Of a stretch of 47,261 nt of DNA, positions 1 through 47,261 are shown piece by piece; the first letter of the stretch is position 1; each line of letters begins with the position of its first letter. The notes beneath the pieces are model-generated. The model was given only the letters and a program-made list of their open reading frames with translations, ran no database searches and was not told where the DNA came from. Position numbers and translations under genes: made by a program. Source of the DNA: Candidatus Hydrogenedentes bacterium CG07_land_8_20_14_0_80_42_17 (GTDB taxonomy: Bacteria > UBA8481); contig PEWQ01000075.1 in NCBI GenBank assembly GCA_002780065.1, forward strand, positions 1 through 47,261, given 5' to 3'.

Positions 1-134
1 AACAAGATGCGATGGTGGCATCGTAATAAAAGCAAAAGTCGCGCCCCGTGCGGGGCGCGTGGATTGAAACAGCGCCAGCCGTTTGCCTTCGAAAGTAGGA
101 ACATTGTCGCGCCCCGTGCGGGGCGCGTGGATTG
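1..134 (+). CRISPR. Trailer end of a CRISPR array: one full 33-nt repeat (38-70), a 35-nt spacer (71-105), and a 3'-degenerate terminal repeat (106-134); 1-37 is a probable (possibly complete) spacer
   Basis: GTCGCGCCCCGTGCGGGGCGCGTGGATTGAAAC at 38-70; the copy at 106 is identical through ...GTGGATTG, then diverges (GCATGC instead of AAAC). The repeat has a palindromic GCGCCCCGTGCGGGGCGC core and ATTGAAAC end, typical of subtype I-C-like repeats. Confidence 0.9.
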
Positions 135-385
135 GCATGCTTATCCAGCACGCACGAGGGAAGCCATTGCGCTGTAGCAAAAGATTTAGGAAAACTCTAG
201 TAATGAAAAAATTATTGATAGTAGTCTTGACAAGTTATGCTTGAAAGCTATTATAATCTTTAATCTGAGTTATTTCCCGCAAACTTTTGAATGTCTAAGA
301 TTAAAAGGAGCCGTACACAAAACTCTGAATTTAATTAGTGTTTCTAAATTTGCAATCTTGAATTTTTATATTGGAGAAGAAAAAC

Positions 386-1843
386 ATGCCTAGGAGAAAG
401 ACACCAAAGTCGGTGAAGGAAAAAGAAAAGTTGGAGAACCGCGCTGCTCCTGTCGAAGAAGAAAAAAAAGAGGTCGTAGCCGCTACGATTCCTGAAGTCT
501 TAGAACTCTCGACAGAACAGATAGTTAAAGAAGATGCCGCTGAGCCAAAACAGGTTGAGTCAGCAATCAATAAAGTTGAGCAGGCAGAGCTTGACGTTGC
601 AGGGCTTCAAAAGAATTCGATTGTCGAACTGACAAAGATGGCGAAGTCACTAAATGTCGAGAACGCTACGGGAATGAAGAAACAGGATCTTATCTTTGCG
701 ATTCTTGAGGCTCAGGCCAAAAAAACAGGTAACGTATTTGCCGCCGGCGTTCTAGAGATATTGCCTGACGGATTCGGCTTTATGCGCTCTCCGGATTACA
801 ATTATTTATCGAGTCCAGATGATATCTATGTTTCTCCGTCGCAGATTCGTAGATTCGGTTTACGAAAAGGTGATACTATATCCGGTCAAGTTCGCCAGCC
901 GAAGGAAGGCGAAAAGTTTTTCGCATTATTGCGCGTCGAGGCGATAAATCATCAGGACGCCGAGCAGGCTCAGGAGCGAATTCTTTTCGACAATCTTACT
1001 CCGCTTTATCCTACTAAACGCTATAAGCTGGAACTCAAGGGACAGAAAGATCTCTCAATGCGAATTATCGATTTGCTTTCGCCTATAGGCAAAGGACAGC
1101 GCGCTTTGATAACCTCTCCGCCAAAGGCAGGTAAGACGATTGTCCTTCAGCAGATTGCGAATGCTATCGCCGCAAATCATTCTGAAGCAACAATTATTGT
1201 TTTATTGATCGACGAGCGTCCGGAAGAGGTTACGGATATGCTGAGAAGCGTCAACGCCGAAGTTGTCGCATCTACGTTTGATGAACCGGCTCAAAGACAT
1301 GTTCAAGTTGCTGAGATGGTGATAGAGAAAGCGAAGAGATTGACCGAGACAAAGAAGGATGTAGTTATTCTTTTGGATTCTATTACGCGTCTTGCGCGCG
1401 CTTACAATCAAGTGGTGCCGGCCTCCGGAAAGGTGCTTTCAGGCGGCGTGGATTCGAATGCGCTTCATAGGCCGAAACGTTTCTTTGGAGCCGCGCGAAA
1501 CATCGAGGAAGGCGGTTCTTTGACAATAATTGCAACTGCGTTGATTGAGACCGGCAGTAGAATGGACGAAGTAATATTTGAAGAGTTTAAGGGGACAGGC
1601 AATTCCGAAATTATTTTGGATAGAAAGCTTGCGGAACGAAGAATTTATCCTGCTATCGATATAAATCGTTCAGGCACTCGTCGAGAAGAACTTCTTCTTG
1701 AGCCTGATGACTTAACTAAGACTTGGGCATTACGCAAGGTTCTTGCTCCGCTAACAGTAGTCGAGGCAATGGAGCTTTTGCAGGAGAAGATGGTTCAGAC
1801 CGAATCGAATGAAGAATTTTTATCTGCGATGTCGAGATTGTAA
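386..1843 (+). CDS. rho: Transcription termination factor Rho
   Basis: Rho signature: [52 protein letters not shown]-loop, [29 protein letters not shown] at 386 has GGAGAAG just upstream; the track uses TTG at 371. Confidence 0.97.
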
Positions 1844-1870
1844 GGAATTGGAATTAGGTGTTGTGTCCCT

Positions 1871-3118
1871 CTAATTCGCTTCTTTTAAAAATATTTTTTT
1901 TAGGTCAGTGTCTTTACTGAGCTCTGCAGCTATACGAAAATGCTTTTTAGCGGTTCTCTTGTCACCTAAAGCAGAATATGACTTTGCAATGTGATATTCG
2001 ACAAGAGCTTCGCTCTGCCATATATCCTTGATCTTTTCGAGTATCTTAATCGATTCTCCAATTCGACCGTTATTTCTTAAAAGAATAGAATAATTCAGAG
2101 CGGCGATCGGAGAAGCTCCGCTAGCAATTTCTAGAATTTCTTTTGCCTCTTCGAACCTTCCTACATCCGCTAATGCGGCTGATTTGATTAGCATCAAATC
2201 GATAGAGCTTTTTTTTGAAGAGTCAATAAGCTCTATTGCTTTAGACGGATTCCCGAGCCGCCTTTCAGCTAGAGCTAGATTGAAGAGAACAATGTCGAAT
2301 TCTTTCTTTGCAAGCGGATTTTTTTCATCTTCTAATACAGGCCGCAAAACTTCTGCCGCTTCTTCATACAGACCTATCGAGAGTAAAGCCGTTCCATACG
2401 CCGACATCAGTTGAATACGGTCTTTTCCATGCGGCGCAGTTTTTTCAAAAGGTTTTAAGATTGCCGCCGCTTCACCGAAATTACCCGCATGCCATAGCGC
2501 TTTAGCTAAATTCATATTATTGCCCAGTGCGAATGGCGAGAGCGTAACTGTCTTACGAAAACAAAAGATTGCCGATTCATTTCTGCTTTCTTTAAAATAT
2601 CTTTTTCCGAGTGCTAGATATTTTTCTTCTTCTGAAAATTGATTGTTGCCTGTATCAGAAAAGTTTTCAAACGGCCATTGAGGAGCAGGCTCTAGCATGC
2701 CTTCCGGAGCATGAAAAACTATTTTTCCCTTAATGCCTGCCGCTCCTTGTAAAAATTCTCCAGAGTCAGAAAAGGCGCATTCAATACGCACTTTTTCTAA
2801 AGTATTGCCTGGTGTGAGAATTAAAGTTGAGCCTTGCCTTATCTTTACTCCCGGATCGAGTCTTACCTTTATCATTACGCCTTCCTCTACAGGCTCCAGC
2901 TCGATTACTTCACCGACCTTTGAAGCCAGCGGAGCGTTGCTTTGAAGAACAGACTGTCCTAAAGAAATGCCGAACGCAGACGGAACTCTTGAGTAAATTT
3001 CGGTTCTATTTAGCCACGGCAGTCTTGATTTTAAGTTTGGTATAAATTGATAAGCGGAATATAAAATCGCCAGGCAAATGAGAATTGCAATTATGATTTT
3101 GTCTATGCGTGAACTCAT
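1871..3118 (-). CDS. TPR-repeat protein with N-terminal transmembrane helix and possible MlaD/MCE-like segment
   Basis: N-terminal hydrophobic helix (IIIAILICLAILYSAYQFI), TPR-like repeats in the C-terminal half; 'GEVIELEPVEEGVMIKVRLDPGVKIRQGSTLIL' loosely resembles MCE/MlaD strands. Confidence 0.6.
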   Translation of the reverse strand: MSSRIDKIIIAILICLAILYSAYQFIPNLKSRLPWLNRTEIYSRVPSAFGISLGQSVLQSNAPLASKVGEVIELEPVEEGVMIKVRLDPGVKIRQGSTLILTPGNTLEKVRIECAFSDSGEFLQGAAGIKGKIVFHAPEGMLEPAPQWPFENFSDTGNNQFSEEEKYLALGKRYFKESRNESAIFCFRKTVTLSPFALGNNMNLAKALWHAGNFGEAAAILKPFEKTAPHGKDRIQLMSAYGTALLSIGLYEEAAEVLRPVLEDEKNPLAKKEFDIVLFNLALAERRLGNPSKAIELIDSSKKSSIDLMLIKSAALADVGRFEEAKEILEIASGASPIAALNYSILLRNNGRIGESIKILEKIKDIWQSEALVEYHIAKSYSALGDKRTAKKHFRIAAELSKDTDLKKIFLKEAN

Positions 3119-3459
3119 TTGTCGGAAAGAGGAGTGTCAGGAAGATATTTAATCCATCTGAGTCCGTCTTCGTGAATTTCGATGGCAACTTTATTTCCAA
3201 TCTCAGGAATTTTGCCATGCTCGAATTTAGCCATTGCATTTATTCCTATGTCGAGTCCAACCATTGCCAATCCGTAAGGCTCGGTTTCGCCTGAAGGCGT
3301 CACATGAATTATTGTCCACGAAAGAACGACTCCTAACGGCGAGGTTGAAAAAGGCTGTAATAAATCATGGCATTTCGGACAATACGGGCGTTCGACGACT
3401 GTTCCGTATCCGCATCCGCATTTCCAAATCGGCAATAGAGGAATCAAAGATTTATTCAT
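3115..3459 (-). CDS. DUF35 zinc-ribbon/OB-fold protein (acyl-CoA-associated)
   Basis: CGCGYGTVVERPYCPKCHDLLQPF zinc ribbon followed by OB-fold; overlaps the thiolase-like gene by 4 nt. Confidence 0.8.
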   Translation of the reverse strand: MNKSLIPLLPIWKCGCGYGTVVERPYCPKCHDLLQPFSTSPLGVVLSWTIIHVTPSGETEPYGLAMVGLDIGINAMAKFEHGKIPEIGNKVAIEIHEDGLRWIKYLPDTPLSDK

Positions 3460-4586
3460 CGAATCGCCTCCATTATGGTGACCAGATTGTTTGTTGCAAG
3501 TCCTCCGACAGATTGAGTTAATCCGTATCTGACGCCTTGAGGATGAGGATATTGAGCTTTTCCTGTAAGTTGAAGAACAATCTCCACGACTTGAGCCAAT
3601 CCGCTTGTTCCGACAGGATGCCCTCTAGCTTTCAATCCTCCGGATGCGTTTATTGGCAGTCTCCCGTCGTGCTGAGTGATTCCATCTATTAGAGCTCTTC
3701 TTCCTCCACCAGGCGGAAAAAGCCCGACATCTTCCGACCCAATAATTTCGAATGAAGTAAAGGCATCATGAATTTCCGCTGTGCCGATATCTGCCGGCGA
3801 AATTCCCGCCATTTTAAATGCTCGCTCTGCGGCAATGCGGGTGGAAGTGAAGTGAGTTAAATCAGAGCGCATCTGAACTGAAATAAGATCGGTTGCCTGT
3901 CCGAAGCCCGCTACTCGGATTGCAGATGGAGTATCGGTCAGTACAACTGCGGCCGCACCGTCGGAGATCGGGGAGCAATCGTAAAGACGAAGCGGATCGC
4001 AGATAAGTTTTGAAGACATTACATCTTCTATGGTTATCTCTTTTTGAAAATGAGCATAAGGATTTCTCGCTCCGTTCGCATGATTTTTTACAGCGACAAG
4101 AGCAAGTTCTCTGGAGGTCAAACCGTATTCGACCATATATCTTCTTGTCGATAGCGCGGCTAAAGCCGGCATTGTAGCGCCGTGTCTGCGTTCATCTCCG
4201 TCGATGACTTGTGAAAGAATATGAGTCGCTTTTGATGTTGGAACTCGAGTCATAACTTCTCCGGCAATTATCAATACGCGTCTGCAGTCTCCTGATGCAA
4301 CGGCATGGAAACCTGCCGTAAATAGAGCGGCGCCTGTCGATGAGGCAGATTCAACGCGCATTGCGGGCGCAGGAACGAGTCCGAGATAATCGGTAATTAC
4401 GGAAGCTAGATTGCTGGTACCGAGAAAACCTTCAGGATGCATCGCCCCAACATACACGGCATCGAAATCATCATATCCGGAATCAACTAGCGCAATACGT
4501 GCCGCCTCGAGAATCATATCTTCCAGCGAATCCTTACGCCGCCCGAACTTCGTCATTCCAATTCCTGCGATCCAAACATTCTTCAT
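3456..4586 (-). CDS. Thiolase-superfamily protein (SCP-x/archaeal-thiolase type), Cys-to-Ser at nucleophile position
   Basis: MKNVWIAGIGMTKFGRR start, EIHDAFTSFEI, ARGHPVGTSGLAQ motif; VESASSTGAALF where thiolases have (V)E.ACASG.A. Confidence 0.85.
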   Translation of the reverse strand: MKNVWIAGIGMTKFGRRKDSLEDMILEAARIALVDSGYDDFDAVYVGAMHPEGFLGTSNLASVITDYLGLVPAPAMRVESASSTGAALFTAGFHAVASGDCRRVLIIAGEVMTRVPTSKATHILSQVIDGDERRHGATMPALAALSTRRYMVEYGLTSRELALVAVKNHANGARNPYAHFQKEITIEDVMSSKLICDPLRLYDCSPISDGAAAVVLTDTPSAIRVAGFGQATDLISVQMRSDLTHFTSTRIAAERAFKMAGISPADIGTAEIHDAFTSFEIIGSEDVGLFPPGGGRRALIDGITQHDGRLPINASGGLKARGHPVGTSGLAQVVEIVLQLTGKAQYPHPQGVRYGLTQSVGGLATNNLVTIMEAIR

Positions 4587-4719
4587 ATAAAGAGGCTAAG
4601 GAGTAATATGGTTGTAGTCAAGAGAGTAAGTGCTTTCACTACCTCTTTCCTTTACAAAAGCGCACAAACATTTCGCTTTGACTGAGATTGAGTTTAATAC
4701 GATTTTATTTTGGTTAGTT

Positions 4720-4743
4720 GCGAAAAAGTCTTGACTTTTTCGC
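4720..4743. promoter_or_regulatory. Perfect 11-bp inverted repeat (2-nt centre) upstream of the AAA_14 ATPase; candidate operator
   Basis: GCGAAAAAGTC-TT-GACTTTTTCGC at 4720-4743, overlapping a TTGACT -35-like hexamer (4731-4736). Confidence 0.6.
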
Positions 4744-4764
4744 ATTAGAGTGTGGAATAGTCTC

Positions 4765-5988
4765 ATGATAAAAAGGTCGATGTATCTTAATATGTGGCAG
4801 GATTTGTCATCTGAAAAAAAAATGATATTTCTCTCCGGACCCAGGCAAGTAGGTAAGACAACCTTTGCGCAGAAAATAGCCGAAGGGTTTAAAAATAACC
4901 TGTATTTTAATTGGGATATTATTAGCCAAAAAAGATTATTGATACAAGAACCTACATTTTTCGAGAATATTAATCGCAAAGACGAATCAATACCTTTGGT
5001 GATTTTTGATGAAATGCACAAGTATAGTAAATGGAAAAATTATCTAAAAGGAATATATGATGAATTTGCCGGTGATTATAAATTTCTTGTTTCAGGTAGC
5101 GGACGATTTGATTTGTATAAAAAAGGTGGTGATTCTTTAGCCGGCAGATATTTCCAGTTACACCTATTTCCTCTAACTGTAGCTGAATTATCGAATAAAA
5201 GAAAAAGTTTTAAAGATTTTGCAGTATCTCCTCTTACCAATTTTGATTTTACGAATTTAAAAATAACATCTAAGATCTGGCAAACTCTTTTTAATGTGGG
5301 TGGATTCCCTGAACCTTATGTAAATGGAAAAAAGACATTTTTCAATAAATGGACGGCAAATTATACATCTCAAATTGTCAGGGAAGACATAAAAAGTATT
5401 TCTGATATAAAAAATACCGACTATATCGAGATTTTATTTTCTCTGTTGCCTAAAAGGGTGGGTAGCCCCATTTCAATGAATAATATCGCCGAAGAATTAC
5501 AGGTTAGCTTTGGCAGTATAAAAGAGTGGTTAAAATTATTAGAGATATTCTATCTTGTATTTAGGATAGGCCCCTGGACAAAAAAAATATCACGAAGTAT
5601 TTTAAAAGAAAAAAAGTTATACCTTTACAATTATCCTGAAATTTCAGATGAAAGCTACAGATTTGAAAATATGGTGGCAGTTGAACTCTTGAGAGCTGTT
5701 TACAACTGGAACGAATACGGTTATGGGAGATTTACATTGCATTATTTACGCAATAAAGAAAAAGAAGAGGTCGATTTTTTAATATGCGAAAATAATAACC
5801 CGAAAATACTTATTGAAACTAAATTTTCAGACGATGCACCATCAAAGAATTTAATTTATTTTCAAAAAAAGTTAAATATTCCGGCTATTCAGCTTGTAAA
5901 TAAGGAAAATGTATTTAAATATTTAAAAAATGAACAAAATAAAATTTTAATCATTACAGCTCATATATGGCTATCGACTCTTCCTTAA
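4765..5988 (+). CDS. AAA_14-family ATPase with C-terminal DUF4143
   Basis: FLSGPRQVGKTTFAQKIA Walker A, VIFDEMHKYSKWKNYLKGIYDEF, VSGSGRFDLYKKGGDSLAGRYFQLHLFPLTVAEL; C-terminal REKEEVDFLI..NNPKILIETKFSD nuclease-like fold typical of this family. First ATG at 4765. Confidence 0.9.
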   Translation: MIKRSMYLNMWQDLSSEKKMIFLSGPRQVGKTTFAQKIAEGFKNNLYFNWDIISQKRLLIQEPTFFENINRKDESIPLVIFDEMHKYSKWKNYLKGIYDEFAGDYKFLVSGSGRFDLYKKGGDSLAGRYFQLHLFPLTVAELSNKRKSFKDFAVSPLTNFDFTNLKITSKIWQTLFNVGGFPEPYVNGKKTFFNKWTANYTSQIVREDIKSISDIKNTDYIEILFSLLPKRVGSPISMNNIAEELQVSFGSIKEWLKLLEIFYLVFRIGPWTKKISRSILKEKKLYLYNYPEISDESYRFENMVAVELLRAVYNWNEYGYGRFTLHYLRNKEKEEVDFLICENNNPKILIETKFSDDAPSKNLIYFQKKLNIPAIQLVNKENVFKYLKNEQNKILIITAHIWLSTLP

Positions 5989-6029
5989 TAAATCACGAGA
6001 TTTTTGGGAGTCTCCGGAAATCTTTTCTG

Positions 6030-6057
6030 TTGACAGTTAGAGTAACTATAATATTAT
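6030..6057 (+). promoter_or_regulatory. Sigma70-type promoter for the rpsB operon
   Basis: TTGACA (6030-6035), 16 nt spacer, TATTAT (6052-6057); an overlapping TATAAT lies at 6047-6052. Confidence 0.65.
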
Positions 6058-6074
6058 TCAATTACTAAATCGCA

Positions 6075-6122
6075 CACTCGCTGAGCATAGCCGTTCTCCG
6101 CATAAACGGAGGATTGCGAGTG
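6075..6122 (+). promoter_or_regulatory. Structured 5' leader of rpsB (candidate S2 autoregulatory element)
   Basis: CACTCGC (6075-6081) pairs with GCGAGTG (6116-6122); internal hairpin CCGTT (6091-6095)/AACGG (6105-6109). Confidence 0.5.
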
Positions 6123-6150
6123 GAGGAAAAAACGGAGGAAAGTTAAGATT

Positions 6151-7032
6151 ATGGCAATACCTACCATGAAACAGCTTCTTGAAGCTGGAGTTCATTTCGG
6201 TCATCAGACTCGGCGTTGGGATCCTCGCATGAAACCCTATATCTTTACAGAAAGAAATGGGATTCATATCATCGATCTTCAGCAGACAATGAAAGCCATC
6301 AAGGTTGTTCACAATGCTGTGAAGACCATGGCGGAAGCAGGCAAAACGGTTCTTTTTGTAGGAACCAAAAAACAGGCTCAGGAGACTATTGCCGAAGACG
6401 CAACCCGCTGTGACATGTTCTATGTGAACCAGCGATGGCTTGGAGGAACTCTCACAAATTTCCAAACAATTAAAAAGTCGATTATTAAACTTCAGCAATA
6501 TGAGAAAGCAAAAGAAGACGGTCATATGGCGCTGTATCCGCGCAAGGAACAAGCTCGAATAGAAAAGTCTATTCTGAATTACAACCGGTCGCTTGGCGGA
6601 ATCAAGAAGATGAAAGGAATTCCGGGCATCGTTTTTATTGTCGATCCAAAGCGCGAAGAGTTGGCAGTAAAGGAAGCTTTGGGATTGAAGATACCGATTA
6701 TTGCTTTAGCTGATACAAACTGCAATCCTGATAATATTGATTACGTGATACCGGGTAATGATGATGCGATACGCGCAATATCTTTGGTAACAGGAGTTGT
6801 TGCAGATGCTGTTATTCTTGGCAGAGCTTCGGCTCAGCAGGCAGGTTCGGCTCCGGAATTAATTCCAGAGGATTCTGAAGAACCGTTTATGCCTACGGAA
6901 GAAGAGCTTGAACCTTTTGAAAGTTTTGAAGATGAGTTTCAGGCTGAACCGGTTACGGAAGATGTTTTAAAGAAGAAAAAGATTAAAACAAAGGAAGAAG
7001 AGTTAGAGGAAGGATTGGAAGAAGAGATATGA
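6151..7032 (+). CDS. rpsB: 30S ribosomal protein S2
   Basis: MKQLLEAGVHFGHQTRRWDPRMKPYIFTERNGIHIIDLQQT...NQRWLGGTLTNFQTIKKSI; GGAGGAAAG Shine-Dalgarno upstream. Confidence 0.98.
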   Translation: MAIPTMKQLLEAGVHFGHQTRRWDPRMKPYIFTERNGIHIIDLQQTMKAIKVVHNAVKTMAEAGKTVLFVGTKKQAQETIAEDATRCDMFYVNQRWLGGTLTNFQTIKKSIIKLQQYEKAKEDGHMALYPRKEQARIEKSILNYNRSLGGIKKMKGIPGIVFIVDPKREELAVKEALGLKIPIIALADTNCNPDNIDYVIPGNDDAIRAISLVTGVVADAVILGRASAQQAGSAPELIPEDSEEPFMPTEEELEPFESFEDEFQAEPVTEDVLKKKKIKTKEEELEEGLEEEI

Positions 7033-7655
7033 GTTATACGCCAACTGCTGATGAAGTTAAAAAATTAAGAGAAGAGACTCAGGCAGGAATGCTTGATTGT
7101 AAGAAAGCGATTCAAGATGCTAATGGAGATTTTGAGAAAGCAAAGGATATACTGCGCAAAAAAGGTCTAGCGTCGGTTTCGAAGCGTTCTGATAGAGTTG
7201 CGTCGAATGGAAGCATTGCTTCTTATGTTCACCACGGCGGAAGAATAGGAGTTTTGATTGAAGTACGATGCGAAACTGATTTCGTAGCTCGTACTGATGA
7301 ATTCCAGAAGATGGGAAAAACTCTTGCAATGCAGGTTGCAGTTTCTCGGCCGCGATATGTAAAACGCGAAGATGCGCCGGTCGAAATTGTCGAGCGAGAA
7401 AAGAAAATATATGCAGAGCAGGCTTCTGAAAGCGGAAAACCTCAGCAGGTTGTAGAAAAGATGGTTCAGGGAAAACTGGAAAAGTATTTCGCGGAAATAT
7501 GTCTGCTCGATCAGGAATTCATGATCGGCGAAGCTGTGAAGTCAACTGCAAAAACTGTTAATGATTATGTGATTGAGACTGCCGCAAAGCTCGGAGAAAA
7601 AGTTGATGTTATCAGATTCGTTCGAATGGAACTTGGCGAGAGTACGGGGAACTGA
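7029..7655 (+). CDS. tsf: Translation elongation factor Ts
   Basis: VKKLREETQAGMLDCKKAIQDANGDFEKAKDILRKKGLASVSKRSDR; follows rpsB with ATGA overlap. Confidence 0.98.
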   Translation: MSYTPTADEVKKLREETQAGMLDCKKAIQDANGDFEKAKDILRKKGLASVSKRSDRVASNGSIASYVHHGGRIGVLIEVRCETDFVARTDEFQKMGKTLAMQVAVSRPRYVKREDAPVEIVEREKKIYAEQASESGKPQQVVEKMVQGKLEKYFAEICLLDQEFMIGEAVKSTAKTVNDYVIETAAKLGEKVDVIRFVRMELGESTGN

Positions 7656-7679
7656 GCGGTTTTTGCTCACGCGTCTCTT

Positions 7680-8447
7680 TTGAAAGAGAGGCAGAACGAA
7701 GTGAAGAGTAAGAGTAAAAGACAGGCAGGTTTGAGAAAAAAACCGGTCTATAAGCGAATTCTTCTAAAACTATCCGGAGAGGCATTACAGGGCGACCGTG
7801 AATATAACATCGATCCCGAAGTTGTCCGCTCTTTGGCGGAACAGCTTGCGGAGATATATGAATTCGGAATTGAGATTTCTGTTGTTGTCGGCGGCGGAAA
7901 TATTATGAGAGGAAAATCTGCGGCGGCTCTCGGAGTCGATCGAGTCACTGCTGATGCGATGGGAATGCTCGCAACGGTAATTAATGCGCTTGCTCTTCAG
8001 GATGCGCTCGAAAAGACCGGCGTTCCGACTCGAGTGCTTTCTGCAATTGAGATGAGGCAGATTGCCGAACCGTTTATCAAGAGAAGGGCAGTGCGGCATC
8101 TTGAAAAGGGCAGAGTGGTAATTTTTGCCGGAGGCACAGGCAACCCTTATTTCTCCACTGACACTGCGGCTGCGCTTAGAGCCAATGAGATTGGAGCCGA
8201 CGTTCTTTTGAAAGCAACCAAAGTCGACGGAATTTACGACAAAGACCCTGTCAAAGAAAAAGATGCCGTCCGGTTTGAAAAAATTTCATATCATGATATT
8301 TTGATAAAGAATCTTCAGGCGATGGATTCCACAGCTACTTCGCTTTGCAGAGAAACCAAACTGCCGATAGTAGTTTTTGATTCGACAAAGCGCGGGAATA
8401 TAAAGAAAGCCGTACTGGGCGGAAAAATTGGAACGAGGGTGGTGTGA
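7680..8447 (+). CDS. pyrH: UMP kinase (start could be GTG at about 7701)
   Basis: [44 protein letters not shown]. Confidence 0.97.
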
Positions 8448-8448
8448 T

Positions 8449-9006
8449 ATGATTACTGAAGTGATGTCGGATGCGAAGAACCGCATGAATGGAGCGATTG
8501 AGGCATTCAAAAAGGAATTGCTCAGCATAAGAACCGGACGAGCTTCGGCTTCAATGCTGGATGATATTATGGTGGAGATGTATGGAAGCAATCTGCCGAT
8601 TAATCAGTTAGCAACTGTTTCGACTCCGGACCCGCGATTGATTGTTATTCAGCCGTGGGATAAATCATCGCTTTCTGCAATAGAGAAGGCGGTTCAAGCC
8701 GCAAACATCGGAATTACGCCTTCAAATGACGGCAAGGTAATAAGACTCCCGATCCCGTCATTGACTGAAGAACGCAGAAAACAGCTCGCGAAAGATGCAC
8801 ACAAGCGCGCCGAGGAATCGAGGATCAGTGTACGAAATGTTAGAAGAGATGCAAAGACGCTGATTGAAGATTTGGAGAAAGAGAGTGAGATATCCAAAGA
8901 TGATGCTCATCGTGCAACAGAAGAACTTCAAAAACTTACCGACTCTTTTATCTCAAAGATAGATGGTCTGACTGCCGCTAAAGAAAAAGAGATAATGGAG
9001 TTCTGA
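8449..9006 (+). CDS. frr: Ribosome recycling factor
   Basis: MITEVMSDAKNRMNGAIEAFKKELLSIRTGRAS...IPSLTEERRKQLAKDAHKRAEESRISVRNVRRDA; ATG at 8449. Confidence 0.97.
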   Translation: MITEVMSDAKNRMNGAIEAFKKELLSIRTGRASASMLDDIMVEMYGSNLPINQLATVSTPDPRLIVIQPWDKSSLSAIEKAVQAANIGITPSNDGKVIRLPIPSLTEERRKQLAKDAHKRAEESRISVRNVRRDAKTLIEDLEKESEISKDDAHRATEELQKLTDSFISKIDGLTAAKEKEIMEF

Positions 9007-9806
9007 TGCCATCCGGGCAATCCCGGACGCTCTCTGATATTGTGTCCGTTGCAAAAGATAAGTATGAAGAGTCAGTGCTTAAACTGATTCAACCTAATCG
9101 TTTACCGCAACACATAGCGATAATTATGGACGGAAATGGTCGTTGGGCGCTTTCCAGACATATGCCGCGCATATTTGGGCATCGAGCCGGAATGGAGACT
9201 GTTCGCAGAACTCTTCAGGCCGCACGGGATATAGGAATCGAATTTGTGACTCTATACGCCTTCTCCGCTGAAAATTGGTCCAGGCCTAAACCGGAGATAT
9301 CTGCGTTGATGCATCTTCTCCAGGAATATTTGAGGAAAGAAGTTGATGAACTTGATTCTTCAAATGTAAAACTTTTGACTATCGGAAATATATCGAAGCT
9401 GCCTTCTTATGCTAAACGTGAACTCGACTGCGCGATAGAGCGGCTTTCAAAGAATGACGGTCAAAAGCTTGTTCTTGCTCTGAATTACGGCAGTAGAGAT
9501 GAAATTATCACGGTTGCTAAAAGAATCGGAACTATGGTTGCGAACGGCGAAATAAAACCTGACCGAATAAATTTTAAAACAATCGAAGATAATCTTTATA
9601 CAAAGGGAATACCGGATCCTGATCTCTTGATTAGAACTTCAGGCGAACTTCGCATCTCGAATTTCTTGCTCTGGCAGATGGCATACACCGAGTTTTATAT
9701 CACTGAAACATTATGGCCTGACTTCAGCCGTGTGGAATTTTTTAAAGCTGTTTTAGAATATCAGAAGCGTGATCGCAGATTCGGCTGTGTAAAAGCCAGT
9801 TCATGA
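9006..9806 (+). CDS. uppS: Isoprenyl transferase (undecaprenyl diphosphate synthase)
   Basis: PQHIAIIMDGNGRWA, HRAGMETVRR, LYAFSAENWSRP, PDLLIRTSGELRISNFLLWQMAYTEFYITETLWPDF. Confidence 0.97.
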   Translation: MPSGQSRTLSDIVSVAKDKYEESVLKLIQPNRLPQHIAIIMDGNGRWALSRHMPRIFGHRAGMETVRRTLQAARDIGIEFVTLYAFSAENWSRPKPEISALMHLLQEYLRKEVDELDSSNVKLLTIGNISKLPSYAKRELDCAIERLSKNDGQKLVLALNYGSRDEIITVAKRIGTMVANGEIKPDRINFKTIEDNLYTKGIPDPDLLIRTSGELRISNFLLWQMAYTEFYITETLWPDFSRVEFFKAVLEYQKRDRRFGCVKASS

Positions 9807-9876
9807 TTTGTGACGTGTGATGCGCAGTTTGTTAACTGGCAGCCGCAGGCTTTGGTCTGCGTGACAAGCGTGGTGT

Positions 9877-11241
9877 GTGATTGGTGCGAAGATGAAGAAT
9901 AATTTAATGAGAGACTTTAAAATATTTAAAGACCCTTTGAGACTCGTTACGTTTTCATTTTTAATAAATATTATTTTAGGAGCGCTTTTACTTTCTCTGC
10001 CGGGTATGACAACTCGAAATGTCCCTTTCACCGACCTCCTTTTTACCTCGACATCAGCGGTTTGCGTCACCGGTCTAACTACTTTGGATATCTCTCAGGT
10101 TTTTACTGTTTGGGGTAAGATTGTTGTCTGTATTCTAATTCAGCTTGGCGGATTAGGCATTATTACTCTGTGGCTTTTTCTTCTTTCGACTTTCGGTTCT
10201 TTGATTGGCAATGCCTATACTTTGGCTTCTTCCACTGTAGGAGAGCGTTCGGTTAATAGAATCGGAAGAATACTGATGAGCGTTGCTTACGGAACTTTTA
10301 TTATTGAAAGTTTCGGAGCGGTTCTGCTTTATTTTGGACTTCCTGAACATACGACATTTTGGAATGATGCAGGTTGGGCTCTGTTTCATTCTGTCTCGGC
10401 TTTTTGTAATGCAGGCTTTTCACTTCAGTCGGATAATTTGATGGGGTATGGAGATAATTTTGTAATCAACTTTACTATCATGCTTTTGATAATTATCGGA
10501 GGATTTGGCTATGGAGTCATGGCTGAATTGACTTCGCTAAAAAAACGTTTTTCTCTTCATACACTACTTGTATTTTTTACGACATTGTTTCTTGTAATGG
10601 GCGGTTTTTTTGTATTGGGAGTTCTTGAATGGGACGGCTCAATTTTTGGAAATGCCGGAATTGGAGGCAGGCTTCTGCGCCTTTTGTTTTTATCAGTTAC
10701 ACCTCGCACTGCCGGTTTCAATACGCTCGATATTTCTATGCTTAGAGATAGTTCACTCTTTTTTATAATTCTCTTGATGCTTATCGGAGCATCACCAGGC
10801 GGAACCGGAGGAGGATTCAAAACCACTCCGCTTGCAATTGTTTTTTTGCGTTTAATCTCTATTCTTTCCGGAAGAAGATACGTAAGAATACAACGATGGG
10901 ATATCGAGGACGAAACAATATTTAAAGCAGTATGGATTATTTTTGTTTATCTCTTGATTGCCGCAGTTGCTTCGCTTCTGCTTTTGATCAGCGAATCTGA
11001 TTTACCGCGGGAATTAAATCCGCACGGAGCGCTCGGAATTATCTTTGAGGCTGTTTCAGCATTGGGCACGGTAGGACTTTCAACCGGTATAACTTCTTAT
11101 GTATCTTTCATCGGAAAGTGTATACTTATATTCGCAATGTTTATCGGCAGAATCGGTCCGCTGACCTTCGCATTTGCCATAGGAGGACGAGCACAGACCT
11201 CGTCCGTAAAATTTGTTGAAGGAAAGGTTGGACTTGGATAA
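9877..11241 (+). CDS. trkH: Trk/Ktr-type potassium uptake membrane subunit (ATG at 9892 possible)
   Basis: Polytopic; selectivity-filter-like TSTSAVCVTGLTTLD, SVSAFCNAGFSLQSDN, ASPGGTGGGFKTT, AVSALGTVGLSTGIT. Confidence 0.93.
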   Translation: MIGAKMKNNLMRDFKIFKDPLRLVTFSFLINIILGALLLSLPGMTTRNVPFTDLLFTSTSAVCVTGLTTLDISQVFTVWGKIVVCILIQLGGLGIITLWLFLLSTFGSLIGNAYTLASSTVGERSVNRIGRILMSVAYGTFIIESFGAVLLYFGLPEHTTFWNDAGWALFHSVSAFCNAGFSLQSDNLMGYGDNFVINFTIMLLIIIGGFGYGVMAELTSLKKRFSLHTLLVFFTTLFLVMGGFFVLGVLEWDGSIFGNAGIGGRLLRLLFLSVTPRTAGFNTLDISMLRDSSLFFIILLMLIGASPGGTGGGFKTTPLAIVFLRLISILSGRRYVRIQRWDIEDETIFKAVWIIFVYLLIAAVASLLLLISESDLPRELNPHGALGIIFEAVSALGTVGLSTGITSYVSFIGKCILIFAMFIGRIGPLTFAFAIGGRAQTSSVKFVEGKVGLG

Positions 11242-11251
11242 GGAGTAATTT

Positions 11252-11917
11252 ATGACTGAAAATAAGAGATACGCTGTTTTAGGGCTGGGATCTTTTGGAA
11301 GCAAAGTGGCAAAAGAACTCTTCAAGGCAGGAGCCGAAGTATTGGCTGTCGATAGGAACTCAAACGTCATTCACGAAATATCCGAAGAGGTGACGAAGGC
11401 TGTTGTTGGAGATGTCAGAAACAGAGAGGTTTTAAAAGAACTCGATGTTGCTTCATACAGCGCGGCGGTTGTCAGTCTTGGAGAATCGATCGAAGCGTCG
11501 GCAATGGTTGTATTTCATTTGCGAGAATTGAAAAGCCGCAAGATCATTGCTAAAGCTATTTCGAGCGAACACCGCGGATTGCTTGAACGAATCGGAGCGA
11601 CTGAAGTAATATTTCCAGAAGAGGAAACTGCTATTCGACTGGCTAAACAGATTATTGCATCGAATTTACTGGAGTATTTTGAAATTGCGCCAGGATATAT
11701 TATTGCTGAAGTTGTCACGCCGAATTCCATGGTTGGAAAGTCATTACGTCAGCTAAAGTTGAGATATAGATACAGCATTCAGGTTCTTCTTATTCAGCAG
11801 ACTATACCGGAACAGATTCATATCTTTCCAGATCCGGACGCTCCTCTTAAAGATTCAGATGTCCTGATTATTGCAGGAAAGGCTGATGATGTTTACAAGT
11901 TCGCGGAAGAAAAGTAA
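11252..11917 (+). CDS. trkA: TrkA/KtrA-type regulatory NAD-binding K+ uptake subunit
   Basis: RYAVLGLGSFGSKVAKELFKAGAEVLAVD (RCK N-domain), VITPNSMVGKSLRQLKLRYRYSIQVLLI TrkA-C-like. Confidence 0.93.
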   Translation: MTENKRYAVLGLGSFGSKVAKELFKAGAEVLAVDRNSNVIHEISEEVTKAVVGDVRNREVLKELDVASYSAAVVSLGESIEASAMVVFHLRELKSRKIIAKAISSEHRGLLERIGATEVIFPEEETAIRLAKQIIASNLLEYFEIAPGYIIAEVVTPNSMVGKSLRQLKLRYRYSIQVLLIQQTIPEQIHIFPDPDAPLKDSDVLIIAGKADDVYKFAEEK

Positions 11918-11928
11918 AGGATAAAGAT

Positions 11929-12621
11929 ATGATTATTGGTTTTGTCGGATTGAATTTACCGGAAGGAAAGATGAAGTTCAAAGACCCTCGATTCGATGCT
12001 CTGGTTGAGAAACATAAGCCGAAGAAACTTGTGCCTCATTATGTGGAATTAATGAAGGGAGATCTTTCTAAGTGTGACGGAATTATTGTTGAGCAAGAAA
12101 GTATATTGGATTTAATTTTGCCTGATATTGAGAGATGCGAGCAGAGAATGGAAAAGTCTGAAGACCAATCTGAAAAAGCTCTATTGCAAAAAAGCATAAA
12201 ATTTCTTGAAGAGGAAAAACTGCTTTGTGATGCGGAATTTAATGATGAAGAGAAGAAATTATTATTAAATTTAAATTTTATTACAATGAAACCGGTAGTG
12301 CCTGTTAATGCTTCTATCCAGCCTGAAGAGGCTGTCAAAGCCGTTATTGCAAAAGCAGGAATTGTCTTCTTCTTTACTGCCGGCCCGCCGGAAGTTCATG
12401 CATGGCCAGTTCATAAGAGCTTCAATATTGTCGAGTGTGCGGAAAAAATTCATTCTGATCTTGCGCGAGGATTTATCAGAGCCGACATTGTTTCATTCGA
12501 TGATTACATGAAAGTTCACAGCTTTAATGACGCAAAGAAACAGGGACTAGCAAAGGTAGTGGACAGAGATTACATAATAAATGACGGAGACATCATCGAG
12601 ATTCGCTTCAACGTTTCGTAA
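11929..12621 (+). CDS. YchF/Obg-related protein with DUF933/TGS C-terminus but no recognisable GTP-binding P-loop
   Basis: KDPRFDALVEKHKPKKLVPHYVELM matches the YchF '[26 protein letters not shown]' region; C-terminus AGIVFFFTAGPPEVHAWPV...IHSDLARGFIRADIVSFDDYM...YIINDGDIIEIRFNV matches YchF C-terminus. Confidence 0.8.
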   Translation: MIIGFVGLNLPEGKMKFKDPRFDALVEKHKPKKLVPHYVELMKGDLSKCDGIIVEQESILDLILPDIERCEQRMEKSEDQSEKALLQKSIKFLEEEKLLCDAEFNDEEKKLLLNLNFITMKPVVPVNASIQPEEAVKAVIAKAGIVFFFTAGPPEVHAWPVHKSFNIVECAEKIHSDLARGFIRADIVSFDDYMKVHSFNDAKKQGLAKVVDRDYIINDGDIIEIRFNVS

Positions 12622-12644
12622 CGCGGTTAGTTGCATCCGATTCA

Positions 12645-12896
12645 TTTGTCATTGCGAGGAGCGGACTCGCAGAGTCATCGCGACGAAGATACCAAGATAC
12701 TGAGTTTTTTTATCTATTTTTTTCCTTGTCTCCAGCCTATCTTTCAAAGGACGTGTGAAATAATTGAAAAATGAAAATTGGAAAAATAAAATTTTCAATT
12801 TTCACTTTCCAATTTGCAATTTCAAATATAATAACATACCAGCAATCTGTTAACATTAAGAGATTGCTTTGCACCTTCGGTGCTCGCGATGACAAA
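12645..12896. repeat. About 250-bp composite intergenic repeat bounded by 14-bp imperfect inverted repeats
   Basis: TTTGTCATTGCGAG at 12645-12658 and its inverse CTCGCGATGACAAA at 12883-12896 (1 mismatch); contains a 28-nt block (12724-12751) repeated at the window end and an 18-mer (12756-12773) found inverted at 25275-25292. Confidence 0.55.
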
Positions 12897-12946
12897 ATAC
12901 TACTTTTTGGTCAACCCCAATAATTCGCCATGCTCCCAACTATTTC

Positions 12947-12975
12947 AAAAAAAAGGCTGGCAAAAATGCCAGCCT
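12947..12975 (-). terminator. Intrinsic terminator for the HhH-protein gene
   Basis: Minus strand: AGGCTGGCA-TTTT-TGCCAGCCT followed by T-run (A-run 12947-12953 on plus). Confidence 0.85.
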
Positions 12976-12995
12976 CTAATTTAAATTTTATCGAA

Positions 12996-13970
12996 TCATA
13001 ATCCTTCAAGGAATCGTGGATACCTCACTGTATCCTTCGCCTTGGTAATCCATCTTCTGATTGTTGTCTTAGATGGCATTGTATTCACCATATTAAATTT
13101 ATCGCCGCCATATTGCTGATTGGTTTGAATCATTAAAGTTCTCAATGTCGTTGCATTTCTTGTCGCAAGATCCGGCACACCTTTTATTCCGCAATAGGCA
13201 AGCAGATCTCCATACTGTTCTCCGCAACCGCTGATTCTCTGAAGGTCGGCGCGAATCGCCCATTTGTCAACCAATGCTTGTGATACGCCGACTTTCTGAG
13301 CAATTTCAGCTCTCCAATCAGGCCATACTGAATGCATCAGCAAAGCTCCAACTGTAAAGAGTTTAATGTTTCTCATTCTCTGACCATAGACTGCGCCGAT
13401 TCCAGATATTGTTTCGATTCCCTTAGAGTTGGTCTTATATCGTAGAACTTTAAGATAAATTGCTACCTTTTTGAGATTTGGATTGGATACTCTTCTCAAA
13501 GCCTTCTTCCAATCTATATAAGGCCTATACTTCGGAATGCTCCTTTGAGCAGAAGAGCTAAGAGTTGCCGCAATCATTTGATTGACGGACGCATTGTTCA
13601 AAAAGTTTAATACAGCAGCTCTATCTTGAACTCTAATTCTTAAAGGAGTCTTTGTCGGATAGCGATCATACATTTCCTGAATAAACCCAAGCTCTATTGC
13701 AATTCTTTTTGCATTAGTATTTGAACCGACAGACGTCACCCACATTTGATCCCAATTGGAATAAGGTCGTAACAATAGAACTTTCTTTGCTGTCGCAGAA
13801 GATAGATCTATCGCTAACATCTGCTCAGTCGTTGCAGAATTCAGCCACTGCAATATCTGAGTCTTTTCCGATGAAGAAAAATCAAAACTAATTGGATAAG
13901 TTGCCGCGCTTCCTAGAGTTGCGCAAAGAAGCAACAAACCAATAACACCAAACCATTTAACACGTAACAT
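12996..13970 (-). CDS. Secreted helix-hairpin-helix protein (DUF4332-like C-terminal half, two ComEA-like N-terminal repeats)
   Basis: Signal peptide MLRVKWFGVIGLLLLCATLGSA from ATG at 13970 with GGGGAGG upstream; ISGIGAVYGQRMRNIKLFTVGALL and ISGCGEQYGDLLAYCGIKGVPDLA are HhH-like. Confidence 0.65.
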   Translation of the reverse strand: MLRVKWFGVIGLLLLCATLGSAATYPISFDFSSSEKTQILQWLNSATTEQMLAIDLSSATAKKVLLLRPYSNWDQMWVTSVGSNTNAKRIAIELGFIQEMYDRYPTKTPLRIRVQDRAAVLNFLNNASVNQMIAATLSSSAQRSIPKYRPYIDWKKALRRVSNPNLKKVAIYLKVLRYKTNSKGIETISGIGAVYGQRMRNIKLFTVGALLMHSVWPDWRAEIAQKVGVSQALVDKWAIRADLQRISGCGEQYGDLLAYCGIKGVPDLATRNATTLRTLMIQTNQQYGGDKFNMVNTMPSKTTIRRWITKAKDTVRYPRFLEGL

Positions 13971-14168
13971 AACGTTACCTCCCCGAAAAAAACTTTTATG
14001 AAACAGTACAGAATAAAGTAATATAGATAATTCTGTCAAGCTTTTTTTTTATTTTTTTTTACCAGAGTTACTCACATAAATAAAACGGTTTAACTAATAT
14101 TTTAGAATTATGCAATGATAAAATGTCTGAGCAAATCCTGATAATCCGACTGGCCAAATAATTCGTGT

Positions 14169-14213
14169 AAATCCGCAACTTTTCTGCCGCCGTCGGCGGC
14201 GAGCGGCGGATTT
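14169..14213. repeat. Intergenic GC-rich hairpin repeat
   Basis: AAATCCGC (14169-14176) pairs with GCGGATTT (14206-14213); inner CCGCCG/CGGCGG. Confidence 0.5.
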
Positions 14214-14270
14214 GTCGATAATATATTTTTTCTTTTGCAAATCTTGGATATCATTTGTTAAATTGGAAAA

Positions 14271-14795
14271 ATGAAAAAATATCCAAAAAGAAAATTGCTC
14301 TTCGTTCCGTCAAAGCGCGATTACGTTCGTGGAAATCGGCCATCCGTATCGTGCATTTTATGCGCTTCGCGAGACGGAAATCCAAATGTAGAAAATTTAA
14401 TCCTCGCTAAAGACAAATATGTATTCGTTACCTTAAATCTCTTCCCTTACAATCCAGGTCATGTGATGATTGTTCCGAAGAGACACATAATCGATCCTCG
14501 CAGTTATCTCGATTCAGAAGTAAAATCGATAGATAAATGGACAAGGCGAATTCTAGACGTTCTTGACGAAATCTACGATCCAAGCGGATATAACATCGGA
14601 TACAATATTGGCAACACTGCCGGAGCCTCGCTCGAACATCTTCATCTTCATATTGTGCCGCGCTTCAAGAATGAAATTGGATTTATCGATATCATCGGAG
14701 GAGCCCGAGTCCATGTTGACGATCCAAAACTTGCGGCTAAAAAACTGCGCCAAAAGTTGAACTCCAAAAGCCGAGCAAAAAAAGAGAAGAGATGA
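14271..14795 (+). CDS. HIT-family protein
   Basis: Histidine triad EHLHLHIVPR; FPYNPGHVMIVPKRHI. Confidence 0.92.
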   Translation: MKKYPKRKLLFVPSKRDYVRGNRPSVSCILCASRDGNPNVENLILAKDKYVFVTLNLFPYNPGHVMIVPKRHIIDPRSYLDSEVKSIDKWTRRILDVLDEIYDPSGYNIGYNIGNTAGASLEHLHLHIVPRFKNEIGFIDIIGGARVHVDDPKLAAKKLRQKLNSKSRAKKEKR

Positions 14796-15754
14796 AAAAT
14801 ATTCTCGAAATCGAAAACCTTTCCATTTCAACAAAATTATCTGAAACTGAAATAAACATTGTTGACGGAATATCACTCTCAGTTTCAGTCGGAGAAGTCA
14901 CCGGACTAATAGGAGAATCAGGATCAGGTAAATCCATAACCGCTCTAGCTGTTATGGGGCTTCTTCCCTCAAATCTTAAAATTTCGTCAGGTTCAATTAA
15001 ACTCGACGGATTAGAGTTGACTTCTGTTTCACAAAAACATTTTCATAACATTCGCGGAAAAATCGCGGCGATGATTTTTCAAGAGCCGATGACAAGTCTG
15101 AATCCGGTAATAAAAATAGGAGAACAAATTGCTGAAGTTTTTAAACTTCATTGCAGATTGACAAAAAAAGACGCCCATAATAAGGCAGTGGAAGCGCTTT
15201 CAAAGGTTGGAATCGGAGATCCCAAAAAAAGAGCGGAACAATATCCGTATCAATTATCCGGAGGCATGCGGCAGAGAGTTATGATTGCAATGGCTCTAGC
15301 TTCAGAGCCTAAACTCCTGATTGCAGACGAACCCACAACTGCGCTCGATGCCACAGTTCAGGCTCAGATTTTGGAACTGCTTCACTCAATAATAGAAACT
15401 GAAAAAGAAAAAGGAATACTTTTTATTTCTCACAACATTGGAGTAGTTTCCGAAATTGCCGACAAAGCAGTTGTCATTTATTCTGGTAGAGACGTAGAGT
15501 CAGGCGATGCAGAAGCTCTTTTGAATATGCCTCAGCATCCTTACACCGAGGGTCTTATTGCTTCGATGCCGAAACATTCCAATAAATCGAAACGTCTTTG
15601 TACTATTCCCGGGCAGATCCCACGGCCAATTGAACGGCTTTCCGGCTGTTCATTCAGGAATAGGTGCTCATTTGCGAAAGAAATATGCAGTGAAGAGATC
15701 AGCGTGCAGTCGAAAAATGGATATAAGCTTAGGTGCATTAAAGAACTCAAATGA
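14792..15754 (+). CDS. oppD: Oligopeptide/dipeptide ABC transporter ATP-binding protein (OppD/DppD type)
   Basis: GLIGESGSGKSITALAVMGLLP, MIFQEPMTSLNPV, QLSGGMRQRVMIAMALASEPKLLIADEPTTALD, C-terminal oligopeptide-type Cys cluster. Confidence 0.9.
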   Translation: MKNILEIENLSISTKLSETEINIVDGISLSVSVGEVTGLIGESGSGKSITALAVMGLLPSNLKISSGSIKLDGLELTSVSQKHFHNIRGKIAAMIFQEPMTSLNPVIKIGEQIAEVFKLHCRLTKKDAHNKAVEALSKVGIGDPKKRAEQYPYQLSGGMRQRVMIAMALASEPKLLIADEPTTALDATVQAQILELLHSIIETEKEKGILFISHNIGVVSEIADKAVVIYSGRDVESGDAEALLNMPQHPYTEGLIASMPKHSNKSKRLCTIPGQIPRPIERLSGCSFRNRCSFAKEICSEEISVQSKNGYKLRCIKELK

Positions 15755-16752
15755 AAAATAATTCAAAATCGCTAGTAAAACTTGAAAATGTCTCTGTTGA
15801 TTTTTCCATTTCCAATTCATTGTTTGCAGACGGCAAAAAAAAATTACGCGTTGTTGATGAAGTCTCGCTTGAAATCTATAAAGGCAAAATATTGGGATTG
15901 GTAGGTGAATCCGGCTCGGGGAAAACAACACTCGGAAGAGCAAGTATTCGACTAATTCCTACTGCTGCCGGAAAAGTTTTTTTTAATGGAATAGAACTAG
16001 AAAAATTACGCAAAGAAGAATTGAGAATAATGCGCCGCCAAATGCAGATTGTGTTTCAAGATCCTAATTCCAGTCTCGATCCTCGAATGAAAATAAAAGA
16101 TCTTATCGGCAATCCTCTGCTCGTTCACAGAATTGCAAAAAATAATGAGCTCAAAGACAGAACCGCTAAAATAATGGAAAGGGTCGGACTCTCTCCCGAT
16201 GAAATGCACAAATATCCTCATCAATTTTCTGGAGGGCAGAAGCAGAGGATTTCTATTGCTAGAGCTCTTATTCTTGAGCCGGAATATATTGTATTAGATG
16301 AACCCGTATCTGCACTCGATCTATCAATTCAGGCTCAAATAATAAATTTAGTTTTGGATCTCCGAAAAGAACTCGAATTGACCTATCTTTTTATCTCTCA
16401 TGACATTGGCGTGGTATCACATGTGAGCGACAGGGTAGCTGTAATGTATTTCGGGCGAATTATGGAGATAGGGGAAAATGTTTTCGAAGATCCGAAGCAT
16501 CCCTATACCATGATGCTGATCGAATCGCTTCCCGGAAAAAAGATTAAACCTGTCGGGAAACCTCCACGAGGCGAACCTCCACGAGGCGAGCCTCCACGAG
16601 GCGAACCTCCACGAGGCGAGCCACCGAGCATATTTGAATCCAGGAGCGGCTGTGTCTTTTATTCTCGATGTCCGATTGGAGATGAAGAATGCAAAAAGAT
16701 CGTTCCTCAATTAAAAAACGGAGTGGCTTGTCTCAAGAAAAACGGGTGCTGA
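15751..16752 (+). CDS. oppF: Oligopeptide/dipeptide ABC transporter ATP-binding protein (OppF/DppF type), with PPRGE tandem-repeat insertion
   Basis: GLVGESGSGKTTLGRASIRL, IVFQDPNSSLDPRMK, QFSGGQKQRISIARAL, C-terminal CVFYSRCPIGDEEC. Confidence 0.9.
   Translation: MKNNSKSLVKLENVSVDFSISNSLFADGKKKLRVVDEVSLEIYKGKILGLVGESGSGKTTLGRASIRLIPTAAGKVFFNGIELEKLRKEELRIMRRQMQIVFQDPNSSLDPRMKIKDLIGNPLLVHRIAKNNELKDRTAKIMERVGLSPDEMHKYPHQFSGGQKQRISIARALILEPEYIVLDEPVSALDLSIQAQIINLVLDLRKELELTYLFISHDIGVVSHVSDRVAVMYFGRIMEIGENVFEDPKHPYTMMLIESLPGKKIKPVGKPPRGEPPRGEPPRGEPPRGEPPSIFESRSGCVFYSRCPIGDEECKKIVPQLKNGVACLKKNGC
16561..16620 (+). repeat. In-frame tandem repeat, 4 x 15 bp
   Basis: (CCTCCACGAGGCGA[A/G])x4 with alternating final base, so 2 x 30 bp is exact. 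Confidence 0.95.
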
Positions 16753-16759
16753 CCACGCT

Positions 16760-17101
16760 TCACACTTCACGCTTCACAGAATTATTCACCCACTCAAAAT
16801 ATTCTTTCAATCCGTCAGTAGAATTTAAAACGACTACTTCTGGAAGTTCGTAAGGATGAATCTCACAAATCATTCTCTTCAGCTCTTCTGTCCTATCAAC
16901 GCTCGTCTTAATTAGAAGAAGGCATTCAGACTCCGCACACACTTCACCCTTCCACTTATAAATCGATTGCACAGACGAAATGATATTTACACAAGCGGCC
17001 AATTTTTCATCGACAAGTTTTCTTGCAATTGATTCTGCGACTTCAGTCGAAGGGCAAGTTGTAAGAACAATATTTATTCCCGTCATAACAACATTCTCCA
17101 A
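16760..17101 (-). CDS. cutA: CutA1-family divalent-cation tolerance protein (probable start 17086)
   Basis: IVLTTCPSTEVAESIARKLVDEKLAACVNIISSVQSIYKWKGEV...ECLLLIKT...HPYELPEVVVL. Confidence 0.93.
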   Translation of the reverse strand: MENVVMTGINIVLTTCPSTEVAESIARKLVDEKLAACVNIISSVQSIYKWKGEVCAESECLLLIKTSVDRTEELKRMICEIHPYELPEVVVLNSTDGLKEYFEWVNNSVKREV

Positions 17102-17166
17102 AAAAATAGATAAAAATCAACAAAATCACTCAAGGTTGAATAAATCTATGACGATTACGATTCTAT

Positions 17167-17589
17167 ATGGCAAGGGTTATAAATTATGATGCAATAGGGC
17201 TTTCAGCTAAAGCACTGGACTATTCAATGCTTAGGCACAAAGTCTTGACAGATAATATTGCGAATATTGATACGCCCGGATTCAAACGTTCCGACGTATC
17301 TTTCGTCTCTGAATTGAAAAGAGCTTTAGATCCTCCGACGCGAATTGAAATGTCCCGCATATCAGCTCGCCATTTTGATACAGAGCCGACGAGAGACATC
17401 GATAGAATCAATCCGAACGTATATGCAGAGCTTGACACATGGACACGGAACGACAAGAACAATGTCGACCCCGAGGTTGAAATGGCAAACATGGCGCAGA
17501 ATACAATGTATTACCAAACCATGTCGGATCGATTGGCGAATCGGTTTCGAGTTCTATCAAGCATCGTGAATAAGACTCAGTCAGCATGA
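17167..17589 (+). CDS. flgB: Flagellar basal-body rod protein FlgB
   Basis: LSAKALDYSMLRHKVLTDNIANIDTPGFKRSDVSF; NVDPEVEMANMAQNTMYYQTMSDRL. Confidence 0.95.
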   Translation: MARVINYDAIGLSAKALDYSMLRHKVLTDNIANIDTPGFKRSDVSFVSELKRALDPPTRIEMSRISARHFDTEPTRDIDRINPNVYAELDTWTRNDKNNVDPEVEMANMAQNTMYYQTMSDRLANRFRVLSSIVNKTQSA

Positions 17590-17605
17590 TGAAAGGAATA
17601 GAATC

Positions 17606-18070
17606 ATGAGCGCATTCATGCCGCTTTTCACAGCCGCGTCAGGCCTGTCTGCTCAGAGAACAAGACTCGACGTCATTGCGAACAACATTGCGAATGCCGA
17701 CACGACTAGAAGGTCTGACGGAAAACCGGGGCCCTACCGAAAGCAGAGAGTAATATTCGAACCGCGTTACAATCCAATTCGATTTCAAGTTCCTATGGTT
17801 CAAAATCCGGGAGTCATGACTAACGACCCGGGAACCGGAGTTAGAATAGTTGATGTAAAGGAGCAGGACGGACCTCTTTTGGAAAAGTATCTTCGATACG
17901 AGCCAAGTCATCCTGATGCGAATGCGGAAGGATACGTCGAATATCCCGATGTCGATATTGTTACGGAGATGGTGGACATGATCGATGCATCTCGAGCCTA
18001 TGAAGCCAACGTGACCACAATACGAGATTTTCGTGCAATGTGGAATGAAGCGCTTAAAATAGGAACATGA
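17606..18070 (+). CDS. flgC: Flagellar basal-body rod protein FlgC
   Basis: AASGLSAQRTRLDVIANNIANADTTR...YPDVDIVTEMVDMIDASRAYEANV. Confidence 0.96.
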   Translation: MSAFMPLFTAASGLSAQRTRLDVIANNIANADTTRRSDGKPGPYRKQRVIFEPRYNPIRFQVPMVQNPGVMTNDPGTGVRIVDVKEQDGPLLEKYLRYEPSHPDANAEGYVEYPDVDIVTEMVDMIDASRAYEANVTTIRDFRAMWNEALKIGT

Positions 18071-18396
18071 TTAAGAATATTGATTTGATGAATCTTCGTG
18101 CCGGCGCACGAATAGATTTGGAAAAAGCTTCAGCAAAAAAAGAGATCATTCCAGAGAAAGCCCCAGGCGCCGATATCGCTCAAAGCTTCAAGTCTCTACT
18201 GGAAAATAAGGTTAACGACCTTGTAGCAGTAACTCAGGAATCGGATAAACTCGATCGAGACTTTGAGGCGGGCAAGACTGAAGATGTTCATCAAGTCATG
18301 GTGGCCGCGGCAAAATCTCAGCTCGCAATCGATACTGCACTTCAAGTAAGAAATCTCGCTATTCGCGCCTTTACATCATTAACTCAGCTCAGATAA
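18067..18396 (+). CDS. fliE: Flagellar hook-basal body protein FliE
   Basis: SFKSLLENKVNDL...GKTEDVHQVMVAAAKSQLAIDTALQVRNLAIRAF. Confidence 0.92.
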   Translation: MIKNIDLMNLRAGARIDLEKASAKKEIIPEKAPGADIAQSFKSLLENKVNDLVAVTQESDKLDRDFEAGKTEDVHQVMVAAAKSQLAIDTALQVRNLAIRAFTSLTQLR

Positions 18397-18504
18397 TTCA
18401 AAAATTTTACTAACTGTTTTTCCACTAATTCTCCACAGCATAAAAATTTTTTAAAGAAACGACTTGCGTTTATAGCTAAATCAATAGTATAGAAGTGTAT
18501 TGAT

Positions 18505-18558
18505 TTGAAATGCGCATCGGGCAGATTTGCTTGAAGAGAAAGCAAAGGTGCATTTCAA
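18505..18558 (+). promoter_or_regulatory. Nested stem structure in the fliF 5' leader
   Basis: TTGAAATGC (18505-18513)/GCATTTCAA (18550-18558) enclosing TTTGCTT (18526-18532)/AAGCAAA (18540-18546). Confidence 0.5.
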
Positions 18559-18606
18559 TTGTGAAAAAAACGCGGCTTAAACGTAGCAAGAAACGGAGAA
18601 TGTAAT

Positions 18607-20229
18607 TTGAAAGAATTTGTTGCGAGAATCGTAGCGCAGATTCAAAACACTTGGAAGAGTCTCACTCTATCTCAACGCATTGCCTCGTCAATCGTCAGCG
18701 GCCTCACTTTTATTCTTCTTATTGCAGTCATCTTTTTTTCTCAGCGAACAGTATGGGTTGAACTTGGAACATTTGATCTTCAACAGGCATCGCAGATTAA
18801 GGTAGAGCTAGACAAACGCGGATACCGTCCTTCAATCGATTATAGGCTTACGAACGAAGGCAAAACAATTCAAGTTGATGCAAAGCTCAGAAACGAAATT
18901 CATCTAGCATTGGCAGAAAAAGGACTCTTCGGAAATACAGAAAAAGGATTCAGCATTTTTGAAGAGTTCGACATCACAACAACCGATTACGAACAGAGAC
19001 TGCGAACATTAGAAGCTTTAAAATCCGAAATGCGGCGGCTGATAAGATCATACACTCAAATCATCAGCGACGTATCGATATCTGTTCCATACATCGAACA
19101 TCAAAGTTTATTTGTCGAGAGTGAAATTCCTCAGACAGCATCAATCGTCTTAACGGTTGAGCCCGGGCAGAAGCTGGACGACGAACAAATTCGTGCGATA
19201 AGGAATCTCATTGCCGGAGGATTTCCCGGACTTGCTCCGGAAAAGATAACAATCACGGATCAGTTTGCAAGGCCGCTGGTGCCTGAAGATGAATCTTCGG
19301 GACAATCCTCCAAGCAAGCAAAAATAGAGCAAGAGACCGAAGATGAGCTGAACCTAAAGATATCGACAGTACTCGGTCCTATCGTCGGATACGACAAATT
19401 CACTGCAACAGTCGATGTCGAATTCGATTGGGACAATGTTCAAGTAAATCAAGAAAACTACACTGTTCCCGGATTTGATCAATACAAAGTTTCAGAACAG
19501 ACAATCGACGAAAAGCTTTCGGGGCAAGGCATTAGGCCGGGCGGCGAACCCGGAGTTGCTTCGAACGCTCCGCCAGTCTACAACTCAATTGCTCAAACAG
19601 GACCGATAGATTATTCGCGCTCTGAAAAGATAGTCAATTTGCTTTCAGACAAAACAGTCACTGAAAGAATTCAATCGCCTTACGTAAAAAGAATTTCAGC
19701 GGCAGTTGCAATTGACGGAATATGGAAGGAAGAAAAAGACACTCAGAATCAAGTCAAGCGTACATACATTGCTCGCACTGCTGTAGAGATGGATCACTTA
19801 AAAGCAATAGTTGCCTCTGCAATCGGTCAGAATCTTCAAAGAGGCGATGTAATAGAGGTAAGGAACACTCCGTGGGACCGAACAAAAGAGTGGGCTCAGC
19901 TCGATGCAATAAAAGAGAAGGAAGAGTTCCAAAGAAAGCTTACACTTTACGGACTACTAACTGCCCCATTCATTGTCGGATTATTCTTCCTGTATGCCGC
20001 GTGGAGAAGGCACATCAGAATCCGTGAAGAAGAGCTTGCGCGTAAACGAGAATTGGAGCGGCAAAGAGCTCTGGCTGAAGCAGAGGCAGGGCTTGCGGGT
20101 GAAATTTCGCTTGAGGACCAGGAGCGGCAAGAAATTCAGCGCAGAGCATCTTCGCTTGCACGAGCAAAACCAAAAGTTGTTGCGGATCTTATCAGAACAT
20201 GGATATCTGAAGATGCGGCGGCGGCATAG
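18607..20229 (+). CDS. fliF: Flagellar M-ring protein FliF
   Basis: Two TM regions, LDQQASQIKVELDKRGYRPSIDY-type ring domain (sequence FDLQQASQIKVELDKRGY), RTLEALKSEMRRLIRSYTQI..VSI, RNLIAGGFPGLAPEKITITD. TTG start after ACGGAG. Confidence 0.96.
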   Translation: MKEFVARIVAQIQNTWKSLTLSQRIASSIVSGLTFILLIAVIFFSQRTVWVELGTFDLQQASQIKVELDKRGYRPSIDYRLTNEGKTIQVDAKLRNEIHLALAEKGLFGNTEKGFSIFEEFDITTTDYEQRLRTLEALKSEMRRLIRSYTQIISDVSISVPYIEHQSLFVESEIPQTASIVLTVEPGQKLDDEQIRAIRNLIAGGFPGLAPEKITITDQFARPLVPEDESSGQSSKQAKIEQETEDELNLKISTVLGPIVGYDKFTATVDVEFDWDNVQVNQENYTVPGFDQYKVSEQTIDEKLSGQGIRPGGEPGVASNAPPVYNSIAQTGPIDYSRSEKIVNLLSDKTVTERIQSPYVKRISAAVAIDGIWKEEKDTQNQVKRTYIARTAVEMDHLKAIVASAIGQNLQRGDVIEVRNTPWDRTKEWAQLDAIKEKEEFQRKLTLYGLLTAPFIVGLFFLYAAWRRHIRIREEELARKRELERQRALAEAEAGLAGEISLEDQERQEIQRRASSLARAKPKVVADLIRTWISEDAAAA

Positions 20230-20261
20230 CATAATGAACCTATCAAGGATAAAATAAGTAT

Positions 20262-21275
20262 ATGACAACTGCGGCAACAAAATTAACAGGAAAGAGAAAA
20301 GCTGCAATCTTTCTCGTCTCGATGGGGCAGGAGATTGCCGCAGACATATTCAAACATCTTCGCGATGAAGAGATCGAGCAATTGACTTTGGAAATAGCTC
20401 GAATCGACAAAGTCGAACCTGAAGAACGCGACAAGGTTTTAGTCGAGTTCCAGGAAATGATGCTTGCTCAAGAATTTATTTCCCAAGGCGGAATCGAATA
20501 TGCGCGGGACATACTCGAAAAGGCACTTGGCGCCGAGCGCGCGATAGATATCATAAACAGGCTTACAACTAGTCTTCAGGTAAGGCCTTTCGATTTCATT
20601 CGCAATGCAGATCCCGGTCAGCTCTTGAACTTCATACAAGGCGAGCATCCGCAAACGATTGCGCTCATTCTTTCGTATCTTCAACCGCAGGTCAGTTCGC
20701 AAATACTTACTCATTTGCCCGAAGAGATTCAGGCAAACGTTGCAAAACGAATCGCAGAGATGGACAGAACTTCTCCGGATATCATCAGAGATATCGAACG
20801 TGTTTTAGAACGAAAGCTTTCCTCTCTGGTCAACGAAGAATACACATCAGCAGGCGGAATCGATGCAATAGTAGAGGTTTTGAATCTTGTCGACCGAGCA
20901 ACAGAAAAGTCGATCATAGAAGCTTTGGAAGAAGAGGATCCCGAACTAGCAGAAGAGATCAAGAAACGAATGTTTGTATTCGAAGATATTACTCTGCTTT
21001 CAGACAGAGATATTCAGCAGGTATTGCGCGAAGTCGAGCAGAAGGAACTGGCTCTTGCTCTGAAATCTGTTGACGATGCAGTGAAAGACAAAATCTTCTC
21101 GAACATGTCCAAGCGTGCCGCTGCAATGCTTCAAGAAGATATGGAATATATGGGGCCTGTGCGACTTAGAGATGTTGAAGACGCTCAGCAGAGAATCGTC
21201 AATATTATCCGCAAGCTCGAAGAAGCTGGAGACATAGTAATTGCTCGCGGCGGCGAGGAGCAGCTTGTTGTCTAA
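20262..21275 (+). CDS. fliG: Flagellar motor switch protein FliG
   Basis: LTGKRKAAIFLVSMG, GEHPQTIALILSYLQPQVSSQIL, MFVFEDITLLSDRDIQQVLREV, MSKRAAAMLQEDMEYMGPVRLRDVEDAQQRIV. Confidence 0.97.
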   Translation: MTTAATKLTGKRKAAIFLVSMGQEIAADIFKHLRDEEIEQLTLEIARIDKVEPEERDKVLVEFQEMMLAQEFISQGGIEYARDILEKALGAERAIDIINRLTTSLQVRPFDFIRNADPGQLLNFIQGEHPQTIALILSYLQPQVSSQILTHLPEEIQANVAKRIAEMDRTSPDIIRDIERVLERKLSSLVNEEYTSAGGIDAIVEVLNLVDRATEKSIIEALEEEDPELAEEIKKRMFVFEDITLLSDRDIQQVLREVEQKELALALKSVDDAVKDKIFSNMSKRAAAMLQEDMEYMGPVRLRDVEDAQQRIVNIIRKLEEAGDIVIARGGEEQLVV

Positions 21276-22086
21276 TGTCATTCGCGGAGATCAGTTAGGC
21301 TCAACTGAAGATGTAGTTCATATACCTTTGCAAGCCGGCATTTTTCCTATTCGGCATCAGGAAGGCGAAAAAAAAAGATTAGACATTCACGAACGGCTGA
21401 TTCACGAGGCTCGAATCAAAGAGCATGAAGCAAAAGAATCTGCAAAAATATTAGTTGAGAATGCAAACAAGGAAGCTGAAAAGATTCTTTCCAACACAAA
21501 AGAAAAGGCATCTGCAATTCTTGCAGGCGCAACAAAAGAGAAAGAGAGAATTGAAGAAGCGGCGCGAGAAAGCGGAATGAGCCGTGCAAGAGAAGATGCA
21601 AAAGCCGAAGCCGTCTCTTCAATAGAAAGTGCTTTGAAAATTTTAGAAGAAACGGCGCTGAATTTAAAGAAAACAAAATCTGATTACATTGAGTCCGCAA
21701 TAGACGGTATGGTTGATGTAATAAGCTCTGCATTGAAAGGAATTCTCAGAACCGAAATAGTTCTGGACAATGCGGCAGTAAAAAGAACTATCTCATCCGC
21801 ATTATCTGAAATAATCGGAGCAGACAGAATCAAAATAAAAATCAATCCCGAAGACCTTTCAAGCTCAGAAGAAATGCGGGATGAAATAATGAATAAGGTG
21901 AAAGGATTGAGTTCTATTGAAATCGAAGAAGACAAAGGAATAACCAGAGGCGGTGCTTTAATAGAAACGTCATTTGGGCGCGTAGATGCGCGCGTAGAAA
22001 CTCAAATTGAAGAGATGCTTCGCGATATGCGAATTGCTGTCGAAAATATTCCGGCAGAAGTTAACGAAGAAATTTCCGATTCATGA
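21241..22086 (+). CDS. fliH: Flagellar assembly protein FliH (start uncertain; overlaps fliG)
   Basis: Position between fliG and fliI; long Ala/Glu/Lys-rich helix then C-terminal IKINPEDL...EDKGITRGGALIETSFGRVDARVETQIEEM. Confidence 0.88.
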   Translation: MLAAARSSLLSNVIRGDQLGSTEDVVHIPLQAGIFPIRHQEGEKKRLDIHERLIHEARIKEHEAKESAKILVENANKEAEKILSNTKEKASAILAGATKEKERIEEAARESGMSRAREDAKAEAVSSIESALKILEETALNLKKTKSDYIESAIDGMVDVISSALKGILRTEIVLDNAAVKRTISSALSEIIGADRIKIKINPEDLSSSEEMRDEIMNKVKGLSSIEIEEDKGITRGGALIETSFGRVDARVETQIEEMLRDMRIAVENIPAEVNEEISDS

Positions 22087-23408
22087 ATTCACAATCCGCT
22101 CAGGTTATTTCAGCGATGCGCTCCGCAGTTTCGAATGCAAAAACGATAAAGCGGGGTGGAGCAGTAGTTCAAATCGTCGGCCTGATGATTGAAGCAACGG
22201 GGCCTCAGGCTCCGGTTGGAGATGTTTGTTTAATCAGAAGCGCAGAAGACTCAACAAAAGAGATATTTGCGGAGGTAGTTGGCTTCAGAAATAGCAGAAC
22301 TCTTTTAATGCCAATCGGCGATATGACAGGTATATCGCCAGGTGATTCTGTCATTGCAACAAATAGTACCCTTGAAGTTCCCATAGGAAACGAATTGTTA
22401 GGAAGGACCTTGAATGCAGTAGGTGCGCCAATAGACGACGGCCCTTCATTGAGGCATCTCCCGCGAGCATCAGTATTTCAAGAGCCTCCCGATCCGGTTC
22501 GACGTCCAAGAATTAAAGAAGTCCTACCGCTCGGCATTCGCTCTATTGACGGCATTCTAACAATCGGCTGCGGCCAGCGCATCGGAATATTTTCCGGCTC
22601 TGGAGTCGGAAAATCCACAGTGCTCGGAATGATGGCGCGATATACCGAAGCTGACGTAGCAGTCGTAGCTCTTGTCGGCGAACGCGGCAGAGAGGTGCGC
22701 GATTTCATAGAAAAAGATCTCGGAGTAGAAGGACTAAAGAAATCCGTATTGGTCGTTGCAACATCCGATCAGCCGCCTCTAATGAGAATCAGAGCCGCGT
22801 ACGCCGCAACAAGTATAGCCGAATATTTTCGCGATCAGGGCAAAGATGTGCTTCTGCTCATGGATTCAGTAACGCGGTTCTGCAGAGCTCTGCGTGAAGT
22901 TGCTCTCTCGGTTGGAGAGCCTCCAGGACTCAGAAGTTTTCCGCCAAGCGTCTTCACGACATTACCCAAACTTCTTGAACGTACCGGAACTTCAGAGCGG
23001 GGAACGATAACAGGTTTATATACAGTGCTCGTCGATGCAGACGATATGAATGAACCTGTCGCAGACAATGTTCGAGGTATTCTCGACGGGCATATTGTGC
23101 TATCTCGCGACCTTGCATCAAGAAACCATTATCCTGCTGTTGATATATTGAATTCCATTTCGAGGCTGATGACAGATATTGCTTCGGCTGAACAAAAAAC
23201 CGCTGCAGGGCGTCTTAAAGAATTAATTGCAGTCTACCGCGACGCAGAGGATCTTATCCGAATCGGAGCGTATGTCGAAGGCTCGGATAAAAGAATCGAC
23301 GAAGCAAAAAAAAGAATCGACGCGATCGAAAAATTTCTCAAACAAGGCATCAATGAAAAATCGGAGTTTCAAGAAACAGTAAAAGAACTTCTGAAGGCTG
23401 TAGCGTGA
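22083..23408 (+). CDS. fliI: Flagellum-specific ATPase FliI
   Basis: GIFSGSGVGKSTVLGMMARYTEADVAVVALVGERGREVRDFIEKDL, LLLMDSVTRFCRALREVALSVGEPPG. Confidence 0.97.
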   Translation: MNSQSAQVISAMRSAVSNAKTIKRGGAVVQIVGLMIEATGPQAPVGDVCLIRSAEDSTKEIFAEVVGFRNSRTLLMPIGDMTGISPGDSVIATNSTLEVPIGNELLGRTLNAVGAPIDDGPSLRHLPRASVFQEPPDPVRRPRIKEVLPLGIRSIDGILTIGCGQRIGIFSGSGVGKSTVLGMMARYTEADVAVVALVGERGREVRDFIEKDLGVEGLKKSVLVVATSDQPPLMRIRAAYAATSIAEYFRDQGKDVLLLMDSVTRFCRALREVALSVGEPPGLRSFPPSVFTTLPKLLERTGTSERGTITGLYTVLVDADDMNEPVADNVRGILDGHIVLSRDLASRNHYPAVDILNSISRLMTDIASAEQKTAAGRLKELIAVYRDAEDLIRIGAYVEGSDKRIDEAKKRIDAIEKFLKQGINEKSEFQETVKELLKAVA

Positions 23409-23430
23409 GAAATAGGTTGGAGTGCAGTTG

Positions 23431-23937
23431 ATGGCAAAATTCAAATTCAGATTAGAGCGCATCCTATCGGTGCGTAAACATCAAGAGGAGAAAGAACGAA
23501 TTCTTTTTGGAATCGCTGTTCAGAAAAAGCTTGAAGCTGAAATGAAATTATCGGAGATACGCGAGCGTCTAAATTCTGCGATGGAAAGCCGGACTAAATT
23601 GTTCAATTCGAAACCTACTATTGAAGATCTTGTGCGTGCTCACGAATATCATATTTCACTGATAAATCGAGAAGTAATAGCAATAAAAAATTTGGAAGAG
23701 ACTAAACGAATAATGGAAGAGCAAAGACTTAAGCTCATTGAAGCTAGAAAAAAGAAAAGAGTTCTTGAAAGATTGCGAGAACGCAAATATGAAGACTGGA
23801 AGTTTGAGGAAGAAAACAAGGAGCAGAACGAGCTCGATGAAATCGGTTTGCAAACTTTTATGAGAAAACAAAAATCTTTTTCCGAGCCTGCTGACCGTTC
23901 CGAATTAATATCTAGAGGTGAAAATTATGGCTATTGA
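23431..23937 (+). CDS. fliJ: Flagellar export protein FliJ
   Basis: Position after fliI; FKFRLERILSVRKHQEEKE.. coiled-coil. Confidence 0.85.
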   Translation: MAKFKFRLERILSVRKHQEEKERILFGIAVQKKLEAEMKLSEIRERLNSAMESRTKLFNSKPTIEDLVRAHEYHISLINREVIAIKNLEETKRIMEEQRLKLIEARKKKRVLERLRERKYEDWKFEEENKEQNELDEIGLQTFMRKQKSFSEPADRSELISRGENYGY

Positions 23938-24469
23938 AGGCATCAGCCGTGTTTTAAGCCGCATCGACGAGATACAATCGCGAATAAAAAATCTAATGGG
24001 GCCGATGAATCAGACTCAAAATTTCAGTTCTGCTCTTTCTGAAGCTGAAAATAACAGTTCTACACCCACTCAAAATGCCCCTGAAAATATCAAGCCTCTT
24101 ATTGAAGCCGCCGCGGCAAAATATAACATTTCTCCACAAGTGATCGAATCTATGGCAAGACATGAATCTAGTTTCAATCCTCGAGCCGTCTCGCCAAAAG
24201 GCGCAATGGGGATTATGCAGATAATGCCGGATACACAAAATATGCTTGGAGTCACTGATCCATTTGATCCTGCCCAGTCTATCGACGGCGGAGCAAAATA
24301 TTTGAGAATGATGCTCGATCGATTCGGAGGCGATATGCCAAAAGCTCTTGCCGCATATAATGCGGGGCCGGACAGTGTTAGTCGGTATAACGGCATTCCG
24401 CCTTATCAGGAAACAAGAAATTATGTCGGAAAAATACTTTCCGATATTGGAGCTTCGGAAGATGAATAA
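23918..24469 (+). CDS. Lytic transglycosylase (SLT domain) in flagellar operon (ATG at 23927 possible)
   Basis: ESMARHESSFNPRAVSPKGAMGIMQIMPDT..LGVTDPFDPAQSIDGGAKYLRMML...ALAAYNAGPDSVSRY. Confidence 0.93.
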   Translation: MKIMAIEGISRVLSRIDEIQSRIKNLMGPMNQTQNFSSALSEAENNSSTPTQNAPENIKPLIEAAAAKYNISPQVIESMARHESSFNPRAVSPKGAMGIMQIMPDTQNMLGVTDPFDPAQSIDGGAKYLRMMLDRFGGDMPKALAAYNAGPDSVSRYNGIPPYQETRNYVGKILSDIGASEDE

Positions 24470-24496
24470 AAATGCCGATAAAGGAATAGAAAAATT

Positions 24497-25069
24497 ATGG
24501 GCAAGTATACTCAAATAATTCTTCTTTTGCTGATCATTGCAGGCACTATTTTCGGAGTCTTATATTTTTTGCAATCAGAAGGATTTGTCGATGTGACAGG
24601 GCCGCTGACCGGCATTGCAGGCGAAATTCCATGGGTCGGCAAGTATTTCGATCATGGGTCCGGTCTGCCTTACAATGAACTTGCGGAACTGGAGCGGCTG
24701 AAAGAAAAAACCGCTCGAGAAGACCGCTGGCTCACGTTGAAGAAGAAAGAAGATAAATTGCGAAAAGACGAACAGACTTTGAATGAGGATCGAGACCGTC
24801 TATCGCAATGGGAGCGAGAGCTCGAGCGCAGAGAAGAAGCATTAGTATTGCGAGAAAAAGAATTTACTAATAAAGAAGCTCAGTATGAGAAAGCCGTAAA
24901 ATTTTATCTTTCTATGCGTCCTGTAGCCGCCGCAAAAGTGCTGTCTCAGCAAGATGACCTTTTAGTCATAGAATTATTCCGGAGAATGCCTGAAAGAAAT
25001 GTATCCGCAATTCTAGCCGAAATGGATCCAACTGTTGCAGGAGCAATCATGCGCAAGATGGCAAGGTAA
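24497..25069 (+). CDS. MotE-like flagellar protein (MgtE-N/FliG-like C-terminus)
   Basis: N-terminal TM, coiled coil, then YLSMRPVAAAKVLSQQDDLLVIELFRRMPERNVSAILAEMDPTVAGAIMRKM. Confidence 0.75.
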   Translation: MGKYTQIILLLLIIAGTIFGVLYFLQSEGFVDVTGPLTGIAGEIPWVGKYFDHGSGLPYNELAELERLKEKTAREDRWLTLKKKEDKLRKDEQTLNEDRDRLSQWERELERREEALVLREKEFTNKEAQYEKAVKFYLSMRPVAAAKVLSQQDDLLVIELFRRMPERNVSAILAEMDPTVAGAIMRKMAR

Positions 25070-25316
25070 TCTTCATACTTCTCCCGTTATATTTAAAATT
25101 GCAAATTGCAAATTGAAAATTATATTTTTCGTAAGCGCTCACTCGGTAAGAAAATTAGCCACAAAAAAGCACAAAAACCGTGCAAAAAATGAATAAAAAT
25201 ATCTCTTTTTTGTGTGCATTCGTGTTTATTCGTGGTTCAAATTGCGACTGAGCGGCGTATAGGTGAACGGTTACCATTTTTCAATTATTTCATACATTCT
25301 TTGGGATAGAAGTATA

Positions 25317-26513
25317 CTATCTCAAATTAAGTAAAGTCTCCACTTCTTCAATCGGCATTGAAAATCTTTTGGCTATTTCATCAGCAGAAGCTCCGGCTTC
25401 AGCAAGTTCTTCGATCATGGAATACTCGTTTGATTTCGGTGACGGCCTTCTTCGGCGCTCTAACTCTTCCCCCATAGATGCTGCATTTTGTAAGGCGCTT
25501 AGCCTTTGTATTCTTCTCTCAACTTCGTCGTGAAATCCTGGATCATGTCCTGTGGGGCCCGTTTCAAAAACAAATGTTCCTTCCGACGCTGCTTTGTTAA
25601 GAATAGGAGATCGCCGCCTCTTTTTCTTACCTGTCTCTCTAACAATAGCTTCTTCTTCAAATTCATTTTTATTATAAGCTTCAGAGAAATCTTCAGCATC
25701 ATCTCGAGAAAATCTTTTTTGCTGTAGAATATGCTGGTGGCGCTTTGCAGATGGTTCAATCGGAGGCGCCCATGTGGCTGGCATTTCATCGTCTAGTGTT
25801 CTCTTGTTATGTTTATATCGAAATCCGATCATACCTAGCGAGGCTAGAAAAAGCGCGCTTGCCGCAATTTTATACCACCCTGCAGTTCCGCTTGGCCGAA
25901 TTTCTGTCTGATTGCTTTTATCGGCAGACTCTAATTTATTCAATCGAGAAGTTGGCTCTCCAAGCGACTCGCGTCTTGAAATGAATTGCCCGGCTTCCTC
26001 AGGAGTAGAATTTTCTTGGTTTGAAACAGCTTCGACTTGATTTGAATTCAGTTCTACAGGCTGAATAGCTTCGGGCGAAAGACTTTCAGGTTTCGGTACA
26101 CTCAAGGCTGATTGCTGTAGAGAAGGAACTTCTTCAGCAGAACCTTCCGCAGTCGAAATTGTATTTTGAGAATTACTGCTTTGGGTTGCCGTTGTCACGG
26201 GCGAATTATTTGTAGCTGATCGCCTACCAGAAGGCGGTGTAGGCCTTACAGGTGCAATTACTCTTCGAGGTCTTGCCGGCAGTATTGCATTCGAAGATGC
26301 CGGCCAAAGACTGTTTGCATTTCTGACTTCCCCAGAACTTACCGCAGATCCGGTTGGATTCTTTTGCCCGAACGAAACTACCTTTATTTCCGAACCGGTT
26401 GAAGATTCAAGTTCGGCAAGAACAGGCTGATGCAGTAGAGCGACAAGAAATACGCTCGTGCAAACATACTTACAAAACCTTATTTGAAACATGAAAGAAA
26501 CTATTTCTTTCAT
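25317..26513 (-). CDS. Hypothetical exported/single-TM protein with C-terminal HTH-like segment
   Basis: N-terminal signal-like MFQIRFCKYVCTSVFLVALLHQPVLA, TM WYKIAASALFLASLGMIGF, C-terminal EELAEAGASADEIAKRFSMPIEEVETLLNLR. Confidence 0.55.
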   Translation of the reverse strand: MKEIVSFMFQIRFCKYVCTSVFLVALLHQPVLAELESSTGSEIKVVSFGQKNPTGSAVSSGEVRNANSLWPASSNAILPARPRRVIAPVRPTPPSGRRSATNNSPVTTATQSSNSQNTISTAEGSAEEVPSLQQSALSVPKPESLSPEAIQPVELNSNQVEAVSNQENSTPEEAGQFISRRESLGEPTSRLNKLESADKSNQTEIRPSGTAGWYKIAASALFLASLGMIGFRYKHNKRTLDDEMPATWAPPIEPSAKRHQHILQQKRFSRDDAEDFSEAYNKNEFEEEAIVRETGKKKRRRSPILNKAASEGTFVFETGPTGHDPGFHDEVERRIQRLSALQNAASMGEELERRRRPSPKSNEYSMIEELAEAGASADEIAKRFSMPIEEVETLLNLR

Positions 26514-26609
26514 TACACCCTCCTTTTTCCATCCATGGTTAACATTGAAATAACATTTTTCTTTGCAAACGCAGGCTAAAACCTGCGGCTGCCGTCTTAA
26601 TATTTGTCA

Positions 26610-28325
26610 TCACATCTTCTCTGGAGCATTTATGCCCATGAGCCCAAATAGCTTTCGCAACGCATATCCAACGCTTTCTACAAGATAAAGCCTTGCGGAC
26701 GATAATTCTTTTTTGTCAGAAGTCACAACGCGTAAATCGGAATTTTCTTTTCCCGCAGTCTGGTATCTATGCAAAGACTCGGAAAGGCTTGTCGATATTT
26801 CAACGAGCCTGTGCGGTTCAAGTTTAATAGCCGCCGTTTGAACTGAATCAGGAATTGCAATTAGTTTTCTCATTATTTCCAGCTCGGTTTCATCCTTCAG
26901 CAGATGCAAATTTTTGTTCGATGGCTCAATTCCGTTTTCTCTTCCATTTGCTAGAAGCTGACAGGTTCTTGCGTGAGCATACTGACAATAAAAAACCGGA
27001 TTGTCTGAAGATTTTTTTACAGCAAGATCGAGATCAAAATCAAATTGAGCAGATGCTGAGCGCGACAGGAAAAAGAAGCGAACAGGATCTCCGCCGACTT
27101 CATCAATCAGTTCTTCAAGAAGAACCACAGTTCCAGCTCGCTTCGACATCTTAACCTCTGTTCCGCCTCGTATAAGCCTTACCATCTGGCAGAGCACTAC
27201 TTCCAATTTTTCTGCAGGCAAAGAAAGCGCTTTCATTGCGGCTTTCAGGCGTATTACATGACCTGCATGATCCGCGCCCCAAACATTCACAAGTCTTTCG
27301 TAGCCTCTAAACAATTTGTCTCTATGATAAATAATGTCTGTCGTAAAATAAGTTGCGGCACCTGAGCGCCTTAAAATAATTCGGTCTGTTTCATCTCCGA
27401 ATTTGCCGGTTCTTAGAAATGTTCCGCCTTCCATAGAATCGCGATGGATTGCAGATTTTGAATCCGCACGGCGTTTCTTTTCTTTCTCTATTTCAGGTTC
27501 ATCAGCTTCGTAGATAAGATCCTTTTTTTTCAGCTCATTGATTAAATCGGGTATGGCTCCGATAAAAGATGACTCTCTAACGACTGAATCGAAAGAAATA
27601 TCCAGTCTTTTAAGCAACTTCATTATCTTTGAAAGCAAACGTTCCTTGGCAAAATCTGCGGCTCGGCATATATCCTCGCGATTGCGCTCAGAAGAAGGCT
27701 CTTTGTTTAGATTTAAATATTCGTCAACCAGCTCTTCCACTTTATAAGTTGCTGAATAAGGCGACTCAATTCCATTTTTTTTATGAATTGCCGAAAGCAA
27801 TGATTCTCCGAGCGCATCAATCTGTTTGCCGATGTCGTTTACGTAATATTCTCTGGTGACTGAAAACCCTGCGTTAGCAAAAAGCCTTGCAAGTGTGTCA
27901 CCTATAACTGCTCCCCTTCCGTGCCCGATATGAAGATCTCCTGTTGGATTTGCGGAAACAAATTCGATATTTACTTTTGTTCCAGCGCCGATATTAGAGG
28001 AAGACCACGATGAAACTCGTGTCTCTTCCAGATTTTCACAGAGTCGTTCTCGTTTTATCTTAAAGTTTATGAATCCCGGATTTGCAGGTTCCGCGTCGGC
28101 ATTTCCTTTGAATTCTTTTGCAATTTTATTCGCAATATCTATCGGCTTTTGTTTTAAAATTTTTGATAGAAGAAAGGCAATGTTAGACATGTAATCGCCG
28201 AATGTTGAATCTGAAATTTGGCTAACCGGCGGAGAATTAAATTCTTCGATGTGAGGATAAATAGAACGAATGCATTCAGATAAACTATCCGAAATCTCAG
28301 CGCATATATTGCGTCTTGTCTTCAT
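26610..28325 (-). CDS. argS: Arginyl-tRNA synthetase
   Basis: SANPTGDLHIGHGRGAVIGDTLARL, VEYV-like YVNDIGKQID, KMSKRAGTVVLLEELIDEVG, C-terminal DALR-like helix bundle. Confidence 0.97.
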   Translation of the reverse strand: MKTRRNICAEISDSLSECIRSIYPHIEEFNSPPVSQISDSTFGDYMSNIAFLLSKILKQKPIDIANKIAKEFKGNADAEPANPGFINFKIKRERLCENLEETRVSSWSSSNIGAGTKVNIEFVSANPTGDLHIGHGRGAVIGDTLARLFANAGFSVTREYYVNDIGKQIDALGESLLSAIHKKNGIESPYSATYKVEELVDEYLNLNKEPSSERNREDICRAADFAKERLLSKIMKLLKRLDISFDSVVRESSFIGAIPDLINELKKKDLIYEADEPEIEKEKKRRADSKSAIHRDSMEGGTFLRTGKFGDETDRIILRRSGAATYFTTDIIYHRDKLFRGYERLVNVWGADHAGHVIRLKAAMKALSLPAEKLEVVLCQMVRLIRGGTEVKMSKRAGTVVLLEELIDEVGGDPVRFFFLSRSASAQFDFDLDLAVKKSSDNPVFYCQYAHARTCQLLANGRENGIEPSNKNLHLLKDETELEIMRKLIAIPDSVQTAAIKLEPHRLVEISTSLSESLHRYQTAGKENSDLRVVTSDKKELSSARLYLVESVGYALRKLFGLMGINAPEKM

Positions 28326-28401
28326 CGTTCTTTGCCTCGTATAAACTGTGTTTATTTCTTCGTGTCAGAGCTTATAACTGCTCATCATTAATTATTCTAT
28401 T

Positions 28402-29406
28402 CTAATGGCAGGACTCTTTCAAGCTATTTTTTATCTTTTCTAATATATCTGCAAGACCCTCAGTTACAGGGGCAATTTCATATTCTATCAGGTCCCCTAT
28501 TAATACTCTGTCCTTACGCTCAAAAGCTTCAATCAATTCCTGCAGTATGCCCGCAATCTCCTGATTTCGCTCTTCAAAGCTCTTTCCTTTGATATCCAAA
28601 TCATGAGAATAATTCGGCAATTCCTTTTTGCATCTATCAACCAAAATAAAAGCCTCTTCTATTGAAGAAATGCACGCCGCGAACTCCTCCATTCCTTTTA
28701 TTGAATCTCCAATAGAAATGTTGATGGCTATATTTTCAAGTTTTTCCGGCAGTTCTCGAATTATAGGCAATTGTTCGGTTATTTCCTCCATTAGGTTACT
28801 GCCTTCTGAAGTTAATGACGCATTTTCTAAAACCAAAGGAAGAGCATGAACTAATCGGTCGCAAAGAAGTGTTAGCGAACTTCCTAGAATACCTGCCAGC
28901 GCCGCGTGATTATTATTTTTCTGAGCCTCTTCGATATGTTCGCGGATGTCGCCAAGTTTAAGAAGGAGTTTAGAAAACTTTTCACCATCGAATTCTAAGT
29001 CGTGGTACGATATGCGGAGAATGCCTTCTACTCGTTTTAATACGTCTTCGCTCCATCGCAATCCATCGACCAATTGTTTTATATCATCTGCTTGAATGCC
29101 GTTATCCTGCATTTTAGGAGCAAGCCTTGCGACTCGGTCAAGATAGTTTCCAAGCTCATGAATTGTTTCGCCGACAAGTAATCGAACGTTCTGAACCTCA
29201 ACATCCATTTTTTTGCAAGAATCTATCGGCGCCGACCGGATAGATTTATCTTCCAAAAAATTTACGGATTTATCATCAAGGCGCAGGCTTACAATTACAC
29301 AGCCTTTACCAGACATCCACTCTTGAAGTCCGTCAATGATTTCACCGAGCGTAGCTTCATTTTCGATTTCATAATCTATAGACTTGCCATTAATATAAAT
29401 ATTCAC
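28402..29406 (-). CDS. Hypothetical protein: beta-grasp-like N-terminus and long helical region, downstream of flagellin
   Basis: MNIYINGKSIDYEIENEATLGEIIDGLQEWMSGKGCVIVSLRLDDKSVNF (small beta-rich domain), remainder helical; GTG start. Confidence 0.5.
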   Translation of the reverse strand: MNIYINGKSIDYEIENEATLGEIIDGLQEWMSGKGCVIVSLRLDDKSVNFLEDKSIRSAPIDSCKKMDVEVQNVRLLVGETIHELGNYLDRVARLAPKMQDNGIQADDIKQLVDGLRWSEDVLKRVEGILRISYHDLEFDGEKFSKLLLKLGDIREHIEEAQKNNNHAALAGILGSSLTLLCDRLVHALPLVLENASLTSEGSNLMEEITEQLPIIRELPEKLENIAINISIGDSIKGMEEFAACISSIEEAFILVDRCKKELPNYSHDLDIKGKSFEERNQEIAGILQELIEAFERKDRVLIGDLIEYEIAPVTEGLADILEKIKNSLKESCH

Positions 29407-29497
29407 GAATAAATGTTAGTTCAAAAAAATTATTGAAGCAAAATATATTTTCAATAATTACGCAGTAATTAAATCGAAAAGAGGTAGCCGCTTCATT

Positions 29498-29530
29498 AAA
29501 AAAAAGGGCGGACGCTTTTTACGTCCGCCC
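29498..29530 (-). terminator. Intrinsic terminator of flagellin
   Basis: Minus strand: GGGCGGACG-TAAAAAG-CGTCCGCCC followed by T8-9. Confidence 0.92.
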
Positions 29531-29568
29531 AAAGTGGGGTCGTTATTGAACCCCGCCATCAACTTCGT

Positions 29569-30435
29569 TTATTGCAGCAACGAAAGTACGACCTGTGGAG
29601 AAATGTTTGCCTGACTCAGAGCCGAGATACCTGTCTGTTGCAGTATCTGGTTCTTCGTGAAGTTCACAATCTCTTCCGCAAAGTCAGCATCTCGTATTCG
29701 TGACTCTGCCGCGGTTATGTTCTCGGTGCTGATTCCGACGAACGCAACAACGTTCTCGAACCGATTTACATAAGCGCCAAGGTCGCCTCTCTGCCGAGAC
29801 ACTGTGTCGACAGCAGATTGAATCAGCGTAATCGCGCTTTCAGCTCCGGCCTGAGTAATTACTCCACCGCTCGTAAGACCGGCAGTGTCGCCTGTTTGCA
29901 AATTGCCCAAAGCTAAACCGGTAATCGAAATCGAAGCAATATTAACTGCAAGGCGTTCGCCTTGATTTGCACCGACCTGAAATACCAGAGAACCAGTTCC
30001 TGAAGCAAACGTGCCATTCAAAAGTATTCTGCCGTTAAACGATGTTGCTGAAGCTTGTCGTCCTATTTCAGCGATTAACTGATTTACTTCGGTCTGGATC
30101 ACTCGACGGTCAACTGTCGTATTTGTGTCGTTGGATGCCTGAACTGCCAATGTCCTTAATCTCTGAAGCATATCCGAGATCTGAGACAATCCACCTTCAG
30201 CAACCTGTATCAACGAAATAGCGTCTTGCGCGTTTCGCTTGGACTGTTCAAGACCATTAACCTGAGTTCGCATTCTTTCCGACACGCCGAATCCTGCCGC
30301 ATCATCTGCCGCACGATTGATACGAAGACCGGAAGAAAGCCGCTCGATAGACTTGTTTAAAGCTCCTGATGTTTGAGTTAGAAGCCTCGACGCAAATAGA
30401 GCCGAGACATTTGTTTTAATTCGTAAACCTGACAT
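29569..30435 (-). CDS. fliC: Flagellin
   Basis: LTQTSGALNKSIERLSSGLRINRAADDAAGFGVSERMRTQVNGLEQSKRNAQDAISLIQVAEGGL...ESRIRDADFAEEIVNFTKNQILQQTGISALSQANISPQVVLSLL. Confidence 0.98.
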   Translation of the reverse strand: MSGLRIKTNVSALFASRLLTQTSGALNKSIERLSSGLRINRAADDAAGFGVSERMRTQVNGLEQSKRNAQDAISLIQVAEGGLSQISDMLQRLRTLAVQASNDTNTTVDRRVIQTEVNQLIAEIGRQASATSFNGRILLNGTFASGTGSLVFQVGANQGERLAVNIASISITGLALGNLQTGDTAGLTSGGVITQAGAESAITLIQSAVDTVSRQRGDLGAYVNRFENVVAFVGISTENITAAESRIRDADFAEEIVNFTKNQILQQTGISALSQANISPQVVLSLLQ

Positions 30436-30439
30436 TTTA

Positions 30440-30455
30440 TCACCCTCCGTGGTGA
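30440..30455 (-). promoter_or_regulatory. Flagellin Shine-Dalgarno hairpin with CsrA-type GGA loop
   Basis: Minus strand TCACC-ACGGAG-GGTGA; CACGGAGG matches CANGGANG and includes the SD GGAGG. Confidence 0.65.
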
Positions 30456-30495
30456 AAAGATATTATCCATCAACCGGATACTCATCTCCGCAGAC

Positions 30496-30513
30496 AATGT
30501 CATCCCTGACATT
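30496..30513 (-). promoter_or_regulatory. Second CsrA-type hairpin in flagellin leader
   Basis: Minus strand AATGTCA-GGGA-TGACATT; CAGGGATG matches CANGGANG. Confidence 0.6.
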
Positions 30514-30582
30514 ATCGTGCGCAGTTCGCCATGGTATCCGCTGAAAGCAACTCGGGGGCCACCCGATTGCTCTTCCGATTTC

Positions 30583-30954
30583 CTACGACTGATCGTTAAA
30601 CAAAAGACCGACAAGTGAACCAAAGGATTGACGCATCTTTGAAATGTCTCCGGGCGGAATCATGCGAACTAATTCGCCTGTATCGCCGTCCGTAACCTTT
30701 ATTACGATCCTCCCAGTTTCCTTGTCGACAGAAAATTGAAGATTCCTGTCAATAGCTTTTGAAACAGAATTGAGTGCGTCAGCAACATCGGACACGGTCT
30801 TTTCGCTCAAACTTTTTTGCTCTTCACTTTTTTCCGAATCGAGTTTTTTTTCAAATTTCTCTTCGGATGGTTGAGCTTTAGTTTTTGGATCAGACCAATC
30901 GATTGCCAATGAACCCGCTACCTCCGGTGTAGATAATTGAAGATTGTCGGCCAT
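30583..30954 (-). CDS. flaG: FlaG-family protein
   Basis: ALNSVSKAIDRNLQFSVDKETGRIVIKVTDGDTGELVRMIPPGDISKMRQSFGSLVGLLFN. Confidence 0.93.
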   Translation of the reverse strand: MADNLQLSTPEVAGSLAIDWSDPKTKAQPSEEKFEKKLDSEKSEEQKSLSEKTVSDVADALNSVSKAIDRNLQFSVDKETGRIVIKVTDGDTGELVRMIPPGDISKMRQSFGSLVGLLFNDQS

Positions 30955-30987
30955 AATATTTCACCTCCTTTCAAAATTACAAAATTG

Positions 30988-31129
30988 CCGCAAAATAAAT
31001 CTAAATTGCGGTTCGCTATACGGATTTTTAGGGATCAACTCAGGAATTTCCTGAGGCGCCTCTACCTCCGTGTAGCAGTCAACCTCTAGCGATAAGCTTC
31101 GGATCCGTCCGAAGTGTATAAAATCGCTA
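30988..31129 (-). promoter_or_regulatory. Structured leader RNA of flaG-fliC with multiple stems and GGA-loop hairpins
   Basis: Minus strand stems: TAGCGAT/ATCGCTA (31123-31129/31087-31093) enclosing CTTCGGA-CGGA-TCCGAAG (31097-31114); CTAC-ACGGAG-GTAG (31062-31075); CTCAGGA-AAT-TCCTGAG (31039-31055); CCGCAA/TTGCGG (31006-31011/30988-30993). Confidence 0.6.
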
Positions 31130-31135
31130 ATTCAC

Positions 31136-31163
31136 TTATCGGATTAATTCAAAGAGAACTTTA
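31136..31163 (-). promoter_or_regulatory. Sigma28 (FliA/SigD)-type promoter
   Basis: Minus strand TAAAGTTC...TCCGATAA: TAAA (31160-31163), 16 nt spacer, TCCGATAA (31136-31143). Confidence 0.75.
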
Positions 31164-31243
31164 GCTTTATTTTTATTTTTTTTCTACAATGTTAAGTATA
31201 TGAAGAATTGCTGCTCTAACTCTAAAAAAATTCAGGTTCGGAA

Positions 31244-32815
31244 ATGAGTAATGAACCGCTTGCAAAAACTCTGGGACTTCTTTCTGCAGAATTAGATATT
31301 TCCAAAAACGGACTTCCAATTCTTTCATCTGGAGCGCAAACTTTTTACAGCAGATATAATCCCAAAGTCGAAGCCGAACGATTTGCTTCAACTATTACTT
31401 CGAAAAAAGTTTGCATAATCGGACTGGGACTTGGATATATCGCAGAGGTGTTAGGCGACAGATTGCAAAGTATTTTATCGTTTGAAGGTGAAAGCGCGCG
31501 TTTGAAAGCCGTAGCTCCTGATTCGTTTCAAAAGTTATTCGATAAGATTAAGGAATTTTCAAACCTTATCGAACTTGAGCGTGCCGCCGCGAATTCAATG
31601 AGTCCCAATGTTTCGTTTGTAATAGAACCGTCGATTGCGAAAGCACCTCAACTTTTTATTCGGCTTCAAGATCTTCTCAAAATGTTTTCGACGCAAATTC
31701 GCTGTGCCGTAATTCATCTGAGGACTGCCGGAGATGTAATACGTTCTCTTCAAGCGGTTCAGAATTTTAAACAACAAAATCCAAATTGGAAGATTACTTT
31801 TATTACTGAAGAGCCTTACGGAGAACTTGCGGAGATGGCGAAAGGTATCGATGAAGTAATTGAAGTTTCAAAAGATGCTTCGGCTATTCCTGAACTGCCA
31901 AGGCAGTTAATTGCATTCAATCTCGGAGCCGAACCTAAAGCCGTTCAAATTCTTTCGAGTTTTAATCCGGTATTCTCCGTAGGCTTTTCAGGAAAAGAAT
32001 TAGCTTTGATAGACGACAGAAACATGAAGCATGCAGAAGAACTCGCGCTTATCCGCAATCGAATGAATCGATACCATTTTTATCAAATGCTTCTCGGTCT
32101 CACGCCATCTTTTGATACTCCGAAACTTAGTTTAGAGTGGAAGCCGCAGGATTATAATGTGGTTCAATTCGGAGCAGGAAGCGGTGCGGAGATCTGGGAT
32201 GCAAAAAGAATTCGACCGGAAATAATCGGAGAAGCAATAAAAAAATATGGCGGGAAGTGGATCGCAGTCGGTTCTAAAGACGAATTTGTGCGCGCACAGA
32301 CTGCCGGGATTGCCGAAGAAGATAATTATTGCGGAAAGACTAATTGGAAAGATCTGGCTGAACTTATTTCAGGAGCGAAAATATATCTGGGACACGATAG
32401 CGGGCCTACTCATCTTTCCTCAGCGCTCGGAGCTCCAACACTTGCGCTCTTCGGATTCACTTCTCCTATACTCAACGAGCCTGTGGGACCGAGAACCTTG
32501 TTACTACAAGCCGACATGCCTTGCGCATTCAGAGGCTGTAAAGTTGCATGTTCGGAAAAAACCTGTGCAAATTCTTTTGACAGCTTCGCAATTATTGCAG
32601 GAATTGATTTACTGCTTGCAAATACTTTATCTGAAAGATTAGATGCGGCGGAGAAGTTAACTGCGAGCGGAATAAGATATTTCATTCCGCAGATTTCAGT
32701 CGAAGATGAAAATCCTTTTAGAAAAGATTTGATCGGCGAGCCTAGAATAGGCTGTCCAATTGATTTACCTCTGGCACTTCTCAGAGAATGGCTGGAACTG
32801 AGAGAGCGTTATTGA
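31244..32815 (+). CDS. Fusion of MAF-like (flagellin glycosylation) N-terminal region and GT9 heptosyltransferase-like domain
   Basis: GLPILSSGAQTFYSRYNPKVEAERFASTITSKKVCIIGLGLGYIAEVL then AVIHLRTAGDVIRSLQAVQNFKQQNPNWKITFITEEPYGEL...YLGHDSGPTHLSSALGAPTLALFGFTSP. Confidence 0.75.
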   Translation: MSNEPLAKTLGLLSAELDISKNGLPILSSGAQTFYSRYNPKVEAERFASTITSKKVCIIGLGLGYIAEVLGDRLQSILSFEGESARLKAVAPDSFQKLFDKIKEFSNLIELERAAANSMSPNVSFVIEPSIAKAPQLFIRLQDLLKMFSTQIRCAVIHLRTAGDVIRSLQAVQNFKQQNPNWKITFITEEPYGELAEMAKGIDEVIEVSKDASAIPELPRQLIAFNLGAEPKAVQILSSFNPVFSVGFSGKELALIDDRNMKHAEELALIRNRMNRYHFYQMLLGLTPSFDTPKLSLEWKPQDYNVVQFGAGSGAEIWDAKRIRPEIIGEAIKKYGGKWIAVGSKDEFVRAQTAGIAEEDNYCGKTNWKDLAELISGAKIYLGHDSGPTHLSSALGAPTLALFGFTSPILNEPVGPRTLLLQADMPCAFRGCKVACSEKTCANSFDSFAIIAGIDLLLANTLSERLDAAEKLTASGIRYFIPQISVEDENPFRKDLIGEPRIGCPIDLPLALLREWLELRERY

Positions 32816-34152
32816 TGAGAACTCTGGTCATACTTCCGAACGCAATCGGCGATGTAATTTGCGGAATTGGAATTGCAAAAAAGTTTCTCGAAGATGGTTC
32901 AGTGACGTGGATTGTAAATTCGTCAGCGGCAGGCGTATTGAAGAATGAAGGATTTGAGCTGATTCATTCCCCTTCGAAATCTGTGCAGAATATGAACAGA
33001 TTCGGCGCGCGAATCGAAACTATGCGCGGAGTTTTAAAAGACTTTCTTTTCGATCTATCGAAATTCGGGAAATGGGACAGAGTAGTGAATCTGCATCTAA
33101 CCAGAGCATCGTCATTGATAGCAGGTGGAGCTAGTGCGCAAGAATACAAAGGTCCTGCATTGAACGATAAAATTATTTCCGATACATGGTCGGACTTTTT
33201 TATCTCTTCAATTACTTTGGGATTGAATCCTCTCTTCGATGTTGCAGAACGTTATTCTATGATTGCAGGATTTAAAGAAATAGTAAGAACTGATTTTCGC
33301 CATAAGCGAATTAAAAATGAAAGACGTATCTGTCTGCATCCGGGCTCAGGCTGGGAAACGAAAAGGCTTTCAGTAAAGCAGGCGGCGGAAATAGCTGACG
33401 GTCTGAACGAATTCGGAGAAGTGGCAATCATCGGTGCTTCGCATGAAGCAGAGATGCTCGATGCAATAAAAAGAGAAATGAAATCCAAGCCGGAAGAATT
33501 CTGCCCGGGAAAAATAGATATTGCTTTGCAACAGATTCTCTCTTCATGCCTTGTCGTCACGACTGATACTTGGGCTCTTCATGCGGCTCGCGCAGCAAGA
33601 ATTCCAACAATCGCCTTACTTGGACCGACGCGTGTTTTTCCATCGAACTCCGGTTTCGCAATTTCGCCGTTTGAAGAGCCGTCATGGAAAGATAAAGATG
33701 ATACTTCCATTAACAAAATAAATTCTCGAGAAGTTGTAAAACTTGCGGAAAGCATTTTAGATGGAACCGAATTGGATTCCGCTGATTTTCAGAATTGCGT
33801 ATGGGATTGCAGAAATGACTTTCCCGCGCCTATAACTCCATTGCCTGATTCCGGAGCGAGAACGGCTCAGAGAATATTTGCATGGGCAAGAGGCAAAGCA
33901 TTCGCTGAAATTGTAAAGAGCATCTTTCCGGAGTTGCCGCAACCCATACTTATGCCGGCAAACCTACTCAAACAAAATTATAGAGAATTGCCTTCAATTG
34001 CAAAATTGAAAGAGAACTCTAATTCAGAGGGCAGAAAAAAGTTTCCGCTTTTTGAAACTACTTTTTCAGGAAAAGATGCTGAAAGAATTCAAAAGAGATG
34101 GATACAAAGAACATTGGAACTGATTTCCGACTTCGAACAAAATAATCGGTAG
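32815..34152 (+). CDS. GT9-family glycosyltransferase
   Basis: MRTLVILPNAIGDVICGIGIAKKF, RICLHPGSGWETKRLSVKQ, VVTTDTWALHAARAARIPTIALLGPTRVFPS; begins at ATG 32815. Confidence 0.8.
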   Translation: MRTLVILPNAIGDVICGIGIAKKFLEDGSVTWIVNSSAAGVLKNEGFELIHSPSKSVQNMNRFGARIETMRGVLKDFLFDLSKFGKWDRVVNLHLTRASSLIAGGASAQEYKGPALNDKIISDTWSDFFISSITLGLNPLFDVAERYSMIAGFKEIVRTDFRHKRIKNERRICLHPGSGWETKRLSVKQAAEIADGLNEFGEVAIIGASHEAEMLDAIKREMKSKPEEFCPGKIDIALQQILSSCLVVTTDTWALHAARAARIPTIALLGPTRVFPSNSGFAISPFEEPSWKDKDDTSINKINSREVVKLAESILDGTELDSADFQNCVWDCRNDFPAPITPLPDSGARTAQRIFAWARGKAFAEIVKSIFPELPQPILMPANLLKQNYRELPSIAKLKENSNSEGRKKFPLFETTFSGKDAERIQKRWIQRTLELISDFEQNNR

Positions 34153-34186
34153 ACATTACTCTACATTTCTGCTAAATATTTACTCA

Positions 34187-34384
34187 CGTAGGTTGCAATC
34201 GTTCTAAGAATGATTGATGAAAAGTTGATGAACTCAGCTTTTTTAGGGAAGACGGTGCGAAGCCGTCGCGGACCCGCCGCTGTAACCATGGACGAAAACC
34301 GCAATGTGCCACTATTCTGAGCTTGTCGAAGAATGGTAAGGCGCGGCGAGTAGGATGATGTGGGAGCCAGAAGACCTGCCTACG
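34187..34384 (+). promoter_or_regulatory. Cobalamin (adenosylcobalamin-type) riboswitch
   Basis: P1 CGTAGG/CCTACG; TTTAGGGAAGACGGTGCGAAGCCGTCGCGGACCCGCCGCTGTAA core; B12-box AGCCAGAAGACCTGCC. Confidence 0.95.
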
Positions 34385-34445
34385 AATTTATTTTTGGCGC
34401 GCGCGTCTCGAGGATAGGACGCGGAGTATGCGGGATTGAACACGG

Positions 34446-34478
34446 AATCCCCGCTTCTATTGGAGCGGGGATTTTTTT
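34446..34478 (+). terminator. Rho-independent terminator forming riboswitch expression platform
   Basis: AATCCCCGCT-tctattgg-AGCGGGGATT + T7, 20 nt before the btuB ATG. Confidence 0.9.
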
Positions 34479-34498
34479 GCGCCCGAGGAGTTACAAAA

Positions 34499-36487
34499 AT
34501 GGTTAGGTTTATTGGTGCAGGTATCGGATTATTGATTCTTTGCTTTTCGGCAGGGGCATACGAAATTCCGACTGACTACGCTGAATATGAAATTTCAGCG
34601 ACAAGGTTGGAAGGATACAAATTGCCTTTATCGAGAACCGGCGCGGCGGTCACCGTCATTAGTCGAGAAGATATAGACAAAAGTGGAGTCACAACAATTC
34701 AAGAACTTCTTGAACGGCATGCCGGATTCAATATTTTTGATGAAAATGGAAATGAGCTCGAACATAAAGTTTCGATGAGAGGGTTCAAAGATGGAAATGA
34801 TATCGTCGTAGTGCTCGACGGAATGAGAATAAACGATCCAAATGGAAATTTTGTCGCATGGAATTTGATACCTTTGGAGTCAATCGATCGAATTGAAGTT
34901 GTGCGCGGCGGAGCTACTTCATTATATGGCCCGTATGCATTGTCAGGTGTCATAAAGATCTGGACTCGAAGAGGTAAAGAAACGAATGGAAGAATTACGA
35001 CAGGTATAAGTTCTCATGCAGGTCGAGATATGACAGTAAGTTGGGGATCAAGTACGGAACGAATCGACGGAAGCATCAATTCGACTGTGCGGCATGGAAA
35101 AGGATATAGAAATAATTCGGATTTTCATTACGAAGATCTTGGCGGAGAATTTGGAATTAGATTAGGTGACGGCAGATATGCAATTCAACTCCAGCGGCAC
35201 GAGGATAAAGTCGGAAGAGCAGGTGAATTAACGGAAGGAGCCATGTTGAGTTCACGGCAACAGACAGTGAAGCCGCTTGATTACGGCGAATTTGACCAAA
35301 CACGAATCGGCCTGTCCGCTCAGCATCCGCTCTTTGAAGGTGAGTTGAATTTGAGATTCAATTACCGCGAAAGAGATAGATTGACTCATTCTACGTCAAT
35401 TATTTTCGGAAACAGAACATTGACCTCAGACGATCTTTTTTCAAGAGCAGGAGTAGTCGAATGGTCTCGAAAATTCGGTAATCACGGCATTTCTCTGCTC
35501 TATGACGAAAAATATGACAATACTCTTGCGATACAGAAGAACGCGGCTACGAATGCAATGATGACGAACCGCACAATTACAGAGCGGACAAAATCCGGCG
35601 CGGCGCGAATCGATCTTGCGCTTGGCTCCGATTGGACTCTGACCGGAACTGCTCGTTACGATAATTTTAGAATATCGAATCGAGATAATCTCGGAGATAC
35701 AACGGCGGATGGTATTCGTAAATTCGATGAGTTCTCGCCAGGAGGCGCGTTGATATGGCATCCCGAGCCTCTCGGAAGAGACGGAAAGTTTTTCGTTTCC
35801 GCATCGCGCGGATATAAACCTCCGAACATATTCGAGCTTTATGCGTTTCCACTATGGGGTTCGAACAAAAATCTCTCACCCGCAAAATCAAAAACTATGG
35901 AAGCCGGCATTTTTATCGACCGTGATAAATTTGATCTTGGAACGACTCTTTTTGAGATTGATATGAAAGACGAAATATATTACGACCCTGCGACAAACAT
36001 GAATCTGAATATTGCTAAGACCGAACGAAAAGGAATTGAAACTTATCTCGGAATCGAGCTCGGAAAAAATCTTTCTCTATCAAGCGAATTGACTTGGATT
36101 GCTGCCAAGACAAAATTAAATCCAACTGCACTCCAAACGGAAGGAAAGCATATTCCTCAGGTGCCCGGCTTTCAATCGAGCACTACTCTTTCATGGGAGC
36201 CTGGTCGCTATTCGCTTGCCGTCACTCACAGGCATGTCGGAAAACAATGGGTGGATTTCGATGATGACAACAACATGTTGCAATTACCGTCTTATGATCT
36301 ATTTGACCTTACAGCATCATATCGTCCTCGCGAGACTGTAAAACTTGAACTCGCTGTAAAAAATATAGGCGGAAAGAAATATGTTTCAAGAGGTATAGAT
36401 TCATTTGACGGTTTCTGGAATCCGACAGTTTATTACAATCCGTCGCCTGAGACAGAATACTATGGTTCATTGACTTGGGAATTCTAA
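34499..36487 (+). CDS. btuB: TonB-dependent receptor, BtuB-like
   Basis: Plug domain YEISATRLEGYKLPLSRTGAAVTVISREDIDKSGVTTIQELLERHAGF..; C-terminal aromatic EF; downstream of cobalamin riboswitch; GAGGAG SD before ATG 34499. Confidence 0.92.
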   Translation: MVRFIGAGIGLLILCFSAGAYEIPTDYAEYEISATRLEGYKLPLSRTGAAVTVISREDIDKSGVTTIQELLERHAGFNIFDENGNELEHKVSMRGFKDGNDIVVVLDGMRINDPNGNFVAWNLIPLESIDRIEVVRGGATSLYGPYALSGVIKIWTRRGKETNGRITTGISSHAGRDMTVSWGSSTERIDGSINSTVRHGKGYRNNSDFHYEDLGGEFGIRLGDGRYAIQLQRHEDKVGRAGELTEGAMLSSRQQTVKPLDYGEFDQTRIGLSAQHPLFEGELNLRFNYRERDRLTHSTSIIFGNRTLTSDDLFSRAGVVEWSRKFGNHGISLLYDEKYDNTLAIQKNAATNAMMTNRTITERTKSGAARIDLALGSDWTLTGTARYDNFRISNRDNLGDTTADGIRKFDEFSPGGALIWHPEPLGRDGKFFVSASRGYKPPNIFELYAFPLWGSNKNLSPAKSKTMEAGIFIDRDKFDLGTTLFEIDMKDEIYYDPATNMNLNIAKTERKGIETYLGIELGKNLSLSSELTWIAAKTKLNPTALQTEGKHIPQVPGFQSSTTLSWEPGRYSLAVTHRHVGKQWVDFDDDNNMLQLPSYDLFDLTASYRPRETVKLELAVKNIGGKKYVSRGIDSFDGFWNPTVYYNPSPETEYYGSLTWEF

Positions 36488-36510
36488 CTAAAGTTCAAAT
36501 TCATGATGCA

Positions 36511-36534
36511 GGGGCGCGCCTATGTGTGCGCCCC
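36511..36534. repeat. Intergenic hairpin between btuB and tonB
   Basis: GGGGCGC-GCCTATGTGT-GCGCCCC. Confidence 0.7.
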
Positions 36535-36547
36535 GTTGGGATGAGAG

Positions 36548-37384
36548 ATGGAAGCAATTAGAGAAGATAAGGTTTTTATAATGACTCTCGTCGTCTCGGC
36601 AATTTTTCACGCATGCATTCTGGTATTTGCCGAAGTTCATGTTTCAAATACAACATTTCAAAATGAAATTAAAGTTTCATATTTGAAACTTCTTGATAAT
36701 GTGAAATTAGATTTGCCGAAGATAACAAAAAATAAAATTACTATGCAGGAAAAAGTTTATGTTCCTATTTCTGAAGCATATTCGGGTTTGACAGAAAAAT
36801 ATGCGAATTCGCCATCCGAACATGTACAGAACCTATCAGAAGATGAAATTCCTATTTTGCCTGCTGCGCAAAACATACCAGTGCCGGAACATGCCGTGCC
36901 GACTCTAACGCATGCATCTACAGAAGAACAACCTCCGACAGCTATTTCAGCAAATATTCATCCAATTGATTTGCAAAGAAGTTCAGGGGGCATAAGAGAA
37001 GTCGGCGCCGGTTTTCCTGAAAATACACCTGCGCCCTCAACTATTTCTCTTCCACAAATGGATAGGGGAAATGATGTAAAAAATATTCGAGGTTCAGAAC
37101 CAACTCCAGCCGAATATTTTGAGTATCGGGATTTAGTAGGTAAAATATTGAAGAGTAAGGCAGAGACTGTATTTCAGCGAGGAACTTACAACAACGGTTC
37201 GATCTCATTCAAAATAAATATTCTTCGAAACGGCAAGGTATTGATTAAAGAATTAGAATCTTCCGGAAAAGATATTGAAGAGATGCTCAGAGAAATATTA
37301 TCCGGCACAAGGCTTCCTGAAATACCAACCTTGCTTGGAGAAGAAGTTCCATTAGCATACAGATTCAGGTTTGTGATAAAATGA
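36548..37384 (+). CDS. tonB: TonB-like energy transducer
   Basis: N-terminal TM, C-terminal FQRGTYNNGSISFKINILRNGKVLIKELESSGKDIEEMLREILSGTRLPEIP; located in B12 uptake operon. Confidence 0.75.
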   Translation: MEAIREDKVFIMTLVVSAIFHACILVFAEVHVSNTTFQNEIKVSYLKLLDNVKLDLPKITKNKITMQEKVYVPISEAYSGLTEKYANSPSEHVQNLSEDEIPILPAAQNIPVPEHAVPTLTHASTEEQPPTAISANIHPIDLQRSSGGIREVGAGFPENTPAPSTISLPQMDRGNDVKNIRGSEPTPAEYFEYRDLVGKILKSKAETVFQRGTYNNGSISFKINILRNGKVLIKELESSGKDIEEMLREILSGTRLPEIPTLLGEEVPLAYRFRFVIK

Positions 37385-38298
37385 AGAGAATATTTTCGCG
37401 CACCGCACATCCCTTTTTTATTCTTCTTTGCTCTTTATTTTTTATTTTGTCATGTTCAAAAGATAAAGCACCGCAGACTGAAGGTTATCCGAAAAGAATA
37501 GTATCTCTTGTTCCGTCTCTAACTGATGCTGTTATATTTCACGGAGCGGAAGATCGGCTTGTCGGCGTCAGCAAATTCTGCATTCCTGCAATTGAAAAAA
37601 GAAAATCTGTCGCAGTCATTAGTGATGCGCTTCGGGCAGATGCTGAAGCAATTGTAGCTCTCAAACCAGATTTGGTTTTAACTCATTCATGGCAGGATGA
37701 AAATATTCGAAAACAGTTGGAACGCGCCGGCATAAAGGTGATGATTTTGCCGGAGCCGGTAAGTCTTGGCGAAATAGCTCGAAATATTGAAACGGTTGGA
37801 ATAATTCTTGGAGACACCGAGTCGGCAAAAAAGCGAGTTGAAAAATGGAAAGACGATATTCGAAAAGTATTGGCCTTCGCGCCCAGTTCGGAGAGCCTCA
37901 GCTCGGAGAGCCCCAGCTCGGAGATCCGACATTTAAAAACCTACGTTCAAATCTATTCCCCCGGCAGGTGGACAATAGGAAAAAAAAGTTATCTTAACAA
38001 TATTCTTTTTGGTTTAGGGTTGGACAATATTTTCATAGACGAAGATTTTTCTTATAAAGAAGTTAACGATGAAAGCATCATAGATGCCGACCCTGAGTTG
38101 ATTCTATTTTTAGATGCTCATGATACAAGTTTAGCAAAAGATAAAGTGTTAGAGAAAACTTCTGCGGGAAGAAGCAATAATTTTGTATTTTTTTCAGATC
38201 GAGATATAACAATTCCCGGGCCGCGATTACTTGAGGCAATTATAAAGCTTAAAACAGAACTCGATAAAATCAGAAAAACGAATTCGAAACTTCCATGA
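37381..38298 (+). CDS. btuF: Cobalamin ABC transporter substrate-binding lipoprotein, BtuF-like
   Basis: Lipobox LSC; PKRIVSLVPSLTDAVIFHGAEDRLVGVSKFC; DAEAIVALKPDLVLTHSWQDENIRKQLERAGIKV. Confidence 0.88.
   Translation: MKRIFSRTAHPFFILLCSLFFILSCSKDKAPQTEGYPKRIVSLVPSLTDAVIFHGAEDRLVGVSKFCIPAIEKRKSVAVISDALRADAEAIVALKPDLVLTHSWQDENIRKQLERAGIKVMILPEPVSLGEIARNIETVGIILGDTESAKKRVEKWKDDIRKVLAFAPSSESLSSESPSSEIRHLKTYVQIYSPGRWTIGKKSYLNNILFGLGLDNIFIDEDFSYKEVNDESIIDADPELILFLDAHDTSLAKDKVLEKTSAGRSNNFVFFSDRDITIPGPRLLEAIIKLKTELDKIRKTNSKLP
37884..37928 (+). repeat. In-frame tandem repeat, 3 x 15 bp (last copy degenerate)
   Basis: CAGTTCGGAGAGCCT / CAGCTCGGAGAGCCC / CAGCTCGGAGATCCG. Confidence 0.85.
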
Positions 38299-39302
38299 AG
38301 ATGCGGTATAAAGTTTATTTCGTACTGCTTGCCATTATCTGGATATTAGCCTTTTTTATATGTCTCAAAGTCGGCGCAATAGAAATGTCATGGAAAGAAT
38401 TCAGCAAGGCATTGATAAAAGGTTCAGATGAGGAGATAGTTAATACAATAATATTTAATCTCCGCCTGCCTCGACTATTGCTTGCCGCTTTGACAGGTGT
38501 GGCTCTTTCTATATCAGGACTGCTCTTTCAAGCTCTATTGAAAAATCCTCTTGCAGAGCCTTATATTCTTGGAATATCGGGAGGAGCCGGAGCCGGCATG
38601 ATGCTGGCTTTTGCTACAGGAATTAGTCCGATTCTTTTCGGATTTTCTACTTTGCCTTTATATTCTTTTTTAGGCGCGTTGATCACAATTATTTTTGTTT
38701 ATTCTTTCGCTGGCGGCCATAAAAACGAATTGCATGTCAATACGCTGTTGCTGGTAGGTATAGCTCTTCAAGCAATTCTCTCAGCATTTATCCTTTTCAT
38801 TCAGAATATTTTAGAGCCGATCGATATGGCACGCGCATTTGCAATAATAATGGGAAGGATTCCTTCACTGGAATGGGCTCAACTTTCATTTGTCTTTTTC
38901 GTTACGTTTCTTGGAATAATTCCAATCATACCTCTGGGAAGAAGTTTGAACGCGCTTAGTCTTGGAGATGAAAATGCTTTATCGGTTGGAATAAGCGTTG
39001 AAGGAATGAAACGTCTGATCTTTTTAATCGCATCGCTTCTGACAGGATCTTTCGTTGCTTTCACAGGGATCATAGGATTCGTCGGAATCATCGTTCCTCA
39101 CATTGCCAGACTCATTTTCGGAGCAGACCACAGAAGATTGATACCTGTATCTATTATTGGAGGTTCTTTATTTTTGATGGTTTCGGATACTCTTGCCAGA
39201 ACAATCTTTTCACCGACGGAATTACCTGTTGGAGTTTTAACGGCAATCATTGGCGGTCCATTCTTTTTATTTTTACTTGCCAGAGACGGTAAGAAAAGAT
39301 GA
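38295..39302 (+). CDS. btuC: FecCD/BtuC-family ABC permease
   Basis: FNLRLPRLLLAALTGVALSISGLLFQALLKNPLAEPYILGISGGAGAG; GFVGIIVPHIARLIFGADHRRLIPVS. Confidence 0.93.
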   Translation: MKMRYKVYFVLLAIIWILAFFICLKVGAIEMSWKEFSKALIKGSDEEIVNTIIFNLRLPRLLLAALTGVALSISGLLFQALLKNPLAEPYILGISGGAGAGMMLAFATGISPILFGFSTLPLYSFLGALITIIFVYSFAGGHKNELHVNTLLLVGIALQAILSAFILFIQNILEPIDMARAFAIIMGRIPSLEWAQLSFVFFVTFLGIIPIIPLGRSLNALSLGDENALSVGISVEGMKRLIFLIASLLTGSFVAFTGIIGFVGIIVPHIARLIFGADHRRLIPVSIIGGSLFLMVSDTLARTIFSPTELPVGVLTAIIGGPFFLFLLARDGKKR

Positions 39303-40081
39303 GCGGCAAGATGCTGGAGCTGAACAATATTTCTTTTCAATATTATACAGGCTCTTTTTCAGTTGAGGCGGAATTAGTTGCGCGCAAAAGCGAATTAACA
39401 GTTATTGTAGGTCCGAACGGCGCAGGAAAATCGACAATACTTAAACTTGCCGCCGGATTGTTAAAGCCGTCTGCCGGAAAAATATTTCTTGAAGCAAAGA
39501 AGTTATCTGTAATGAGCCGAAAAGAAATTGCTTCTAAACTTGCGTATATTCCGTCAGAGACAAATTCAGTATTTGAATTCACAGGTCGCGAGATTGTCGA
39601 GATGGGAAGATATGCCAGAAAAGCTCCATTCGAACCCATGAACGAATCTGATCAGCGTGCGATCGAAAACGCGCTCGCGATGGTTGACGCTTCAGAATTA
39701 GAGAATCGCGATTTCAGAAATTTATCCAGCGGAGAACGCCAGAGAATAATGCTTGCAAGAGCAATTGCTCAAGAAGCGAATTGGCTGCTTTTTGACGAGC
39801 CAACAGTTCATCTCGATATAAAGCATCAAATCGAGTTTTTTAAACTTCTCAAAAAATTCGCTGTTTCTGAAAACAAAGGGCTGATTGTTGTGACTCACGA
39901 AATAAGCATAGCATCCATATTTGCCGACAGTGTTGCAGTAGTATCAAATGGCCGAGTCATAAGGTCAGGTTCAAGAGAAATACTTTTCGACAAAAAACTT
40001 CTCTTCGAGATATTCGGAGTGAATTTCGAATTCATAAACATTCATGGAAACAAAGTTCTTTTTCCACAGGCTGGAATTTAG
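39299..40081 (+). CDS. btuD: ABC ATP-binding protein, BtuD-like
   Basis: VGPNGAGKSTILKLAAGLLKPSAG, LSSGERQRIMLARAIAQEANWLLFDEPTVHLD. Confidence 0.92.
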   Translation: MSGKMLELNNISFQYYTGSFSVEAELVARKSELTVIVGPNGAGKSTILKLAAGLLKPSAGKIFLEAKKLSVMSRKEIASKLAYIPSETNSVFEFTGREIVEMGRYARKAPFEPMNESDQRAIENALAMVDASELENRDFRNLSSGERQRIMLARAIAQEANWLLFDEPTVHLDIKHQIEFFKLLKKFAVSENKGLIVVTHEISIASIFADSVAVVSNGRVIRSGSREILFDKKLLFEIFGVNFEFINIHGNKVLFPQAGI

Positions 40082-40161
40082 ATTCTAACAATTCTTTTGA
40101 AGAGACAGTTCTATATGATACTATTCATCGACTTTTTCATTACAACAAATCGGAGAGAACG

Positions 40162-41265
40162 ATGAAGGCACGCCCAAAAGCGTTACTCGCTCTGGAAGAC
40201 GGAACCGTCTTTCAGGGAAGATCGATAGGAGCAAGCGGCTCCACCAGCGGAGAAATTGTCTTCAATACGTCTCACTGCGGTTATCAGGAAATTCTTACAG
40301 ATCCTTCCTATTGCCGGCAGATTGTTGTTATGTCATTTCCTTTGATTGGGAATTATAGTTTCGAAGTTGAGGACCAAGAATCGGAAAGAATACAGGTTGC
40401 GGGCTTTGCAGTTACGGAATCGGCAGGCATAACCTCCTCAAGCGGTTCTTCTCTTAATCTTCATGAATATCTCGAACGAAACGGAGTTGTCGGAATAGAA
40501 AATATCGATACGCGGGCAGTTGTCCGGCACGTTCGAAGCAAAGGCGCAATGCGAGCTGTAATTTCAGCATTGTATGAAGAACAAAAATCTTTAATAGAAC
40601 GGGCAAAGTCGATTCCACCGATGAAAGGTTCTAATTTGGTTGATGAGGTATGCTCATATCCTTCAAGAGAATATCTTCAAGTAAATGCCGGCGGCAGAAT
40701 TCCAATTGCGCTCATGGACTTCGGCGCAAAGCAAAGTATTATTAATTCATTAATTCAGCGTGACTGCAAAGTTATGATCTTTTCAGCGAGGACCTCAGCT
40801 GAGGAAATTTTGAAATCAAAACCGGCTGGCATTATACTTTCAAATGGGCCCGGAGATCCTGCGGCATTAAATGAAATCATAAGCGAAATTAAAAAATTTA
40901 TCGGCAAACTTCCGATTTTCGGAATTTGTTTAGGACATCAATTACTCGCACTTGCGGCAAACGCAAATACATATAAGCTCCCATTCGGTCATCGCGGCGG
41001 CAATCATCCGGTTATCGATCTCAAAACAAATTCAATCTCTATCACAAGTCAGAATCACGGGTTTGCTGTCGACGAAGAAAGTCTGCCGAAAAATGTTGAA
41101 GCGACAGAACGAAATCTTTACGACGGAACTAACGAAGGAATTAGTTTAACCAACACACCTGCTTTTTCTGTTCAATATCATCCTGAAGCGCGGCCTGGTC
41201 CAAGAGAAAGTGCAAAACAATTTGATAAATTTTTAAAGATGGTAAAAGAGTTCAATCATGCCTAA
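40162..41265 (+). CDS. carA: Carbamoyl-phosphate synthase small subunit
   Basis: [68 protein letters not shown]. Confidence 0.97.
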
Positions 41266-44200
41266 ACGAAAAGACATTTCATCAATTCTTATTATCGGAG
41301 CAGGCCCCATTGTTATCGGGCAAGCATGTGAATTCGATTACTCCGGCACTCAGTCTGCGAAGGCTCTGAAGCAAGAAGGCTACAGAGTTATTTTAGTGAA
41401 CTCGAATCCCGCAACAATTATGACAGATCCATCACTTGCAGATTCCACTTACATAGAACCGATGACTCTGGAATCTTTAGAACGAATTATCTCCATTGAA
41501 AAACCTGATGCTCTTCTTCCGACAATGGGCGGGCAGACTGCGCTGAATCTCGCAAAGGATCTGTATGATTCAGGCATACTCGAACGTTACAACGTAAAGA
41601 TGATCGGAGCGGGAATTGAAGCGATTCGGCGCGGTGAAGATAGAGAAGCATTCAGAGAAGTCTGTAGAAAAGCCGGAATAGAAGTTCCAAGAGCAGAGGT
41701 TGCAAAATCAATTGAAGACGGTTTGCGCATTGCAAATGAGCTCGGTTATCCTGCAGTATTGAGACCGGCTTTTACGCTAGGCGGCACAGGTTCTGGAATT
41801 GCAGAGAATGAGTTTGAATTGCGAAACATGCTTTCGCTCGGGCTGATTGCATCACCGGTCCACGAGGTTTTGATCGAGGAATGTCTGATAGGCTGGAAAG
41901 AATTCGAGCTTGAGGTAATGCGTGACGGAGCGGACAGATGCGTTGTAATCTGCACGATCGAGAATGTGGATCCGATGGGAGTTCACACAGGCGACTCAGT
42001 CACTGTTGCGCCAGCTCTTACACTTTCAGACCGGCTGTATCAGATTATGCGCGATGCGGCTTTTGCAGTACTCCGCGGCGTTGGAGTTGAAACTGGAGGT
42101 TCCAACGTTCAGTTTGCAGTTCATCCTACAAGCGGAAGAATGGTTGCTATCGAGATGAACCCTCGTGTCTCCAGGTCGTCGGCGCTTGCATCAAAAGCAA
42201 CAGGTTTTCCGATAGCAAAGATTGCGGCTCTGCTTGCTGTCGGATATCTTCTCGATGAAATAGAAAACGATATTACTAAAAGAACCAAAGCCGCATTCGA
42301 ACCTGCGTTAGATTACGTAGTGACAAAAATTCCAAGATTTGCTTTCGAGAAATTTAAAGAGGCTGATGAAACATTGACAACTTCGATGAAATCCGTCGGA
42401 GAAGTAATGGCCATCGGAAAAAATTTTCTTGAGTCTATGCAGAAAGCTTTGCGCGGGCTTGAAATAGGCAGAAACGGGCTTGCGGCTGACGGAAAGGGCC
42501 TAGATGGGATTTGCAGAAAATTGCGTAATAGGGACGTTAATGATCCTGAACGCAAAGATTTTTTACGAGAAGTTGTCTATAAACTCGAAACGCCGAATTG
42601 CGATAGATTGTTTAATATTAAATATGCGCTGATGCTGGGAATAAAAACCGAAGAGATATCAAGGCTCACAAAAATTGATAGATGGTTCATTGCTCAAATC
42701 GAACGGCTCGTAGAATTCGAAAAAGATATAGAAAATAATAAATCGCTCAACACAGAACTTTTAAAAGAAGCCAAACGCCTCGGCTATTCTGATTTTCAAA
42801 TTGCATTTCTTACGGGCAGGACTCCGGATGAAATCCGCACCGATAGAATCAAAGACGGGCTTCTGCGAGTTTACAAATGCGTAGATACATGTGCTGGGGA
42901 GTTCGAAGCGCAGACGCCGTATTATTACGGAACGTTTGGAGATGAATGCGAGTATCGAAATTCAGAGCGGGAAAAAGTTATAATCTTTGGAAGCGGTCCG
43001 AATAGAATCGGACAGGGAATCGAGTTCGACTGTTGTTGCTGTCACGCAGTGGATGGACTTCGTAAAGATGGATACGAAGTCATTATGGTCAATTCAAATC
43101 CTGAAACTGTTTCGACAGACTACGACACTTCGGATCAGCTATTCTTTGAACCTGTCGTTGTTGAGGATGTTCTCGATATTTGGGAGACTACGCAGGCGAA
43201 ATCGGCAATAGTGACAATCGGCGGGCAAACTCCGCTTTCAATTGCGCGAGGCATCGAGAAGCGCGGCGTCAAAATAGCAGGGACAAGTACTGCATCAATT
43301 GACCGAGCTGAAGACAGAGAACTTTTTGCTGAACTTATAAGAAAACTCAATCTTCGCCAGCCGGCAAACTGCACGGTTATTTCTATCGACGAGGCTAAAA
43401 AAGCCGCTGAAGAGATCGGATATCCTGTTCTTCTTCGTCCGTCTTACGTTCTGGGCGGACGGGCAATGCAGGTTGCTAGATCTGAAAGCGAACTGAAAGA
43501 GCTTGCTGAAGAAGCGCTAGAAGCTTCCGAAGGAAAACCGCTTTTAATCGATGAGTATCTTGAAGGCGCAATTGAAGCCGATGTCGATGCAGTTTGTGAT
43601 CGAAAACGAACAATCATTGCAGGTGTCATGGAGCATGTTGAGCCTGCCGGAATTCATTCAGGAGATTCAGCAGCATCATTTCCATTCTATTCTCTTCACG
43701 AAAATATTGTCAGCGAAATGAAAGAGGCAACTCGGAAAATTTCGCAAGAATTAAAAGTTTGCGGATTGATTAATGTTCAATTTGCATTAAAAAATGAAAA
43801 AGTTTATATCTTGGAAGTCAATCCTCGCGCGTCAAGAACAGTTCCTTTTCTCGAAAAGGCAACAGGCGTGCTCTGGTCCGGCGTAGCGGCCAGAGTAATG
43901 ATGGGAAACACTTTGGATAAACTAAAAATCAATGACGGGAGCGGCCGTGGATTATATTTTGTAAAAGAAGTTGTGCTTCCGTTTAACCGATTCCAAAATG
44001 TTGATCCGGTATTGTCTCCAGAGATGAAATCAACCGGAGAAGTTATGGGAATAGGTAGAAGCTTTTCTGAAGCATATCTGAAAGCTCAGCTAGCGGCAGG
44101 CAACAAACTTCCAAAAAACGGTTCTGTTCTTATCACAGTTGCGAACAGAGATAAAAGTTCAGTGTTGGGGCTTGCGGAAAAATTGCTTGAACTTGGTTAT

Positions 44201-44509
44201 TCAATTCGCGCAACAAGAGGAACCGCAGAATATCTCAACAATCACGGAGTCAAAGCAAAATCATTAAGAAAAATTTCCGAAGGCTCTTCAGAAATAATAG
44301 ATGAAATTATTTGCGGAGAAATAGGGCTGGTCATAAATACGAGAAGCGACAGAATCGGAGCAGGCGACGCCAGAAGAATAGACCTCGCTTCGTTATCGCA
44401 TCAAGTGCCGGTCTATTCAACTGTCCGCGCCGCACAGGCGCTTGTCGATGCGCTGAAAATTTATTTATCGAGCGAGCCATTATTAATGAAACGAATGCAG
44501 GATTTGTAA
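41258..44509 (+). CDS. carB: Carbamoyl-phosphate synthase large subunit
   Basis: [50 protein letters not shown]; two ATP-grasp halves; 1083 aa. Confidence 0.98.
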
Positions 44510-44601
44510 TTAACTTAGTGTGAAGAGCTGACAGTTTTTGAGATATTCTCATGTTCATGAACATACTGGAATTTTTCTTGTTTCACTGATATGATTTTGA
44601 A

Positions 44602-45486
44602 ATGGAGAATAGCAAAAAAACTCGAGCTGTATTATTCGGAATAGTTTTAAATGCGCTTCTAGCCGCAATAAAAGCAACAGCAGGTATATTGGGAAACACG
44701 TATGCTTTGATTGCAGATGCTATCGAATCTACATCCGATATTATTCTCTCAATCATTGTTTTCAGTGGGATTCAGATTTCTGCAAGACCACCGGACAAAG
44801 AACATCCGTATGGTCACGGAAAAGCAGAACCTCTATCTGCGATCATTGTATCATTTTTTCTTGGAATTGCCGCGGTCTTCATAGCATCTCAAAGTATAAA
44901 AGAAATTATTACTCCTCACGGTTCACCAAAACCGTGGACTTTAATCGTTTTAGCACTTGTCATCGCAGTTAAAGAATCGTTATTCAGATTTGTTCTTCAA
45001 GTTGGAGAGGAAGTTGAAAGCACTGCTGTAAAGGCTGACGCATGGCATCACAGAAGTGATGCAATAACTTCTCTGGCCGCATTTATTGGCATTTCAATCG
45101 CGCTTGTTGGCGGAGAAGGCTTCGAGGCCGTAGATGACTACGCTGCGCTTTTTGTATCTTTCATTATTCTTATAAATGCCTTTCTTCTTGTTAGACCTGC
45201 TATCAGTGAAATAATGGATGAAGCTCCGCCGCCTGAAATCGAAGAAAGAGTCAGGGAAACTGCGGGCAATGTCGTTGGAGTAGCCGGAATAGACAAATGC
45301 TTAATTAGAAAAACAGGCAAAAATATTTTTGTCGATATTCATGTCGAAGTTCCAGGAGTCACCAGCGTTTTTGAAGGGCACAAAATTGGACATAGAGTTA
45401 AAGATGCGCTTCGAAAAAATGATTCCAGAATCGTTGATGTATTGGTTCACATTGAACCCCATGAAGAGAATACAAAACCTTTGTAG
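44602..45486 (+). CDS. Cation diffusion facilitator family transporter
   Basis: GNTYALIADAIESTSDIILSIIVFSG, HPYGHGKAEPLSAIIVS, KADAWHHRSDAITSLAAFIGI. Confidence 0.94.
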   Translation: MENSKKTRAVLFGIVLNALLAAIKATAGILGNTYALIADAIESTSDIILSIIVFSGIQISARPPDKEHPYGHGKAEPLSAIIVSFFLGIAAVFIASQSIKEIITPHGSPKPWTLIVLALVIAVKESLFRFVLQVGEEVESTAVKADAWHHRSDAITSLAAFIGISIALVGGEGFEAVDDYAALFVSFIILINAFLLVRPAISEIMDEAPPPEIEERVRETAGNVVGVAGIDKCLIRKTGKNIFVDIHVEVPGVTSVFEGHKIGHRVKDALRKNDSRIVDVLVHIEPHEENTKPL

Positions 45487-45517
45487 GATCATACTTGCCC
45501 CTACAAAGGTTTTTTTC
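45476..45517. terminator. Terminator shared by convergent genes (strong on plus strand)
   Basis: AACCTTTGTAGG (45476-45487)/CCTACAAAGGTT (45500-45511) then T-run; contains both stop codons. Confidence 0.88.
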
Positions 45518-47126
45518 CGTAAATTAAAATAGAACCTGTAAACTCTTTTATGATCGGTATCTTTTCCAAAAATTTTCCAAGCGATTCTACAATACTCAAT
45601 GTAAAAGAAGGAAGAAGCGGGTGAATAAAATCAAAAGGAACTGCCTTTGCCTCAATAAAGCCGCACTTTTTAAGTGAAGAAGCTAATTTCCATCGAAAAA
45701 AAGCAGTTTCATAAGGAGTATCACCCATTGCTTTTTTTATGATGGGGATTTTTTTCTGCATAGTAACAAGTGGATTCAACATATTTGGTTCGAAAAAGAT
45801 TGCAAAGCCGCCAGGCACCAGCATTTTAAACGCCTGAGCAAGAAACGAATCATAATCTATATGATGTAGAATAGCATTACCAATTATTGCATCAAAACTA
45901 TTGGAGACAGATGCAAATGACTGAAGATCCCTGCACTCGAATTTTGCATTCTTATATTCCACACACTCTTTTTTTGCAACCTCTATTCCCTTTTCGGATA
46001 GATCGCACGCCAAAAGTTTCAAAGAAGGATTTAATTGCAAAAGTGTTTTGGTCCAAGCGCCGGCGCCGCACCCTATCTCAAATACTTTAGGATCATTATA
46101 TTTCTCTAATAATTCACTAACGATTTTTGATCTAATCTCGAACCTACGCATCCCTGCGCGCGTAGAAGTCCCCCACCAAACTCGTCCCTTCTTTTCGATA
46201 AGACTATCAAAATGTTTTCTATCAACATTTGAATCTACTGCATGCTTTTTAACAGATATCTTTTTTGACATATTTTTTAATTGATCGGCAAAACAAACTA
46301 AAATATCTATATTCATATTTTTATTAATTAGCTTATGAATTAAATATGCAAATTTAAAAAACATTTTTTCAATTAATCCTAACTTTATTCTTTCAATAGG
46401 ATAGCTTCGGCCGCGAAGAACAAGAGGTTCAAAATTGTGGAGTCTCAGTAAATTTACAAGTGACCGGCGTGTAAAAAAAGTCATATGTTCAAGCGGATAA
46501 AGTCTTTCAGCCGGACTTGAAATAATTCCAAAACTTGTTTTAAAAAGTGCCGAACCGGTAAAATTTACAATATTATCTATATCTACTGTTGAAAGGTAGA
46601 GCACTCCATCAGGCTTTAACAGCCGTTTAATTTTTTTTAAGAATTTGGCAGGTGAAGAAAGATGCTCAATGAAATCGATTCCGCAAATTACATCAAAATA
46701 TGATTTAGGAAGATCCACTTCGTCGAAGAAACCGCATTTCATTTCAATTCCATATCGAGTCGTCAATTCATCACAAAAAGATTTAATAACTTCGACCCCT
46801 GTCACTTGAAATCCCTGATTTTTTGCAAGTTTGGCCATCTCGCCTTTTCCACTGCCTAAGTCGAGCCATGTTCCTTCGGATTTGTAAGCAAATATAGTTT
46901 CTGAAGCCTTAATAAAATCAGGAAGAATAGTATCGTCTTTGAAGTAGGCTCTTGTCTCGTATTCTCCGCTTCTATAAATTTTGTCTATCTCTTCACTTGC
47001 CGGAATTGGATTAACGTGATCTGCTCCGCAATCTCTGCAGCGAAAAATATTTTTATTTTTCAATTTTAAAAAAATACGTGTATTCGTAGAATCACACAGT
47101 GGACAGCTGCTATTAATCGATAACAA
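45501..47126 (-). CDS. Tandem SAM-dependent methyltransferase protein with N-terminal zinc ribbon
   Basis: CPLCDSTNTRIFLKLKNKNIFRCRDCG; GTWLDLGSGKGEMAKLAKNQGFQVTGVE (MTase 1); KVFEIGCGAGAWTKTLLQLNPSLKLLACDLSEKGIEVAK (MTase 2). TTG at 47126 has GAGGAG upstream; the track starts at 47141. Confidence 0.85.
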   Translation of the reverse strand: MLSINSSCPLCDSTNTRIFLKLKNKNIFRCRDCGADHVNPIPASEEIDKIYRSGEYETRAYFKDDTILPDFIKASETIFAYKSEGTWLDLGSGKGEMAKLAKNQGFQVTGVEVIKSFCDELTTRYGIEMKCGFFDEVDLPKSYFDVICGIDFIEHLSSPAKFLKKIKRLLKPDGVLYLSTVDIDNIVNFTGSALFKTSFGIISSPAERLYPLEHMTFFTRRSLVNLLRLHNFEPLVLRGRSYPIERIKLGLIEKMFFKFAYLIHKLINKNMNIDILVCFADQLKNMSKKISVKKHAVDSNVDRKHFDSLIEKKGRVWWGTSTRAGMRRFEIRSKIVSELLEKYNDPKVFEIGCGAGAWTKTLLQLNPSLKLLACDLSEKGIEVAKKECVEYKNAKFECRDLQSFASVSNSFDAIIGNAILHHIDYDSFLAQAFKMLVPGGFAIFFEPNMLNPLVTMQKKIPIIKKAMGDTPYETAFFRWKLASSLKKCGFIEAKAVPFDFIHPLLPSFTLSIVESLGKFLEKIPIIKEFTGSILIYGKKPL

Positions 47127-47261
47127 ATTTTTTCTCCTCAAGAATTTATTTACCGGGCTCGTGCAAGTAGCATTTTTGAACCACGGAGTTACAGAGACAC
47201 GGAGATTTTTAAATAATTTTTTATTTTTTTTATCCTTGTCTCCAGCCTATCTTCCAAAGAA

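Follow-up and report, generated by a model that had tools for sequence, protein, structure and literature searches.

What does the long leader ahead of flaG do in this Candidatus Hydrogenedentes genome (G000)? On the minus strand of the window, the whole 47,261-nucleotide stretch analysed here, a sequence-only reading had described a sigma28-like promoter of the form TAAA-N16, a stem (P1) and four hairpins (H1 to H4), and had proposed that the RNA binds CsrA. The promoter motif was located at 31163-31136 (-), and the stem and all four hairpins lie ahead of flaG as described. The features of the locus are the following.

31136 to 31163, minus strand: sigma28-type promoter TAAA-N16-TCCGATAA, a motif match (full sequence TAAAGTTCTCTTTGAATTAATCCGATAA)
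31087 to 31129, minus strand: P1 stem UAGCGAU/AUCGCUA (arms 31129-31123 and 31093-31087), enclosing H1, at the predicted 5′ end of the RNA
31097 to 31114, minus strand: H1, CsrA-type hexaloop hairpin CUUCGG-ACGGAU-CCGAAG, from the hairpin scan
31062 to 31075, minus strand: H2, CsrA-type hexaloop hairpin CUAC-ACGGAG-GUAG, from the hairpin scan
31039 to 31055, minus strand: H3, CUCAGGA-AAU-UCCUGAG, with its GGA paired
30988 to 31011, minus strand: H4, CCGCAA...UUGCGG, with no terminator score
30964 to 30970, minus strand: flaG Shine-Dalgarno sequence (SD) AAGGAGG, outside any ANGGAN hairpin
30583 to 30954, minus strand: flaG, 123 aa, ATG at 30954 (PF03646, E = 2.8e-22)
30493 to 30516, minus strand: upstream site of a second hairpin pair, in the flaG-flagellin gap, 9-bp stem GAUAAUGUC-AGGGAU-GACAUUGUC, from the hairpin scan
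30440 to 30455, minus strand: downstream site of the second pair, UCACC-ACGGAG-GGUGA, covering the flagellin SD, from the hairpin scan
29569 to 30435, minus strand: flagellin, 288 aa (PF00669 and PF00700)
29506 to 29530, minus strand: strong intrinsic terminator downstream of flagellin, ending the flaG-flagellin transcript

P1 begins about 7 nt past the promoter, and inspection of the leader found no ATG upstream of the flaG start. The same type of promoter precedes flaG in the relative used for comparison (G001) and the paralogous flagellin genes on contigs C108 and C155. Since no intrinsic terminator was scored between 31131 and 30954 and a strong one follows flagellin, flaG and flagellin are probably carried by one transcript; the same lack of a scored terminator speaks against a stand-alone small RNA ending ahead of flaG. 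The flagellin is 78% identical to the one that follows flaG in the relative. With the second pair, whose sites are spaced by 57 nt, one flaG-flagellin mRNA offers up to four candidate CsrA sites.

Both leader stems noted earlier for a GGA-bearing loop carry ANGGAN hexaloops. H2, whose ACGGAG loop had been matched to the CsrA consensus, closes it with a 4-bp stem. H1 had been drawn with a 7-bp stem and a CGGA tetraloop; the hairpin stands, but a 6-bp stem closing an ACGGAU hexaloop describes it better, because the matching A and G in the relative cannot pair.

Several neighbouring features are recorded here for the window. A 334-aa ORF at 28402-29406, directly past the flagellin terminator, has no Pfam or NCBIfam match. 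Two ORFs diverge from flaG (31244-34152), the first with a glycosyltransferase family 9 domain and the second resembling it on visual inspection; they might have a part in the glycosylation of flagellin. A cobalamin riboswitch (RF00174, 101.9 bits) at 34173-34397 precedes an ORF (34436-36487) that resembles a TonB-dependent receptor.

Regulatory proteins and conservation in a relative

The proposal of CsrA binding had been made to depend on a CsrA being encoded in the genome. One was found by family search (82 aa; PF02599, E = 4e-25), with L4, V42 and R44 in place as read from its sequence and with fliW directly upstream, an arrangement shared by the relative. In the window's own genome flgK and flgL precede fliW-csrA, and a further flagellin gene with its own double site starts at the contig end. 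In the relative a single contig carries the order flgK-flgL-fliW-csrA-flagellin-flaG-flagellin (flgK and flgL named by sequence). Both genomes encode a FliA-type sigma factor. The solved structure that best matches this CsrA by sequence is 5dmb, which we take to be a FliW-CsrA complex. The partners that a FliW-CsrA-flagellin switch requires, FliW, CsrA and a flagellin with candidate CsrA sites, are thus all present, and family membership suggests that FliW would bind both CsrA and flagellin.

The leader was compared with that of one relative of the same order and another family, and covariation accordingly refers to two genomes; a DNA search of 59 relatives gave no match beyond the genome itself. 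In the relative the promoter is closely similar and its distance to P1 identical. P1 is found at the matching place as GCGGCUC/GAGCCGC, with a one-base shift needed in the 3′ arm, H1 as CUCCGG-ACGGAG-CCGGAG and H2 as CCGAC-ACGGAG-GUUGG. Counted by hand, and with the shift of the 3′ arm allowed, two-sided pair changes in P1 are A-U to G-C and U-A to C-G; those of H1 and H2 are U-A to C-G and U-A to G-U respectively. The ACGGA of both loops is unchanged, as is the flaG SD AAAGGAGGUGA. Between H1 and H2 the leader of the relative is lengthened by an insertion of about 33 nt, which carries a hairpin of its own and causes MAFFT to misplace H2 when the two leaders are aligned; the match of H2 comes from the hairpin scan and from visual comparison instead. 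The conservation of stems proposed earlier as a check thus holds, with paired changes, for P1, H1 and H2, but is not evident for H3 and H4 in the leader of the relative. Within the genome, the promoter and leader start of the paralogous C108 flagellin are 80% identical over 63 nt to those of flaG, after which the C108 leader diverges, ending with CAAACC-AAGGAG-GGUUUG over its SD.

On this basis we propose, with a probability of roughly three in four, that in the FliW-CsrA-flagellin circuit the flaG leader provides docking sites for CsrA. As judged from its sequence, the leader very probably binds CsrA, and control by FliW is likely.

Specificity of the hairpin pairs

The preferred target of CsrA is an ANGGA placed in the apical hexaloop of a stem (PMC4894983). 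A site was scored as an A-N-GGA-N hexaloop on a stem of 4 bp or more, other triplets in the place of GGA serving as controls, and the genome-wide counts cover 1.40 of 2.39 Mb (59%). Over this part of the genome single ANGGAN hairpins show no excess over control triplets, as expected of chance hairpins in an unremarkable leader, and single sites overlapping an SD are no commoner than their CGA controls; a lone hairpin is therefore no evidence here. Pairs behave differently. With 0.011 ANGGAN hexaloops per 180 nt (1.40 Mb), any one stretch of 180 nt would hold at least two with a probability of about 6e-5; in the relative, where the two sites occur at matching positions, the figure is 2.4e-4. 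Chance is, by these figures, the least probable of the explanations considered.

Double sites within 110 nt were found four times in the 1.40 Mb, all at flagellin genes: in the flaG leader, in the flaG-flagellin gap, at the flagellin after csrA and at the C108 flagellin, whose second site contains G-U pairs and sits in the coding region. Among the controls, GAG and GTA gave zero or one such pair, GCA one, and AGG and CGA two, the maximum for triplets of mixed composition; some A/T-rich triplets reached nine, largely in repeated or A/T-rich sequence. The window holds ten ANGGAN sites on both strands, four of them, H1, H2 and the second pair, inside 664 nt of the minus strand. Four sites within 700 nt occurred once for GGA in the 1.40 Mb, at this operon, and otherwise just for TAA and TTA. 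Counting hexaloops against control triplets offers a simple way of finding CsrA-type flagellin leaders.

Three further loci came to light in these scans. On contig C90 (L120:3521-3560) a fliD-like gene (MGSGIDFDS...) has a sigma28 promoter and its SD inside AACCC-AAGGAG-GGGUU, and is a probable further CsrA target. On contig C127 (L228:5199-5216) a 6-bp hairpin, UUCUCC-ACGGAG-GGAGAA, covers the SD of a short ORF that begins with MRWCEWTQLKPGMKVVTPIY; this is a possible non-flagellar target. Perfect hairpins GGGCAGAC-ACATAG-GTCTGCCC are repeated at L154:3380-3483 and L156:5-75 with a spacing of about 33-51 nt, forming a small palindromic repeat family.

The scan was also applied to the 150 nt ahead of about 79 flagellin genes of other bacteria, a sample weighted to Bacillota and Actinomycetota; among the matches listed, identity to the query was at most 51% and there were no new close relatives. 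GGA hexaloop hairpins occur in 43 of these roughly 79 leaders, among the matches listed, whereas the remaining triplets reach three at most and the mean of all 64 is 1.3, a result that validates the detector. Hairpins that are CsrA-type by their sequence are thus common in the sampled flagellin leaders of Bacillota, Actinomycetota, Spirochaetota and others. Among 29 flaG leaders of other genomes GGA was found in two, no more than other triplets, so that, among those sampled, the pair in the flaG leader is special to this lineage.

One surveyed locus has another arrangement. In a Fusobacteriaceae metagenome-assembled genome (JAGNSM010000203.1, 1095-1390; L043), a sigma28-like promoter ahead of flagellin is accompanied by two hairpins with CsrA-type hexaloops, CUUAAAC-ACGGAG-GUUUAAG and AAUCUA-ACGGAU-UAGAUU; the segment has no ORF and no Rfam match, and an intrinsic terminator precedes the flagellin SD. 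It is a candidate for a stand-alone CsrA-binding small RNA or an attenuated leader.

Folding and possible outputs of the leader

The leader had been described as strongly structured, and folding of its 180 nt bears this out: the energy is -52.2 kcal/mol (z = -3.44), and none of 200 shuffles was equally stable. The P1-H1 module by itself has z = -3.75, and -3.28 in the relative. In the full-length thermodynamic fold, however, the closing pair of H2 has a probability of about 0, long-range pairing of GCUACACGGA with UCCGUAUAGC winning over its 4-bp stem, and the model predicts that H2 forms only locally or when stabilised. Conversely, the fold of the relative gives H2 a probability of 0.95 and the closing pair of H1 just 0.23. 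These values are a caveat to the docking element as modelled. They also mean that no single switch is common to both genomes and, since H2 competes with long-range pairing, that CsrA binding could itself alter the fold of the leader.

A long and strongly folded leader with a long-range alternative to one hairpin might also be a ligand-binding riboswitch or another sensor in which the GGA loops are incidental. The sequence-only reading had recognised no known riboswitch class, and Rfam agrees, with no match at the gathering score and nothing relevant at E up to 10. Moreover, the parts kept in the relative are the CsrA loops and their stems, whereas the sequence between them differs and carries the insertion. 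We consider a sensor highly improbable, and nothing indicates a new sensor class or a new RNA class.

As a CsrA-docking element, the leader could act as follows. By analogy, the sigma28-type promoter would belong to the late flagellar class and fire after completion of the hook. The first 70 nt or so would fold as P1-H1 and H2, exposing two ANGGAN hexaloops whose 37-nt spacing one CsrA dimer could bridge. Export of flagellin would then release FliW, FliW would remove CsrA, and translation would be freed. CsrA dimers bridge sites 10-63 nt apart, a range measured for E. coli CsrA (PMC7652899). The loops of the relative are 71 nt apart by sequence, beyond that range, which would be a caveat to bridging; their distance in space would be smaller if the intervening hairpin forms.

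The output of docking can be ordered with low confidence. In G000 a distance of about 90-150 nt separates H1 and H2 from the flaG SD downstream, and the hairpin scan found no ANGGAN hairpin at that SD in either genome. With both leader hairpins clear of the flaG SD in the two genomes, our leading guess, a tentative one, is that the leader buffers or titrates CsrA by keeping a dimer of it off the start sites. Close behind comes repression of flaG translation, with CsrA at H1 and H2 bridging to the SD, which itself holds GGA, or restructuring it. Repression is the commonest outcome of CsrA binding (PMC7652899), the SD is the same in both genomes, and the C. jejuni flaG leader, with a GGA near its SD, is bound by CsrA and flaG is repressed when FliW is absent (PMC4894983). 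Yet the SD lacks a hairpin of its own, and forcing H1 and H2 in the folding model left its predicted openness essentially as it was (0.50 to 0.48 and 0.01 to 0.01); opening or closing of the SD by these hairpins was thus discarded. As the hairpins fall short of the SD and forcing them is without effect, direct occlusion of flaG is not indicated, and we regard repression through bridging as doubtful.

Protection of the mRNA from decay, by CsrA bound near its 5′ end, is placed third and is unlikely. The model is E. coli flhDC, whose 5′ leader is stabilised by CsrA and has two sites near the 5′ end and off the SD (PMC7652899). The flaG leader has the same layout, and in both genomes P1 starts a few nucleotides at most from where transcription is predicted to begin. 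That start is a prediction, however, and P1 would shield the 5′ end even without CsrA. Activating a flagellin mRNA would also run counter to the pair over the flagellin SD, which is presumably repressive.

Returning to titration, it is conceivable, though we hold it doubtful, that the leader serves as a dedicated CsrA sink in cis, the late flagellar transcript opening with a two-hexaloop module that is free of an SD and that, together with FliW, lowers free CsrA. The operon's own mRNA would then relieve the repression of flagellin on itself and on paralogous flagellin mRNAs. If so, the titrating module would be separate from the repressing module on the same mRNA.

Comparison with known systems

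Most of what is known about the control of flagellin by CsrA comes from a few bacteria, B. subtilis and C. jejuni among them, in which one site overlies the SD. The flaG leader has the marks of a CsrA-regulated mRNA leader: ANGGA loops, a CsrA with its RNA-binding residues, and sites kept in the relative. It resembles CsrA-sequestering small RNAs of the CsrB/RsmZ type in carrying several GGA hexaloops on one RNA, but it is an mRNA leader with just two sites and no terminator before flaG; a CsrB/C-type small RNA, which would be a separate, self-terminated transcript rich in GGA hairpins, does not describe it. With E. coli flhDC it shares the two sites near the 5′ end, whereas flhDC is another gene in another lineage with other CsrA antagonists.

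In C. jejuni, the two ANGGA hexaloops of the flaA leader bind and titrate CsrA (Dugar et al. 2016, PMC4894983). The flaG leader of G000 shares with it the two ANGGA hexaloops, the presence of FliW and the compensatory changes. The flaA leader is, however, 45 nt long and its SD is covered by the second loop, while C. jejuni flaG forms a low-affinity target of its own. In G000 the flaG-leader hairpins are SD-distal, and the four candidate sites are probably combined on a single flaG-flagellin transcript.

The B. subtilis hag leader has two CsrA sites and is governed by a Hag-FliW-CsrA switch (PMC7652899). As in B. subtilis, fliW adjoins csrA near flagellin genes, and the flaG-flagellin gap has the hag layout, an upstream site and a site over the flagellin SD. 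Repression of the hag and flaA type, through a hairpin overlapping the SD, thus finds its hairpin at the downstream flagellin (UCACC-ACGGAG-GGUGA) and not at flaG. In contrast, hag has no additional SD-distal pair ahead of a co-transcribed flaG. It is this SD-distal placement of both flaG-leader hairpins that is unusual, a known CsrA hexaloop in a new position; an additional pair of this kind, in a sparsely sampled phylum, would make titration separable from repression on one mRNA.
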